Origin: Thraustochytrium sp. TN22
Taxonomy: Eukaryota; Sar; Bigyra; Thraustochytrida; Thraustochytriidae
DNA length: 64,000 nucleotides
NCBI GenBank assembly: GCA_013306675.1
Contig: JABLUY010000178.1
Location: 1-64,000, forward strand
Reading direction: 5' to 3'
Shown: piece after piece, positions 1 through 64,000 of the stretch
Position numbering within the stretch: position 1 is the first letter of the stretch
How the letters are laid out: each line of letters begins with the position of its first letter
Translations under genes and position numbers: made by a program
The notes under the pieces: generated by a model
Databases searched by the model: none
The model's input: only the letters and a program-made list of their open reading frames with translations
What the model was told of the DNA's origin: nothing

Positions 1-51
<51 letters not shown>

Positions 52-260
52 GGCGGCGGCAGGACCTGGATGAAGACCATCACCAGCAGCAACCACCAGC
101 ACCACCACCACTACCACCACCAGCACCTCTAGCTCCTGCACCAGCTCCAGCACCACCTCTAGCTCCTGCACCAGCTCCAGCAGCACAACAGCAGCAGCAG
201 TAGCGGCGGCAGGACCTGGATGAAGACCACCACCAGCAGCAACCACCAGCACCAGCACCA
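1..260. repeat. CAG microsatellite and 150-bp duplication
   Basis: Positions 1-50 are a pure CAG/AGC run. The block at 44-79 recurs almost exactly at 194-229, a 150-bp offset that preserves reading frame. Between them a 30-bp unit starting CTCTAGCTCCTGCACC occurs at 127 and again at 157. The tract could encode poly-Gln/His/Pro in several frames, but every frame has stops, so it is either the repeat-rich interior of a spliced gene or non-coding minisatellite DNA. Confidence 0.75.
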
Positions 261-279
261 CCACCAGCAGCACCACTAG

Positions 280-546
280 CTAGCTGCAACGCCACAGCAG
301 CACCACCAGCACCACCAGCAGAAGCAGGAGGTCGACCAGCAAAACCAAGAGCACAAGCAGGACCAACAGCACCAGCAAACCGAGCAACAGGGCCGCCAAT
401 ATGAAGCCAAGCTGTTGTTCCGCGTGTCAGCGCAGGCCAAGGCAGACCACGTCGGGAAGCTGCGCGCAAAGGATCGCGTTGCCACAGAATTGCTGCGTAG
501 GACCTATGATTTTCCGCATGTGCAGCCCTGTGTCTTTCAAGAGTGA
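280..546 (+). CDS. Probable last exon of a Gln/His-rich protein (partial)
   Basis: I do not recognise this gene. Frame 1 is open from just after a stop at 277-279 to a TGA at 544-546. It begins Gln/His-rich and ends with about 50 residues of ordinary mixed composition (for example QYEAKLLFRVSAQAKADHVG and RRTYDFPHVQPCVFQE), which looks like true coding sequence. It has no ATG of its own. The CAG acceptor-like sequences around 279-297 suggest a terminal exon whose upstream part lies before or within the repeat tract at the window edge. Function cannot be stated. The alternative is a chance open frame in repeat-derived DNA. Confidence 0.35.
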   Translation, partial: LAATPQQHHQHHQQKQEVDQQNQEHKQDQQHQQTEQQGRQYEAKLLFRVSAQAKADHVGKLRAKDRVATELLRRTYDFPHVQPCVFQE

Positions 547-1379
547 GACGCTGGCGCATTTTCTCTACCACCCGCACGAGCCACCGATGGTGATGACGCG
601 TGCGTCCCTGAAAAACCGCTCGGAGACCGTCCTTGATAAGGCCCCCGCGATTTTCATTCTACGAGCGAGGTTCGCCGACCTGCCACTGAAAAATAGATAC
701 GCTCGGATCAAGAAGCGGCTCGCCAAACAGTAAGGCCTCGCAAGTCTGGTTGAACTCGCCGCTCTCTTCGTCAGGAAAGGTGCCGCAACGGTGCTTTGCC
801 TTGACAACGCTGCAGTCAGCGTGTGCAACCCCGCTCGGCCATGCCCGCCGCGCCAAGACCGATGACGACGTCGAAGTTCTCCGCGCCGATGCGAGCTCCC
901 GCGGCCTCATGCTTCGCTCTCACTGTCAGTCAGCTCAGTCGGGGGTGCGGTCCATTCCAGCAAGAGTTCCCGCTTTGCTGGATCCGAGGCGCCAAACGCA
1001 GGCATGAACCCGAGCCAGGTCCGATTCCCAGGAACCAGGAAGCCCAGCGAGCGAGGCGAGGCGAGGCGGAGCCGATACTCGCCGGCCGCGCGACAAGACC
1101 TTCACGCAAGGCAGCCTGCCTCGCTCAGGCTGTGTGTTTACGGCCTGCGCTTGATGCTGGTGATCTTGACTGGGCCTGATGATGCCCGATCTTGACTCAC
1201 GTGTCAGTGACAGTGAGGCGTCACTCGACGAGCCGCCTGCTTGCGACGAGCGCGCGGCACTCTTGTCGCTACACACGCTCACCCAGCTGCCGCACGCGCG
1301 CGCGGCAAAGGCCCAACGCGCGCCCGGCGGCCGTGGAGACGCGGGGGCGAGGAGCACGAGGGCGCGGCGCGGGCGCACG

Positions 1380-1424
<45 letters not shown>
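547..1424. other. Intergenic, no gene seen
   Basis: Several short overlapping frames exist on both strands but none has family resemblance. It contains a short GAGGC run near 1050-1070 and ends with the CAGG tandem repeat described separately. It presumably carries the 3' region of the first gene and the promoter of the monooxygenase. Confidence 0.5.
1380..1423. repeat. (CAGG)11 tetranucleotide repeat abutting a start codon
   Basis: Eleven CAGG units end two bases before the ATG at 1425. The frame reads through it upstream, but 44 bp is not a multiple of three, so it is best read as 5' untranslated sequence. Confidence 0.85.
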
Positions 1425-3308
1425 ATGGCGCGCTCGCTCGGCGAGGAGCTGGAGGCCTTCCTGCAGGCGGACGAGGTGGCGGGCGTGCAGGCGAGCTTCG
1501 CGGCGCTGGCCGAGGCGGCCGGCGTGGCGGAGGGCGCCCAGGGGCTGGGCGTGTACGAGCGCATCAAGAGCGTGGCGCAGGAAGGAGAGCTGAGCTTTAA
1601 GCTGGGCCGGATCTTCCGGACGCTCGACGAAGCGGTGGCCAAGCGGCAGGTGCTGCTGCGCGAGGAGGGCGCGCTGGGGGAGGTCGGCGGAGAAGGGGAG
1701 ACTGCGGAGGAGGGCGAGCAGACCGCGGAGCCTGGAGCGGCAGGAGCGCCTGCGCACGTGCTGGTGAGCGGCGCCGGGCCCGTGGGCCTGCGCGCGGCGG
1801 TCGAGAACGCGCTGCTGGGCCACGCGGTCACGGTCGTGGAGAAGCGGGAACGGTTCTCTCGGGTCAACATCCTGTTGTTCTGGCAACAGACCATGGATGA
1901 CATGGTGTCCTTGGGCGCCAAAATCTTCTATCCGCAGCTCAAGGTACACGGGACGCCGTTGCACATGGGGACGCGGGAGATCCAGCTCTGCCTGCTCAAG
2001 ACGGCGCTCCTGCTGGGCGTTCAGGTGCATTACACGTCGACGCTGCGCGGCCTTCGCTTTGACCACGGGACACGATCGTGGACGGCCCTGGCCCAGTCTT
2101 CCGGGGGCGCTGTGGCGGCGCCACGCGCCAGCGCCGCGAGTCGGTTGTCCCAGCGGCTCTCTGCGGGCCTCGACACCTTGAAACGACGCAGCCGTGAGGC
2201 ACCAGCGGCGGCGGACGAGGACGCCCTCAAACAGGCGCTGGCCTTCAAGCCGAAGAAGCTACAGGACTATACGGCGACCTTCAAGTGCAACATGGTTGAT
2301 GCTCCAGAGGTGAATCCGGCGTTCCTGCGCGCTGAGCCCGAGCAGGGAGACCGTGAAATCGCCTTCAACTCTCTTGTGGTGGCTGAAGGCGAGTGGAGCC
2401 AGACGCTGCGGCAGCTCGGGGTCTTCAAGACCGTGGACCGCTTCAATCGTGCAATCGGCATCGTCATCAACCTCGACTACGATCCGCGCAACAAGACGGA
2501 GCGCGCTCTGAAGAGCGTCGCGCTTGGCCTTTCGCCCGTGGCCTCGGAGCTGAAGGACCGCCTCGCGGCCAAGGGCATCATCATCGAGAACATCGAGTAC
2601 CTCAAGGGCAGCACGCACTACATCGTGGCGACGTTTTGGAAGATTGACTCCCTGCTTGAGTACGGCGCGCTGCGCGCGGACGAGAAGGGCGCGGACCTGC
2701 TCCGCGAGGAGAATGTGGACTTCGACGCGCTTCGGGTCTTTGCACGCACCATGGCCACCGGCGTCGGCCTCCCCGAGGACACACCATTTTGCGAATGGAA
2801 CCCCATTCAGCTCTTCGACTTTAGTACGCGCGCACGAGCCGTCAAGGCAGTCCAAGTCCTCTCTGTGGATGACGAGGGCGAGCCCGTTGTGCTCGACCAC
2901 GTGCCGGCCTCGGCGCCGGGTGCCGAGGTGCCCTTGGCTGAGCGCGCCGAGACGGCGCTCGTCTTTCCCGTGGGAGACGCACTTCTGGAGCCCTTTTGGC
3001 CGCAGGGTCTCGGGAGCAACCGCGGCTTCCACGGCGCGATCGATGCGGCCTTCGCCACCTTACGCCTGCGCCTCGCCGGCGCCGAGGACGGCTTCGTCTC
3101 CCGCACCGTCTCTTACCTCTTCATGAACCTCTACTCGTGGAACAAGCCCGCCATGGTCATCCAGCCCTTTGCCAAGTGGACGACCGATCCCTGCACGCGC
3201 TACACCGACCTCGTCGTTGACACTGCCAAGAAGCAGAGCATGCGCATCATCGGCATGTCCATCCCTGCGCACCTCCTGTCGCGCGCCGGTGGCGCTTCCG
3301 CACGATAG
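1425..3308 (+). CDS. MICAL-like FAD-dependent monooxygenase
   Basis: A predicted 627-residue flavoprotein. Residues 1-80 match the helical lead-in of MICAL monooxygenases. A Rossmann motif GAGPVG lies at 116-121, followed by the MICAL-typical VVEKRERFSR, the LGAKIFY stretch and a helix equivalent to LQLILLKVALLLGV. Near the C-terminus GDALLEPFWPQGLG and a DPCTRYTDL segment match the FAD-binding and terminal parts of the MICAL module. In animals this module oxidises actin methionines using NADPH. Here there is no calponin-homology, LIM or coiled-coil region, so the substrate is unknown. I chose the ATG at 1425 because the frame upstream is a CAGG repeat and Arg/Ala-rich. The family call is strong; the actin role is inference. 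Confidence 0.85.
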   Translation: MARSLGEELEAFLQADEVAGVQASFAALAEAAGVAEGAQGLGVYERIKSVAQEGELSFKLGRIFRTLDEAVAKRQVLLREEGALGEVGGEGETAEEGEQTAEPGAAGAPAHVLVSGAGPVGLRAAVENALLGHAVTVVEKRERFSRVNILLFWQQTMDDMVSLGAKIFYPQLKVHGTPLHMGTREIQLCLLKTALLLGVQVHYTSTLRGLRFDHGTRSWTALAQSSGGAVAAPRASAASRLSQRLSAGLDTLKRRSREAPAAADEDALKQALAFKPKKLQDYTATFKCNMVDAPEVNPAFLRAEPEQGDREIAFNSLVVAEGEWSQTLRQLGVFKTVDRFNRAIGIVINLDYDPRNKTERALKSVALGLSPVASELKDRLAAKGIIIENIEYLKGSTHYIVATFWKIDSLLEYGALRADEKGADLLREENVDFDALRVFARTMATGVGLPEDTPFCEWNPIQLFDFSTRARAVKAVQVLSVDDEGEPVVLDHVPASAPGAEVPLAERAETALVFPVGDALLEPFWPQGLGSNRGFHGAIDAAFATLRLRLAGAEDGFVSRTVSYLFMNLYSWNKPAMVIQPFAKWTTDPCTRYTDLVVDTAKKQSMRIIGMSIPAHLLSRAGGASAR

Positions 3309-4036
3309 CCGGCTTGTAGCGGGTAGCAACACGTTCATTGAGTGACTGAGGCTGAAGTCTCTTTTTGGCGTCATCAACACCGGCTGACAAGGTATACTTT
3401 CCCCCCCCACAGAACGGCGATGCCGATGATTCACCTTGGTCGTACCGTTTTATAACTACAGTACATCACTTTCCCCAGCATCTGTCGCCGCGCTTGGTTT
3501 TGGCCTGCGCTCGAGCTCGAGATGCCGATGATTCACCTTGGTCGTAGCGTTTTATAACTACAGTACATCACTTTCCCCAGCATCTGTCGCCGCGCTTGGT
3601 TTTGGCCTGCGCTCGAGCTCGAGCTAGCTGAGCTCACAGCATTCATTCGCTGCAGCCCAGGCTGGACTCAGCACGGCTCGTCTCCGGCGGCCAGCGCGTC
3701 GTGCTTCACCGCGTGCTCGGCCAGGCTCCTGGGCCCCTCGTGTCGCACGCTGCGCCTGCCAGCAGCAGCGAGCAGCAGCAGCAGCAGCGAGCGCCCACGT
3801 TCTCCGCGTCCTCAAGGCTTGCGAGGCTTGCGCTCCCTCGCGCTCCCTCGCGCTCCCTCCCTCCTTGTGCGCCTCGTGGCGCCGAGTCGACGACACGTGC
3901 ACAGAGTGCAAGCAAGGCACCCAAGGCACGCGCGCGGCAGCAGACCCGAGACGCCGCCGCAGCGCCGACTCGGAGCGGCGGCGCGCGCGTCAAGACTCGG
4001 GCCTGGCGGCGCCGGCGCGGGCGCGGAGCGGGCGGG
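3309..4036. other. Intergenic with a 102-bp tandem duplication
   Basis: It holds the 102-bp duplication listed next and then GC-rich 5' sequence of the TPR gene, including a CAG run near 3770-3790 and CTCCCTCGCG repeats near 3835-3860. The downstream frame is open from about 3701, but the usable ATG with family-like sequence is at 4037. Confidence 0.5.
3419..3622. repeat. 102-bp direct tandem duplication
   Basis: 3419-3520 and 3521-3622 are the same 102-bp sequence, starting GATGCCGATGATTCACC and ending in CTCGAGCTCGA, with one difference seen (GTACC versus GTAGC). Such near identity means a recent duplication. It lies between the monooxygenase stop and the TPR gene. Confidence 0.95.
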
Positions 4037-5881
4037 ATGCAGCTGGCCGCGCGGCTGCGCGGCGGGCGGCCGTCGCCGGGGCGCGGCGCGGCGCAGGGCG
4101 ATGCGCAGGCGCAGGCACAGGCGCAGGCGCAGGCGCGCGCCGGCCCGGTGGTCCTGACGGCCGCAGGCCTGGCCGCGACGCAGGCGGCGCTGGCAAGGGA
4201 CGAGCTGGCGGCCGGCGTGCAGCTGGCCAGCGTGCTGCGACCGCACAAGACGGCGGACGCCAGCTTCGTGGAGGGCGAGACCGTGGTGCTGCTGGATGCC
4301 TCGAGCAAGGCGCACCCGAACTTCAAGGCGGCGCGCAAGGCGAGGCCGAAGCGCAAGCTCACGGTGCACGCGAGCCACGTGCGGACGCGCACGAGGCAGG
4401 AATGGACCGTGGAGGACGTGGCGGACTTTGCCACCTCGGACGCGCGCTGGGCCGAGGTGGCGGCGCCGCGCCCGCTCGCGGACTGCGCGGAGGAGTCCGT
4501 GACGCTCGTGCTGGCCGGCCCGAACTGCCGCTTCCAAACGCTGGTCGGCGCCGTCGAATCGCTGGTCGAGAAGCGCGGCGTGCCACCCGCCGAGGTGCTC
4601 GTGCTGGTGGAGCTCCTGGCCGGCACCGGGGCACCGCTGTCGCCGGACATGGAGTCGCTGATGCGCGGCTCGCGCGCCAAGGTGAGCGAGCTGGCGCTGC
4701 TCGCGGACCGCTACGCTTCGGCGCCGCTCTCCGTGACGCGCGCCAGCGTGTGGGCGGCGCACCTGGCGCGCTGCGAGGACCGCCGCGTCTCGGTGATCAT
4801 GCCAGCCGCGCTGCGGACCCAGCTGCGCGCGCAGCTGGCCCTGCAGGCGCAGACGGCGCAGACACTCTTCGCCTGGATCGGCAGCGTGCGTCTGGAGCTT
4901 TGTAAGAACCCGTCCTGGTGCAACGAGGACGCGGCCGAAGCCAAGCGGGCGGCCCAGGACGCGCTGGAGACGGAACTTTTGCGCCGGGCGCGCCAGATCG
5001 GCCTCGAGGCGGTCGGCAACGCGCTGCGCTCCGCGCTGCTTGACTGGGCCACGCAGCACGTGCGCCTCGTCTTGGACCGTCTCGAAAACCGCATGCTGCC
5101 CGAGCCGGACGCCGAGGATGCCGCCGTGGACCCGGACACCCGGATCGGCGCGGCGCAGGCCAGGGAGCTGGCCGAGGCTGCGGCGCAGGCGCTCACGCGC
5201 GCAGCGCGCTGGACGGACGCCCGCGCCGTGCTGACGCAGGCGGTGCGCTTCCAGACGCTGGCCAGTGCAAAGGACGAGGCCGGGCTCCCACTTGCCCAGC
5301 TGCTCGCGATGCGCGCTCGGTGCTTTACGAACCTCAAGCAACCGCAGGCCGGACTCGAAGACGCGCTACGCGCCGACGCGCTCCTTTCCAACGACGCTAA
5401 CGAGCCGGCCGTACCCCACGACACGGTTGCGTCGGGCGCGCTCGCAGAGCGCGACCTGTGCGCCATGGACGTTTTGCAACAGCTCGCAGACCTGCAGCGG
5501 CACGCGGATGCCAAGGGCCTGTCGCTGGCCGCGCTCGAGCGCCTTTTGGAGCGCAAACAGCGCATCTACGGCGAGGAGCACGCCGAGATCCTTGCCACCT
5601 ACGAGGCCCTCATCGACCTGCAGCTGGACCTCGGCCAGGGCAGCCAGGCTATGCTGGGCGCAGTCAAGGCGTTGCAGCTTTCGCGCTCTCTGAACGGAGA
5701 AAAACACCCACATACCGCCCGCTGCTACCATCTGCTCGGCCGCGCGCTCGCCATGCAAACACGCGCCGAGGAGGCGGCCAAGATGCTCAACAAGTGCATC
5801 AGTATCCACACCTCGCTCTTCGGCGACAGCGATCCTCGCCTCGCCGAGGCGCGCCGCGACCTCCAGCGCCTCGCCAAGTGA
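4037..5881 (+). CDS. TPR-repeat protein, paralogue of the next gene
   Basis: A 614-residue protein with an Ala/Gln repeat (AQAQAQAQ) near the start, a central helical region and C-terminal tetratricopeptide repeats of kinesin-light-chain type, seen in segments such as YGEEHAEILATYEALIDLQ and GEKHPHTARCYHLLGRALA. It shares its plan with the gene at 6381: an EWTVEDVADF-like segment, a CRFQTLVGAVESL segment and then TPRs. In this copy the middle region has lost the WLDLFCANQ and RAWCVWE signatures of the neighbour, so it may have diverged to a pure scaffold. No catalytic function is visible. The start is the first ATG after the Arg/Ala-rich leader. Confidence 0.75.
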   Translation: MQLAARLRGGRPSPGRGAAQGDAQAQAQAQAQARAGPVVLTAAGLAATQAALARDELAAGVQLASVLRPHKTADASFVEGETVVLLDASSKAHPNFKAARKARPKRKLTVHASHVRTRTRQEWTVEDVADFATSDARWAEVAAPRPLADCAEESVTLVLAGPNCRFQTLVGAVESLVEKRGVPPAEVLVLVELLAGTGAPLSPDMESLMRGSRAKVSELALLADRYASAPLSVTRASVWAAHLARCEDRRVSVIMPAALRTQLRAQLALQAQTAQTLFAWIGSVRLELCKNPSWCNEDAAEAKRAAQDALETELLRRARQIGLEAVGNALRSALLDWATQHVRLVLDRLENRMLPEPDAEDAAVDPDTRIGAAQARELAEAAAQALTRAARWTDARAVLTQAVRFQTLASAKDEAGLPLAQLLAMRARCFTNLKQPQAGLEDALRADALLSNDANEPAVPHDTVASGALAERDLCAMDVLQQLADLQRHADAKGLSLAALERLLERKQRIYGEEHAEILATYEALIDLQLDLGQGSQAMLGAVKALQLSRSLNGEKHPHTARCYHLLGRALAMQTRAEEAAKMLNKCISIHTSLFGDSDPRLAEARRDLQRLAK

Positions 5882-6380
5882 GGAACAATCAAGCAGGGCT
5901 CAACACGACGCCCGTTGTGGAGCAGAGCTCAACGTGACGCCCGTGGTGAAGCAGGGCTCAACACGACGCTCGTGCTGAAGCAGGGCTCTAAACGTGATGC
6001 CCGTGCTGATGCAGGGCTCAACATGGCGCCCGTGACGCGCATGGTCTTCGCCGAGCTCACCTGGAGCGCCCGTTGGACCTCCTCTCCCAGCGCGAAGCCC
6101 GCATCCGCTGCATTCGGCGGCGCAAGTCGGGTGGCGTACAGCGCGTCGCCAGTCGCGGTTGTGCCTCGACTCAAGCACGGTCACTGATGAGCCAGAAAGT
6201 AACTTGAAGATCCACAAGTTGGGACTTTTACTCGCGGCACGCTGGCACGCGCTGCTCGATCTTGCACTGCAGGAGCGACGACGGTATGCAACCAAGGGTC
6301 TCTTGTACCACACGGCATGATCGTGCATCAGGTACCATACCGCCAAGTGGCAGTGCAACTCTGCAGCACCAACTCGCCCG
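5882..6380. other. Intergenic with a 30-bp minisatellite
   Basis: The first 160 bases are a minisatellite (listed separately). The remainder, about 6040-6380, shows no gene and should contain the promoter of the second TPR gene. Confidence 0.5.
5891..6039. repeat. 30-bp minisatellite, about five units
   Basis: Diverged units based on AAGCAGGGCTCAACACGACG repeat about every 30 bp directly after the stop codon of the first TPR gene. Units differ at several sites. Confidence 0.85.
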
Positions 6381-8312
6381 ATGCAGCGACTGCGCAGAAG
6401 CGTGCGCGCGTGGGCCGCTGGCCACGGCAACGGCGATGCCGCGGCGCCAGGCGGCGGTGCCGCGGAAGAGTCTGCCGGTGAGCGCGAGGCGCGGCGCATC
6501 ATTGACTACCGCAGCATCAGCCTGGACGCGGTGGAGGCCGTTCTCAAGGGCGTGGAGGACGGCTCGCTGGCACGCGGCGTGCAGCTGCTAGTCGCGACGC
6601 GCGACCTGGCCGACGGCGTGCCCGAGGGCGCGACGCTGACGCTCGTCCAAGACCTCCGCGAAGGCCGCGTGCGTGCCAGCCCCGCGCACGGCGCTGGCGA
6701 GGTGCTGGAGGTCACCGTGGGCGAGGATGTAACTCGCAAGTCGCGGACCGACTGGACCACCGAGGACGTCGCGGAGCACGTGGTTCTGCCGCGAACAAAA
6801 GAAATGCCCGCCGACGGGGCCATCTACCTCAACACGCTGCGGAAGCGGGACGTGGGCGCCGAATTTGCGGGCACCTTTGTGAGCCAGGCGCGGCGCTGCA
6901 GGTTCGGCGACCTGGTACGCGCTCTGACGGCACAGTTTCCCGCGCGTCGGCACAGGCGGGTTTTTGTCTGGCTGGACCTCTTCTGCGCGAACCAGCCCCT
7001 TCTGACAAGCCAGGACGAGCCGTCCCCTGCGGAGCAGGAGCTGCGCGCCGACATCCTCACGCGAGGCCTGCACAGGGCCATTGGGCAATTCAGTGACTCG
7101 GTGATCTTCTTTGACCGCTGGGACGAGCCCGCGCCGCTCCAGCGCGCGTGGTGCGTCTGGGAGGTGCTGGGATCGATTCAGAGCCACAACACTGTGACCG
7201 TCCTGTACGCGCCGGGCGAGGAGGCCCGCTTCGTGCAGCAGCTGCTGGAGGATCCGCACGAGATCGCACATGTGATCTCCAACAATATGGACATGCGCAA
7301 GGCTCAGTGCTGGAAGGCGGCGGACAAGGACATGATCGACACGGCCGTCGAGGGCCTCGATGGAGGCTTCGTCTCGCTCAACGCGGCCGTGAACGGCCAA
7401 GCGCGCGCTTGGTTTGTTCTCATGACGCAGCGCGCCATCCAGGAGGCCCGCGCCTCTGGCGATGGCGCGCAGCTGGCCAAAATCCTCAAGCAGGCCGCGC
7501 AGCTCTTCGGTAGCGAGGGCGACAACGGCACCTCGCTTGAACTCCTGAGCGAGTGCGTCCAGCTGGAGAGCGAGGCTCTAGGCTGGGCCCACCCAACTGT
7601 CTACGCGCTCCAGTACAACATCGGCTTCCTCTATGAACTCTCGGGCGACACGGAGCGGGCCACCTCGTACTACCGGAAGGCGCTCGGGGGCCGTCGCGTC
7701 GCGCTCCCTGTCACCCCGTTCCAACGCCCGCAGTTCGCTATCGAGCTCCAAGGCCTCATTCAGGACCCATCTTACCGTAGCCAGGCGATGCGCTACTACC
7801 AGCAGGCGCTCCAGCTGCGCCGAGACTACTTGAGTCGCAACCCAGACGACCATGAGATGCGCAAGGACATTGCGGTCACGCTCTGTAACCTGGGTCTCCT
7901 GCACACGTCTTCGCAAGGCGTGGTCGGCGCGACAGACGCTCTCAACAAAGCTCACGCGTGCTACAAAGAAGCCATGCAAATCTACAAGCAGTTGCTCGGT
8001 GCACAGCACCCGCAAGTCGCCGTGGTGCTGAGTAGGATTGCCGCCATTCGCATACAGGGCGGCCGCTCGGACCTCGCCCTCAAGGACTACGCATCCGCGC
8101 TCGCCATTCGCAAGACGGCACTGGGCGAGCGCCACCCGGACGTCGCGCAGACGCTCTTTGACATGTCCGAGGCGCTCGACAACACGGGCGCTGCCTCCGC
8201 AGCACACGATGCGCTTCAGGCCGCGCTTGAGATCCAGCTCGAGTCTCTCGGCCCCGACCACCCGGCCTCGGCTGCCACGCATGCCCGCATCGCTGCCCGG
8301 CGAGAAGATTGA
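6381..8312 (+). CDS. TPR protein with protist WLD-NQ/WCVWE signalling-like region
   Basis: A 643-residue protein. After an Ala/Gly-rich start, a WTTEDVAEHV segment leads to a region with RVFVWLDLFCANQP and, about 60 residues on, PLQRAWCVWEVLGSI. That pair of signatures occurs in many protist and algal TPR or ankyrin proteins and may form a TIR-like alpha/beta fold (inference). The C-terminal half has kinesin-light-chain-like TPRs such as GWAHPTVYALQYNIGFLYEL, LGAQHPQVAVVLSRIAAI and LGERHPDVAQTLFDMSEALD. It is probably a cytosolic scaffold or signalling protein. It is a tandem paralogue of the preceding gene, same strand, 499 bp apart, and the better conserved copy. Confidence 0.78.
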   Translation: MQRLRRSVRAWAAGHGNGDAAAPGGGAAEESAGEREARRIIDYRSISLDAVEAVLKGVEDGSLARGVQLLVATRDLADGVPEGATLTLVQDLREGRVRASPAHGAGEVLEVTVGEDVTRKSRTDWTTEDVAEHVVLPRTKEMPADGAIYLNTLRKRDVGAEFAGTFVSQARRCRFGDLVRALTAQFPARRHRRVFVWLDLFCANQPLLTSQDEPSPAEQELRADILTRGLHRAIGQFSDSVIFFDRWDEPAPLQRAWCVWEVLGSIQSHNTVTVLYAPGEEARFVQQLLEDPHEIAHVISNNMDMRKAQCWKAADKDMIDTAVEGLDGGFVSLNAAVNGQARAWFVLMTQRAIQEARASGDGAQLAKILKQAAQLFGSEGDNGTSLELLSECVQLESEALGWAHPTVYALQYNIGFLYELSGDTERATSYYRKALGGRRVALPVTPFQRPQFAIELQGLIQDPSYRSQAMRYYQQALQLRRDYLSRNPDDHEMRKDIAVTLCNLGLLHTSSQGVVGATDALNKAHACYKEAMQIYKQLLGAQHPQVAVVLSRIAAIRIQGGRSDLALKDYASALAIRKTALGERHPDVAQTLFDMSEALDNTGAASAAHDALQAALEIQLESLGPDHPASAATHARIAARRED

Positions 8313-8580
8313 CAGGGAGCACAGACTACCTGCCTTCAGGACCACTGTCAAGCCTGGCCTGATCTGAGGGAGAGCATTTCTATTTCCAAAATTCCGAATC
8401 GTCCAAAAGATCCGTTTCCACCTGGTCACTTGGGCAGGCACCTGCCGGTGCGTCAGCACGTGCACGAAGAGTGCGCGCGCTTCGTTTCGTGCGCACTGCA
8501 GCGAGTCTCTAACAGTAAGTAAGCTCGGCCTGGGTTGAATCAACGCTCGGCGACAGGTAGAGCGCTCTCCCTCGGCCACC

Positions 8581-11007
8581 ATGCCGCGCCTCGGGCGGCG
8601 CGTGGACTCGGACTCGGACCACGAGGACGACGACCTCGGCCAGCGGCGGCGGCGGCGTGAGAGGAGGCGCCAGCAGCAGCAGCAGCAGCAGCAGGAGGAG
8701 GATGTGGGCTCGGATTCGGGCGAGAGCAAGGGTCCTGAGTCCGGCGACGAGGAGGGCGCTCGCGACAAGGTTGAAGTGCGCAGCAGCAGCGGGGAGTTCG
8801 ACAAGGCCAGACTCGCGGTCCTGAGCTGCGCCGGTCTGCGCGGGTCGCGCGTGTCGGGTGAAATCCTCCTGGACCGCCTTGGCCCCGAGGCCCTGGCCGC
8901 CTGGCGTGACCGGGAGGGGCGCAGCCTCCTGCAGGCGTGCCTACAGGAGGAAAACCTATCTGGGGTGCGCCGCGTCCTGCGGCTGCTCGTGAACGAGCCG
9001 GTGGAGAAACGGCGCCGCGAGGAAGCCCGTGCCGTGCGAGAGCGCCTCCGAGCGGCCGCACGACAGGAGCTTGGGTCCGTGGCGAGCGCGCCTGGCACCT
9101 ACGAGGCGCGCGAGCGGGCGAGCAAGCAGCTGCGCGAGGCGCTGGCAAAGGTCGCGGAGAAGCACTTCCAGCGTGTGGCGTGCCACACGGACGCGCGCGG
9201 GTGGACTGCCTTTCACTACGCCGCGCAGGCTTGCGGCGGTGGGGCCATGGCCGCCCTCCTGGAAGGCGACCACCTCGCACGGCTCTCGGTGGTGCGCAAT
9301 GTGCGGCTGCAAGACAAGCTGTGGGCCGCGCGGGCCGACATGGTGTCGGCGCGCGACGCCACGGGCTGCACGCCGCTGCATATTGCCGCCGCGCACGGAA
9401 ATGCGTCGGCGATCCGTGCGCTGCTGCGCTGGGGCGCGGACTTGCGACGCAAGAACCTGGACGGCGACCTGCCGATGGACGTTGCGGCGGACCGCGTCAC
9501 GCGGCGCGCCCTCCTCGCCGGCCTGCGCCTGGCGTCGACTGCCAACGAGGCGACCACCATGACGGAGGCTGCGTGGTCCGAGGGCACGGCGCAGTCGTTG
9601 CGCACGCTCGCAGAGTGTGGCGAGGACGTGAACGAGCGCTTCGGGCTCTCGCTGCAGGCTTCGCTGCACGAGGCGGCCCGGTCCGGTGACCTGCGCGTGG
9701 TGCGCTATCTGGTCGAGGAGGGCGGCGGCGCCGAGGTGAACCTGCCGGACGCCAACGGCCGCACAGCCCTTCACCTGGCGGCAGCCGGCTGCGAAAGCGT
9801 GTACCGCAAGATCGCCGACCTCGTGCTGCGCAGCGGCGCCCGTGTGAACGCGCGCAGCCACGCGGGCCACTCCCCGCTGCACGCCGTGGCCGCGAGCCGC
9901 AACCCGCGCGGGCCAAGCAAGCGTCTCATGGTGGGCCTGCTCGTGCGAGCGGGCGCCGACACGGAGCTGCGCACGGACAAGGGCCTGACGCCGCTGCTGC
10001 TGGCCGCCAAGCATGGGGAGGTGAGCGTCGCGTACGAGCTCATCCTGTCCGGGTGCCGTCTGGGCGCTGTGGACGACAAGGGCTGGAACGCGATGCACTT
10101 TGCGGCATTCTACGGCCACCTGGAGCTGGCGCACCTGTTGGCGCACGCGGACGCGGAGCCGCAGGTGCTCAAGCACCAGCGCAACGCGCATGGCAAGCTG
10201 CCGGCGGACCTGTGCCGTGACTCGACGCTGCGCGAGGCGCTCTGCACGGCTTGGGAACATGCGGCCGCCGGCCGTCTGGACAAGCTGCGCGCGGCGCTGC
10301 GGCGGCGGCCCGAGGACCTGCGGCGCGGCGCCGTCTTCGAAGACGTGTGGAAGCGCGTCGTGGGCAAGGTGAACCAGCAGAGCCTACGAGGCAGGCTCTC
10401 GGTACTGCACGCGGCGGTGATCGGAGACGCGTGGGCAACGCGAGCCGCGCGCAGCGCCCGCGACGGCGCCAATCGGCTGCAGACGGCCCAGCAGACGGTG
10501 CGCTACCTCTTGCAGCAGGACGGCATTGCCATCGACGCTTCCGACGCGCGGGGCCGCACGCCGCTCATGCTGGCGGTGATGCACGGTCGCGAGAGCGTTG
10601 CCTCAGAGCTCGTCGCGCGGGGCGCCTCGCTCACGCACACGGACCGCGGTGGCAACAACGTCGCGCACTACGCGCACGCGTACTGCCACGCCACGCTCCT
10701 GGACCGAATCCTGCGCGCCGCCAAGGACAGCGTGGAGGAGAGCGCGCTAGAGCACACAAACCACGCAGGCCAGCTGCCGCTCGAGGTGGCCGCTGTGGGG
10801 TCGCGGCTGGCCCTGCCTGCGCTGCCCGCGCTGCGCAGGAACCGCGGCGAGCAGCCAGCAGATACGGCGGACGGCAACGAGGCTGCGGAGGGCGCCGCAG
10901 ACGAGGAGTCGAAGGAAGAGGACGCGGAAGCAAGTGCCGAGGACGACCCCGGGCGCGTGAAGCGCACGCTAGCCGCGGTGGCGACTGAGGTCCTTGCGAG
11001 CGAGTGA
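8581..11007 (+). CDS. Ankyrin-repeat protein
   Basis: An 808-residue protein with an acidic, Gln-rich N-terminus (a CAG run encodes poly-Gln near residue 32) and roughly nine ankyrin repeats. Clear repeats include DARGWTAFHYAAQA, DATGCTPLHIAAAHGNASAI, DANGRTALHLAAAG, HAGHSPLHAVAAS, DKGLTPLLLAAKHGE, DKGWNAMHFAAFYGH and DARGRTPLMLAVMHGRE. The spacing between repeats is irregular, with a 120-residue helical insert before the last ones. The C-terminus is acidic. No enzymatic domain is seen, so a protein-protein interaction role is the only supportable statement. It converges with the MYG1 gene, 62 bp between stops; an AATAAA-like string lies near 11023. Confidence 0.85.
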   Translation: MPRLGRRVDSDSDHEDDDLGQRRRRRERRRQQQQQQQQEEDVGSDSGESKGPESGDEEGARDKVEVRSSSGEFDKARLAVLSCAGLRGSRVSGEILLDRLGPEALAAWRDREGRSLLQACLQEENLSGVRRVLRLLVNEPVEKRRREEARAVRERLRAAARQELGSVASAPGTYEARERASKQLREALAKVAEKHFQRVACHTDARGWTAFHYAAQACGGGAMAALLEGDHLARLSVVRNVRLQDKLWAARADMVSARDATGCTPLHIAAAHGNASAIRALLRWGADLRRKNLDGDLPMDVAADRVTRRALLAGLRLASTANEATTMTEAAWSEGTAQSLRTLAECGEDVNERFGLSLQASLHEAARSGDLRVVRYLVEEGGGAEVNLPDANGRTALHLAAAGCESVYRKIADLVLRSGARVNARSHAGHSPLHAVAASRNPRGPSKRLMVGLLVRAGADTELRTDKGLTPLLLAAKHGEVSVAYELILSGCRLGAVDDKGWNAMHFAAFYGHLELAHLLAHADAEPQVLKHQRNAHGKLPADLCRDSTLREALCTAWEHAAAGRLDKLRAALRRRPEDLRRGAVFEDVWKRVVGKVNQQSLRGRLSVLHAAVIGDAWATRAARSARDGANRLQTAQQTVRYLLQQDGIAIDASDARGRTPLMLAVMHGRESVASELVARGASLTHTDRGGNNVAHYAHAYCHATLLDRILRAAKDSVEESALEHTNHAGQLPLEVAAVGSRLALPALPALRRNRGEQPADTADGNEAAEGAADEESKEEDAEASAEDDPGRVKRTLAAVATEVLASE

Positions 11008-11069
11008 AGCAAGCCATGACAAAAATAAAGGTTGATGGTGATGGGGAGAAGGGGCTGATGAGACCGTCC

Positions 11070-12134
11070 TCATGCGTCAAGCGAGGCAGACGCCATGGCG
11101 AGCACGCCGTCGTAGGTCTTGTTGCCACCGATGAAGCCGGCGGCGTGCACAAAGATGCAGTCGGGGATGCCCCAGAGGTTGCTGAGCTCCTCGTCGCGGA
11201 CGCCGCGGTACTTCTCCGGGAGCGACTTGCGGTTGCTGAAGGAGCTCTCTTCGACCGGGACGCACTGCACGCGCCAGGCGCCGTTGGAGTCCGGGTAGAG
11301 CACGTACTTGAGGTCGCCCTCGGCGAGGCCGTCGACGCCCTCGGCCTCGAGCGCGAAGAGGTGCGAGCGCCAGGGGCACGGACCGTCGAGCTTGACGATG
11401 GCACCACTGGGGTGGATCTCCTTGCGCGCCTTGATGGCGCGCTCGACGATCTCGCGCGCCGGCAGCCACGAGGTGAGGAGGCCTTCAACGTGGTCGACGA
11501 ACTCGCCGAGCGCCAGCGTCATGCCCTTCTTGAACTGCGCCATCTCGCGCGCCTCTTCGTCATCAACAGGCGGCGCATTCCAGGCCGGGTTGAACGAGCC
11601 GACGCGCGAGCTGAGGTGCGTGCTGACCACGTAGTTCTTCTCGCCAGTAAAGGGGTCAATGCCGTTGTCGATGCCGTCGATGTGCTCGACAAAGTTCTTG
11701 TAGACGCGCTTGTACAGGACCTCAATCACCTCGTCGCTGACGCTGGCCTTGGTCTCGGCCGCCACCCAGCGCAGAATGTCCTTGCCAAAGTGCTTGTAGA
11801 CGAGGCCGGCGCTGCTGAGCTTGGTCTTGAAATCCTCGCTGAAGAAGACGTCCTGGAACTCGCGCTGGTGGTGGTCAAAGCGCAGCGCGTCGGCGTCGAA
11901 CTTGCCGCCCACGTCCACGACGATCTTGCACTGGTCCAGCACGGCCGGGTCGCGCGTGCGCACGATGGCGAGTCCGCGGAAGTCGTCCACGAGCTGCAGC
12001 AGGCCGCACGCGAGCGCCTCGTCGCAGTGAAAGTGCCCGTTGTGCGTGCCAACGCAGCCCTGCGCGCTCTCGACGCCGCTGGGGCCCACCACGGTCGCCG
12101 CCTCCGCCAGCGCCTGCGCCGCAGCCGCCGCCAT
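11070..12134 (-). CDS. MYG1: MYG1 family exonuclease (DHH superfamily)
   Basis: A 354-residue protein with the MYG1/UPF0160 signatures in order: GTHNGHFHCDEALA, RTRDP, a VVDVGG strand, RFDHHQREF, then EHIDGIDNG and the C-terminal GAIVKLDGPCPWRSHLF and SFSNRKSLPEKYRG blocks. MYG1 proteins are manganese-dependent 3'-5' RNA exonucleases of nucleus and mitochondria. The Asp/His metal ligands (HCDEA, FDHH) are intact. I placed the start at the ATG at 12134, which gives the usual family length. The frame continues upstream through a Ser-coding CAG repeat and Arg/Ala-rich sequence, so a longer targeting extension cannot be excluded. Confidence 0.92.
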   Translation of the reverse strand: MAAAAAQALAEAATVVGPSGVESAQGCVGTHNGHFHCDEALACGLLQLVDDFRGLAIVRTRDPAVLDQCKIVVDVGGKFDADALRFDHHQREFQDVFFSEDFKTKLSSAGLVYKHFGKDILRWVAAETKASVSDEVIEVLYKRVYKNFVEHIDGIDNGIDPFTGEKNYVVSTHLSSRVGSFNPAWNAPPVDDEEAREMAQFKKGMTLALGEFVDHVEGLLTSWLPAREIVERAIKARKEIHPSGAIVKLDGPCPWRSHLFALEAEGVDGLAEGDLKYVLYPDSNGAWRVQCVPVEESSFSNRKSLPEKYRGVRDEELSNLWGIPDCIFVHAAGFIGGNKTYDGVLAMASASLDA

Positions 12135-12151
12135 GATGGGTCCTGTGCTGC

Positions 12152-12189
<38 letters not shown>

Positions 12190-12611
12190 AGGCCCCTGCC
12201 GACGCGCGCCAGGCGCAGCGCCCGCCCCACGAGCCCCGCCGCCGCCTCCGTCGTCCTTCCCGCGCCCGAGTCGTCCGCGCTGATGCCGTTCTGCTGCTCG
12301 TACCTGGGCGCCGTGGCGGCCGGGCCTCGCCGCCGCCACCCGCGGCGCCGCCGGCCGCCGCCGCCCTTGCCGGCCGCGGCGGCGCCGCCGCGCGGGAGCG
12401 GGCGGCGGCGGGCTCTGTCCCGCGTCCGCGCCCGTGCCCGCGCGCGCGCCGCGCCGCGCCGCGCCCGCTCGCCCGCGGGCGCGCGAGCCGCCGGCGATGG
12501 CGTGGCCGCTGCCGCGCTCGCCGGGCAGGCGAGCAAACCGGGTTCCACGCGGCGGAGAGGGGGCGCTGCGCGGGGCGGCGGCGCTGGGCGGCGCGGCGCG
12601 GGGCGGGCGCG
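12135..12611. other. Divergent promoter region with CTG repeat
   Basis: It lies head to head between MYG1 and the GT60 gene. A CTG/CAG run at about 12147-12189 sits just upstream of the MYG1 start, followed by strongly GC-rich sequence with all frames open by composition. It presumably contains both promoters. Confidence 0.5.
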
Positions 12612-14992
12612 ATGGCGCTGGCGGGCGCGGGCCGCGCGCCCGGCGGGCCGCAGCCGTGGTGGGCGAACCAGGGCCACAACCGCGCCATGGCGGAGCGGGC
12701 GGCGCGCCGCGCGAAACGGCGGCAAACCTGGTCGCTCGCGGGCTGCGCCATGCTCGCCTGGGTCGTTGTGTGGATCGTGTCCGTGTCGTAGTACGTGCGC
12801 TGCGCTTTGTTGCTTGGTTAGTGCTCGAGAAGCAGGCTTACTGACGCCGCCACGACGGCAGCTACATGTTGGGGGGCGCCGACGACGTGGTGCAGCAAAT
12901 CGGCGCCAAGCGTCACCTCGCAGGCGCCTGCCAGTTCTTCGGCCCTGCGGACGGCTACTTGGAGGGCTGCTCGCAGGACTGCAGGGGCTTTGCGCGCCTC
13001 GCGCCGGCGCTGCACGCCTGCGCCGCAGACACGAGCTGCGGCGGCATCACCTATGTGCCGTGGGAGCCGGAGAAGCTGCGTTTCGAGCTGCGCCAGGGCG
13101 GCCGAGGCGGCCCGCAGCCCACGCCGGACGGCCAGATCTCCTTCGTCGTGGAGTCCTGCCAGGACGACCGCAGCGGCTGGAGCCCCGCGACTCATGGCGA
13201 GCGCCGTGAGGCCGCCTCGGGCGCCAAGCCGCGCGCGGAGGCTGTCGGCGCCGGCGCCGACGGGCTTCGCGTTGGCAAGGCGGCCGTCGCCGCCGCTGCT
13301 CCTCCTCCTGCTGTGCCGGGCCATCTGCGGCGGTCCGTGTCCGGCTTGTCCGCGCTTGAGGCGCTCGAAGCGCACCTGGAGGAGGAGGCAGGCCGGACGA
13401 GGGTACCGCAGCAAGCGGGCGCGACGCGCGCGCCCCCGCAGGTGCGCTCCAGCGAGTCCGTGCCCGAGGCTGTGGTGGTGGTGGAGGAGGACGACGAGGA
13501 AGAGGAGGTTGAGGCGGACGCTCTCGAAGACGTTCTCGAGGCGGAAGAGGAGCAGCAGGAGGAGGGGAGAGAAGAAGCAGTGGTAGAAGTAGAAGAAGTG
13601 AGAGAGGAGGTCGAGGACGAGGTCGAGCTCGTGATGGCCGAGGAAAAAGAGCATGGAGGCGGCACGGAAGCTGCAGCGGCGGGGAACAAGGCCAAGGAGG
13701 CGGTGAGGGAGGAAGACCCGTTCGCAGAGCCATTCGCGGACGAGGTGGGCCCCGAGGTGATTGTGGAGCGTGACGATAGCTTTGAGGTGAAGATGTGGAT
13801 GCCGCCCGGCTTGAAGCTGGACGACGTGGAGGCGGTGGACGCTGTAGGGTCCTTTGATAACGGCCACCCGACCATCTTCATCGGCATCGCCTCGTACCGT
13901 GACTCGATGTGCGCCGACACGATCGAGCGCGCGCTGCACTGGGCCAAGTACCCGGAGCGGCTGCGTTTCGGCGTGGTGGAGCAGAACGCCCCCATCGACC
14001 GGCACTGTTTCGGTGTGGAGCGATCGTGCAGCGAGGCGCCGGAGCAACCGCTGTGCAAGTACCGCGCCAACATTCGCGTGCACAAGGTGAGCGCTCGATC
14101 GGCGCGCGGGCCCACGTACGGCAGGCACCGTGCCGACAGCCTGTACCGCGGCGAGTACTACGCCCTTCAGATCGACGCGCACATGTACTTTACCAAACAC
14201 TGGGATGAGGATGCGATTGCTCAGTTCAAGAGCACGGGCGACGAGTACGCGGTGCTGAGCACGTACCCGTCAGACTCGGTGCCGAGCAATTTCGAGGAGA
14301 AGACCGGCAGGCTGCTTCGCAAGACGACGCCGATTATCTGCAGTACGGCCTTTGTCGGCGAGCAACAGATGACCAAGCACCAGTCAGCGCACGAGTTCCT
14401 GCCGCCCAAGTCGATCACCACGCCCATCTTGCAGATCTGGTGGGCCGCCGGCATCTCGTTCTCGCGCGGCCACCGCATCCTGCGCGTGCCGTACGACTGC
14501 TGCCTGCCCATGGTGTTTGACGGCGAGGAGACGTCCATGGCGTACCGCATGTGGACGCACGGATATGACTTTTTCACGTTTCACCACAGCGTGGTGCTGC
14601 ACCCGTACAGCCGGCCAAACAAGCCGCCGCTGTTTTGGGAAAACGAGCGCGCGGACCACGCAGGCCGCGACCGCGACCGACTCATGGCGGAGCGGCGACT
14701 GCGCAAAATCTACGGCCTGGAGCCGAACGGCGAGTACTTCGACCGCGAGATTGACCGGTATGGCCTCGGCTCGCGGCGGCCGCTGCTCAAGTTCTGGAAG
14801 CTCTTTGGCATCGACTACCGCAAGACTCGCGCGCGCGACCAGTGCAAGGCGTCGACGAGCGCCACGATCCATCGCGTGCTCATGCCGAACCTCCGCGCCG
14901 ACGGCAAGGGCATCGACTACACGCGCGTCAAGAATGAGATCAACTGGTCTAAGGTCTCGAACCACATGAGCAAGAACAAGGGGGGCGGCTGA
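12612..14992 (+). CDS. Membrane-anchored GT60-like GlcNAc transferase, two exons
   Basis: Exon 1 is 12612-12790 and exon 2 is 12862-14992. The 71-bp intron starts GTACGT and ends GGCAG; joining gives an uninterrupted 769-residue frame. Exon 1 supplies a basic N-terminus and one membrane span (about residues 41-58), a type II signal anchor. Then come a Cys-rich PAN-like segment (ACAADTSCGGITYVPW), a long acidic linker, and from about residue 394 a GlcNAc-transferase domain of the Skp1 hydroxyproline GlcNAc-transferase type: IFIGIASYRDSMC, RGEYYALQIDAHMYF (Asp498 as the likely metal site) and WAAGISFSRGH. Known Skp1 enzymes are cytosolic; the anchor and acidic stalk suggest a Golgi enzyme with a different acceptor (inference). 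Confidence 0.85.
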
Positions 14993-15185
14993 GGTGGCGT
15001 TGAGAGACGGGCGAGGCCGCGGCTGTGGGCGGCGGCGGTCTCGTCGCTGGGAGAGCCGCCAGAGAAGGAGAGGAGATAACTGCTTTGAACGCGAAGTGTA
15101 TTGTTTGGTTCCCGTCGCATTGGCCCTGGCCTGTGGTACTGTGGTACGGGCGAAGAAGGAAATGCCGCAGCGGCCTCTTGCAGTT
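14993..15185. other. Short convergent intergenic region
   Basis: It is the tail-to-tail spacer between the glycosyltransferase and the EEP-FN3 gene. No further feature is visible. Confidence 0.5.
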
Positions 15186-16994
15186 TTAGCTCCATCGGCT
15201 GTGCAGGTGCGGGGTGGAAAAGGCGAACTCGCAGAGCAGCGAGATGTGATCCGACGGATGCACGGCATTCGGGAACCACGTGTGTTGCAAATTCTCGTTG
15301 GGGCGCGCGCGCGGACTCCAGGCGCCTGTGAAGGCGCGGTTCTCGATGAACTCGGAGGTGCCTAGCTCGTAGTTGGTCTCCTCGAGGACGTCGCGCGCAT
15401 CCCAGCGCGCCGGTGTAGCGTCGTGCAGGTCGTCAAGCGTGGCAGGGCGGCGCGGGTCTGCCTTGGGCCCAACGAGCGCCGGGTCCATGCTAATGTCGAG
15501 CGCGCGCTGCGGGACGAGCTGCTCGGTGGAGTAGAAGATGTAGTCGACGCAGGCGCGTAGGTCTTCGGTGTTGAGCGTGAAGGGTGGCTCGTAGTCGCCG
15601 CGCAGGGCGGCGTAGGCGGAGCGCAGAGCGAGGGTGTGGACGAGGCCGGCATGGCGCGCGCCGCCGACCTGCGCGCGCGTCGGATTGATGTCCATGTTGA
15701 GTCGCTTGTCTTCGTATTTTGGCGTCAAGGAGGTGTCGAGCTGCAGCGCGTCTTGAGCGTCCGGCTTGTCGGCCCAGAGAGCCGGGTCGACCCACTGGTC
15801 GAGCGTCTCGATGGCCTCGGTGACGACCTCGTCCGCGGCCTGCGTCGGGTGCCTGAGGATGGCGTCCAGCGGTGGAACGTGCGGGTTGACGATGGTCGTG
15901 ACTGGCGCGGTGGGCGGGCTGAAGGCACCCTGGCCCACGGCGCTCACCGCGGCCACGACGAACTCGTACGTGAGGCCTGCGCTGAGGCCGGAGACGTCCG
16001 CCTCGCGCCATAGGCCGTCATCGCGGCGTACGGCGCTGATCGGAAAGAAGGCCGGGTCATCGAAGCCGCGCGACGTGTTGCCTCCGCAGCGGCGGCGCAC
16101 GATGTAGCCCTGGATGGCGGCGTCGCCGGGTGCCGGTTCGCGCCAGCGCACGATGACATGCGAGTGCGCCAGCACGCGCGCCTGCGGCCGCTCCTCGATG
16201 GTGGAGGGCCGCACGAACTGGTGCGGGAACTTGCCGCGGGTGACGACGCAATAAAGATCTGACTGCTGGAGGAAATTGAAGGAGCCACACATGATGACCG
16301 GCAGGTGAAAGTCCGCGTTGAAGCGCTCCACCGTGCGCAGCAGCATGAGCACCTGCTTGCGCTGCACGACATTGAGGTCGGGCGATGACGGCGCCGCCAG
16401 CTGCACGTTGGAGATGACGAGCGCCGATGGGTGGTCGGAGTCCTCCCAGGGCTGGATGGCCACGAGCACGCCGACGTTGTCCTGCTGCAGGCGCGCGCTC
16501 GGCTCGGACTCGCCCAGGAAGTCGCCCGCCTGGTTAAAGTCGATGGTTTCAGAGCGGAAGAGCTGGAATTTGGACCGTGAGAAGAAGGTCGCCACGCCGT
16601 GCCCGTGGCGGCGCCCGCGTTTGCGGTAGATGCCGTCGTACCCAGCTTTGCTGAGCTGTGGCTGCCACCAGAGTTCGTAGTTGTCTACCTCCTGCAGGCA
16701 CAGGACGTCGGGCGCCTGCGCCAGCACTTCCCGCAGGAGGCGCTCCTTGCGCTGGTGCCAGTTCACGTCCGCGCCATCGCAGTAGCCGTACTTGGGGCCT
16801 TTGAGCTTGCGCTGAGCCAGCACGTTGTACGATAGCACACGGAAGCGCGGCCCGCTCTCCTCCGGCGCGAGGCTGGCACGGCGGGCACTAGTGCTCGCGC
16901 GACTGCCACGGCGCTCTTGGCGGCGCCGACCGCCGACGCTTGCCGCGCCACCTTCCGCGGCGACAGCCAACCAACCGCGCGTGCCGCCCTCCAT
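15186..16994 (-). CDS. CCR4/Angel-like EEP-fold protein with inserted FN3 domain
   Basis: A 602-residue protein of the endonuclease/exonuclease/phosphatase superfamily, nearest to CCR4, Angel and nocturnin deadenylases by FRVLSYNVLAQ (52-61), DVLCLQEVDNYE (96-107), RHGHGVATFF (129-138) and the C-terminal VDYIFY and HPSDHISLLCEF. Two catalytic positions are changed: GDFN is GSFN (Ser238) and the His of N-x-HL is Gln (SNVQL, 195-199). A fibronectin type III domain (about 264-368, with VIVRWREP, GYIVRRR, LSAGLTYEFVVAAVSAVGQG) is inserted within the fold directly after the GSFN strand-loop. It is probably a catalytically impaired, protein-binding member (inference). The start is the ATG at 16994. 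Confidence 0.85.
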   Translation of the reverse strand: MEGGTRGWLAVAAEGGAASVGGRRRQERRGSRASTSARRASLAPEESGPRFRVLSYNVLAQRKLKGPKYGYCDGADVNWHQRKERLLREVLAQAPDVLCLQEVDNYELWWQPQLSKAGYDGIYRKRGRRHGHGVATFFSRSKFQLFRSETIDFNQAGDFLGESEPSARLQQDNVGVLVAIQPWEDSDHPSALVISNVQLAAPSSPDLNVVQRKQVLMLLRTVERFNADFHLPVIMCGSFNFLQQSDLYCVVTRGKFPHQFVRPSTIEERPQARVLAHSHVIVRWREPAPGDAAIQGYIVRRRCGGNTSRGFDDPAFFPISAVRRDDGLWREADVSGLSAGLTYEFVVAAVSAVGQGAFSPPTAPVTTIVNPHVPPLDAILRHPTQAADEVVTEAIETLDQWVDPALWADKPDAQDALQLDTSLTPKYEDKRLNMDINPTRAQVGGARHAGLVHTLALRSAYAALRGDYEPPFTLNTEDLRACVDYIFYSTEQLVPQRALDISMDPALVGPKADPRRPATLDDLHDATPARWDARDVLEETNYELGTSEFIENRAFTGAWSPRARPNENLQHTWFPNAVHPSDHISLLCEFAFSTPHLHSRWS

Positions 16995-17768
16995 CGCGCT
17001 CGTGAGCGCGCGAGAGGTAATGTTTCACTCCAAGTGAGGCTGGTGCAAAGCGTTGCGAGCTGAGCTCTGCGAGTGATGATGAAGCGAGGCGCCTTGCCAG
17101 AAGAGCTCAGCAGAGCTCAGCAGAGCTCAGCAGAGCTCAGCAGAGAACTCGAAAAGGTTCGCATTTGGTGCACACCCCCCCACCCATCGCACAAGTGCGT
17201 GGACACGGCAGGGCACGGCAGGGCATGGGCGGGCATGGCAGGGCACTGGCATGGCAGGCGAAAGCAGCCGGCCGGGACTAGCACGACTAGCAAGGTGGGG
17301 GACTGGGAGCTGCTGGCGGGCAAACGAGAAAGTTCTGCGACTTGAGGCTGCGCTGCTCGTCTGCGTGCGACTGCGCCGCTGACGATGGTGATGGAGGGCG
17401 GCCGAAGGTTGTGACTCGGAGTCTATAGCACTAGCTTTTCATCATTGAGCACTGCGATGGCAGCCGCTGAGAAGTCGCATCGCCTTCTTGAGCACGGTCC
17501 GCGCGGTTCATGGTCGGCAGCGAAAAGAGACAACAGCGAAAAGAGACAACAGCGAAAAAGAGACACGAATGGATGATTCAGAGTGATACACAGAGGGACA
17601 CAATTGCGGGAGCAGATCTGTAGAGATGGCGATGCACGCAGGGCAGAGGAAAAGGGGGTGTCAGCGCTGCAGAATACGCGATACCGGCGTGGCTGGCGGC
17701 GGGCCACGTGTCCTGGTTGACACGGTATTTTGGCTTGGCTTGACTCGGCCAAAAGCCTAAATGTTCAG
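16995..17768. other. Intergenic with short tandem repeats, no gene seen
   Basis: It contains a 10-bp repeat at about 17102-17146 (AGAGCTCAGC, four to five units), GGCAGGGCAT-like repeats near 17205-17255 and a 17-bp repeat (GCGAAAAGAGACAACA) at about 17519-17570. It lies upstream of the EEP gene and downstream of the MGC protein gene. Confidence 0.55.
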
Positions 17769-18575
17769 TTAAAGAAGGGTCCTACGCGCGAAGTAGGGGC
17801 TGCGGTTAAGATCGTTGATGCCGTACCTGACGCTGCCGTGCGAGCCGCTCTCAGCGGCGCCCTGGCGCATCCTGTTGGCCGCGGCTTGCATGCCATGGTT
17901 CTTGGCCCAGAACTTCTCGGTCTGCGTGAGCCCGAGCACGAACAGGAAACGGACGGGACCATGGACGTCGTCAAGGGTCTGACCCCAGGGCTTGTCAACA
18001 GGGTTCTCGGCGGGCGCGTAGAAGAAGTGACGAGTGGTCTGCTCCTCGGGGTTCGGGAGCTGGTCCAGCATGGGCTCGACTGCGATGAGCATGCGCTGGT
18101 ACGGCTCGACGGGCGGCATGGGCTCCTCGATCTTGTCGGAGCAAACCTTGAGCAGCATCCGGACGGGGTACGTGGGCACCATGATCTCATCATCGTCCTC
18201 GTCCACGTCCTCTGCGGCGTCGGTGCGCAGGCGGAAGACCAGCTCATAGCCGTGCCTGCGCTTGTCGCGCGAGATGCCCTGCGCCTTCTCCTGCAGCAGC
18301 ACCAGGTTGGAAAAGCCCACGGTCGCGTAGATGAGCTCGCCCTTTCCGCGCATGACCATGACGCCGACTGTGCAGGTGACGCCATCCACGGTGTACTCTT
18401 GAAACTCCTCGCCCAGCGGGTACTCCTTGATGATCTCAAAGTTCTCCTCGTAGAAGCGCACCACCGTGGACGCAAACCGCCAGTCCGTCGCGTTCATGGT
18501 CTGCTCTAGCGTCGCCACGCTGTGGCCCGTCTTGCGCGCGTGCTCCGCGCTCTCCTGCGACTGCGCGCAGCCCAT
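17769..18575 (-). CDS. MGC-anchored protein, possibly SUFU-domain-like
   Basis: A 268-residue protein that begins MGCAQSQ, a textbook N-myristoylation plus palmitoylation signal, so it is probably attached to the cytosolic face of a membrane. Residues 50-130 contain VGVMVMRGKGELIYATVGFS and GYELVFRLR, followed by an acidic loop and YPVRMLLKV. The strand-GFS-ELVFRL-PVRLL order recalls Suppressor-of-fused-type domains, but I hold that only weakly. A C-terminal segment, PVRFLFVLGLTQTEKFWA, is another predicted strand-helix. No catalytic motif is seen. The start is unambiguous because of the MGC signal. Confidence 0.7.
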   Translation of the reverse strand: MGCAQSQESAEHARKTGHSVATLEQTMNATDWRFASTVVRFYEENFEIIKEYPLGEEFQEYTVDGVTCTVGVMVMRGKGELIYATVGFSNLVLLQEKAQGISRDKRRHGYELVFRLRTDAAEDVDEDDDEIMVPTYPVRMLLKVCSDKIEEPMPPVEPYQRMLIAVEPMLDQLPNPEEQTTRHFFYAPAENPVDKPWGQTLDDVHGPVRFLFVLGLTQTEKFWAKNHGMQAAANRMRQGAAESGSHGSVRYGINDLNRSPYFARRTLL

Positions 18576-18613
18576 GGTGCCCGGCGAGCGACGCTAGCAC
18601 GACAACACGCTGC

Positions 18614-18697
18614 GCCACGCTACGCCACGCCACGCCACGCCGCTCCACGCCACGCCACGCCACGCCACGCCACGCCAGCCACGCCAGCCACGCCACG
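18614..18697. repeat. CACGC pentanucleotide repeat
   Basis: About sixteen imperfect CACGC/CACGCCAG units follow the start of the MGC protein gene on its 5' side. Confidence 0.9.
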
Positions 18698-18911
18698 ACG
18701 AGACCTCGATGCAACTTGGGCCTCGATCCCAGGGAGTCGATCGACCGCGATTGACAGTACGGGTACTGTTGCCTCCCCTCGCCGCCTCCGACGCCTCGCC
18801 TCGCCTCGCCTCGCCGCGCGTGCGCCGCCCGCTCTGCCAGGGACTGCCACTGAGGGAGTGCACGCGCTCCGAGCAGCACGCACGGCCCGGCCGGGCAGTG
18901 CCTCTGCGCGG

Positions 18912-18981
18912 CGCGAGGCGAGGCGAGGCGAGGCGAGGCGAGGCGAGGCGAGGCGGGGCGAAGCGAGGCGAGGCGAGGCGG
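18912..18981. repeat. GAGGC pentanucleotide repeat
   Basis: About fourteen near-perfect GAGGC units. The same unit recurs near 1050, 19045, 33180, 56590-56660 and 62105, so it is a dispersed low-complexity motif of this genome. Confidence 0.9.
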
Positions 18982-20123
18982 GCGTCGCAGTCTCCTCGCT
19001 CGCAGCGCAGACGCCGCCTCCAGGGCTCGTCTCGCGTCGCCTCACCTCGCCTCGCTCGCGGCGCCGCACAGGACAGCACGCCCAGCTCCGAGGCGCGGGA
19101 GCCCCGCAGGCTGCTCCCCCGGCTTGTGTGCAAGCGAAGCATCGACGCAATCAAGGTCCACTGGGAGGCTAGGTCTTTGAGCCGCGTGTGCGTGGCTGCG
19201 ACGCAGCATTTGGCAAGGCGCAGGAGCGCACAGGAGCGCCGCCACCGCAAGAGCGCGCAGTGGTGCTCATCTTACAGCCAAGATCCGAGCACTTCTCTCT
19301 CTCTCTCTCCGCTCAGTTACTACCTCTAGCTCTAGCTAGCTGTCACTGGAGCTGCTACCTCCTCGTCCCGAGCAGCACTCGCCGTTGATCGCAGCCTCGC
19401 GCTGCTCGCAGGCCCCGATCGGAGGGCGGTTTGAGAATCAAGACCATCTCTGGCCGCCCCAGCCTGATGCAAACACGATCTTGAAAGTCGGCCACGGCCC
19501 GCGGCAGTGACCCTCCCGGGCCTTCACTGCAGTGCGACCACGACAAAGTTGCGCACGAGCTCCCTCGGCCAGCCGGGCAGGCTGCGGACCAATTTTTTGA
19601 TAGCGGGTGAGGAGAGGACGAGGTGGACGACCGTGACGGTGACTCGAAGGGAGTCGCACTCCGACTCGGACCTGGGCTCGTACGGGCCGGCCTTTGCATT
19701 GCAAGTTGAACGTGAAGCTGCGCCGCAGCCTGCAAGAGCGCAGCAGGCCGGTGCGCCGCGGGAGGGGGCCGCCGCGGCGGCCGCGCCGCGCCGCGCCGCC
19801 CGCTCGGCCGCGATCGCGAGCGGAGCGGCGAAGAGCCAGACTGCCCGCGGCGCGCGCAGCGACCACGAAGACGACAGGCAGCTCCCGCGGCCTCACTCAC
19901 CACCACTGGCACAGCAGCCACTGGCAGCCGGCCAGCCAGAGGCAGCAGCGCGGCCGCAGCTGGCCGCGCGGCGCCGCCGATGGCGAGTCGCGGACGCCCC
20001 GGGCCGCCGCGGCGCCGCCCGCCAGGTCGGCGTGGGTTGGCAGCAGCACGCGCGCAGCTGCGGCGCAGCGCTCCTGAGCGCGTGCCGCAGCGCGGCTCGG
20101 GAGGCCCGCAGGAGGGCGTCGCC

Positions 20124-20345
20124 CCGGTTGGGTGTGCGAGCGCACCCGGTGTGCGGCAGTGCGCGGACCCGGAGAGGAGAGGCCCCGGGCCGGGCATGAC
20201 CGTCCACTGGAGGAGTTGAGTCACGGTTGAAAAGGGCGAGGCGGGGGAGCGTCCCCGCGCTGTGCGCGCCGGGCTGCGCGCCGGCCACGCGCTGGCCGAG
20301 GCCCGGGTCGGTGGCGCCGCGTGGCGCCCCGCCGGCGGCTGGTCG
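20124..20345. repeat. Diverged repeat, copy A (see 23050-23232)
   Basis: It shares GTGCGCGGACCCGGAGAG and GGCCGAGGCCCGGGTCGG followed by GCCGGCGGCTGGTCGAG with copy B, in the same order and orientation, with different spacer sequence between. Similarity ends at GGCTGGTCGAG. Confidence 0.6.
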
Positions 20346-21330
20346 AGCAAGCTCGTTTTGATCGTGCCGGTTTTGGTGTGCTTCATGCCAGGGCGAGTTC
20401 TTGCGCAATGACATTTGCGGGCAAAGCTTCTCCAAGGTGCTCTCGAACTTCTTCGGGTTGGGCGACACCATCATCAGCAGCGGGTTCCTGTATATTTTCA
20501 TTCATGAAGGCAGGCCTGAAGCAGACGCGCAACATGGCGACTTTGCAGACGTCAGATTCTGGGAGGCTGGAGCGCCAGTCGCGCAAGAACCTGAAACTTT
20601 CGGCACTGACGATCGGGACCACCTTTGTGATGATTCGCTCGTGCCCGTCGTTCACCAAATCAAGGGCGGGGTGCCGGCCGCATGCTCGATTTCACCGGTG
20701 GCATCGTGGTTGCTCTCGTCCAGGCTGTAGCAATGCTTGCTCTGACGGCGTCTGCGTGGCTGCCGAGCAAGTAATCTAGCTTGCTATTGAGGAGCATTCA
20801 TCGACGCAGCCGCGTCAGGAGCAGTCACAGCTCGCACTCGAGGCGGGACGAGCACGAACCATCAAATGGCGGCCCGCCCAGGCCCTCTTCGCGCACCGAG
20901 GCGAGCAAGCCCAATCGAGCCAGTGCCAAGGGGTGTGCCCTCATCGCGAAAGCATCGCGAAAGTAGTTGATCGATTCTTGCCTTGATCGATTCTTGCCGA
21001 GCGCGTCCCCTGCAAGCCAGGGACGCTGGTCGAGCCGCGGGCGCCATCGTTTGATGGTAACAACGGGTTGAATCCGCACTGCGTCTGCATGGGTGTCGGA
21101 AGCATCTGCGGCTAAGACCTGCTTCTCTACGTTCATGACATCATAGCATCCAACATCCAGTTTTCGTGGCCTGATGCGAGTTCAGTCTCGCTTTTCGTAG
21201 AAATCTTCTGGTTGCCAATGGGGCCTGGACATGCCTTGTGCGTACATTGATTGTAGGCTGGAGCATGACCGTCGGCGCCGCATATGGCCCAGTCGGCCTG
21301 ATGTGTCAGTGTCTTTCCGTGCTTGCTTGC

Positions 21331-22635
21331 TTAGCTTTCCATCACTTCGAGTGCGCTTGTCTCCTGCTCGGCCTTGGAAAAGTAGAGCTTAAGGAGGACA
21401 GCGTCACGCCCGCTAACGCCGATCGTGAAGGACTCCCCGTCATGCTCGAGATCGATGGCTTCCTGAGTATTCACGTCGATCGCCTTGACCAGACGACGCC
21501 CCTTTGGCACGCGGAGGTTGCGAAAGAGCACGCGCATGAACTCCAGACCTTGCCACGGCGCGCCGTCGTTGAGCACCATCACAGCATAGGCGCCGTCGGA
21601 AAGAGGCTTTACCCAGGCCTGCATGGGCATCTCGGTAAAGCCCATCCTCTGCTGCACCATTCGGCCAGGGTGGCCGGCCCAGTCCTGGTTGATGGCAATA
21701 GCGAGCTTATTTGAGAGGAGCGGCCACACCACCGCGTTGGTGCGCTCATCTGAAACGTTGTGGCCCATGATGAGCGGCGAGCTCGTGATAACCCAGGCGA
21801 AAAAGTGTGCGCGACTCTCCGAGTAGCCATTCAGGTTGCCAACCTGCATCATGTCTGGGTACGCCCAGCAGCCAGGCCGCGAGAGCGGGTCATCGCCGAG
21901 GTAGGGAATCATCGCCTGCAGACTCTCCCAGGTGAAACGAAAGAGCTTGAGGAGATCGCCATTGATGCGATACATGTGGAATGGGCAGTCGCCAGGCCCT
22001 TTCTGCGTCGGGCGGCGATTGTTGCTTTCAATCATAATCTTGTTTGCCGGGTTTCCGAGCTCTTCGTACCAAATGGACATGTTCTTGAACCTGCTGCAGC
22101 CGTCGACTTTCACCGAGTCGAACTTGTGCTTGATGATGAAGTCGGCGTCGCCTTTGTAGTGCGTTCTGCCCGGCCAGAGATCATCAAGCTCCTTGCAAAT
22201 GCAAGAGTTCATGTACCACCCCGCGGTGAGTCCGAGCTGGTGAATTTCGCTCACCATGGCGCCGACATCCGGGAAGAGCTTCTCGTTGACGATGGGGTCG
22301 CCGCCCTTGGTGTGGTAGCTGCCCTTGTAGCCGGCGCCACACTTTTGCCAGTTGTCGTCCACGCCCACGTCTGTATAGCCCAGGTCCGCAAAGGAGATGC
22401 CCTCCCCGTTCGCGGAGATGCGGCCATCTGGCCCGCGCTTGGCGGCGATGGCCCGCGCGGCGTCTAGAACGATCTCCTGCGAAATGAAAGGGCCCATCTG
22501 GTTCCACGTGCGCCAGCCCATGGGCGGCGTGGACGCAATTCCATCATGGTCTGCGCCCTGCACGAGGCTCGTGGAGGCCTGCAGCGCAAGGTGGACCGCC
22601 AAGCTCAAGACCACGAACCTGGACGTCCGCCGCAT
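21331..22635 (-). CDS. GH27 alpha-galactosidase, secreted
   Basis: A 434-residue glycoside hydrolase family 27 protein. It starts with a signal peptide (hydrophobic residues about 8-20, likely cleaved after VQG at about 27). The family opening TPPMGWRTWN is followed by DVGVDDNWQKC, GLTAGWYMNSCICK and the nucleophile strand SVKVDGCSRF, whose Asp matches the catalytic KYDNC/KFDGC motif. A second Asp in RINGDLL aligns with the acid/base. WAYPDMMQVGN replaces the usual WNDPDML, so substrate contacts may differ. It probably removes terminal alpha-galactose (or a related sugar) outside the cell or in the endolysosomal system. The C-terminal beta domain is present. Confidence 0.92.
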   Translation of the reverse strand: MRRTSRFVVLSLAVHLALQASTSLVQGADHDGIASTPPMGWRTWNQMGPFISQEIVLDAARAIAAKRGPDGRISANGEGISFADLGYTDVGVDDNWQKCGAGYKGSYHTKGGDPIVNEKLFPDVGAMVSEIHQLGLTAGWYMNSCICKELDDLWPGRTHYKGDADFIIKHKFDSVKVDGCSRFKNMSIWYEELGNPANKIMIESNNRRPTQKGPGDCPFHMYRINGDLLKLFRFTWESLQAMIPYLGDDPLSRPGCWAYPDMMQVGNLNGYSESRAHFFAWVITSSPLIMGHNVSDERTNAVVWPLLSNKLAIAINQDWAGHPGRMVQQRMGFTEMPMQAWVKPLSDGAYAVMVLNDGAPWQGLEFMRVLFRNLRVPKGRRLVKAIDVNTQEAIDLEHDGESFTIGVSGRDAVLLKLYFSKAEQETSALEVMES

Positions 22636-23535
22636 CTGGTGGCAGTGAGGACCGACCGCCTGGCGTACGCTACTGTGATCCCGGGTGCCGCCGTCCAGTC
22701 TTGTGGACCTGCTCGCCCCCGCTGCCCGCGCCGCGTCGGCTCAGGCCAGCTCAGGCTCGATGGCAGTTTAGCGCGAAGCCGAAGCTTCGCACGCGATGAT
22801 CCGCGTCCGGCCCGGGGTCCGCCTTCGAAAGATCTGCTGCGCAACGCATTTTCCTTTTTTAAATTAAAACGCGCTTCCGCCGGATGAGGTCCCGTCTCGA
22901 CCAAACCGCCACGACGAGTAAGCTAGCTACTGGCTAGGCCGAAGAGAGAACGGCGGGCTGCGCAGGTGGTGCAAACCTATTCGTAGTAGCTGGCCATGGC
23001 AGATCGTGCCTGCGCGAGGGCTCGGCCACCATCGTGACCACTGAGCCAGGGTGTGTGCGCGCAAGGTATGCGCGCGCGCAGCAGGTGTGTGCCAGTGCGC
23101 GGACCCGGAGAGCGTCCCGCGGTCACAACTACACGGGCGGGAGGGCCGGGCCCGGGAGGGCGGCCACGGCCGAGGCCCGGCCGAGGCCCGGGTCGGAGGC
23201 GCCGCGGGCGCCTGCCGGCGGCTGGTCGAGGCGGCGACGCGAGGCGACCTGGACGCACTGTATGTAGGGCTAGACCGCTACGGCCGCGAAGTATCTTGCG
23301 GTGCCAGTCACGGAGCTGGCCATTGGCCATGGCGTGGAACCGGGAAGACGCAAGCGTCCGAGCAGGCCAGGCGGCCAGGCGCCGTCGGGAACCGGGGCGT
23401 CCCGGTCGAGCTCTCGGACCCGGCCGCGCTGGTGGCGGCAGGACTGCAGTCGCAGCACTGCAGTGGCAGAGCGTGAATTCATCGAAGCGAGCGGTCACGG
23501 AGAGCGAGAGCGAGCGAGAAGGACTGGCCGGCAGC
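22636..23535. other. Intergenic; ankyrin-like fragment possible
   Basis: It holds repeat copy B at about 23050-23232. Just after it, 23219-23290 reads RRLVEAATRGDLDALYVG in one plus frame, which looks like the first helix pair of an ankyrin protein, but the frame does not continue convincingly. The rest is the 5' region shared by the galactosidase and SDR genes. Confidence 0.4.
23050..23232. repeat. Diverged repeat, copy B (see 20124-20345)
   Basis: This is the second copy of the GC-rich segment ending GCCGGCGGCTGGTCGAG. The two copies are about 2.9 kb apart in direct orientation and flank the galactosidase gene. Confidence 0.6.
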
Positions 23536-24561
23536 ATGTGGAGGTCCGTCGTGGTGGTGGGCGGCGGCGGCTGCGTGGGGCGCGCCGTGGTGGACGAGCT
23601 CGTGCAGGGCCGAAAGGCCGCACGCGTGGTGGCGACGAGCCGCAGCGGGCAGGTCAAGGGCCTTCCGCAGGGCGTGGAGGGCGTCCAGGTGGACTCGGCC
23701 GCACTGGACATGGTGGACGGCGCCCCGGAAGACCTGGCTGACCTCCTGCAGGAGGTGCAGGCGGACCTCATGTTTTGCTGCGTCGGATTCCCGCGGTACC
23801 ACAAGCGCGTGTGGGGGCCTGGCTGGACCGCGGTCGCGGACCGCCTGGTGCAGGCCTGCCGCGCGACCAAGGTGCCACTCATCTTCATGGATAACCTGTA
23901 CGGCTTCGGCGCCCCGGGCATGCAGCGAATGCCTCTCAAGTCCACGGACACGGAGCTGCTGCCGGGCGGCGAGGAGTCCAAGCCGCACATCCGCGCGGCC
24001 GTGGACCGCAAGCTGCTCGCGGCGAGCGAAGCCGGCGACATCAAGGTCGCTCTCGTGCGGTCCACGGACTTTTATGGCCCGCGAACCACGGCCAGCGCCC
24101 TCGGCATGGTCTGGGACGATGCGGTACAAGGCAAGCGCGTGTCCTTCGTGGGCGACCCGACGAAAGTTCACGCACAGGCGTACGTCCCGGATATTGCCCG
24201 CGCGCTCGTGCTAATCGCAGGGAACCCGGACACCTGGGGCCGCGCATGGCACGTGCCACCCACCCAGCCGGACAGGACCATGCTCGACTGGTTGCGTGTC
24301 ATCTTACGTGCCAACGAGCTGCCGGACGACCACCTCCGCTACATGTGCTTGGACGGCTTTCTCATCAAGATGCTGTCGCTCTTCATGGAGCCCGTCGATG
24401 GCCTCAAGGAGATGCTCTTCATGTGGCACGCCGATTACACCGTCGACAGCTCCGACTTCGCCGCCCGCTTCCCAGACTTTCACCCCACGCCGGAGGCCGA
24501 CGCCGTGCGCGCCACCAATGCCTGGTATCGCGCCAAGCACGGTCTCCCTCCTCTCGCCTGA
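23536..24561 (+). CDS. Atypical NAD(P)-binding SDR / epimerase-like protein
   Basis: A 341-residue extended short-chain dehydrogenase/reductase. The N-terminal Rossmann motif VVVVGGGGCVGRAVVDEL is followed by VVATSR, a strand ending FCCVGFP, PLIFMDNLYGFG and VALVRSTDFYGPR, which match NAD-dependent epimerase/dehydratase proteins. The catalytic Tyr-x3-Lys is not evident: the equivalent stretch reads SKPHIRAAVDRKLL, with Lys retained and Tyr missing. It is therefore an atypical SDR that may bind nucleotide without classical dehydrogenation, or use another base. The ATG at 23536 directly precedes the Rossmann strand; the longer upstream frame is repeat-derived. Confidence 0.82.
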   Translation: MWRSVVVVGGGGCVGRAVVDELVQGRKAARVVATSRSGQVKGLPQGVEGVQVDSAALDMVDGAPEDLADLLQEVQADLMFCCVGFPRYHKRVWGPGWTAVADRLVQACRATKVPLIFMDNLYGFGAPGMQRMPLKSTDTELLPGGEESKPHIRAAVDRKLLAASEAGDIKVALVRSTDFYGPRTTASALGMVWDDAVQGKRVSFVGDPTKVHAQAYVPDIARALVLIAGNPDTWGRAWHVPPTQPDRTMLDWLRVILRANELPDDHLRYMCLDGFLIKMLSLFMEPVDGLKEMLFMWHADYTVDSSDFAARFPDFHPTPEADAVRATNAWYRAKHGLPPLA

Positions 24562-25185
24562 CTTGCTCACTCCTTTGATCTTGGCGCCATCCACACCGTC
24601 CGTCGACTGACTCGAGATACGTAGTTGGCTTGAAAAAATAGCTTCGACGGAATACAGATTGATGTCTTGGCGTCGGCCGACCGCACAATGTCATCGTCCT
24701 CCTTTTCGTCGCTACATGCCGCCACTTCCGCGCAACTCGCCAATCGCCTGCCAGCAATGCCCGTGGCAGCTCACTCCTCAAGCCGACGGTGCCTCGGACT
24801 CGGGGAAGAAAAAAACGCCGGCAGCTTCACCTTGGGCTCACAGGGCAGCTACGCAGCAGGTCCTCCTCGTCCTCCTCGTCCCGGTCCTCCTCCGCGGCGT
24901 CCTCACAGTCGGGCTCCGAGTCCTCCTTCGCCTCGCACGACGGCGTGGGCAGCCTCAACTTGAAAGCCCCTCCAAGTCAAAACGGTTTCGCGCGGGGCAA
25001 CCGCCACGCAACGGCGGCGGCGGCCGGGCGGCGCGGCGCGGCCGCGACGGCGACGGGCAGGGCGGGACGCGCGCGCGCGCGCGGCGGCGGCTGGCGCGCG
25101 GCTCCGGCGGCGGCGGCGGCCGCGGGCAAGCCGGCGCGGCCTGCGCAGGCCGCCGGCGCGGCCGGCGAGCAACTTCTTTTCGGCC
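24562..25185. other. Intergenic or 5' part of the MYB gene
   Basis: A plus frame beginning at about 24789 has ordinary-looking stretches (SGSESSFASHDGVGSLNLK) before becoming Ala/Arg-rich. It is in a different frame from the MYB gene and could be an upstream exon, but no clear splice junction joins them. Otherwise this is promoter sequence. Confidence 0.4.
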
Positions 25186-27228
25186 ATGCCGGCGCCGCGC
25201 GCGCGGCCGCGGCGGCGCGGCGGCGAGCCCGGCGGCGCGCCCGCCCCCGCGGCGCGCGAGGAGGCCCAGGGCGACGACGCGGCGGCACTGGCTGGCGCGG
25301 AGGCCTCCGCGGGCGCGGACGCGCCGGCGCAGCTGCACGCCGACCACACCGAGGCGCACGACGACGCGCCGCGCGGCGACGGCGACGGTACCGGGGTCCC
25401 GGAGGCGGAGGGAAAAATCAACCAGGCGCAGCTGGACGAGCACGAGGACATGCTCCGTGCTCACGCGCAGCACGAACTGGCCCATGAGCAAGCGCACGCG
25501 CATGAAGATCATGCGCATGCGCATGCGCTCGCGCACGGCCAGGAGGACGGCTTGGGCGCGTTGAACCACGGCGGGCCTCCGTCGATTGCTTCGATAACAC
25601 CATCGACGGCGACGCAGCAGCAGCAGCAGACGCAGCAGACGACGCAGCAGACGCAGCGACAAGAAGGAGAGGCGACGGGCCTCGATGACGATGCAGCTGA
25701 AGCGGAGACCGTGCCGGCGGCGCCTCAAGACATGGACTCGGACCAAGAGGGGGTAGACGAGGAGGACGAGGACGAGGACGGGGACGAGGAAGGGGGCGCG
25801 CCGTGGGACTCGGTGGAAGAACAGATTCTACGCACGGCCGTCACCGCGTACAAGGGAACCGCGTGGGACCAAGTTGCACGATTCTTGCCGAACCGGTCCG
25901 CCGAGGAGTGCCAACGGCAGTGGAACCGCCTCTTCACGGCGACGGCGCCGACCAAGGGATCCTGGACACCCGAGGAGGACCGCAAGCTGAAGCAGGTGGT
26001 GGCCATGCACGGCGCGCAGCACTGGTCGAGCATTATTTCCTCCTATTTCTCGAACAGGAGCGGCAAACAATGCCGCGAACGTTGGCGAAACCACCTCGAC
26101 CCGCGGCTGAAGCGCGGCCCGTGGACCGAGGAGGAGGAGCGCATCTTGATGGAGGCGCGCAAGACAGCTGGCAATCGCTGGTCCCAGATCGCCAAGATGC
26201 TCCCCGGGCGTAGCGACAATGACGTCAAGAACCACTGGTACGCCTCGCAGCGACGCCTGAAGACTCGCATGCAGCTGGTCAACATCGTCTACGCGCAGCA
26301 GACCGGCGACGAAACGAGCACTTCCGCGGACAAGCGCGCCCGTGCGCCGGGCGAGGATGGGATGGGCGTCGAGGACACCAAGCGACAGCGTCTGGGCGGT
26401 GACGAGGACGAGCAGGGCACGCTCTCGCGAGGCCCGCCGTCGTCGGCCCTGGATGTATTCACGGATGGTGGTGTGGGGGCGACGGCAACGTCGGCAACGT
26501 CTACCACGTCTACAGCAGGAGCAGCGGCAGGGGCCGGCGACGGCGAGCACAGCGCGGAGGCGAGCGGCGAGGACGTGGCGTCGACGGCCAAGTGGGACCC
26601 CAAAGAGGGCGCCATGCTCATGGAGCTCGTGCAAAAGCTCGGCACGGACTGGAACAGCATCGCGCGGCAGATGCCGCGGCGGTCCGCGCTGCAGTGCGCG
26701 CAGCACTGGGACAACGTGCTCAACCCAAACATGATCAAAGGCCGCGGCTCGTGGTCGCCAACCGAGGACCAGAAGCTGCGCGAGCTCGTACTCAAGCACG
26801 GCGCGGGCAAGTGGTCAATCCAGATTGCGCCGCACCTGCCAGGCCGCGCCGGAAAGCAATGCCGCGAGCGTTGGTACAACGCGCTGCAACCCGACTTGCG
26901 CCGCGGCGACTGGACTCGCGAGGAGGAGGACCTCTTTGAGCAGCTTCACAACAACCATGGGAACCAATGGGCGAACATCGCACGAAAGCTGCCTGGGCGC
27001 AGCGCCAACGACGTGAAAAACCACTACTACGCGTCCATGCGTCGCCGCAACCGCCACGCCAAGAAGATGGCCAAGACTGGCGGCCGCGACGTCTCACTCG
27101 CGCCCCGCGCCCCCTTGGGTGTCCTTCAGAGCGGCTCGGCCTCGTCCCAGGCGCCGCCGCCACCACCGCCACCGCCGCCGCCACCGCATTCGGCGTCCTC
27201 GACTCAAAATCCCCATGCCATGGAATGA
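25186..27228 (+). CDS. Six-repeat MYB DNA-binding protein (two 3R-MYB cassettes)
   Basis: A 680-residue nuclear protein. After a His/Ala/Gln-rich acidic N-terminus come three MYB repeats (about 206-251, 258-304, 310-355), a 110-residue linker, then three more (about 468-513, 521-567, 573-618). The first cassette has GSWTPEEDRKLKQVV, NRSGKQCRERWRNHLDP and GPWTEEEERIL ending NDVKNHWYAS. The second has GSWSPTEDQKLRELV, GRAGKQCRERWYNALQP and GDWTREEEDLF ending NDVKNHYYAS. Both keep the spaced Trp residues and RERW/VKNH recognition helices of animal c-MYB and plant 3R-MYB, so the protein has two complete DNA-binding modules. The C-terminus is a Pro run. 3R-MYBs commonly control G2/M genes; that role is inference here. 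Confidence 0.9.
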   Translation: MPAPRARPRRRGGEPGGAPAPAAREEAQGDDAAALAGAEASAGADAPAQLHADHTEAHDDAPRGDGDGTGVPEAEGKINQAQLDEHEDMLRAHAQHELAHEQAHAHEDHAHAHALAHGQEDGLGALNHGGPPSIASITPSTATQQQQQTQQTTQQTQRQEGEATGLDDDAAEAETVPAAPQDMDSDQEGVDEEDEDEDGDEEGGAPWDSVEEQILRTAVTAYKGTAWDQVARFLPNRSAEECQRQWNRLFTATAPTKGSWTPEEDRKLKQVVAMHGAQHWSSIISSYFSNRSGKQCRERWRNHLDPRLKRGPWTEEEERILMEARKTAGNRWSQIAKMLPGRSDNDVKNHWYASQRRLKTRMQLVNIVYAQQTGDETSTSADKRARAPGEDGMGVEDTKRQRLGGDEDEQGTLSRGPPSSALDVFTDGGVGATATSATSTTSTAGAAAGAGDGEHSAEASGEDVASTAKWDPKEGAMLMELVQKLGTDWNSIARQMPRRSALQCAQHWDNVLNPNMIKGRGSWSPTEDQKLRELVLKHGAGKWSIQIAPHLPGRAGKQCRERWYNALQPDLRRGDWTREEEDLFEQLHNNHGNQWANIARKLPGRSANDVKNHYYASMRRRNRHAKKMAKTGGRDVSLAPRAPLGVLQSGSASSQAPPPPPPPPPPPHSASSTQNPHAME

Positions 27229-27443
27229 GGGGAGGAGGGGTGGGCACGCCTCCGTAAAGGATTGATTGCAGTTGCAGTGGAGAGAAAAACAAGTAAAAAA
27301 GCCCAGGTATGAAAATGATCAAGGCATGAGCAACAGCAACGAGTCGATACGGTGAGGGGCGGGGGGCGGGGGGGGGCGGCACGAACAAGCAACCGTCCGT
27401 GCGGTACGCTCGACAACTTGCGCGTAGGTGGCGGCCGTGCAGA
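27229..27443. other. Convergent spacer with G-rich tract
   Basis: It lies tail to tail between the MYB gene and glutathione synthetase. A G-run occurs near 27357-27378. Confidence 0.5.
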
Positions 27444-28862
27444 TCAAACCAGGAGTGGCGAGTCGAGGCACGAGAAGCCAGTGGCAACACCGCCCTCGTC
27501 AACGCCAACCATCTTCGTGCGTAGGAGCTGGCCCGCAAAGGCGTTGTGGTAGACCTTGGAGCCGTCACCGATAAAGGTGCCGTAGACGCCGAGCTCCTGG
27601 AGCGCCTTGCCCGGCAGCGGCTCGCCGGCCTTGAGCAGCACGGCGTCAACCTCAGCGGGGAAGATGCGCTGCATGAGGATGTGCGAGGCGAGCTCGGACG
27701 GTGACATGGTCTCCAGGGCCTTCTTGACGTTATCGCCGTACAGATTGTTGCCGCCGCCCTCGCGCTGCGGCTTGACGACGAAGCGCGCCGGGTCGGCGAT
27801 GGCGCGCTGCACGGCCTCGCGCGCCTCGTCGTCCTGCTCCTTGGCGTCGAGCGACCAGAGACCGGCGAAGCTGGACCGCAGCTTGGCGCCCACCTCCTCG
27901 CCCATGAAGCGCTCGATCTGGCCCGGCCGCGCCAGCTCCTGCTGCACCTTCTTGGTGCCGACCAGCTGGTACGCGATGCTCGGGCACTTGATGGCGTTGG
28001 ACTCCTCCAGACGCTGGCGCGCCTCCCACTGCGTCTCGCTGGGGTAGTCCGTAGGCGTGTAGCCGGCGCGGAAGTAGACCACGGAGATGAGGTGCCCATC
28101 GATACGCAGGTCGCGGCCCGAGGCCTCGTCGATCTGGGCGCGCTCATGGATCTGGCTGAGCGACATCCGCAGGCAGCGGACCTTGTGCGCGTCCCAGAGC
28201 TCGTACTCGAGCCAGCGCTGGTCGAAGGAGTTGCGCTCACCCTCCTGCACGACAAAGAGCACGGTGGGCTCGGCCGCCTCGACGGAACGCGACTCGAGAT
28301 GCACGCGCGCGGCCTCGGCCAGCGCGACGGGCAGATTCTTGTCGGCCTCATTCACGGGCGTGGCACTCGCGTCGCGCGCCGCCTCGCCCAGGCCTCGCAC
28401 CGCTTCGTTGTCCGGGTACCGGTCCAGGAGGAAGCGGTGCATACGCGCGACGCGCGCCGAGAGGCAGCCGAAGGAGGACGCAATCGTGTTCAGCTCCACC
28501 TGCAGCAGACGCTCGCCGTTGTCCATCATGTAGTCGGACCGGTTGATGCCCAGGTAGATGCGCTGCACATCGCCCTTGGCCTCGACGGCGCGGCACACGC
28601 GCACGAGGCCGGCTGTGAAGGCGTCGAACTCCAGCGTGCCCTCCAGCGTCTTGTACACCCAGTCCAGGTCGCGCGCCACGCGGTCCACGAGCTCGTTGTA
28701 CGGCTCCGCCAGCGACTTGGCGTGCTCGAAGGCGTCGCGGGACAGCGGTGTCGGCAGCAGCGACACGGGCGCCGCACGACACAGCCTCGGGTGGTCCGCG
28801 TCCATGATTTGCAGCCCGTGTGCCGTCGCCCACGCCACGGCCTCCTCCGCCAGCCGCTCCAT
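27444..28862 (-). CDS. GSS: Glutathione synthetase (eukaryotic type)
   Basis: A 472-residue enzyme joining gamma-glutamylcysteine and glycine with ATP, the last step of glutathione synthesis in the cytosol. Family blocks occur in order: GINRSDYMMD, LQVELNTIASSFGCLS, VQEGERNSFDQRWLEY, VYFRAGYTPTDYP, the ATP-grasp glycine-rich loop VKPQREGGGNNLYG and the C-terminal lid KMVGVDEGGVATGFSCLDSP. I chose the ATG at 28862 (MERLAEEAVAWATAHGL) because it matches the usual start and length; the frame is open further upstream without an ATG. It is divergent from the kinase gene. Confidence 0.95.
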   Translation of the reverse strand: MERLAEEAVAWATAHGLQIMDADHPRLCRAAPVSLLPTPLSRDAFEHAKSLAEPYNELVDRVARDLDWVYKTLEGTLEFDAFTAGLVRVCRAVEAKGDVQRIYLGINRSDYMMDNGERLLQVELNTIASSFGCLSARVARMHRFLLDRYPDNEAVRGLGEAARDASATPVNEADKNLPVALAEAARVHLESRSVEAAEPTVLFVVQEGERNSFDQRWLEYELWDAHKVRCLRMSLSQIHERAQIDEASGRDLRIDGHLISVVYFRAGYTPTDYPSETQWEARQRLEESNAIKCPSIAYQLVGTKKVQQELARPGQIERFMGEEVGAKLRSSFAGLWSLDAKEQDDEAREAVQRAIADPARFVVKPQREGGGNNLYGDNVKKALETMSPSELASHILMQRIFPAEVDAVLLKAGEPLPGKALQELGVYGTFIGDGSKVYHNAFAGQLLRTKMVGVDEGGVATGFSCLDSPLLV

Positions 28863-29481
28863 CCTGCCCGTGCTCGTTGCCGTGCTGCCGGAGCTCCTGT
28901 TCTTGCTCTCCTCGAGCTCTGCGTCGTGCGCGGCGAAAACCGCGGCCCCGCCCGAGCTGCCGAGCCGCGGCAAGCGCCGAGTCCGGGTCGAGCTCCGCCG
29001 CGCGCCCGCAGGCAAGCCCGCAAGCAAGCCCGCACGCAGGAGTGAAGCGCCTGGCCTCGCCTCGGCGGCGCCGCGCCCCCGTGCGCGAGCGCGCCGCTCC
29101 CGCTGCCCCCCCGCGCGAGCAGAGATGCCGCTTTGCTGCGCCTGGCTGCGCGCCGCAGCAGGACGCCGCCTGCTTCACAGTAGGCCTGCCCTCCGCATCG
29201 CGCGGTCCACCGTAACAGCTGCCGCGCGGCGACAAGGAGATGCCGCGAGCAGGACGCGCGCGCGCGCGGGCGCGGGCGCCTGCAGCTCGAGCAATCCGAA
29301 CCCCGTGGGGGTGGTCGAGTTGGTCGGCGTGACGTGCGCATGGCAAGGGATGCCAGGACATGACGTGACGTGACATGACCTGACTTGACGAGACCGACGC
29401 AACGCGAGAGAAGCGTCGGCTCGCGCGGCGCGGCAGACCGGCGCGCGCGGGATGCGGCGGCGGCGGTAGCGCGGCGCGGCG
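28863..29481. other. Divergent 5' region
   Basis: It lies between glutathione synthetase and the kinase. It is GC-rich, with a short ACGTGACGTGACATGAC repeat near 29361-29390. No gene is seen. Confidence 0.45.
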
Positions 29482-31875
29482 ATGGGGTGCGTGTCGTCGG
29501 CGCCGGCGGGCGCGCGCGAGCGGGGCGCGGCGAAGGGCGGCGGCGGCGGCGGCGCGGGCACGGGCGCCGGCGCTGGCGGCCCGGCCGCGGCCGCGGCCGC
29601 GCCGGCGCCCGAGGCGCTGGGCAGAGGCGGGCAGGGCGGCGGCGCGAGCGGCGGCGCTGGCGGCGGCGGGCGGGAGGATGCGGACCGCGAGCACGAGCGC
29701 GCTGCGTTCAGCGTGGAGCTGCAGGCGATCGAGGGCGCGCCCGAGACGGGCGAGCTGGTGGTGAACCAGTACACGCTGACGAAGATCCTGGGCCAGGGCA
29801 CGCAAGCGCAGGTGCGGCTCGCGGTGGATGGGGACAACAACCAGTGGGCAGTCAAGATCATCCGCAAGCGGCTGACGCTGCGGCGCGGGCGCGCGCGCAG
29901 CACCGGGCCCTTGGCCAGCGCCGCGGCGCCCATCGCGCGCGAGATCGCCATCATGAAGAAACTGCAGCACCCGAACATTGTGCAGCTGCACGAGATCATG
30001 GACCTGCCGCAGCACAACCGCATCTTCCTTGTCATGCAGTACGTGAACGGCGGGCCCATCATGGGCGACAACCTCGATGGCAACGAGCCGATCCAGGAGG
30101 CCCGCGCCCGGGACCTCTTCGGCCAGCTCATCAAGGGCCTCGAGTACCTGCACTTTCACGGCATCGTGCACCGCGATATCAAGCCGTCTAACCTGCTGGT
30201 TACGACGACCGGCCTGCTCAAGATCAATGACTTTGGCGTGTCGGCCATTTGTGAGCCGATCGAGCTCGAGGACGAGATGAGCGACGACGGGTCCGAGGTC
30301 TTTGACAGCGACGCGCAGCCCGTGGACACGGACAACCTCGCGCACGCCGACGGCTCACTGGCGCTGGGGAGCGTGGGCATGACCTCGGCCGTGCCTCGCC
30401 GCGAGATCACGCCGCCGATGGAGGAGGACGAGGAGGACGAGGACGAAGAAGAAGAGGCAGCAGCAGCAGCAGCAGAAAGAGGCTACTACGACGCGGGCAT
30501 CGAGCCGCCCCCGCCACTACCGCAGCTCGCTGTCAGAGGCGTCGAGGGCGCTTTTCCTCAGAACGGCCAGGGCGACGAGGGCGACGACCTGGACCCGGCG
30601 CAACTCGACCTAGAGCTGGACCTGCCCAAGCTCACGTTGGCCACGGACAACCTGGACTCGCCGTCCATGTTCGGGGGCAGGGACGATCGCGAGGGCGACG
30701 ACGCCTCTGGGGGCGGGGGCGCGGACGACGAGGACGGCGAATCGGGGCGACGAGGAGGCCACTCGGGCAATGGCAACACGAACCGGTACAGCGGCGCGAG
30801 CGGTATCTTGACGATGCTTTCGCAAGGCGAGACGCCGCGCATGGGTGCCGTTCCGTTCATCACACCGCGCGCCGCGGCCGCGGCCGAGAAGCTGAACCCG
30901 GACTCGGAAGAGGCACGGCGTCTGCGCGGCATCCTGTACCCTCCTACGCCGAACAATTTTGACAAGGTGCAGCACAATGACGATATGAACTCGCCGCCCA
31001 TTGGCACCTACGCCTTCTTTCCGCCCGAGGCATGCAACCTGGACAACTTCAACGACGTGCAGTACAAGGGCAAGCTGGCGGATCTCTGGGCTGCCGGCAT
31101 CACGCTCTACATGATGCTCTTCGGGCGCGTGCCCTTCATGGCTGACACGCGCGAGGAGATCTTCTATCTGATCCGCACCATGCCGCTTCAGTACCCTGAG
31201 GACATGGTGTCCAAAGTGAGCGCGGAGGCGCTTGCGCTGCTGGAGACTATGCTGTCAAAGAAGTCGTACGAGCGCCTCGATATCCCGGGCATCAAGTCGA
31301 ACGAATGGATCCGCCAGGGCTCCAAACTCTCGCACCTCCCGCAGGTGTACCGGGACTTTATCGTGCCAACCGAGGCCGAGGTCATCGGTGCCGTCACCGA
31401 GGTCGACCTCTCTGTCGGCATTACGCCCATGGTGCGCAGCAAGTCGTGGACCATGACACAGGCCGCGGACGCCAAAACGACTGCGGCTGGCACGGCGCCC
31501 GGCGCCGCGGGCGCGGGCGCGGGCGCGGGCGGCATCGGCGACGCCGCTGGGAAGGATCGTCTGGTGCGCAACGAGACCAACGGCAGCCAGGGTTCTGTAA
31601 GCGACGCCGACGACGTCCTGCTGCCGCTGCCCAACCTGCGCCTCGACACGAGTTCACCTTCGGTCAGGATGGCGAGCGAGAAGCCCGAGACGCGCCCTGT
31701 CTCGCTCCCTACGCGACAGCTCCGGCCCGAGCCGCTCCAGCAGATGATGGAGCGCCGCGTCGACGCGGTCACGGCCGCAGCTTCGCGCAAGAAGGCAGCC
31801 GCCGCAGCTCTGCAACAGCAGCAGCAGGCGTTGCCGCCGCCGCCGTCGGATGGCGTTCAAGACAGCACCAAGTGA
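29482..31875 (+). CDS. CaMKK-like Ser/Thr kinase with huge activation-segment insertion
   Basis: A 797-residue kinase. It starts MGCVSS, predicting myristoylation and palmitoylation. Kinase motifs: GQGTQAQV (105-111), AVKII with Lys125, HRDIKPSN with Asp232, and DFG at 250-252. The APE-like motif (FFPPEAC, 512-518) comes about 260 residues later, so some 230 residues of acidic, Gly/Ser-rich sequence sit where 20-35 are normal. The C-lobe then continues ADLWAAGITLYMMLFGRVPF. GTYAFFPPEACN and the IKSNEW end resemble the CaMKK/SNF1-activating-kinase group. The tail is poly-Gln and Ala-rich. All catalytic residues are present, so an active membrane-bound kinase is likely; the substrate is unknown. 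Confidence 0.88.
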   Translation: MGCVSSAPAGARERGAAKGGGGGGAGTGAGAGGPAAAAAAPAPEALGRGGQGGGASGGAGGGGREDADREHERAAFSVELQAIEGAPETGELVVNQYTLTKILGQGTQAQVRLAVDGDNNQWAVKIIRKRLTLRRGRARSTGPLASAAAPIAREIAIMKKLQHPNIVQLHEIMDLPQHNRIFLVMQYVNGGPIMGDNLDGNEPIQEARARDLFGQLIKGLEYLHFHGIVHRDIKPSNLLVTTTGLLKINDFGVSAICEPIELEDEMSDDGSEVFDSDAQPVDTDNLAHADGSLALGSVGMTSAVPRREITPPMEEDEEDEDEEEEAAAAAAERGYYDAGIEPPPPLPQLAVRGVEGAFPQNGQGDEGDDLDPAQLDLELDLPKLTLATDNLDSPSMFGGRDDREGDDASGGGGADDEDGESGRRGGHSGNGNTNRYSGASGILTMLSQGETPRMGAVPFITPRAAAAAEKLNPDSEEARRLRGILYPPTPNNFDKVQHNDDMNSPPIGTYAFFPPEACNLDNFNDVQYKGKLADLWAAGITLYMMLFGRVPFMADTREEIFYLIRTMPLQYPEDMVSKVSAEALALLETMLSKKSYERLDIPGIKSNEWIRQGSKLSHLPQVYRDFIVPTEAEVIGAVTEVDLSVGITPMVRSKSWTMTQAADAKTTAAGTAPGAAGAGAGAGGIGDAAGKDRLVRNETNGSQGSVSDADDVLLPLPNLRLDTSSPSVRMASEKPETRPVSLPTRQLRPEPLQQMMERRVDAVTAAASRKKAAAAALQQQQQALPPPPSDGVQDSTK

Positions 31876-31920
31876 CAGAATGGTGAAAGCCTTTCTCAAC
31901 CCGTACCCTACATGTCTAAC

Positions 31921-31995
31921 TGTCTGCCTGCCTGTCTGCCTGATTGCCTGCCTGCCTGCATGCCTGCCTGCATGCATGCATGCCTGTCTGGTTGC
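31921..31995. repeat. CCTG/TGCA tetranucleotide repeat after the kinase stop
   Basis: Imperfect CTGC/CTGT/CATG units in the 31876-32137 convergent spacer, followed by a T11 run and a G8 run near 32000-32030. Confidence 0.85.
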
Positions 31996-32137
31996 CTCCC
32001 TTTTTTTTTTTTAACCACACCGGGGGGGGGCGCGGTCAGTTGCTTGTCAGCTTGTTTTGGCCTCTTCAACAGTGTTGTCCGTTTTCCAGCAGCTAAAACT
32101 CATTTTCAGCTGGCTAGCCTGGCCTCTCTCAAACTAA

Positions 32138-32842
32138 CTAAGCGGACTTAGTATCCTTGGGGTCGGCGTCATCCGTGTCAAGCATCTCGATGGTATAGTT
32201 GCTGTTCGTAAAAACGCAGAGGTCCGAGGCAACATCCATGGAGCGTCTGGCAATGTCCTCGGCGGTGAGGTCCGGGCTGTCCAGTGAAGAAAGGGCGCGC
32301 GCCGCGGAAAGCGCAAAGAGACCGCCGGAGCCGACGGCGATGATGCCGTCGGGCGAGTTGAGCACGTCGCCGTTGCCAGTGAGCGTGAGCGAGACATCCT
32401 TGTCAACGACAATCATAATGGCCTCAAGGCGGCGCAGGTACTTGTCAGTGCGCCAGAGCTTGGCGAGCTCGACGCAAGAGCGCGAGAGCTGGCCCGGGTA
32501 CTGCTCGAGCTTCTTCTCTAGCCGGTCGAGCAGCGTGAGCGCGTCGGCCGTGGCGCCCGCAAAGCCGGCGAGCACGGTGCCCTGGCTCGAGCCGTCCTTG
32601 CTCCCGCCCAGACGGCGCACCTTGATGGCGTTGCCCTTGACGATGGAGTTGCCCTGCGAGATCTGGCCGTCGCCGATGACCACGACCTTGCCGCCGCGGC
32701 GCACCGACAGGATGGTCGTGCCGTGCATCTCGTTCGAAAACGCGCTCGAGCTCAGCGCGCGCGCCGCGAGCCCCGCGCCGCGCGCGCCGCCCCACGGCGC
32801 CGCGCCCGCGCGCGCGGCCGCGCCCATGGCGCTCGCCATCAT
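32138..32842 (-). CDS. hslV: HslV/ClpQ peptidase subunit, mitochondrial
   Basis: A 234-residue proteasome-like protease subunit of bacterial HslV type. A 41-residue Ala/Arg/Ser-rich leader looks like a mitochondrial targeting peptide. The mature chain begins [11 protein letters not shown] with catalytic Thr42 after MHG, then [64 protein letters not shown] and [14 protein letters not shown]. In bacteria HslV dodecamers are gated by the HslU ATPase; a nuclear HslU elsewhere in the genome would be expected. The start is the ATG at 32842. It is divergent from the next gene, with 409 bp between the starts. Confidence 0.94.
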
Positions 32843-33251
32843 CCTCCCGCCGCTGCCGACTCGCCCGCGCGCAAGCGCCAGACCGCCGCGACAAGATACC
32901 CGCCCCCGCGATCGCGCTCTGCTTGCCGCCCTGCGCGCAGCGCCCAGCTGGGCGCCCAGCAGGCAGGCGAGCAAGCGTCGACTCTCTACTGTAGCGCAGG
33001 CCCGCCCACTTTGAAGTTCAAATTAGCTCAAGTTGCCCGGCCTCCAGCTAACTTGCTAGTTAGTGCTTGCTTGGTGCGCCTCGACGCCGTGGTCGTCGCC
33101 GCTCAGATCGCCGCACGGCAGCCGGGACGCGCGCGGCGCGGCGACAGGCCGGCGGGGCCCGCGCGGGGGCGGGGCCGGCCAGGCGAGGCGAGGCGACGGG
33201 CGGCTCGCCAGCTCGCCCGGCGCGACCTCGGGCTTGAAAAAGAAGAAGAAG
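32843..33251. other. Divergent 5' region
   Basis: It lies between hslV and the membrane protein gene. A GCGAGGCGAGGCGA run lies near 33182-33195 and an AAGAAGAAG run just before the ATG at 33252. No gene is seen. Confidence 0.45.
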
Positions 33252-34525
33252 ATGATGAGGGCCTCGCTGGGCGACTTCGACCCGTCCGGCGCGCTGGAGG
33301 ACAAGGACGCGGCGGGCGAGCTGCTGGGCGCGCTGGCGGTCTTCGGCGTGCTCACGGCCGTCTACCACCGGCACCTGGCGACCAAGGGCGAGGCGCAGCC
33401 CGCGGCGCCGACGCAGCGCGCAGACCCGGGCGAGGGCAAGACGCCCAACAGCACCTTCACGAGGGACGACCTGGCCAGCGAGGGCGACTTCGGCCACGAT
33501 GAGGACCTGATGGCGCTCGGCAACGACGCGGCCGCCGCGGCGCGCCGCGCGCAGCAGGACGCGCTCAGGGACGACTTCTGGAGGACGGTCACGCCGCTCG
33601 ATCTGCGCCACGGCTCGCACGTTGGGATCATCTCGCGTTTCACGCTTGGCCTCTACCGGCTCTGCGTGCTGGCCTACTGCATCGGTACGTATTTCTGCGC
33701 GGGCCAAGGCGAGAGGCTCGCAAGACCTTGAAGATTGACTTGCTTGATCGGGCTCGCGCAGGCATGTGGGTGGTCTTCTTCAGGGACAAGTCGTGCTGCA
33801 GCGATTCGCAGTACGTCGAGCCCTATGTCTTCTTGCTGTACACACTTTACTTTGCGTCTGCCTTCTTCGTGTCGGTCAAGGCACCGCGGCCCGACGGGTC
33901 CACCGCGTTCTACGAGGTCCTCATGGTCTGTCTGTACGAGGTGGCCTTCCCCGCCTCGCTGTACATGTGCGCGCTGTACTGGGCGGTGCACGACCGCTCC
34001 AAAACGGTGCGCATCCCGAGCGAGCAGCGGCTGCTGGCGCGCCTCTTCGCCTCGCTCAACGCAGGCTTGATGCTGCTGGAGTGGGCCATGAACCGCGTTG
34101 TGCTGCACAGCTCGCGCTGGGTCGGCATCGCCTACCTGACCGAGGTTTACCTGTTTGCGCTCATTTGCGTGGAGAAGCTGCGCGGCAAAGACTACCTCGT
34201 CTACAGCGATATGCACTTTCTCCCGCTCGAGATTGAGTCGTATCCTCTCATGGTGGGCGTGCTCATGAGCACCATCGCCATGTACTATGTGACGTGTCTG
34301 CTGACCACGGTGCGCCAGTACGGGTGGACCTCACCGCTCCAGCACATGGTGGAGGGCGCTCTGCCCCTGCGGCCGTCGGCGGCTGCGACCGAGGAAGCCG
34401 ATGCCGGCGGCGCGTCCACGGGTACGGCGCAGCCGCCTGCGCCGTCGACTGCCGAGAGTGCCACGGCGCGGACACCCTTGCTGGACAGTGGCGACGCGCT
34501 CATGGATGATGAAGACCACAATTAA
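33252..34525 (+). CDS. Multipass membrane protein, two exons, family unassigned
   Basis: Exon 1 is 33252-33684 and exon 2 is 33762-34525. The 77-bp intron starts GTACGT and ends GCGCAG, and the join keeps frame (Gly codon split g/gc), giving 398 residues. I do not firmly recognise the family. One hydrophobic helix lies near residue 22 and about five to six more spans follow the DLRHGSHVGIISRF segment, including VFLLYTLYFASAFFV, LYEVAFPASLYMCALYW, IAYLTEVYLFALICV and MVGVLMSTIAMYYVTCLL. The Ala/Ser-rich C-terminus looks disordered. The topology faintly recalls FAR-17a/AIG1-type proteins, which I would not assert. It is probably an integral membrane protein of the endomembrane system. Confidence 0.75.
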
Positions 34526-34690
34526 TTAACAAAAATGTAGCTCGCAGAAGGCCAGGCCTGGGCCTTGGCCTTTTCTGTTTTGTTTCATTTAGAAATCGAC
34601 TTGGTTGCTCTCGCACGCCTCGCTGGCTCCAGGGGCACATCGGATCGAAAATGGTATTTTAGCTGCTTGTGTCTCGTCCTTCCTCGTTCC

Positions 34691-35797
34691 TTACCTCGAT
34701 CTTCGCGACTTGCCCGGGCGCTGCTTCTTGCCGGACCCGCGGCCGCCGTCGTTCTGCACAAAGGGCGAGCCGACGCTCTCGGCGTCGTTCTTGCGCTGGC
34801 TGCGGCCGCCAAAGCCGAACTTCTTGTTCTTGACCTGGCGGCGCTTGTTGGGCCCGGAGCGGGCGTCGGCACCGCCCTCGCGACTGCGCTTGTTGCGATG
34901 CGCCGAGGCCAGCGCGCCCTCGCTGGCGCCCTTGGCCTTGAACTCGCTCGCCAGCTCCTTGTCGCGCTTCTTCCAGGCCGCCTTCTCCTTCTGCTTCTCG
35001 GCCTGCACGCGCTTGGCGTACTTCTTGTACTCCTTTTGCTGCTTGCGCTGCTCGAAGGCTTCGATCTTCTTCTTCTCGAAGAGGAGGTTCTGCTTCACGC
35101 GCGCCATGTGCTCGTCGCTCTTGACCATCTCCGCAAAGTAGTCGAACGGCCGCATGTGCGGCACCTTGGCCTCGTCCAGCCGCTCGCGCGCCACCTTGAC
35201 AGCGTTCAGCGCCTGGTTGTAGAACTCCACCTCGCGCTTCAGGTCGTCCTCGATGTCCTCGATCGCGGCGGGCTCCTCCGCCACCACCGTCAGCGTCTCC
35301 GCGAACGGGAGCTTGAGTCGGAAGTCCTCCAGCCGCTGCATCACGGCCTCGTTCTTGGCGTCCTCCTCGTCCTGAGCCTCTTCGCCCTCGTCCTTCTCCT
35401 CCTCGCCCTCCGCGCCCTCCTCCTCTTCATCGCCGCTGTCCTCGTCCTCCTGGATGCCGGACTTCTTCATAAGCGCGGCGCGCTCCGCGCGGATGCGGCG
35501 CAACGCCTCCTCCTCCGAGTCGTACGCCTCGTCACCATCCTCGCCGGCTGCCTTGGCCGCGCCAGCCTCGCCCTCGTCCTCGCTGTCCTCCTCCTGCCGC
35601 AGCTGCTGCTTCTTCTTCTGCTTCTTCTGCTTCTTGAGCGCCTTTTGCGCGCTCGCGATCTGCGCCAGCACCTTCTTGCCGCCCTCGCCCATGGCCAGGT
35701 CCTGCTCCACGTCCGCGGCCTCCGGCGCCACGAACCCGGGCGCGTCCTCCCGCGCCGCGCCCGCCGCGCCGCCGCGCTGCCGCCGCGCCTTCGCCAT
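34691..35797 (-). CDS. EBP2: EBP2 rRNA-processing factor
   Basis: A 368-residue nucleolar protein needed for 27S pre-rRNA processing and 60S assembly in yeast and animals. After Lys-rich and strongly acidic stretches, the EBP2 core is clear: VEFYNQALNAVKVARERL, RPFDYFAEMVKSDEHMARV, then a Lys/Glu-rich coiled coil (KKYAKRVQAEKQKEKAAWKK) and the conserved tail NKKFGFGGRSQRKNDAESV. I start it at the ATG at 35797 (MAKARRQRGG); the upstream frame is Arg-rich without support. It converges with the membrane protein gene, 165 bp between stops. Confidence 0.92.
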   Translation of the reverse strand: MAKARRQRGGAAGAAREDAPGFVAPEAADVEQDLAMGEGGKKVLAQIASAQKALKKQKKQKKKQQLRQEEDSEDEGEAGAAKAAGEDGDEAYDSEEEALRRIRAERAALMKKSGIQEDEDSGDEEEEGAEGEEEKDEGEEAQDEEDAKNEAVMQRLEDFRLKLPFAETLTVVAEEPAAIEDIEDDLKREVEFYNQALNAVKVARERLDEAKVPHMRPFDYFAEMVKSDEHMARVKQNLLFEKKKIEAFEQRKQQKEYKKYAKRVQAEKQKEKAAWKKRDKELASEFKAKGASEGALASAHRNKRSREGGADARSGPNKRRQVKNKKFGFGGRSQRKNDAESVGSPFVQNDGGRGSGKKQRPGKSRRSR

Positions 35798-36679
35798 CGC
35801 GCCGCGCCGCGCCGCCCTCCCGGTTCTGCGCCGCCGCCACTGGCCCCGCCGCCGCCGCCAACCACGCCCTGGGACCGCAACCGCCTCTCGTGTAACCGTG
35901 CCCGCCCCGTTTTCTAAACTCTTTTGACTTCCTCGGTCACTCACAGTCACCTGGTCACGACGTCACTGGCACTGCACTGCAAGCAAGTCACGAGTCAGAA
36001 GCGTCAAGCAACTTGACATGTGATGATGACAATGGATGGATGAATGCCCGCGCTCTCTTGCGAACCGTCAGGCACGGGTGAAGAGCTCGTGCTGAGGCTG
36101 AGTGTTCGTGACCGGTCGATTGGCGCTCTCTCTCTCGGCGCTGGCACGGCTCGTCTCTTTCCACCGGTCGCTGATGCGCAAGGAAGCACCAAACTTCGAG
36201 TTGAACGCAGCCGCCTTGTGCGGCCGCGTCGGACCCCTTAAAATGCGTTCGCTTCGTCGGGTTTCTGGGACGGTCGCCATGGTCGATGGAGCAAACCGAG
36301 CGAAAGGGGGGCTTCGACCTCGTCCCAGTCAGGCACTGACTGCCGTTGATCCCCACACAAGCGGCATAATCAGGCATCTTCGTGTCAGTGCCGCCACGCC
36401 GCAGCGTCAATCGATGCAGCGCCCCCCTCGCCGACTCGGACAGCAAGCCTTGCAGTGCACAAGCCCTCCAGTGCACCAGCCATCACCAGGCGCAGCCCGA
36501 CTGTGACCACAATGATTGACAGTGCCACAGCGAGCGAAGGCTGCGAAGCAACGTGCGTTGACAGTGAGCGCGTTGACTGCTTGCTTGCTCCGGCGTGCTC
36601 GTCCGCGCGAGCCTCGTGCACCGGAAGCGGCAGAACTTGAAGTTGGAGGCGTCCGAGGCGCGCCCAAAGCGCGCGGGCG
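35798..36679. other. Divergent 5' region, no gene seen
   Basis: It lies between EBP2 and the HMA-dioxygenase gene. Composition is less GC-rich than coding sequence. Frames on both strands are short and unlike any family. Confidence 0.45.
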
Positions 36680-36680
36680 A

Positions 36681-36711
<31 letters not shown>

Positions 36712-37891
36712 CGCCGCGATGGCGGCAGTGGCCGCGCGGCAGCGGCTGGCGCGGCAACGGTGGGCGGCGGCGCAAAAGGTGCGGCGCGTCGAGCTGTACG
36801 TGGCGGGTATGATGTGCCAGGCGAACTGCGGCGCGACGGTGGAGCGCGCGCTGCGCGGCGTGGACGGCGTGGTGCGCGCGACGGCGGACGCCGGGAAGAA
36901 GAGCGCGGAGGCGTGGGTGGAGCCCGGCGTGGCGGACGAGAGCCTGGTGGCAGCCGTGGACGCCGTGGGCTTCGCGGCCAAGGTGGCGGAGCCCGAGTCG
37001 CGTGAACGGCGCGTCAAGCTCAAGGTGGAGGGCATGATGTGCGAGAAGAACTGCGGCTCTACCGTGACGCGTGCGCTGCAGGGCCTGGACGGCGTGCGCG
37101 AGGTCAAGGTGTCGGTCAAGGACGGGAGCGCCAACGTGCTGGTGGAAGGCAGAGTCGCGGACGAAGACCTCGTGGCCGCCGTTGAGGCAGTCGGCTTTGG
37201 CGCGTCAGTCGTAAAGCTGGGCGCGGGCATGCGCCGCGGCGCCGCAGCTGGCGGCAGCAGGCGGGCACGAACGGGTGGGCGGCCGCGGCACGCGTGCATC
37301 CGCGGCGCGGTCCCCCAGGAGGTCCTGGACAAGGCCTTCGCCGGCGTCCTCCAGCACTACCACGAACAGGAGCTCCAGGAGTACAGCCGGTACAAGAACT
37401 GGACGCAGTCGTGCTACATGGACTGCCACGAGCACTGGAGCCCGCAGGTGCCCATCACGGAGCCACTGCGCGACAGCATGGCGGAGGTTATGGAGATCGC
37501 GCGGCTCCGCTTCAAGGAGTGGTACGAGGAGCTGTACGGTCTGGAGGACGCCGACGTGTACTCGTTGAACAGCTTCGTGACCAAGTATATTCCGGTCGAA
37601 GGCAAGGAGGAGTTCGGCAAGCACATCGACAGCGCCAAGGCGGACGGCAGCCTCATCGTGTGCCTGCCGACGGATGACCCGCACGACTGGCCGGGCCTGA
37701 AGGTTTGGGACGGCCCGCGCAACGAAAAGAACGAGGTCCCGGAACACACCTACGTGCTGCAGCCGGGTGACGTGTGCTGTCTGGACTCGCTCATTTGGCA
37801 CCACGGGCTCCCGATCACCAAGGGTGTACGGTACGTGGCGGTCTGCTTCCTCGCGTGCAAATGGAAGAAGGTGAAGCAGGCGAGCGGCTAG
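36680..37891 (+). CDS. HMA-HMA-2OG-Fe(II) dioxygenase fusion
   Basis: A 403-residue protein with a novel-looking domain order. Residues 36-101 and 111-180 are two heavy-metal-associated (ferredoxin-fold) domains. Their metal loops read GMMCQANCG (Cys46, Cys50) and GMMCEKNCG (Cys121, Cys125), so the spacing is Cys-x3-Cys rather than the usual Cys-x2-Cys. From about 210 follows a double-stranded beta-helix dioxygenase region with GKHIDSAK (His315, Asp317), LPGDVCC-like QPGDVCCLD, then WHHGLPITKGVRYV (distal His374/375 and 2OG-binding Arg384), similar to prolyl-4-hydroxylase-type enzymes. The combination suggests a metal-delivered or metal-sensing hydroxylase (inference). A poly-Ala stretch opens the protein. 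The substrate is unknown. Confidence 0.82.
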
Positions 37892-38069
37892 ACCCTTTGA
37901 CAGCCGGAGCCAAGCGTTTAGTAGCTAGCTGCAAACATTGCTGTACCGTACTTACTTTCTTCATTTCGGCGGACGGGGAAAGGAGGGTTGAGAGCAGGAG
38001 CAGAGATGGGATTTTGTGGGGAAGGAAAGAGGCTGAGCAGGCAGCCTCTGCACTTGCACTTGACCATAC

Positions 38070-38074
<5 letters not shown>

Positions 38075-38147
<73 letters not shown>
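38075..38147. repeat. (CA)n dinucleotide repeat, about 73 bp
   Basis: A nearly pure CA microsatellite in the 270-bp spacer between the convergent HMA-dioxygenase and CFAP61 genes. Confidence 0.97.
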
Positions 38148-38161
38148 CACGGTGGTACCCT

Positions 38162-41100
38162 TTACTTTTTGCTACTGCTGGATGATGAGGTGGTGGCGCG
38201 CAACAGGGGCAGAGCATACATGTCGAGGAGGTCTGCATTAGCGCGAAGAAAGTCCACAACCCGCGCCTGCAACGACTTCTTGACAAGGCCCGGGAGCGCC
38301 TGGCCGCAGGGCCCAACGAGCTGGCCGCGCGCAACTGCAATGTCGAGGTCCTCGGCAGTCTCCGAAGCGTAGGTGTCGGCGAGCTTGGCGACAACGGCAC
38401 GCAGGTCGTCGTCGTCGGCCCGGCCGGCCAGCATGGCACGCAGGTCCTGGCAGAAGCTGCCGAGGCGGTCGTGGTAGAGAGCGGCGGCCCAGTCCTGCGA
38501 GAGAAAGTCGAGCAGGTCGGTGACGCGGCCGCGCGAGAGCTGGTCCTCGAGGCCGTTCAGGTAGGACACGTGCAGGCCGACGAGCTGGTCGACCGGCGCG
38601 ATGCGATTCTTGAGCGTGCGTAGGCGAGCCGCGGTCAGGCGCTGCTGAGGCGCAGGCGGCTGCAGTGCATCGTCGGCGAGCCCGTAGGAGACGCTGGCGA
38701 TATAGCCCAGGTGCGTGACCTCCAGCCGGCAGAAGGAGTGCTCGGACTGCGTCTCAAAGGCGGTGAACTTGTCGGAGCCGTCCCAGCCGGGCGAGCAGGC
38801 GCGAAAGTACGCGACGCGGCCTGGCAGCTCGACGCTGTGCGCTTGCACGTGCGGCATGGACCAGACGGGCAGCGCGTCGTTGGCGAGGTCATTGGCGTCG
38901 GCGCCGTCATCCGCCGCGTCCTGCAGCGGGTCGACGTAGCTGAGCAGGCTGGCGGCGACGCGCGCGCCGACCTCGCGCGAGTTGTTGTGCTCCATGGCGA
39001 GAGGCGCGCGGTAGCGGCGGGAGAACTTGGTGTTGCTGCCACAGCCGAAGATGCGCGGGTCGACGGTCTGGAAGCGGCTGTTGACCACCATGCGGCCGTC
39101 ATAGACCAGGCCGGTATCGTTGACGGAGGCGAAGACGTCCGGGTCAACGTTGCGCTCGTCCGCCGTGACAAGCAGGCGGCAGTCGATGGTCTCGGTAAGC
39201 GCGTCGGCGTCCTCGGTGCGTTTGGCCTCGTCGTCGCCACGGCCATCGTCCTCGTCGCCATTGCCGTCGCCGTCGTTGTTGTTTGACTTGGCGGCGGCGA
39301 CGGGGGCGGCGCGAGCGGGAGCCTCGCGCATGAAGACTGCGCGACAGACGGCGCCGGTGCCCAGATCGCGCTCCGCGGCGGTGAGCTTGAGACCGGAGCG
39401 CACGCTGACGCCGGCGGCCGCGAGCTCGCGCGTGACGCGCTCGGCGACCCAGGCGTCGCGGGCAAAGGGCGAGTCGCCCTCGGTGGGTTGCACGAGCGTG
39501 ATGCAGGAGCCCGGCAGGCCCCAGGACAGAAGCGCCTGCACGGCGGCGTAGGCCTCGAGCGTGGCGCCGTAGACCACGGTGGGCGCCTTGACCTTGGCGT
39601 GCTTGGTCTCGATGGCGCGGCGCAGCACCACGGCTTCGCGCGGGTTGCTGCCGACACCGTAGGCGGACTCAGCGAGCGACTTGGACTCCTGCAGGTCGGC
39701 GTGCTTGATGTCGCAGAAACGGTGCAGCGAGGTATCCTGCAAGCCAGTGGCCAGCACGAGGTAGTCGTAGGGCACAAGCGAACCGTCCGCCAGCACGACG
39801 GCCTGCGAGGTGCGTTCGATGAAGAGCATGCGGTCCTCGATGACGCTGACGCGCTCGCGCAGGCCGAGGCGGTCCAGGAAGCGCGAGTCGTAGCCGCCGG
39901 GCGCGCTCGTGCCGTGCGTACAGAGCGCGCGCACGCCGTCGAAGCGCTCGTCCGCGACGCCGCCCGGCGCGACCAGCGTGAGCTTGGAAAAGTACGCATG
40001 TGGCAGCACCAGGAACTCCTCGAGGAGCGCCAGGCCGGCGGCAGATGCGCCCACCACCACGATGCGCGTGTTGAGCGTGAGGCGCGGCTCAGAGAGCGCG
40101 GCGCGCGAAAGCAGAAAGAGCGAGAAGCGCGTGTGCTCCTCAGGCGGCTCATGCACGTGGCGCAGCTTGTGCGCGCGCTGCAGGAAGAAAGTGCGGCGCG
40201 GACGCAGGGGTGCCATCTGCTCCACCACCGCGACGGGCGGCAGCTGGCCGGGAAAGAGCTGGTACACGAGAGCATGCAGGTCGGCTTGGCGCATGACCTC
40301 TTGCAAGATGGCGCGCGCGAACTGGCTAAAGATGGGCATGAGCGCCATTTGCAGGAGCGCGCCAACGTGCAGGGACTCACGCTGCGCTGCCGTGGCCGGC
40401 ATGCCGCGCACCGCCTCAAGGTGGAACTTGTGGCCGAAGCTGGTGGCCTCCTCGCGGCTGACGCGCGGGCGCAGAATGATGACGCCGACGAGCTGGCCAA
40501 GCACCTCGACGAGCATCGTGTCGTGTGCGTCGTCGCGCGCCTGGCGCACCGCCTCGTCGCGCGCCTCAAGGCCCTCGAGCAGATCCATCATGGCGGCCGT
40601 GTCGGCCTCGCCCAGCGCGGATCGGCGCACGGTGAGCTGGCTGCCGCCGACCCAGGCAGGAGGAGGCGTGCCGCGCGGGGATTCGCAGCAGGTCTTGGTC
40701 TCCTGGGCCTTGGCCTCCTCCTCTTGCTCTCGCTCCTCCTCCTCCTCCTCCTCCTCCTCTCCCTTGGTCTCGTCGTTGTCGTCGTCGCCCTCATCATCTT
40801 CGTCGTTCTTTCCCTCGTCCTCCTCGTCATCGGCCTGCTCCTTTCCTTCCGTGACGGCAGGCGGGGCTGCGTAAGCGTCGGCAATGAACTCGGGCGCCTT
40901 GAGCACGCGCAGCGCGTCGCGGTGCAAGACGTAGAGGCTGTGCGAGAGGGTTGATTTCTCGTGCGCCGGCACAGGGCTGAAAAAGGGCAGCAACGCGCTC
41001 TCGTAGACCTCACAGGGCAGCGTGAGCACGCAAAACTCCTTGCCGGGAAAGGCCTCAAAGGCGGCCAGCAGGACGTCGCGCGTGCGCGCACGGTGGGCCT

Positions 41101-41986
41101 CGTCAATACAAAAGATCGAAATGGCGAACACGTTGTCGTTGGCGCTCTGCGCAAGCAGCGCCTCGTCGCTGCCGTCCGGGGCTGCGGCGGCCACGGTGTC
41201 GGAAGCAGCGAGGTTGTCGAAGGCATCGAGGTCGAAGTTGGCCTGCAGCACGCCGACGTCGATCTGCGTGGTGAGGCAGACCATGCCGACGGGCCGGCCG
41301 CGCAGCGTCGCGGAGATGGCGCGGTTGTCTTCGTCCTGCGCCTCGATGAGCTCGGCGAGGAAAAATTCTCCAAAGGTGCGCGAGAGCACCTGGCTCTGGG
41401 CATCGAAGACCTTGACGAGGTCGTCATAGTCCTCGACCTGCGCCGGCCGCGTCTCCAGGTTGAGCGCCCAGCTGATGCGTGCCGCGCACAGCACGAGCCA
41501 CGGCACGTCGTCGCGGCGGTCGGACGGGGCCACGTAGGCGCCGGCGTCGTCAAAGTAGAGGTCCCGGTACAGCGCCTTGCTGCGGCTCTGTGGGTGACAC
41601 ATGAGGAGGACAAAGTCGGTGCGCGGCAGCGTGTCGAAGAGCGCGCGCATGACGAGGTCCAGGCATGCGGCCTCCTCGCTGGCGTGCGCGCCCCAGCACG
41701 TCAGAAAGAGCGTATTCCCCGGCTCCGCGCCCGGCACCTCGATGAGCGCGCAGGCATCCTCGGCGCGCGCGAAGCCCTGCGCGGGCCGGTCGTCGAAGGC
41801 AGCAAAGGCCACCGTGGCGCCCTCAGCGTCCTCCACCACCACACACAGCAGCGACCCTGGCAGCACCTGCGTCAGCAGCGCCGCCTCGATGTTCTCCGCG
41901 CCTGCGAACCACTCCTGCGCGCGCACCAGCGCGCTGGCAGCGGCCACATCGCTTGCCTCCGCGCGCCGCACCACCAGCCCGTCCAT
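38162..41986 (-). CDS. CFAP61: CFAP61 homologue, ciliary calmodulin/spoke-associated complex
   Basis: A 1274-residue protein. The first 350 residues match CFAP61: ARVEDHDDL-like AQVEDYDDLVKVF, GEFFLAELIEAQDEDNRAI, FAISIFCIDEAHRAR and KEFCVLTLPCE. This part resembles an acetyltransferase-like fold. A long acidic Glu/Asp region (about 385-425) follows, then a second conserved block and a pyridine-nucleotide oxidoreductase-like domain beginning TRIVVVGASAAGLALLEEF with YDYLVLATGLQD and a later Rossmann-like region. CFAP61 belongs to the calmodulin- and radial-spoke-associated complex of motile 9+2 axonemes. Its presence implies a flagellated cell stage. It is full length without introns, which is unusual for so large a gene in most lineages. 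Confidence 0.9.
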   Translation of the reverse strand: MDGLVVRRAEASDVAAASALVRAQEWFAGAENIEAALLTQVLPGSLLCVVVEDAEGATVAFAAFDDRPAQGFARAEDACALIEVPGAEPGNTLFLTCWGAHASEEAACLDLVMRALFDTLPRTDFVLLMCHPQSRSKALYRDLYFDDAGAYVAPSDRRDDVPWLVLCAARISWALNLETRPAQVEDYDDLVKVFDAQSQVLSRTFGEFFLAELIEAQDEDNRAISATLRGRPVGMVCLTTQIDVGVLQANFDLDAFDNLAASDTVAAAAPDGSDEALLAQSANDNVFAISIFCIDEAHRARTRDVLLAAFEAFPGKEFCVLTLPCEVYESALLPFFSPVPAHEKSTLSHSLYVLHRDALRVLKAPEFIADAYAAPPAVTEGKEQADDEEDEGKNDEDDEGDDDNDETKGEEEEEEEEEREQEEEAKAQETKTCCESPRGTPPPAWVGGSQLTVRRSALGEADTAAMMDLLEGLEARDEAVRQARDDAHDTMLVEVLGQLVGVIILRPRVSREEATSFGHKFHLEAVRGMPATAAQRESLHVGALLQMALMPIFSQFARAILQEVMRQADLHALVYQLFPGQLPPVAVVEQMAPLRPRRTFFLQRAHKLRHVHEPPEEHTRFSLFLLSRAALSEPRLTLNTRIVVVGASAAGLALLEEFLVLPHAYFSKLTLVAPGGVADERFDGVRALCTHGTSAPGGYDSRFLDRLGLRERVSVIEDRMLFIERTSQAVVLADGSLVPYDYLVLATGLQDTSLHRFCDIKHADLQESKSLAESAYGVGSNPREAVVLRRAIETKHAKVKAPTVVYGATLEAYAAVQALLSWGLPGSCITLVQPTEGDSPFARDAWVAERVTRELAAAGVSVRSGLKLTAAERDLGTGAVCRAVFMREAPARAAPVAAAKSNNNDGDGNGDEDDGRGDDEAKRTEDADALTETIDCRLLVTADERNVDPDVFASVNDTGLVYDGRMVVNSRFQTVDPRIFGCGSNTKFSRRYRAPLAMEHNNSREVGARVAASLLSYVDPLQDAADDGADANDLANDALPVWSMPHVQAHSVELPGRVAYFRACSPGWDGSDKFTAFETQSEHSFCRLEVTHLGYIASVSYGLADDALQPPAPQQRLTAARLRTLKNRIAPVDQLVGLHVSYLNGLEDQLSRGRVTDLLDFLSQDWAAALYHDRLGSFCQDLRAMLAGRADDDDLRAVVAKLADTYASETAEDLDIAVARGQLVGPCGQALPGLVKKSLQARVVDFLRANADLLDMYALPLLRATTSSSSSSKK

Positions 41987-42297
41987 GCTGGCTCCGCTTC
42001 GCGCCCTGCGCGTGCTTTTGCCGCGCCGTGATGCCCGGCGAGAGAGGCAGAGGGAGAGCTAGCGCGCGCACGCCCGCGGCACAGAGCCGTTGTGAGCCAT
42101 GCGATCATTACCTCGTGCCAGCGCCGCTGTCGGCGCAAGGCTTGCAGAGGCAAAAGAAGAAGGAGGAGAAAAAAAAGAGTGAAGGAATTGGAAAAACCGA
42201 AGGAATGCCGCCTGCTTTCAAGTTTTCGTCGAGGTCGTCTATGGTCCTTGAAGTTAGAGCGGAATTTTCCCGCGAAAAGGAGGGAATCCTGGACACG
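41987..42297. other. Intergenic spacer
   Basis: It lies upstream of CFAP61 and downstream of the first Cys/His-repeat gene. An A-rich stretch near 42152-42182 is the only feature seen. Confidence 0.45.
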
Positions 42298-43287
42298 TCA
42301 ACTGGCCGAGAGGCGGTGCGCCTGGCAGAGCGTGGCTCCGGGACGCGCAAGCGTGGAGCAGCCCACGGCGGCGCAGCGCAGGCCGCCGCCGTGATTGGCG
42401 CAGGCGCCGCCTGGGTTGAGCGCAGCTTTGTCGCAGCCTGATTCGCCGCAGCGCCAGCCGCCACCATGGGCTATGCATCGGCGCGACTTGTGGTCACGCG
42501 CGCGGCGCGTGCAGCCGGCCTCGACGCAAAAGTAGCGCTTGCGCTGGGCAGGCTTGTGTGCCCGCTTCGCGTTCCAAACAGTGAAGGAGTGGGGGTATGA
42601 GCCGCCGTGCAGGTTGCAGCGATGCTTGCCGTCATTGCGCTGTGGAGCCTGTTCGTCGCAGCCCGGCTCCTGGCAGAGGCAAAATTGAAAGTGCTCGATG
42701 CAGTACGGCGTGCCGTGCTGCGTGTAGCGATGGCAGCCTCCAGCATCGGCGGGGCCGGCGCACGTGCGCCACCGCTCGTTGGACACACTCTCGAGCGTCG
42801 CTTGATGCTTGCGGCACATTTGGCTTGCGGCGCGGGCTGCAGTGGTGCAGCCGGGGACGGCGCAGCGCTTGCCGCCGCCGTGCGCCTTGCATAGGCCCGG
42901 GGCGCCAGAGTACGGCTTTTTGCCGACTGCTTGGCGGCCGCAGCCGGCCACGGCGCACCGCCAGCCGCCTCCGTGCGCGACGCAACGCATCGACGCGTCG
43001 CGCGCGAGCTTTGTGCATCCTTCCGGGTGCTCACACAGCGCTTTGCGTTTGCGTTGCGGCTTGGGTGGTATGGCCATCATCGTTGTCGTTGCAGATGCCA
43101 CCGGCAGAGGTGGCGGTGGCGGTATGGGATGCTCAAGCAGCGGGGATGGTGGCGATTCACCAATCATGACGGTGCTCCACGAAGACGCCGAGGATGGCGT
43201 CGGCGACGCAGGGCGCGCCGACTGCGCCCGCCATTCGGCTGGAGACGGCGCCTCCTGCAGCGTGCGGTTGGTCTGTGCGAGGTCCAT
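42298..43287 (-). CDS. Cys/His HGGG-repeat protein, shorter copy
   Basis: A 329-residue protein with about seven units of the form C-x4-C-x9to14-C-x2-H, many ending HGGG. Examples are CAVAGCGRQAVG...LCKAHGGG, CVEAGCTRRARDHKSRRCIA and CGESGCDKAALNPGGACANH. The repeats are probably zinc-binding. They are the repeats that give many oomycete and plant proteins a WRKY19-like label, but no WRKYGQK is present. The central units are degenerate, including the spaced CAGPADAGGCHRYTQHGTPY unit. The ATG at 43287 (MDLAQTNRTL) is preferred over the longer frame, which is Arg-rich and lacks an ATG. It is a paralogue of the next gene; function unknown. Confidence 0.78.
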   Translation of the reverse strand: MDLAQTNRTLQEAPSPAEWRAQSARPASPTPSSASSWSTVMIGESPPSPLLEHPIPPPPPLPVASATTTMMAIPPKPQRKRKALCEHPEGCTKLARDASMRCVAHGGGWRCAVAGCGRQAVGKKPYSGAPGLCKAHGGGKRCAVPGCTTAARAASQMCRKHQATLESVSNERWRTCAGPADAGGCHRYTQHGTPYCIEHFQFCLCQEPGCDEQAPQRNDGKHRCNLHGGSYPHSFTVWNAKRAHKPAQRKRYFCVEAGCTRRARDHKSRRCIAHGGGWRCGESGCDKAALNPGGACANHGGGLRCAAVGCSTLARPGATLCQAHRLSAS

Positions 43288-43915
43288 GGCGTGCACGCCG
43301 CGCCACCTGCGCGAGTTCACTCTCCTGTGCAAGAAAACGCGCGCAAGCCGCACGCTCGAGGGCAGCCGCGCGCGCAGGCGCACGCGCGCGCGCACGCGCG
43401 AGCGTGCGCTGCGCGCCTGTGATGCGCGCGCGAGCGCGCGAGGGCGATTTGCGGTTCGTAGCGTGCGACGAGACCTGATCACGTCAAAGTCTCCCTCCTC
43501 CCGATGGCTGCCGCGGCGCCTTGGAGTGGGACAGTCAAAACCAACGTTCAACGAAGAGTCATGCTGTAGGAGTGTAGATAAGGCGCAACCAACGCAAGTA
43601 GAGAAGGCAGAAGCTGATGTCTCCCTTTTTGCGGAATCCAAGTCATGCTGGTTGTTGGCGGCAATGCTGACGAGAGAAGTTCCGTGCGCATTTTAGCAGC
43701 GGCGGCGGCGGCGGCAGACAAACTATGCAAAATGCACAAGCCAGGGCGACAACGTGCAAGGCACAGCTTTCCACTGTGTTGAGCCAAAAAAAAAAAAGGA
43801 AAAAGAGGTGGAACACAACTTGAAGATGAAGATAGTAACGCGCTGCAGCAGCATAGCGACAGGCCCACCCTGCCAAAGACGCTGGAGTTCGCGTTCTACG
43901 AGCTAGCCTAGCTGT
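43288..43915. other. Spacer between the two Cys/His-repeat genes
   Basis: It contains alternating CG-rich sequence (CGCGCGCGCACGCGCG near 43380-43400) and an A12 run near 43785. No gene is seen. Confidence 0.45.
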
Positions 43916-45544
43916 TCAGGTTTGCATAAGGTCGTTATGGGAGTGCTGCTGATGGTGCTGGTGGTGCACGGCGTCGTCGACAACCAACTCATGGTGTAGC
44001 ATGGCCTGCGAGGCATCAGGGTCGAGCGGAGACGCGTATGCAGGCTGGTAGACGCGGTCCATGGAAGGCGCGGAAGGGACCGCGGAGATGGTGGGCACGC
44101 CGGCGGGCGAGGCGTCGGACGCAGCGGAGCGAATGCCGTGGCTGCGGCAGAGGTCGGAGCCGCCGCGCGCCGACTTGCTGCAGCCGGGGATTTGACAGCG
44201 GCGGCCGCCGCCGTGCGCGACGCAAAAGTCAGTGGGCGCGACGGCGGCCTTGGCACAGTCGCCGTGGTGGCAGCGGCGGCCGCCGCCATGTGCAATGCAG
44301 TGCTCGGAGCCGCCGCGCGCGGCCTTGTCGCAGCCATGGACGGAGCAGGACTTGCCACCGCCGTGGTGGCGGCAGTAGCTCTTGGAGCCCTGTGCGGTCC
44401 GCATGCAGCCGTCGACGAGGCAGCGGCGACCGCCGCCGTGCGCCTTGCAGAGGTGTGCCTGGGTTTCAGTTGAGCCGCCCTCCGCGCTGCGCGTGCACCC
44501 CAGGTGCTGGCAGCGGCGGCCGCCGCCGTGCGCCTTGCACATGTTGGAGGGCGTCTGAGCCGCCTTGTTGCAGCCGTCGGGATACTGGCAGCGCTTGCCG
44601 CCACCGTGCGCAATGCAGTGCTTGGTGGTGCCGACCGCGGCGCGGTCGCATGCGTTGACGACGCAGCGGCGACCGCCGCCGTGCAGGATGCAGACCTTGG
44701 AGCCGCCGCGCGCAGCCTTGTCGCAGTCGTCAATGGCACAGCGGCGGCCACCGCCGTGCGCCTTGCAGAGCTGCGGGGAGCCAGACTCGGCGCCGCGGTC
44801 GCAGCCATCATGCTGGCAGCGGCGACCGCCGCCGTGTCTGATGCAGAGCTGGTTGGCGCCGCGCGCATTGCGCGTGCAGTAGGCCATGCGGCAGATGCGC
44901 TTTCGTGAGCGCGCCCCGCGTGAGTCGGCGGCTCGCGCCTGCAGCGCGTCGTGCGCGGCGAGGCCGGCGTCGCGCGCGGTGCCCAGGAGAGCAGCGTCCT
45001 GGTCGCGCACCGCGGCGGTGGCGGCCGCTGCTGCGGCGGCCTCGTGCTGTTCGGCGGCCTCGGCGTCGGCTTCGTGGTCCTGCGCGTCCAGGTACGCCTG
45101 CTGTTGCGGTTGTGGTGCTTGCTGTTCTTGCACGGACGGCAGCTGCTGTGGTTGTTGTTCCTCCTCCTCCTCCTGCTGCTGCTGCTGCTCCTGCTCCTGC
45201 TGCACAGACTGCACAGACTGCACAGGCGGGTCCTGCAGGTGCGCGTGCGCATTTTGCGCGTCGACCATGGCGTCGAGGTGATGGTGGTCGGCCTCGTGCG
45301 GCGGAGGCACATGCTCTAGTTCCAGCGCGTCGTCGGCGTGATCCAGGTCGCGAGGGGCGGCCGGCGCGGGGCGCACGCCGTGGTCGAGCAGGCCGGCCAC
45401 GTCGCTGAGCGGGCGCTTGGGCTGCTGCATGGGCGGCGCCTCGTCGTCGACCGGCAGGGCCTCCTCATGGCCGTCTTCGTCCAGCACGTGGCTGCGCGCG
45501 CCGACGAGCGCCGCGTCCTCCTCGTCCTCGCCGTCGCGCAGCAT
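43916..45544 (-). CDS. Cys/His HGGG-repeat protein, long regular copy
   Basis: A 542-residue protein. The N-terminal half is acidic and Gln-rich. The C-terminal half carries ten near-regular units of about 24 residues, each C-x4or5-C-x9-C-x2-HGGG(R/K), such as CAIDDCDKAARGGSKVCILH and CSVHGCDKAARGGSEHCIAH, nine with a full HGGG. Such Cys3-His spacing suggests one zinc per unit. The regularity points to recent internal duplication. A Gln-rich activation-like region next to a zinc array would fit a nucleic-acid-binding regulator, but this is inference. The start is the ATG at 45544 (MLRDGEDEEDAAL). Confidence 0.82.
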   Translation of the reverse strand: MLRDGEDEEDAALVGARSHVLDEDGHEEALPVDDEAPPMQQPKRPLSDVAGLLDHGVRPAPAAPRDLDHADDALELEHVPPPHEADHHHLDAMVDAQNAHAHLQDPPVQSVQSVQQEQEQQQQQEEEEEQQPQQLPSVQEQQAPQPQQQAYLDAQDHEADAEAAEQHEAAAAAAATAAVRDQDAALLGTARDAGLAAHDALQARAADSRGARSRKRICRMAYCTRNARGANQLCIRHGGGRRCQHDGCDRGAESGSPQLCKAHGGGRRCAIDDCDKAARGGSKVCILHGGGRRCVVNACDRAAVGTTKHCIAHGGGKRCQYPDGCNKAAQTPSNMCKAHGGGRRCQHLGCTRSAEGGSTETQAHLCKAHGGGRRCLVDGCMRTAQGSKSYCRHHGGGKSCSVHGCDKAARGGSEHCIAHGGGRRCHHGDCAKAAVAPTDFCVAHGGGRRCQIPGCSKSARGGSDLCRSHGIRSAASDASPAGVPTISAVPSAPSMDRVYQPAYASPLDPDASQAMLHHELVVDDAVHHQHHQQHSHNDLMQT

Positions 45545-46242
45545 GGCGCGCGCGCGCCGCTGCCGTTGCGCGCGCCGCTGCCGTCGCGCGCTGGGGCGGC
45601 GCCGCCCAAAACTCTGTCTGTCTGGCGGGCGGGCGGCGCGAGTTGTCTCGCACTGTCTCGCTCGCACAGGCAGTGGCACTTGCTTGCACTCAGGCTGGCA
45701 GTGGAGTGGCAGTGGAGGGGCAGTGGCATTTCAGCTTGTAAAGCGGAGAGGGCGTTAACGAGGCAAGGAGCTGGCAACCTAACGACGCCCAGTTGCCGTG
45801 GTTGGGGGGTGGGTCACGACACAGCTGGCTGGCAGAGGCGAGTCCAGATGTATCCTTCTTATGTTAGGCAAGAAGCTGTGGAGAGTGGCGACAGGCAGGC
45901 GCACGAGAAGTCCATCATGATCCGCGGCCGAGCGGACAAGGCTCGGCAAAAGTGCGGAACCTCCTCTCTCTTCTATGCCACGTTCCCGACGATGGTGTCC
46001 GCGGCGGTGGTCAGCGCCAAGTTATCGATCGATCACGAGTTGCGGATGCTCCGCCAACTCATCATCGATCGTTCACGAATTGCGGCAGCTCCGCCAACTC
46101 GTCTTCCACGGTCTCCACACAGGCTAGCCCAGGCCTTGCCTAGCTAGCACCAGCCTGCTTCCGTTCTCTTGCTTCGCCAGCGGCAGTCACAAAGCAGGCA
46201 TCATCGTTCGTAGTTAAGAGGCAGCGTGGAGCTAGCTAGTGC
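45545..46242. other. Intergenic with a short direct repeat
   Basis: A roughly 36-bp segment (ATCGATCACGAGTTGCGGAT onward) at about 46026-46061 recurs with changes at about 46066-46102, both ending GCTCCGCCAACTC. No gene is seen. Confidence 0.5.
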
Positions 46243-47415
46243 TTAGACCTTGCTGTAGTCGAGCTTGGTCTCGAGCTTCTTGAGCTCTGCCATCTTGCGG
46301 ACGGCCTTCATAAAGTCTGTCTCAACGATGTAGGAGCGGTCCTCGCGGATGGCGAAGAGGCCGGCCTCGGTGACGACGTTGCGGAGGTCAGCGCCGTTAA
46401 AGCCATCGGCGATCTTGACGACGGACTCGTAGTCAATCTCACCGCGCTTGGCGACCTTGCTGGAGTGGATCTTGAGGATTTCGATGCGCGAAGCCTCGTT
46501 CGGCAGCGGGATCTCGATCTTGCGGTCAAGGCGGCCCGGGCGCAGGAGCGCCGGATCGAGAATGTCGGGGCGGTTGGTGGCCATGACGACCTTGACCTTG
46601 CCGAGCGAGTCGAAGCCGTCGAGCTGGTTGAGCAGCTCCATGAGCGTGCGCTGGATCTCGCGATCCGCCGAGGTGCCCTCGGAGAAGCGGCGGCCGCCAA
46701 TGGCGTCGATCTCGTCAAAGAACATGACGCTCGGCTCGTGGTCGCGGGCGTAGTTGAACATCTCGCGAATGAGGCGCGCACTCTCGCCAATGTACTTGTC
46801 GACCACGCCGCTGGCGACGCACGAGATGAAGGTGGCCTGCAGGTTGCAGGCGAGTGCGCGCGCCAGCAGCGTCTTGCCGGTGCCGGGCGGACCATACAGC
46901 AGCACGCCCTTGGGCGGCTTGATGCCCACGCGGAAGAAGAGTTCTGGGTTCGTGAGCGGCAGCTCGATGGTCTCGCGCATCTTGCGGATCTCCTCGTTCA
47001 GGCCGCCGACGTCGGTGTACGAGATGGAGCCGGGCTCGTCCGCGATCATTGTGTACACGCCGGGGTCCACCTCGCGCGGCAGCGCGCGCATGATGGTCAG
47101 CGTCGTCATGTCCAGCGACACGCGCGTGCCCGGCACGAGCTTGGCCTTGTCCACCTTCTTGCGCACGCCCACCACGTACCGCGGGCCGCTCGACGCCTTG
47201 ACGATGTACCGCTCCTCACCCAGCTCCTTGAGCACCTCGCCGATGATCTGCCCCACGCTCTGCAGCGCCTTGAGGTCGTCCTCCGTCTTCTCGTAGTCCT
47301 TGGTCAGCTCCTTCATCTTGTTGCGCATCGCCTTCACCTTGGCCTCCATCTCCCGGTGCTTCACCAGCACGCGCCGGTACTCGTCCAGCACCTCATTGCG
47401 CTCCGACGACGGCAT
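46243..47415 (-). CDS. RPT4: 26S proteasome ATPase Rpt4
   Basis: A 390-residue AAA ATPase of the 19S regulatory particle base (PSMC6 in animals). An N-terminal coiled coil ([20 protein letters not shown]) precedes an OB domain with [28 protein letters not shown] and [18 protein letters not shown]. The ATPase domain has Walker A GPPGTGKT, Walker B MFFDEIDA, the ISS region [20 protein letters not shown] and the arginine fingers in [10 protein letters not shown]. The block [18 protein letters not shown] and the end [10 protein letters not shown] identify Rpt4 rather than the other five Rpt proteins. The length is normal and no intron is needed. Confidence 0.96.
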
Positions 47416-48067
47416 CCTCCCGCGCCGCGACCCGCGCCGCGCCCTCGCACCGGACTGCCTGCTGCCGCGCCGACCGCGCCTGCCGCCCGCCGCCGGCGAA
47501 GCTTCACCGGCCGCCCCGCGGCTCCCGCTGTTACCGGCCCGCCCGCTCCCGGATCATGAAGCCTCAAGGATCCTGGAGCTAGCTCGTAGCTCTACAGCTC
47601 TAGCTAGCTAGCTAGAGACAGGCGCGGCGGCGCGGCGACGCGCAGCGCCGGGCGGAGCGTTGGCGGAGAGGGCGCCGGCGAGACGAGGACTCGGAGCGCC
47701 AAGAGAGCAAGCGGAAACGCTGGGCAGAGGAACGGCGGCGATGCAGAGCGGAAAAGGACACGGGGAGCGCGGCCGAGGTTGACCCCGGCGAGGTCGACCC
47801 CGGCGAGCTTGACCGCGGCGAGGATGACCCAGGCGAAGTCCCCCAGGCAGGGCGACCGCGCGGCAAAGAAAAAGAGGAGTGACTCGGAATGATGCACGCT
47901 GAAAAAGACGACCAAGGAGTACGGGAAAAGATATCTCTTGCAGCTTGGTGGGTATACCAGGTACCCTACCCACAACACCAGGGCGCTGAAAAGCTGTCGC
48001 CCTTGCGTTTGACAACCTCGTCTTTGGAGGTTTTGGCACAAAGGCCTTGGCATGAAGGAAACCGAGC
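47416..48067. other. Intergenic; minor repeats
   Basis: A CTAG-rich stretch lies at about 47578-47612 and a 15-bp repeat of the type GACCCCGGCGAGGTC at about 47780-47842 (four to five units). No gene is seen. Confidence 0.45.
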
Positions 48068-49291
48068 TCATGTCAGCGTGGCTCCGCTACGGTAGGAAGC
48101 CTGCGTGCCAGAGAATTGGACGGTGCGAGCAGCAGTCTCGTTGGCAAAGGTGCACGCGTCGCGCAGCGAGTGACCGTGGCTGAGAGAGGCGGCGAGGGCG
48201 CCGACGAAGCTGTCGCCAGCGCCCACGGTGTCGACGGCGACGCAGGAAATGCCGGGGATGGCAAAGAGGTCTACGTCGGAGGAGGTTGTGCGCTCTGCGA
48301 GCATGGCGCCATGCTCACCTAGTGTGAGGACGGCGGCGCGGAGCGAGGTGAAGCGAGTGAGCAAGGCGGCGGCGGCGTCAGCGCCGTGGGCCGCGAGGAC
48401 GCGCGAAGGATCCCAGTCCAGAAGCTGCGCGGCCTCGACCTCGTTGAGGCAGAGCAGATCGCTGGCGGCGCAGAGCGCCCAGAGACGGTCGTCGGCGAGG
48501 TCGGGGGGTACGGGCGCGACGTTGAGAATGCGCAGCGCACTGGGCGGCGCCATGGCGAAGGCTGCGAGGGAGGCGTCCATCCTGGCCTCAAGCTGGCAGA
48601 GCACAATTGCGGCGCGCTGCAGCACGGGGGCTGCCGCGGCAACATCCGCGGCATCAATGTTCGCGTTGGCGCCTGGCGAGACGACAATGGCGTTCTGACC
48701 GTGCGCGTCGACCATGACGGCTGCGAAGCCGGTGGGCAGCGCAAGGTCGGTGCGCACGAAGGCGCAGTCGACGCCGGCCGCCTGAAGCGCGCTGAGCGTG
48801 GCGGTGCCGCGCGCATCCTGGCCTACGCGCGACACAAAGCTGACCTTCTCCGGGCCCAGCAGCAGGGCCGCCTGCACGGCCTGGTTGGCGCCCTTACCGC
48901 CAAAGTCCTCGCTCGCGGCTGAGCTCAGCACCGTCTCACCGCGGCCTGGCAGGCGGTCCACCTGCAGCTTGCAGTCCACGACATTCTGCGCACGAAGGAG
49001 ACCATGAGCCTCTCGAATTCTACGTCCATTGCCCTGGCGCTCTCCACCTTCGCTAGCCTGTTCTTAGGAACTCACAATGCCCACAACGGCGACCGTGCTG
49101 GTAGAGCTCTTGTTGCTCTCGGCGGCGGCGGTGGTGCTGCTGCTCCTGTTGCACCGCGCGCCGCCGAAGACGGCCCAGCTGGCGCTGATGGCGCTGGTGC
49201 TGGCGCTGGCGCTGGCGCTGGCGCTGGTGCTGGTAACCTTGCTGCAGAGGGCCGCGCGGCCGCGCACGGCCGGCCACGCGGCGCGCAGCAT
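48068..49291 (-). CDS. Ribokinase-like PfkB carbohydrate kinase, two exons
   Basis: Exon 1 is 49076-49291 and exon 2 is 48068-48985. The 90-bp intron begins GTGAGT and ends GCGCAG in phase 0, giving 377 residues. The splice restores the ribokinase start: exon 1 ends TVAVVGI and exon 2 begins NVVDCKLQVDRLPGRGET. FGGKGANQA, SFVSRVGQDARG, a CLNEVEA block and the catalytic DTVGAGDSFVGAL signature follow. It probably phosphorylates ribose or a related sugar or nucleoside. The first 60 residues are Ser/Ala-rich with Arg and few acids (MLRAAWPAVRGRAALCSK), a possible mitochondrial presequence. Without the splice there is no ATG in frame. Confidence 0.88.
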
Positions 49292-49479
49292 GGGCACGCG
49301 CCGAGTGGAGCGGAGAGAGAGAGGTCTGTAGCGCAGGCGGCTTTGCAGTGGTGACCAGCAAGTCTGGCGTGAACGGTTCGTGCTCAACCTCATCAAGTCC
49401 GCAGAAGCAGAACTCCTACCCGAGCGCGCGCAAGGCGAGGCGCGGCGCGGCGGCGGCGCAGCGGCCGGCGCCGGCTACC
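49292..49479. promoter_or_regulatory. 188-bp divergent intergenic region
   Basis: Start codons of the ribokinase (minus) and the large protein (plus) are 188 bp apart, so both promoters must lie here or overlap the first exons. No specific motif was identified. Confidence 0.4.
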
Positions 49480-52356
49480 ATGGACGGCCAGCAGGGGGGG
49501 GCACAAGCGCAGGCGCAGGCGCAGGCGCAGGCGCAAGCGCAAGCGCAAGCGCAGGCACAGACCGAGGCACAGGCGCAGGCACCGTCGCAGGAGACAGGCA
49601 CAAGCTCGAGCGGTACGAGCAGCAGCAGGATAGAGGGGACGGCGAAGCAGGAGCTGGCGCCCGGCGTGGACGGGCTGGCGGTGGGCGTGGAGGGCATCGA
49701 ACTGCAGTACCCGCTGCCGGCGGGCGTGGAAGATGAGTCGGCGATGCGCACGGTCAAGTGCTCGTGCGGTGAGCTCGTGCTCGTACCCAAAGACGTGGCA
49801 ATCTTTAGGTGCGGCGCGTGCGAGCAGGTGATGCAGCTGGTGCAGGGGCCGACGGAGGCGGAGCGACAGCGCATGGAGCAGTTTGCGCTGCAAAAGTGGA
49901 TGGTGCGCGAGGCGGTGAGCCGCGAGCTGGACGCCTGGCTGGACGGGCGCGAGAAGTTCGACGAGTCGTCGCAGACGCTGGTGTCGCGGTTCTACCGCAA
50001 GCTGACAGAGTTCCCGCTGTTCAAAAACCCGGGGCAAGAGGAGCGCGTGGACGAAGTGCTGCTGCAGCTGTTCAAGTTCTTGCCGATGCTGGAGGCGAAG
50101 CTGACGCGTATGACGGACGCGCGCACGAGCGTGAGGCAGCGGTTCGTGAACTACATTGCCGGGCCGGTCTTTTACGCGACGTTTGGCGATGAGCTCGGAT
50201 CGGTGCTGTTCGGCGACTCGCGCGGCGAGAAGAACGACGCGTTCAAGGCGGAGCTGGTGAACCTGCTCAAGGAGGTGGAGAAGCCGGACGGTATTTCGAC
50301 ACTGATCGAGGCGCTGGAGTCGGCGCACAGCATCGAGGAGCTGCCCGCTCCGTTCCGCAGGCTGATGCACGCGCAGGCGGAGGCGGCCGTGGCGAACCTG
50401 GAGCACTCGCTGGCAAAGCCGCGCAGCAGGTCCAAGCTCAAGAGCCTGTACCGGCTGGTGCCGCGCAACGCGATCTTGAAGCTGATGAAGATGAACACGG
50501 GTGCGTCCGGGCTGGTGTCGTCGGCCATCAACATTTTCATGGTGCGTCCGTTTGGACACCGCAGCCTGATGCAGCGCATGGCGGCGACCTCGCTGGGCAT
50601 TACGGACTCGGAGCAGATGGCGGCTGTGGCGTCGAAGCGGCTGAGCGCGGAGGTGCGCGAGCGGTGCCTGGCGTACGTGACGCACTACGACGGCGAGCAC
50701 CTGATCGACATTTGGTATGCGACGGACGAGGAGATTCTGGCATTTCTGGAGGATGCGCAGCTGGCGGCGCAGTGGGGCTGCTCGGCGATCCCGCAGGACC
50801 AGCTGCGCGACCTGCGGCGCCAGTGCGAGGAGTACCGCAGCGCGGTGCTGGCTTCGGGCATGCACTCGCAGAGCTACCAGGGGCTGGATGACGAGGAGGA
50901 GGATGACGAGGAGGATGCGCACTCGCAGGGCTCGGACCTGGACGACCTGGACGCGACCAATGTGGAGGAGGAGATGGCAGGGCACGAGTTGGAGCTGGGC
51001 GCAGACGGCGCTGTCAAGGCCGCAAGCAGCGGCGAGGGCGCGAGCGCGACGGCCAAGGCGCCTGCAGGTGGCGGCGGGCGCAAGCCGAAGCGCGCGAACT
51101 CATTCTTCCGCCGGCGCAGCCGCCGGCTGGAGGCAGAGGCGGACAAGCACCCGCTTCAGTACATTCGTATCTTCTGCTACGAGGAAATGAACCGGCAGCT
51201 GGGCGACATGGCGCTGGAGCTGCTGGGCGACCCGGTGGTGGAGCGATTTATCCGCGTGGTGGTGCCGGTGATGCAGCGACATATGATCCAGAGCGTGACG
51301 TCGCGTGGCAGCGGTTTTATTCCGCTGCTGGAGGGGCTCTTTGATGCGTGGAAGCACGTCTTGAAGCTGCACGGCGACAAGGACCTGACGGAGGCGAGCC
51401 GGCGGCACGCGTACTCCGAGGTGGTGGCACGCGTGCAGGGGCAAATCTTCACGCTGGTCCACAACTTGGTCCGCAGCGATCGTACCAACACGTGGCACGA
51501 GCTGGCGTACTGGCTGGTGGACTTTTACAACTCGTCGCGTCTTGACCTGGACACGGACGCGATGATCGAGGCCATGCCGGCCGAGCAGGCCGCCAGCGTC
51601 CAACAGGAGGCCGCCCTCCTGCGCGAGCGCCAGTTGCGCAACGCGCAGCGCACGCTGGGCAGCCCGAGTCTCCCTCTCCCGGAGATTCGCGCAGCGCAGA
51701 TCCTTGTGGACCGCTTCCGCGAGCGCATCGTGGACGGTCTGTTCAACGCGCACGATCGGAGCGCGAGCGTGCGCGAGGCGCCGGGCGCCGGGCACCTCTT
51801 GCCGAAGCGTCTGCGCACTGGGCCCTCGCTGCGCATCCGCGCCGAGGAGCTCCTCCTGACGCATCTGGAGGTGATTTACTCGTACGAGGACTCTTCCGGC
51901 ATGTCGCGCCGCGGGTACGAGCAGCTGCAGCTGGACTTTAACATATCCGGCAAGAGTGACACCGAGTCGCTCCTGTGGATTCGGCGTTCGCTGCCTGACC
52001 ACTCCACCACGGCGGACGGCACGGAGCTGGGCTGGATGAAGCCCATCACGGCGGTCCGCGTGCAGGAGAACGCCGACGCTCGTGCCGAGGCTGCCCTGCG
52101 GGCCCAGGGCTTTGCCAAGGTCGCCAAGGCCCTCGATAAGCGGGAGGTCTTCTTGTGGTATTCGCGCACGTCGGAGGAGAAGCCGATTCGCAATCTCAGC
52201 GCGATCCGCCTCGACGATCCGCACGCGCGTCTCCGAGAGGATGCTCTCCTTGCGACAGGTTACAAGCGCTTGGACCCAATCATTCGCTCGCAGCGATCCG
52301 CAGGCTTTTTCTCCTCTGCGTCCAAAGCTGCCATTGCCATCTTTGTCCAGCGTTGA
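49480..52356 (+). CDS. Large helical protein with Gln-Ala repeat and zinc-ribbon-like motif
   Basis: A 958-residue protein that I do not confidently assign. Residues 2-35 are a Gln-Ala repeat encoded by a CAGGCG hexanucleotide. Around residue 92 a KCSCGELVLVPKDVAIFRCG segment with a further CEQVM has the C-x-C/C-x2-C spacing of a small zinc ribbon. The rest is predicted all-helical in two blocks, SRFYRKLTEFPLFKNPG to about residue 480 and, after an acidic linker and a basic KRANSFFRRRSRR patch, QYIRIFCYEEMNRQLGDMAL to about 800. The second block weakly recalls helical regions that accompany PX domains in fungal proteins. A C-terminal beta-rich segment follows. Confidence in coding is high; in function, none. 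Confidence 0.75.
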   Translation: MDGQQGGAQAQAQAQAQAQAQAQAQAQTEAQAQAPSQETGTSSSGTSSSRIEGTAKQELAPGVDGLAVGVEGIELQYPLPAGVEDESAMRTVKCSCGELVLVPKDVAIFRCGACEQVMQLVQGPTEAERQRMEQFALQKWMVREAVSRELDAWLDGREKFDESSQTLVSRFYRKLTEFPLFKNPGQEERVDEVLLQLFKFLPMLEAKLTRMTDARTSVRQRFVNYIAGPVFYATFGDELGSVLFGDSRGEKNDAFKAELVNLLKEVEKPDGISTLIEALESAHSIEELPAPFRRLMHAQAEAAVANLEHSLAKPRSRSKLKSLYRLVPRNAILKLMKMNTGASGLVSSAINIFMVRPFGHRSLMQRMAATSLGITDSEQMAAVASKRLSAEVRERCLAYVTHYDGEHLIDIWYATDEEILAFLEDAQLAAQWGCSAIPQDQLRDLRRQCEEYRSAVLASGMHSQSYQGLDDEEEDDEEDAHSQGSDLDDLDATNVEEEMAGHELELGADGAVKAASSGEGASATAKAPAGGGGRKPKRANSFFRRRSRRLEAEADKHPLQYIRIFCYEEMNRQLGDMALELLGDPVVERFIRVVVPVMQRHMIQSVTSRGSGFIPLLEGLFDAWKHVLKLHGDKDLTEASRRHAYSEVVARVQGQIFTLVHNLVRSDRTNTWHELAYWLVDFYNSSRLDLDTDAMIEAMPAEQAASVQQEAALLRERQLRNAQRTLGSPSLPLPEIRAAQILVDRFRERIVDGLFNAHDRSASVREAPGAGHLLPKRLRTGPSLRIRAEELLLTHLEVIYSYEDSSGMSRRGYEQLQLDFNISGKSDTESLLWIRRSLPDHSTTADGTELGWMKPITAVRVQENADARAEAALRAQGFAKVAKALDKREVFLWYSRTSEEKPIRNLSAIRLDDPHARLREDALLATGYKRLDPIIRSQRSAGFFSSASKAAIAIFVQR

Positions 52357-52806
52357 GAGTTGTCATCTCTGCCCAATGACAAGAACCATGTCGCTGCCCA
52401 GCGATACGATGCATGCCACTGCTCTCGTCGCTCAGCGACAAGAAGCATGCCACAGCCACAGCGAGCAACTTGCATACATTTTGCCGCATACCGCATGCCA
52501 AGCAGGCAAACCAACTCAAAGCTCAGACACGCGCGCGCTACACAAGCTACGGCGACGAGACGCACACGAGGAGCAAGCCCGCGCCCAAGCGGGCTCAACG
52601 ATGCCTGTCAGCACACTCCGCCGCGCCGCGCGTGCGAAAAAGAACCACGACAAGCCGCCTAGGAGTGAAATGAGAATCAAAACATTGCCGTTTTCTTCCG
52701 GGTACTCGTAATGGACCCGCGTTGACATCAAAACCATGAACTTGGTCTTGCCTCTCACCGCACAAGCGTTGTCCAGCGAGCCAATGCACAGATGATACGT
52801 TGCAAG
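52357..52806. other. Convergent spacer
   Basis: It lies tail to tail between the large helical protein and the coiled-coil gene. The short phrase CTCGTCGCTCAGCGACAAGAAGCATGCC lies within weakly repeated sequence (52376-52455). No gene is seen. Confidence 0.4.
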
Positions 52807-53509
52807 TTAGGGTACCGGGGCCGCTCCAGCTCCGCTGTTGGTGAGATTCGCAAGCGGCTTGCCAGCAGTAGCCTTGTCAAAGCCGGCCTTCATGATGAAT
52901 TGGCGCTGGAGCGTCAACTTGTCTTGCAAGGTGGTGACCTGCGTGCGCCAGCGCTCCACCTCGTCGGTGCGCTCGCGCGTGATATCATTGATGGCGCGCT
53001 CCTGGTCCCGCGCGTGTTCCTCGAGGCGAGCGATTTCCCTTTTCGCCGCTTCGAGGTCCTGGGCCATGGCAGCCTCCACATGCGCCGCACGATCTTGTGC
53101 AGCGTCTGCGCGCGCGCGCGCCTCCTGGAGCTCTTCGTGTGCATGCTCAGTCTGCGTCGAGGCGCGCAGCCTCTCCAGCTCGGCCTGCAGCTCTAATCTC
53201 GCCGCGACTTCTTGCTGCAGCTGCTCCTCCATCTCCGCCATGGTCTCCAGCGTAGACGCGCGCTCAATCGAGTAGAACTCGCGATCCTCTTGCTGCACGT
53301 GGTTCGCGATACATGGTGAGCAAGCGACCGGCACTGCGCGCCGCGGAGATTCATCAACGTACGTGTAGCGTGGACAAGTACCTGACCTCGTCCTGCGCCC
53401 TGCCAAGCTGCGCGGCGAGCGAGAGATCCCCATCGCCGTGCCGCTGCTGCTGCTGCTCTTGCTGCTGCTCTTGCTGCTGCCTGTGCAGCTGCTGCGTGAG
53501 CAGGTCCAT
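52807..53509 (-). CDS. Coiled-coil protein, two exons
   Basis: Exon 1 is 53363-53509 and exon 2 is 52807-53292. The 70-bp intron starts GTACGT and ends GTGCAG in phase 0, giving 210 residues. Exon 1 encodes MDLLTQQLHRQQQEQQQE, a Gln-rich start, and DEVRYLSTLH; exon 2 continues QEDREFYSIERASTLETM and then a near-continuous heptad-patterned coiled coil to residue 190. An in-frame alternative donor (GTCAGG) 24 bp earlier would remove eight residues. No family is recognised; small coiled-coil proteins of this size occur in axonemes and basal bodies, but there is no direct sign of that here. Confidence 0.7.
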
Positions 53510-54249
53510 GATCTGCCTTGGCACGTCTGTCTGCACGCCTGTGCGCCTACGCGCCTGTGCGCCTTCGCGCCTGTGCTCCTACGCGCCTGCGCGCCTATGC
53601 GCCCGCGCTCCCGCGCGCCCGCGCGCCCGCGCGCCCGCGCGCCTGCTGGGCCGAACGAGGCTTGGCGGTTTGCGACAGCGTGCTCATGTCAGCACGTGTG
53701 CAACGACCACGGCGACTTGTCACCTGTCAGAATGATGATGAAGGCGGGCAGACTCGGACGAGAGCAAGCGAGAGCAAGCGCAATGCTGAGCCTGAGCAAT
53801 CGATCGATCGCAAGACGCGACGCGATCGAGCACTCCGACACAGACAGTCCAGACCACGGACGACGAAGCCTCTGCTTGCGGCACGTGAACGCAGGCGAGC
53901 CCGCCCAGCCGTGTTTCGCTTCGGGCATCAGACCTCTCGACGGCCTCTCCTTCCTCTGCAACGCGTGGCCTTTGTTCTGCCACGCGGCCGGACGCATGAT
54001 TCGCATCACGCTTGCACGAGGCCCGCGCCGCCGCGCGCAGCTCTACGATAACTTCAAGTTTACAGCGAGAGGATTTATTGAGCGCGGACCAAGAGCAGGC
54101 GTCCCCAGGAGGGGTAACGCGGGGAAGCGTGGCAAGCACTGGCTGGCGGGCAGAAGCAGTTCCACGGTCCCGCGCGAGCGAGAGCGGCGCGCGGCGCGCG
54201 GCAGGCGGGCAGCGGCGCGGGCGGGCGGGCAGGCAGGCAGGCAGGCGAG
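53510..54249. other. Divergent 5' region with tandem repeats
   Basis: A 9-10-bp repeat (CGCGCCTGTGCGCCTACG and CGCGCGCCCG variants) spans about 53540-53643. A GGCAGGCAGG run at about 54226-54245 directly precedes the BRX1 ATG at 54250. No gene is seen. Confidence 0.5.
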
Positions 54250-55425
54250 ATGAAGCGCAAGCTGGCCAAGGGCGCCGCCATGCAGCGGCGGCGCGACAGC
54301 GCGGGTCCCGCGGCGGCGCCCGGCGCGGGCGGCGGGCGCGCTGCGCGCGCGCAGGCCCGCGCGACGCGCGCCAAGGTGGAGCAGGAGCACGAGGAGGAGA
54401 ACTCGGACGCGCAGGAGGAGATCGATGCGGAGATCGAGGAGCAGGTGCAGCTGGAGATGAGCTCGGAAGAGGACTCGGAGTCCGAGCAGGAGGAGGGGGA
54501 CGAGGAGGAGGCGAGCGCGCCGCGGGCAAAGCGGGTCAAGGGCGCCTTGTCGGCGGCGGACCAGGACATCATGAAGAAGCGGCAGGAGGAGACGGATCGC
54601 ATCGACAACGTGGTGCCGTACCGCAACAAGCAGCGCGTGCTGATCTTTTGCAGCCGCGGCATCACGTCGCGGTTCCGGCACCTGATGGACGACATGCGCG
54701 CGCTGCTGCCGCACCACCGGCGCGAGATTAAGCACGACACGAAGCGCAACCTGGGCGAGATTAACGAGCTGTGCGAGCTCAAGGGGTGCAACAACTGCAT
54801 GTTTTTCGAGGCGCGCAAGCGCAAGGACCTGTACCTGTGGCTGTGCAAGACGCCGAACGGGCCGTCGGTGAAGTTCCACGTGCTGAACATCCACACGATG
54901 GACGAGCTGCGTCTGAGCGGCAACTGCCTCAAGGGGTCGCGGCCGCTGCTGTCGTTCGCGCACGAGTTCGACCTGGACCCGACGCTGATGCTCATCAAGG
55001 AGATGTTCACGCAGATCTTTGGCACGCCGCGCGGGCACCCCAAGAGCAAGCCGTTCGTGGACCACGTGATGAGCCTGAGTTTGCTGGACGGCAAGATCTG
55101 GTTCCGGCACTTTCAGATTGTGGACTCGACGCACGACCCGGCGGAGATCGCACGCGCCATGAAGCTGGGCGAGGAGACGGTCAAGCTGGTGGAGATTGGC
55201 CCTCGTTTCGTGCTGGACCTCATCAAGGTCTTTGAAGGCAGCTTTGGCGGCCGCACGCTCGTGGCGAACCCTGCCTACATGACGCCCACGGCCGTGCGGT
55301 CGGAGTTCAAGCGCAGCTTGGGCTCGCGCTACGTGGCTCGCAAGGAGCGCGAGGAGAAGCGTGCCGAGCGTGCTGAGGTCAACGTCATGCCTCCCAACCC
55401 TGTGCGTGATGTCTTTCGTGCCTAA
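54250..55425 (+). CDS. BRX1: BRX1 ribosome biogenesis protein (Brix domain)
   Basis: A 391-residue nucleolar protein required for 60S subunit maturation. An Arg/Ala-rich then strongly acidic N-terminus (to about 115) leads to the Brix domain: RVLIFCSRGITSRFRHLMDD, MRALLPHHRREIKHD, LGEINELCELKGCNNCMFFE, RKRKDLYLWLCKTPNGPSVK and FHVLNIHTMDELR, followed by GNCLKGSRPLLSF and the later KIWFRHFQIV and EIGPRFVLDLIKVFEGSFGG. These are diagnostic for BRX1 within the Brix family (versus RPF1/2, IMP4, SSF1). The ATG at 54250 follows a GGCA repeat. It is the second 60S assembly factor in the window, with EBP2. Confidence 0.95.
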   Translation: MKRKLAKGAAMQRRRDSAGPAAAPGAGGGRAARAQARATRAKVEQEHEEENSDAQEEIDAEIEEQVQLEMSSEEDSESEQEEGDEEEASAPRAKRVKGALSAADQDIMKKRQEETDRIDNVVPYRNKQRVLIFCSRGITSRFRHLMDDMRALLPHHRREIKHDTKRNLGEINELCELKGCNNCMFFEARKRKDLYLWLCKTPNGPSVKFHVLNIHTMDELRLSGNCLKGSRPLLSFAHEFDLDPTLMLIKEMFTQIFGTPRGHPKSKPFVDHVMSLSLLDGKIWFRHFQIVDSTHDPAEIARAMKLGEETVKLVEIGPRFVLDLIKVFEGSFGGRTLVANPAYMTPTAVRSEFKRSLGSRYVARKEREEKRAERAEVNVMPPNPVRDVFRA

Positions 55426-55732
55426 AGCTAACAGTAAGAACCCATTGATTTCGGACTCGCAAGAGCCGCGTCGTATTCGTCATCGTTGATCATCATTGAT
55501 CATCACAAGGAGTTCAAATGTGTGCACTCTTTAATGCGGCAAACGAGCCCCTACTCTTCTCCGTCTCTCTTTCTCTCTCTCGCATTCTCTCGCTACTTGA
55601 ACTTGACCGTGAGAGAAGATCCTCGAATTGATCGTGGTGTGCGCAACACAACAGACGACCAAAGACCAAGACTCTCCTTCTCGCTTCTCTCGTCTCCCCT
55701 ACTCCGATCCGCTCGCGTCATTCGTCGATCGC
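55426..55732. other. Convergent spacer
   Basis: It lies tail to tail between BRX1 and the NDUFB2-like gene. CT-rich stretches occur near 55555-55590. No gene is seen. Confidence 0.4.
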
Positions 55733-56110
55733 TTAGTGGTGCTCGAGCTCAGGCTTCATGCCAGGCTCCTTGGTCCAGGAGAGCGCGTGGCCGTGGCCGT
55801 GGCCGTGGTCATCATGGCCATGGTCATCATCGCCATGGGCGTCCCAAGGGTGCTGGAGGCCCAGCACGTAAATGCCGTCCTCCTTTGCCCTGTAAAAGAT
55901 CCAGAGCCACATGAGCGTGCCGACGGCCTCGCCGAGCTGGATGTGGTGCTTGGCGACGTGCGGGACCTTGAAGTGGTTGTACTCCGGGCCGGCGCTGGTG
56001 CCGGCGCGGCGCACCTGCTGCTGCTGCTGCTGGCGCCACTGCGGCGCGGCGCGGCGCGCGCCCGCCGCCGCGGCCCTCCTCAGGGCGGCGCCCACCAGGC
56101 CGCCGCTCAT
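55733..56110 (-). CDS. NDUFB2-like subunit of mitochondrial complex I
   Basis: A 125-residue protein. The first 40 residues (MSGGLVGAALRRAAAAGARR and a short Gln run) look like a mitochondrial presequence. The core PEYNHFKVPHVAKHHIQLGE leads into the single membrane helix GTLMWLWIFYRAKEDGIYVL and the motif HPWDAHGDDDH, followed by a His/Gly/Asp-rich stretch. This matches plant-type NDUFB2, where the helix reads VMWFWVLYRAKQDG and the tail HPWDGHGDHGH. It is an accessory inner-membrane subunit of the P-module of NADH dehydrogenase. The start is the ATG at 56110; the much longer open frame upstream is compositional. Confidence 0.85.
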   Translation of the reverse strand: MSGGLVGAALRRAAAAGARRAAPQWRQQQQQQVRRAGTSAGPEYNHFKVPHVAKHHIQLGEAVGTLMWLWIFYRAKEDGIYVLGLQHPWDAHGDDDHGHDDHGHGHGHALSWTKEPGMKPELEHH

Positions 56111-56660
56111 GCTGCCGGCGAGCTCCCTCGCTCCCTGCTCGCTCGCCGCCGCCGCTGCTGCGAGCCCTGCGCGGGCGCGCTTGGGGCGGGGCGCGGCTGC
56201 GCGCGGAGGCGGCCTGCGCGCGTGCGTGCCTAGCGCGAGCGAGCCGGCGTGCGCGCGGGCGTGCGTGCGGGCGGGCAGGCAGTCTGTCGCGGCGGCGGCC
56301 TCGTGGCCGCGGCGCCGCGCCGCTGCAGCGCGCGGCGCCTTACCGCGGCGCCTGCTCGCGCCGGTCCCCGCGCGCGGCGCCGCTGCTCGGCGCGCCTGGC
56401 CGCGCGCCGCGGGCGCCTTAAGCGCCGCAACGTAGACTCGTGTCGACGCCAGGAGACTTCGGCGCACGCCGCGGCGAGGGCGCCGGCGCGAAGGCGGAGA
56501 AGGGGGAGAAGGAGGCGGAGCAGAGGGAGGAGGAGGCGGCGAAGAACGGCGAGAGGGAGGAGGCCGCGGCAGAACCGGAACGAGCGGGCGCGAGGCGAGG
56601 CGAGGCGAGGCGGGCGCAAGGCGAGGCGAGGCGGGGCGGGGCGAGGCGAGGCGAGGCGCG
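56111..56660. other. Divergent 5' region with GAGGC repeat
   Basis: It lies between NDUFB2 and ATG3. GC-rich sequence ends in a GAGGC/GGGGC run at about 56588-56658 that abuts the ATG3 start codon. No gene is seen. Confidence 0.55.
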
Positions 56661-57605
56661 ATGAGCCTGCTGCATAAGCTGCACAATGTGGCGCACGCGG
56701 TGGGCGAGTACGTGACGCCGGTGCTGCAGGACTCGGCGTTTGAGGAGCGGGGCGTGCTGACGCCGGAGGAGTTCGTGCGCGCGGGCGACCAGCTGGTGCG
56801 CACGTGCCCGACGTGGCAGTGGGCGGCCGGCGACCCGAGCAAGAGGCGCGCGTTCCTGCCGGAGGACAAGCAGTTCCTCATCACGCGCGGCGCCGCGTGC
56901 GAGTGCCGCGTGCGCGACCTGGAGGCAACGTACAACGCGGAGCTCGAGGTGGAGGGCGTGGACGGCGAGGACGACTCGTGGCTCGCGACGCACAACAACC
57001 AGCCGGCGCGCGCCGAAAAGGCAGAGGAACCGCTGGATCTCCGGGCCGTCGCAGACGCCGTGCCAGAGCCTGCGCCTGCGCCTGCGCCCAAGGAGGCGCC
57101 CAAGGAGGCCGCGGCAGAAAATGAGGACGGCTTCATCGATCTGGACGACTTTGTCGAGGAGGGCCTGGACACAGACCAGCAGGCGAAACAGGGCCACGGC
57201 ACAGACGCGCAGCAGGATCAGGAGGACGGCGTGGTGAAGATGCGCACCTACGACCTCAGCATCACGTACGACAAGTACTACCAGACGCCGCGCGTGTGGC
57301 TGCACGGCTACGACGAGCAGCAGCAGCCGCTCTCGGGCGAGGCGGTCATGGAGGACATCATGCAGGACTACGCCAACAAGACCGTCACCATCGAGCCGCA
57401 CCCGCAGCTAGCTGGCGGCGTGCGCTACGCGTCGATCCATCCGTGCAAGCACGCAGACGTCATGAAGAAGATTGTCGCGCAGCTCAACGAGGGCGGCAAG
57501 AAGGCGGACCCAAGTCAGTACCTCTTCATCTTTCTCAAGTTCATCCAGTCCGTTATCCCCACCATCAACTACGACAACACCATCGAGGTTGCTGCGGCCA
57601 TGTAA
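56661..57605 (+). CDS. ATG3: Atg3, E2-like enzyme for Atg8 lipidation
   Basis: A 314-residue autophagy E2 enzyme that transfers Atg8 to phosphatidylethanolamine. The N-terminal amphipathic helix region MSLLHKLHNVAHAVGEYVTP is followed by GVLTPEEFVRAGDQLVRTCP, WQWAAGD and FLITRGAACECR, an acidic flexible insert (residues about 115-195), then RTYDLSITYDKYYQTPRVWL, GYDEQQQPL and the active-site segment SIHPCKHADVMKKI with the catalytic Cys in HPC. The C-terminal FLKFIQSVIPTINYDNT is typical. All key residues are present; length is normal. Confidence 0.95.
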   Translation: MSLLHKLHNVAHAVGEYVTPVLQDSAFEERGVLTPEEFVRAGDQLVRTCPTWQWAAGDPSKRRAFLPEDKQFLITRGAACECRVRDLEATYNAELEVEGVDGEDDSWLATHNNQPARAEKAEEPLDLRAVADAVPEPAPAPAPKEAPKEAAAENEDGFIDLDDFVEEGLDTDQQAKQGHGTDAQQDQEDGVVKMRTYDLSITYDKYYQTPRVWLHGYDEQQQPLSGEAVMEDIMQDYANKTVTIEPHPQLAGGVRYASIHPCKHADVMKKIVAQLNEGGKKADPSQYLFIFLKFIQSVIPTINYDNTIEVAAAM

Positions 57606-57648
57606 GAACCACGAGTGAGCAAGAGGGCCAGCGCAACGGGCAACAACC

Positions 57649-57868
57649 AAGCGAGACCAGCGACCGACGCGGCAACTCCCAAGCGAGACCAGCGGCCGAC
57701 GCGGCAGGTACTAAGCGAGACCTGCGACCGACGCGGCGGGTACCAAGCGAGACCAGCGACCGACGCGGCAGGTACTAAGCGAGACCTGCGACCGACGCGG
57801 TGGCTACCAAGCGAGACCAGCGACCGACGCGGCGGGTACCAAGCGAGACCAGCGACCGACGCGGCAAC
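57649..57868. repeat. 32-bp minisatellite, seven units
   Basis: Seven units of AAGCGAGACCAGCGACCGAC followed by GCGGCAGGTACC-like sequence start at 57649, 57681, 57713, 57745, 57777, 57809 and 57841. Two subtypes alternate in part (AGACCAGC with GGGTACC, AGACCTGC with GGTACT), suggesting duplication of a two-unit block. It lies just after the ATG3 stop. Confidence 0.95.
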
Positions 57869-58056
57869 AAGCTTTACCTTTGATGGCGTTCACTTTTCAG
57901 TAAATGCGATGGAAGCTCTGTACACAATGCAGGCGGTATGATTGCAACTTGTAAGTTACCACCCACTGGCTGATCAAGAGAAGATCTGAAGCGCCCAGCA
58001 GACATGACGAAAGAGGAAGCCGCGCTCCTCATTCACAGTCAGAATCTCGACATACA

Positions 58057-58084
58057 CTAGCTAGCTAGCTAGCTAGCTAGGCTA
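58057..58084. repeat. (CTAG)n repeat
   Basis: About seven CTAG units; related CTAG-rich strings occur near 47600 and 3620. Confidence 0.9.
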
Positions 58085-58570
58085 GAGGCTACCTGGCCCG
58101 AGCCCTGAGCTTGAACGCGCTTACGATCCGGAGGTGGCGACGCCGGCGTGAGTGGGCCACGAAAGACGCCGCGATCAGAGACTAGGGTGCGTTGAACAGC
58201 AAAGAAGGAAGGAGCACAAAACATAGATGGCCACCCTGCTGCGCCAGAAACTGGGACACTGCTACAAATGCATTGCTCCTGGACGTTGGTGAAGTGCAGC
58301 ACTTCAGCGCCGCTTCTTGGACCTTCGTTGTCGTGTTCGTCGTGTTCGTGGTTGACGACGAGAAGGCCAGCAGCCCCAGCGGCAGCTGCAACTTCGACAG
58401 AGTTGCAACCGGAAGCGAGCGCGAAGGCCACTGGGCCGGAGGGAGGCGGTGACGTGGGAAGCGACAAGTCCAGCGCTGTGCACGAGGCGCACTCAATCGT
58501 CGCGATGAACGTTGTATCAGTTAGCTGGAGGAAGACAACGGCGGCGAGGAGAGTAAAGCGGATGAGCTGG
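58069..58570 (-). CDS. Possible hypothetical protein, weak support
   Basis: A minus-strand frame lacking an ATG has a hydrophobic helix (FTLLAAVVFLQLTDTTFIAT) followed by CASCTALDLSLPTSPPPSGP and then AVFAL-like and GLLVVNHEHDEHD stretches, reminiscent of a secreted protein behind a signal peptide. The N-terminus would need an upstream exon. The 3' end runs into the CTAG repeat. I cannot assign a family and regard it as uncertain. Confidence 0.2.
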
Positions 58571-60177
58571 ACGAAAGAAGAAGGACGCCAATGACCGCAG
58601 CAGTCGCGGCCGACGCCATCTGCTTAGCAGCGAGACCGCGACTGCTGCGGTCACGGCCAGCGTCGCTTCGCAGCTTGTTGAGGGACGGTGTACAACAGGG
58701 TCCGAGTCAGGATGGGGAATCACTCTGAGCGAGGACTGGATGCCCGGCCAGCCCTCAAAGGGGCGTCTGGCAACGCACCGGCCAGCACCGAGGGATCCTA
58801 TCGGAGGTACATTCGGCCAACTCTATTGCACGTGCGGCGGTCGCCTGTCGCGCTCATGATGCCGCTGGTCTGCCTGTCCATGCTCTATGTCGCTACAAGA
58901 CATGAGATGTGGTCGCTGAAGGCTTCGCGGTCCGCGCTGGTACGAGCGGGCGCATGAGCCTATTGGTCGCCGACAATTGCCGGGGTCTTGGCGCCTTTCG
59001 CTACTGTGAACTTGCCGCTCTTGGCGCTCGGGCGTGCCTGCTAGGCTGGTGCGCGGGCGGGTCCTTCTTCGACAACATCGCGAGCGCGTCTGGCGAGGCG
59101 TGGGACTGGCGCCGTGTTGCTCATGGTTTCGGCTTTTTCGCTCGCGCAGGGCTTACAGAACGTGCACGGCACGAAGTTGGTCAACTCTGCCTTTTCGCAG
59201 GCGCTGCGGCCTGGACCCTTTGCAGCAAGTCAAGCCCGAGCCTCGGCGCCTTCACGAACACGAGGCGAGCTCACCGCGCTTCTGCTCGAAGGACGCGACG
59301 AAAACACCGCAAACCTCGCGAGCGCGCGCTCTCACCGAGGTCATGGATGCTGCCGGTGATCGCGGAAACCGTGGAGGCGCGGGATGAATGCGAGCATCGT
59401 CGGTATGACGTTCCGCTTCGGCTTGTTGCCGTCCGCGGACTCCAGCTGCGCCTGTTGCGAGCCGAGCCCGCCTGTGCGCATCCCGTTTAAGGTGGCGTCG
59501 CTCGTCCCGGTCCAAAGGCCACGTTTCCCAAGTTCTTCGCCCGCGCCCGCCGTGGGATCTGAGTGCAAGGGCGCTCACCGTTCAATGCCGCATGGAGTTC
59601 TACGCGCGGTCCCTGCTCTTGAGTGTGACCGCAACCTGGACTTGTTTTGAAAGCTGCTCGTGCTCCTGCCGGCCGCGGGCGGCGGCCTGGACATGAAGAG
59701 GACATTCATCGCAAGAGTTTCCAATCGTGTTCATTCGAACTTGTCTGGAAGCTGCGGTTTCCTTGTCGATGCGGACGGCACGTGCAATTGTGCAGGCTGT
59801 TCAGGCAACCGCCAGCATGGCATCGAGTACATGGAAATGCACTGCCGCTCGACAGCCGTGGTGTCCATGTCGAGCAGGCCCTTGAGCTTGACCCTCCGCC
59901 AGCGAGCGTGCCAACCAACGGGAATCTCCAACTGGTTGCGCGCTGGTTGGCTGGCTGGCTGGCCTCCGGCACCTGCGTTCTCCGGCTGGTTAGCAAGGTT
60001 CAAAGCACAAGCACAAGTCAAGCTCGACGGGCCTCCGGCACCTTTGTTCTCCGTCTGGGTCAGCAAGCACGCACGCAGCTCGACTACAAGGTTCAAACAA
60101 CAAGCCAAGCTCAACACTTATCAGTCATGACATGAACACGATTGGAAGATCTTGCGATGATAATTCTACGACGCTTC

Positions 60178-61230
60178 TTAAAGCAGGCACGAAGACTGAA
60201 AGATCATCGACGTCACAACCCACGGCTCCATGTTGGAGGCCGGGCGGCGGTCCTCAAAGTAGCCGTAGCCGTCCTCCTTGGTCTGGTTGCCGACACGGAC
60301 CGAGGCGCCGCGGTTGGCAATGCCCCAGGAGAACTCCTCCATGGAGGCAGTCTCATGGCGGCCGGTCAGGCGCTTCTCGTTGCCCTCACCGTAGGCCAGG
60401 ATGTGCTCGGCGTGGCGCTTGCCGAGCTTCTCAATGGCCGGGATGATGTAGTTCTCAAGGCCGTCCGGCTCCTCGCGCATCTGCTTGGTGGAGAAGTTGG
60501 TGTGGCAGCCGGCACCGTTCCAGTCGCCCGGGACGGGCTTGGGGTCGAAGCTGGGGATGACACCGTAGCCCTCGCACACGCGGAGGAGGATGTAGCGGGA
60601 CATGTGGTGGTGGTCACCGGCGTCAATGCCGACGCAGGGGCCAACCTGGTACTCCCACTGGCCGGGCATGACCTCGGCGTTGATGCCCGAGATGTTGATG
60701 CCGGCGACGAGGCACTTGGCGAGGTGCTCCTCGACGATCTCGCGGCCGAAGGCGACGTCGGCACCAGCGGCGCAGTAGTACGGGCCCTGGGGGCCGGGGT
60801 AGCCGAGCTGGACGGTGGGGCCGCCGAACGCGCGCGCCTTGGACTTGGGCCAGCCGAGCGGGGTGCCGTCCTTGAACATGGTGTACTCCTGCTCAATGCC
60901 GAACCACGGCTCGAGCTCCGGGGCCTGGTCGAAGATCTCCTTGGCCGGGGCGCGGTGGTTGGTGGGGATGGGCTCGCCCTGCGGGGTGTACGTGTCGCAG
61001 AGGACGAGGACGTTGTTGCCGCCGCGGAAGGGGTCCGGGAAGACGGCCTGGGGCTGGAGGATGACCTCGGAGTCGTGGCCGGGGGCCTGGCCGGTGGACG
61101 AGCCGTCGTAGTTCCACTGCGACAGGTCGCCGAGCTTGACCGACTTCTTGTTGAACATCACCTTGGTCTTGCAGCGGTAGCCGCCGGCGGCGTCCAGCCA
61201 CACATACTCGGCGAGCACGTAGTCGGGCAT
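60178..61230 (-). CDS. Glutamine synthetase type II, copy 1
   Basis: A 350-residue eukaryotic GSII enzyme making glutamine from glutamate, ammonia and ATP. It begins [20 protein letters not shown] and carries [16 protein letters not shown] (Asp50-loop equivalent), the metal-binding [28 protein letters not shown], the ATP-binding [27 protein letters not shown] and [12 protein letters not shown]. All active-site blocks are present. A second copy diverges from it at 63446 and shares most residues in the first half, so the pair arose by inverted duplication. No organelle presequence is visible, suggesting a cytosolic enzyme. Confidence 0.97.
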
Positions 61231-63445
61231 CTTGTTGCTTGGTGGAGAAGAGGTTGCTGTTCGGGAGCTCGCTCTTGCTTGCAGGTCTGCTGCGATCGAT
61301 CCTTGGCTGCAGCAGCTCGCGCCATCGCGGCACAAAGCCCCGAACGCTGCGGCGCCCAGTGGGCGAGTTTCGCCGAGGGGAGGCTCCACTGGCGCCATCT
61401 TTTTCCTGCGACCCCCCTCCCGCTCCACTGGCCCGGGGCCGCCCTCTGCTCGTGCCCGCAGCCGCCCCCCGTGGGGGGGATTTCGGCACGTGTGCTCCGC
61501 CCCGCCCACTGGGTGGGAAAGGACGCCTCCCGGGGCCGCGCGTCATGTTGTCCTAGTGCGTGCACTACGTGACTCTTACCTTGCGGGAGTCTCCCGTAGC
61601 TCGTCAGGCCCGAGGAAACGCCGACAAAAAATGGAAAAAGAAAAGAACAAGAGTGCCGAAGCAGCGCAGGTTGGCTCAGTATGACTGGCTGCTGCCTCGT
61701 GCCAAGTCCAGGCGAGGCAAGGCAAGGCAGGCCAGCCACCGCGCGCCGGCACAAGCATGGCAAGTCGCGCTTGCGGCGCTGGCTGGCGTGTGCGAGCGGA
61801 TGGTTGCTGGCAGCCCGACGCCGTCTCTGACTCACACTGCCAGCGCGGCACTGCACGGCGTGGCTGCGTGCGCGCGTGCACACCGACCGCGCGCCGCGAG
61901 CGCCGCGAGCAGCCGCGAGCAGCCGCCCTGGCCCAGTCGCGCCCAGTCGCCAGTGATGGGATGGCAGGCGGGCAGGCAGGCAGGCAGGCAGGCAGGAGGC
62001 CGCAGCCACCCAGCCAGTGGATAGCCAGCAGCCAGCCAGCCAGCCAGCGGCGGCGGCCGGGCGGCCCGGCGGCCGGCCGGGGAGCGAGCCGAGCGAGTCG
62101 CGGGGGCTGGAGGCGGGGCGAGGCGAGGCGGGGCTAGGCAGAGCCGCGCGCGCAGCGCGCGCGCAGCTGCGCGCGCGCGCGAGCCAGAGGGGCTGCAGTG
62201 CGAGCCGGAGCCTCGTGCCTGCTCGGAGCCCAAGTAAGCAAGTGACAAGAGCAAAAGTGCCAACCGATCCAGTCAAGCTGTGTTTTCCAGGCTGTGCCTT
62301 GTGCGGCTTGTGCACAACCAGCTTGTGCAGCCATGGCAGGTGGAGCTGTGCTCTTGTGCTTCAAGTTTGTGTGCACGCACGCGCGGCGCAGCGCAGCGCA
62401 GCACAGCACAGCACCGCATCGGCCACGCCCTCGGCATCGCACTGCACGCGTGCTTGCTCGCTCGTGATCGCTCGCGATGGATGGTGATGGCTCCGAGGCC
62501 GAGTCCGAGTCCCGGCCTGCCTGCCGTGACTGGCTGCGCAGGTGCGTGGCTCGTGATGCCTGCCTTTTGGCGCAGATCCAGCCCGGCCGGCGCGGCCACG
62601 GCTGTGAGCGAGTCCAGGCCGCAAGAATCACTGCACACACGCTGCCTGGACTGCCTGCCAGTGCCTGCTTGAGGCGCGGAGACGCTGGGACTGAGTCTTG
62701 CTTGTGCACGCGCGTGCCTGCCTGGCCGCGAGAGCGAGAGAGAGTGAGTGGAGGCGCGGCGGGCCGCTCAGCGCACAGCAAAGCAGAGCAAAGCAAAGCG
62801 TAAGAATCAACGCGAGGCCTGCAGTGGCAGCGCAAAGCACAGCAAAGCACAGCGCCAGTGACTCCGTGGAGTCCGTGCGACAGGCTGGCTGGCTGGCTGG
62901 CCGCAAGACTCAGCACTCCACCGCACTGCGCTGCACCGCGCTGCTCGCCATCGCCGCGCGCGCCCTCCGCTAGCGGCGCCCTGGCAGCGGGAACGCTACG
63001 GCGCCGCCCGGGCGGCTCCCACGTGGGCGGGAAAACTGCTCGCACCCGTTTCCCGGAGGAGACGCCCGCTCGGCGTCCCGGCCCGTGCTGCGGACCAAAG
63101 ATTGCCGGCGGAGGCGCCCTGCTTGCTCCCCGTGCTGCGCGGCCGCCGTGCTCGCCGCGCTTCTTTCTACCAGGGCCAGTCAGGCCCGGCGCCTGTGCAC
63201 TGCTCGCCCGCCCGCGCCAGCTGTCTGCTCGCGCGCGCGAGGTCTGCACACCTCTCCTCTCACCCATCCTCCTCTGGCGCCTCAGCTCCAGCTCAGCAGG
63301 CGGCGGCATCCCCGTAATTGGCTTGGCGCGGCGTCGCGGCCATCGGTCCGGCGGTGGCGGACGTCCAGCGCGAGCACGAGCAGCTCGGCGTCGCGCAGCT
63401 CTGCAGCAGCAGCAGCAGCAGCAGCAGCACAGGAGCCAAGCGAAG
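61231..63445. other. Divergent region between two glutamine synthetase genes
   Basis: 2.2 kb without a convincing gene. It includes a GGCA run at about 61963-61997, CAGC units at about 62024-62048, GAGGCGAGGC near 62105-62125, alternating CGCGCGAG near 62150-62190, AGCACAGC/AGCAAAGC repeats near 62391-62410 and 62775-62840, and a CAG run at about 63402-63430 just before the copy 2 start. The long frames seen here are compositional. Promoters of both genes must lie within. Confidence 0.55.
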
Positions 63446-64000
63446 ATGACGGTCATCGCGGAGTACGTGTGGATTGACGCCGAGGGCGGCCTGCGCTCCA
63501 AGTCGCGGGTCATCTACAAGAAGGACTCGGTCAAGCTCAAGGACCTGCCGAGGTGGAACTACGACGGCTCGTCCACCGGCCAGGCCCCCGGCGATGACTC
63601 CGAGGTGATCCTCTACCCGTGCGCCGTCTACCTGGACCCCTTCCGCGGCGGCAACAACGTGCTCGTCATGTGCGACACGTACACGCCGCAGGGCGAGCCC
63701 ATCCCCACCAACACCCGCTACGGCGCCAACCTCATCCTCGAGGCCGGCAAGAAGGAGATCCCGTGGTTCGGCATTGAGCAGGAGTACACCATGTTCAAGG
63801 ACGGCGCTCCGCTCGGCTGGCCCTCGTCCAAGGCCCGCGCCTTTGGCGGGCCCACCCACACGCTCGGCTACCCGGGCCCGCAGGGCCCGTACTACTGCGC
63901 CGCCGGCGCCGACGTCTCTTTCGGCCGCGAGATCGTCGAGGAGCACCTCGCCAAGTGCATCTACGCCGGCCTCAAGGTCTCCGGCATCAACGCCGAGGTC
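63446..64000 (+). CDS. Glutamine synthetase type II, copy 2 (cut by window end)
   Basis: The first 185 codons of a second GSII, open to the window edge. It begins [20 protein letters not shown] and has [58 protein letters not shown] and [20 protein letters not shown], closely matching copy 1. Differences concentrate in the first 25 residues and around the [16 protein letters not shown] segment, where copy 1 reads [16 protein letters not shown] and is slightly different in length. A CAG run lies 15 bp upstream of the ATG. The two genes are head to head, 2.2 kb apart. Confidence 0.96.

Follow-up and report, generated by a model that had tools for sequence, protein, structure and literature searches.

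The window, a stretch of 64,000 nucleotides from contig JABLUY010000178.1 of Thraustochytrium sp. TN22, contains an open frame in which two heavy-metal-associated (HMA) domains are followed by a 2-oxoglutarate (2OG)-Fe(II) oxygenase-like domain (Table 1). A preliminary description gave this frame as a 403-residue fusion, and its frame, coordinates and residues are correct. The order HMA-HMA-2OG oxygenase is supported by sequence, profile and predicted fold, and the observation is not due to chance. The fusion frame lies about 730 bp from an EBP2 frame and 270 bp from a convergent CFAP61 gene (38162-41986, minus strand), with a (CA)n microsatellite at 38072-38148 between the latter and the fusion gene. 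Elsewhere in the window, 25186-27228 encodes a protein with six Myb repeats (Pfam).

Table 1. Features of the fusion gene, with positions in the window.
Feature	Residues	Position	Strand	Evidence
Whole open frame, ATG to TAG, unspliced, without internal stop	403 aa	36680..37891	+	frame translation
N-terminal poly-Ala, then basic segment	1-34	36680..36781	+	helix 2-31 in model
HMA domain 1, beta-alpha-beta-beta-alpha-beta	35-103	36782..36988	+	22.6 bits to PF00403 (cut-off 24.8); model
Metal loop GMMCQANCG, Cys46-x3-Cys50	43-51	36806..36832	+	
HMA domain 2	110-180	37007..37219	+	41.7 bits to PF00403; model
Metal loop GMMCEKNCG, Cys121-x3-Cys125	118-126	37031..37057	+	
Gly/Arg/Ala-rich linker	181-203	37220..37288	+	pLDDT <50 at 181-199
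2OG-Fe(II) oxygenase-like domain	204-395	37289..37864	+	profiles; double-stranded beta-helix in model
CYMDCHEH in oxygenase domain	C245, C249, H250, H252	37412..37435	+	
His-x-Asp, predicted Fe(II) ligands	His315, Asp317	37622..37630	+	56/56 viral relatives
Predicted distal Fe(II) ligand	His374	37799..37801	+	56/56 viral relatives
Predicted 2-oxoglutarate carboxylate anchor, 10 residues past His374	Arg384	37829..37831	+	56/56 viral relatives

As far as sequence can tell, the HMA and oxygenase halves belong to one gene, probably read as a single transcript. No stop interrupts the frame from the HMA domains to the end of the oxygenase, and GC3 is continuous (0.903 in the HMA part, 0.833 in the 90-bp join, 0.912 in the oxygenase part) and similar to that of the neighbours (0.907 in EBP2, 0.874 in CFAP61), which argues for one gene. 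An open linker alone is weak evidence for this in a GC-rich genome. Without splicing, the HMA frame cannot end ahead of the oxygenase. Our same-genome searches covered one genome, 37.9 Mb in 453 contigs. The same genome also holds a 3044-aa frame that matches the PfaA PUFA synthase model (2539.7 bits with its in-frame neighbours, cut-off 1010.1), a model over its cut-off in none of 14 control genomes. Among eukaryotes, a PUFA synthase of this kind is a mark of thraustochytrids, and together with the eukaryotic neighbours of the fusion gene it points to such an origin.

The HMA domains are recognized by Pfam, as had been expected. The whole protein matches PF00403 at 54.3 bits, over the gathering cut-off, which the second domain also passes by itself; the first domain alone falls just below it. 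In the AlphaFold2 model both domains have the beta-alpha-beta-beta-alpha-beta fold, and pLDDT, averaged over 10 residues, is 70-91 except at the 101-110 junction (62). The canonical HMA metal loop is CxxC. Neither copy has the canonical G-M-x-C-x-x-C form, both being C-x3-C. Among NCBIfam models, NF041115, a metal-binding (seleno)protein (UxxU), scores highest, with 91.5 bits against a cut-off of 95. CopZ_AFE_1862 (NF047957) scores 82.8 bits for both HMA domains (cut-off 85) and 56.8 and 40.4 bits for each singly, and models of MerA, MerP and MerTP match as well, all under cut-off. According to a passage of PMC7463520, A. ferrooxidans CopZ AFE_1862 holds copper at Cys13/Cys16, in the motif MXCXXC; because this namesake uses CxxC there, the CopZ model fails to explain the Cx3C loop. 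The loop may have a low affinity for copper or prefer a different metal, and the Cx3C set would represent a variant HMA loop with a measurable metal preference.

The Cx3C loop is shared with a copper ATPase of the same genome. The preliminary reading of both copies as Cys-x3-Cys is upheld, but the loop is not peculiar to the fusion. One exact codon pattern for GMMCxxNCG occurs six times in the genome, twice in the fusion and four times on contig C292, in a scan that covers one spelling only and misses other codon spellings; a reversed control pattern occurs nowhere in the genome. The C292 copies belong to a Cu(+)-ATPase, encoded in a frame of 1337 aa that has E1-E2 ATPase and hydrolase domains together with an SCPCALG motif. 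In this region (C292:18500-24500; L025), four GMMCQKNCGTTV (Cx3C) domains are followed by one GMTCAAC domain, and another degenerate HMA-like stretch can be seen by eye. The four-domain Cx3C stretch scores 92.2 bits with the CopZ model NF047957, above the cut-off of 85. The second HMA domain of the fusion is 57% identical to the first, 50, 54, 50 and 45% identical to the four Cx3C domains of the ATPase, and 35% identical to its CxxC domain. Common descent of the Cx3C loops in the fusion and the C292 ATPase is likely. In a tree of 11 HMA domains, those of the fusion are not grouped with the Cx3C domains of the ATPase, and no branch is starred; a BLAST search with both HMA domains ranked a CxxC ATPase on contig C131 first. 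An origin of Cx3C as a one-off mutation of the fusion gene is rejected, given the four further copies in the C292 ATPase.

The other copper proteins found in the genome keep CxxC: the Cu-ATPase on C131 (GMTCGSC, GLTCSSC), a CCS-like protein on C219 (MTCEGC) and an apparent two-exon Atx1 on C343 (MSCSGC). We named the CCS-like protein and Atx1 from their sequences. Since an apparent Atx1 is present, the fusion is rejected as a stand-in for a missing one. Two further HMA-like frames were observed. One, at C210:106500-111500 (L030), is P-type ATPase-like, with a His-rich N-terminus and two HMA-like stretches with adjacent Cys-Cys (25.8 and 19.2 bits), and we would guess it to be of the Zn/Cd type. 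The other, a 323-aa frame (L029 853-1824, contig C132), has an HMA-like stretch (29.4 bits) without a Cys pair.

Several lines of evidence predict that the C-terminal half is a 2OG-Fe(II) oxygenase with its catalytic residues intact, though Pfam misses it. The expected match to 2OG-FeII_Oxy profiles did not materialize: PF13640 is absent at E 0.001 and at a maximum E of 10, and no Pfam 2OG profile is listed at the latter setting, at which HMMER filters remove most matches above about 0.1. An assignment to the JmjC oxygenases is rejected, as JmjC_2 (PF08007), whose cut-off is 22 bits, scores no more than 16.2 and 18.7. The NCBIfam Fe2+-dependent dioxygenase model PRK05467 matches weakly at residues 308-394 (E 0.016, 14.7 bits, cut-off 143). 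In a search with the last 212 residues, PHROG 61, a 2OG-Fe(II) oxygenase family, matches positions 52-206 at E 2.7e-5. The HxD...H iron triad and basic 2OG anchor of the 2OG-Fe(II) superfamily are both present. His315, Asp317 and Arg384 are as first described, and alignment makes the distal histidine His374, not the neighbouring His375.

A scan of viral contigs, whose query was an alignment of the fusion oxygenase, a same-genome paralogue and two phage proteins, found at least 57 relatives among 600 candidate stretches; invariance (Table 1) was counted over 56 of these, one of 76 aa having been dropped. A profile of the 56, with the query left out, matches the fusion protein at E 3.2e-10, a test that is partly circular because the query had served to recruit the viral rows; the PHROG match is free of this circularity. 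Among 437 window frames of at least 80 aa this profile matches the fusion's own frame alone, and among added rows the C419 paralogue alone (E 0.00085). It matches neither the HMA half, nor the reversed protein, nor any of 200 shuffles. In the thinned alignment, each of the 30 viral members matches PF13640, which the fusion does not at E 0.001; the fusion oxygenase is 16-22% identical to these 30 aligned relatives. The full-length alignments A5, A6 and A7 disagreed with A4 in where the viral N-termini or first strands fell; these three were set aside and A8 was used. The paralogue, a 301-aa frame with a 2OG oxygenase-like domain (L026 698-1603, contig C419), is 29% identical to the fusion oxygenase over 156 residues, and Pfam lists no HMA domain in it. 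Besides CYMDC, the fusion's oxygenase domain holds a second extra Cx3C motif, CFLAC, at 37844-37858; a Cx3C motif occurs in none of the 56 viral relatives. No HMA loop motif occurs in the 57 viral frames of 76-216 aa, two of which are cut at the 5' end, and Pfam HMA is absent at E 0.001 from the 30 members scanned.

Predicted models give the oxygenase region a double-stranded beta-helix, as the preliminary description required, with matches by Foldseek and VIA-align and at moderate model confidence. Its fold neighbours are mixed. SptF shares the best Foldseek E (2.0e-6), AlkB and SnoN reach the same fold-comparison Z as P4H and PHD2, uncharacterised proteins take the top two VIA-align rows, and the Foldseek list of the full-length model is crowded with WelO5, AndA, AsqJ, FtmOx1 and OkaE. 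The PHD/P4H prolyl hydroxylases are neighbours by fold only and share their rank with other 2OG oxygenases. Among the fold matches, protein hydroxylases and small-molecule oxygenases rank equally, so a protein substrate is a guess.

A GCG-rich repeat at 36680-36730 encodes the N-terminal poly-Ala, and Met14 is an alternative start. The first 37 residues hold seven K/R and no D/E, and the hydrophobic moment reaches at most 0.44 (18-residue windows starting at 1-30). The N-terminal segment might, weakly, be a targeting segment; mitochondrial targeting is possible, with a low hydrophobic moment. The full-length AlphaFold2 model has a pTM of 0.45 and does not fix the mutual placement of the HMA and oxygenase halves. 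Foldseek with this model ranks ATP7B (7si6) first and the B. subtilis CopA N-terminal domains (2rml) second, at low TM-scores by query (0.20 and 0.16).

Exact-pattern scans, which reach close relatives only, gave no relatives of the whole fusion protein in prokaryote genome contigs (42 stretches), of the Cx3C HMA in prokaryote genome contigs (192) or viral contigs (45), or of the oxygenase alone in viral contigs (3). A plasmid tblastn search with the HMA pair returned 391 records; of the 40 at the top of the list, 37 carry a P-type ATPase or ATPase annotation and three carry none. With the oxygenase, tblastn found no match in plasmids and 30 phage records (best E 0.08). Among the papers listed by literature searches, judged by title and abstract opening, none deals with the fusion or the Cx3C HMA loop. 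This agrees, within the listed papers and the prokaryote, plasmid, phage and viral sequences covered, with the preliminary remark that its author knew of no described protein with this order. Thus, the protein joins domains of two known kinds in a real and unusual combination, and it shares its variant HMA loop with one ATPase.

We tentatively propose, at a probability of roughly 40%, that the Cx3C HMA pair, the flexible linker and the intact 2OG-Fe(II) oxygenase make up an enzyme that is tied to, or switched by, the copper route. The HMA pair would receive Cu(I) from an Atx1-type chaperone, or would dock on the four Cx3C domains of the C292 Cu(+)-ATPase. Docking or loading would bring the oxygenase to the copper route, or the copper load would switch it, and the oxygenase would then hydroxylate a partner there, most likely a protein. 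This proposal builds on the domains, loops, catalytic residues, predicted fold and matching Cx3C domains in one other protein, and it infers a single transcript, a bound metal, a partner, a substrate and regulation. In known copper routes, carrier HMA domains pair with those of ATPases, and the same Cx3C loop in ATPase and fusion suggests such a pairing. The fusion's HMA domains look like ATPase domains (..VGF end), which suggests receivers or regulators, not Atx1-like carriers. The Cu-ATPase with four copies of the loop is thus the candidate partner for testing. Against the proposal stand the HMA tree, the first BLAST rank of the CxxC ATPase on C131, the small-molecule oxygenases among the fold matches, the low pTM and a loop that may favour another metal.

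An HMA pair fronting a hydroxylase that uses iron and oxygen would physically link copper traffic to oxygen or iron sensing. A bolder version, which we consider doubtful, is a copper-gated hydroxylase: the Cx3C HMA domains would sense or fetch Cu(I) and steer or switch the hydroxylase onto the copper ATPase or carriers, with Cx3C as a private copper channel shared with the C292 ATPase. If this were true, copper export would answer to oxygen, iron and 2-oxoglutarate through one protein.

The strongest competitor, itself unlikely, is a recent lineage-private fusion in which the HMA part is a passenger or stabilising tail with no role in catalysis or location. The one genome covered, with no fusion relatives in the pattern scans, would fit this, as would the low-confidence linker and a first HMA domain under the Pfam cut-off; however, both loops retain GMMC--NCG, and both domains fold in the model at pLDDT means of 70-91 outside their junction.

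Detoxification or sensing of another soft metal (Hg, Cd, Ag or Zn), with the HMA domains binding the ion and the oxygenase modifying a small molecule or protein, is less likely again. The top NCBIfam score of NF041115 and the sub-threshold MerA, MerP and MerTP matches point this way, and a passage in PMC13188914 gives NF041115 as a putative mercuric reductase. However, the CopZ model scores nearly as high, and NF041115 does not discriminate, since it also matches the CxxC HMA pair of the C131 Cu-ATPase (86.2 bits).

Self-metallation had been offered alongside a metal-controlled hydroxylase and an enzyme acting on a trafficking partner; none of the three is proven, and weight moves from the first to the other two. 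In self-metallation, which we regard as improbable, the HMA domains would supply the active site of the attached oxygenase with iron, or keep copper off it. CCS, which couples an HMA domain to a SOD-like domain and supplies SOD1 with copper, offers a precedent, and the genome encodes a CCS-like protein; PCBP1/2, which deliver iron to PHD2 and FIH1 according to passages in PMC4106451, offer another. However, the ions carried by the HMA family are soft ones such as Cu(I) rather than Fe(II), and HMA domains are not known to carry iron; together with the viral oxygenase relatives that lack HMA domains (57 frames by motif, 30 members by Pfam), this makes self-metallation less likely. The same Cx3C loop in a copper ATPase also shifts weight towards the copper-trafficking readings. 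In mammals it is the PCBP proteins that bring iron to 2OG enzymes. Least probable is an artefact of annotation that merges two genes or exons into a single frame. The genome seems to have introns (one apparently splits the Atx1 gene on C343) and 37190-37420 holds 93 bare GT..AG pairs of at least 40 bp, 49 of them a multiple of three, a number to be expected from bare dinucleotides anyway, but the frame is stop-free from the first HMA domain to its end, GC3 continues over the join, the 69-bp linker leaves little space for a promoter, and EBP2 and CFAP61 keep their distance.

The HMA domains of the fusion resemble those of Cu(+)-ATPases (PF00403), and most of all the four Cx3C domains of the C292 ATPase, in family, in the GMMCxxNCGxTV loop and in the ..VGF/..MGF end; unlike these, they form part of no ATPase and are fused to an oxygenase. 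The oxygenase shares H-x-D, the distal H, an Arg 10 residues later and the modelled double-stranded beta-helix with the 2OG-FeII_Oxy_3 / P4H-PHD-PiuC type (PF13640; PDB 4j25, PHD2 entries, PiuC 9qn0/9qn4), but it has no PF13640 match and carries extra Cys and an HMA-HMA front.

Copper carriers fused to enzymes are few. Known cases such as CCS serve copper delivery. CCS consists of an HMA carrier with a CxxC loop and a SOD-like second domain. The fusion likewise joins an HMA carrier to an enzyme-like domain, but its second domain is an iron oxygenase, and Pfam lists no SOD family in it at a maximum E of 10. MerA has an HMA domain, also with a CxxC loop, ahead of a flavin disulfide reductase. 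The fusion shares with it the placement of HMA ahead of a redox enzyme, whereas its own enzyme part is an oxygenase.
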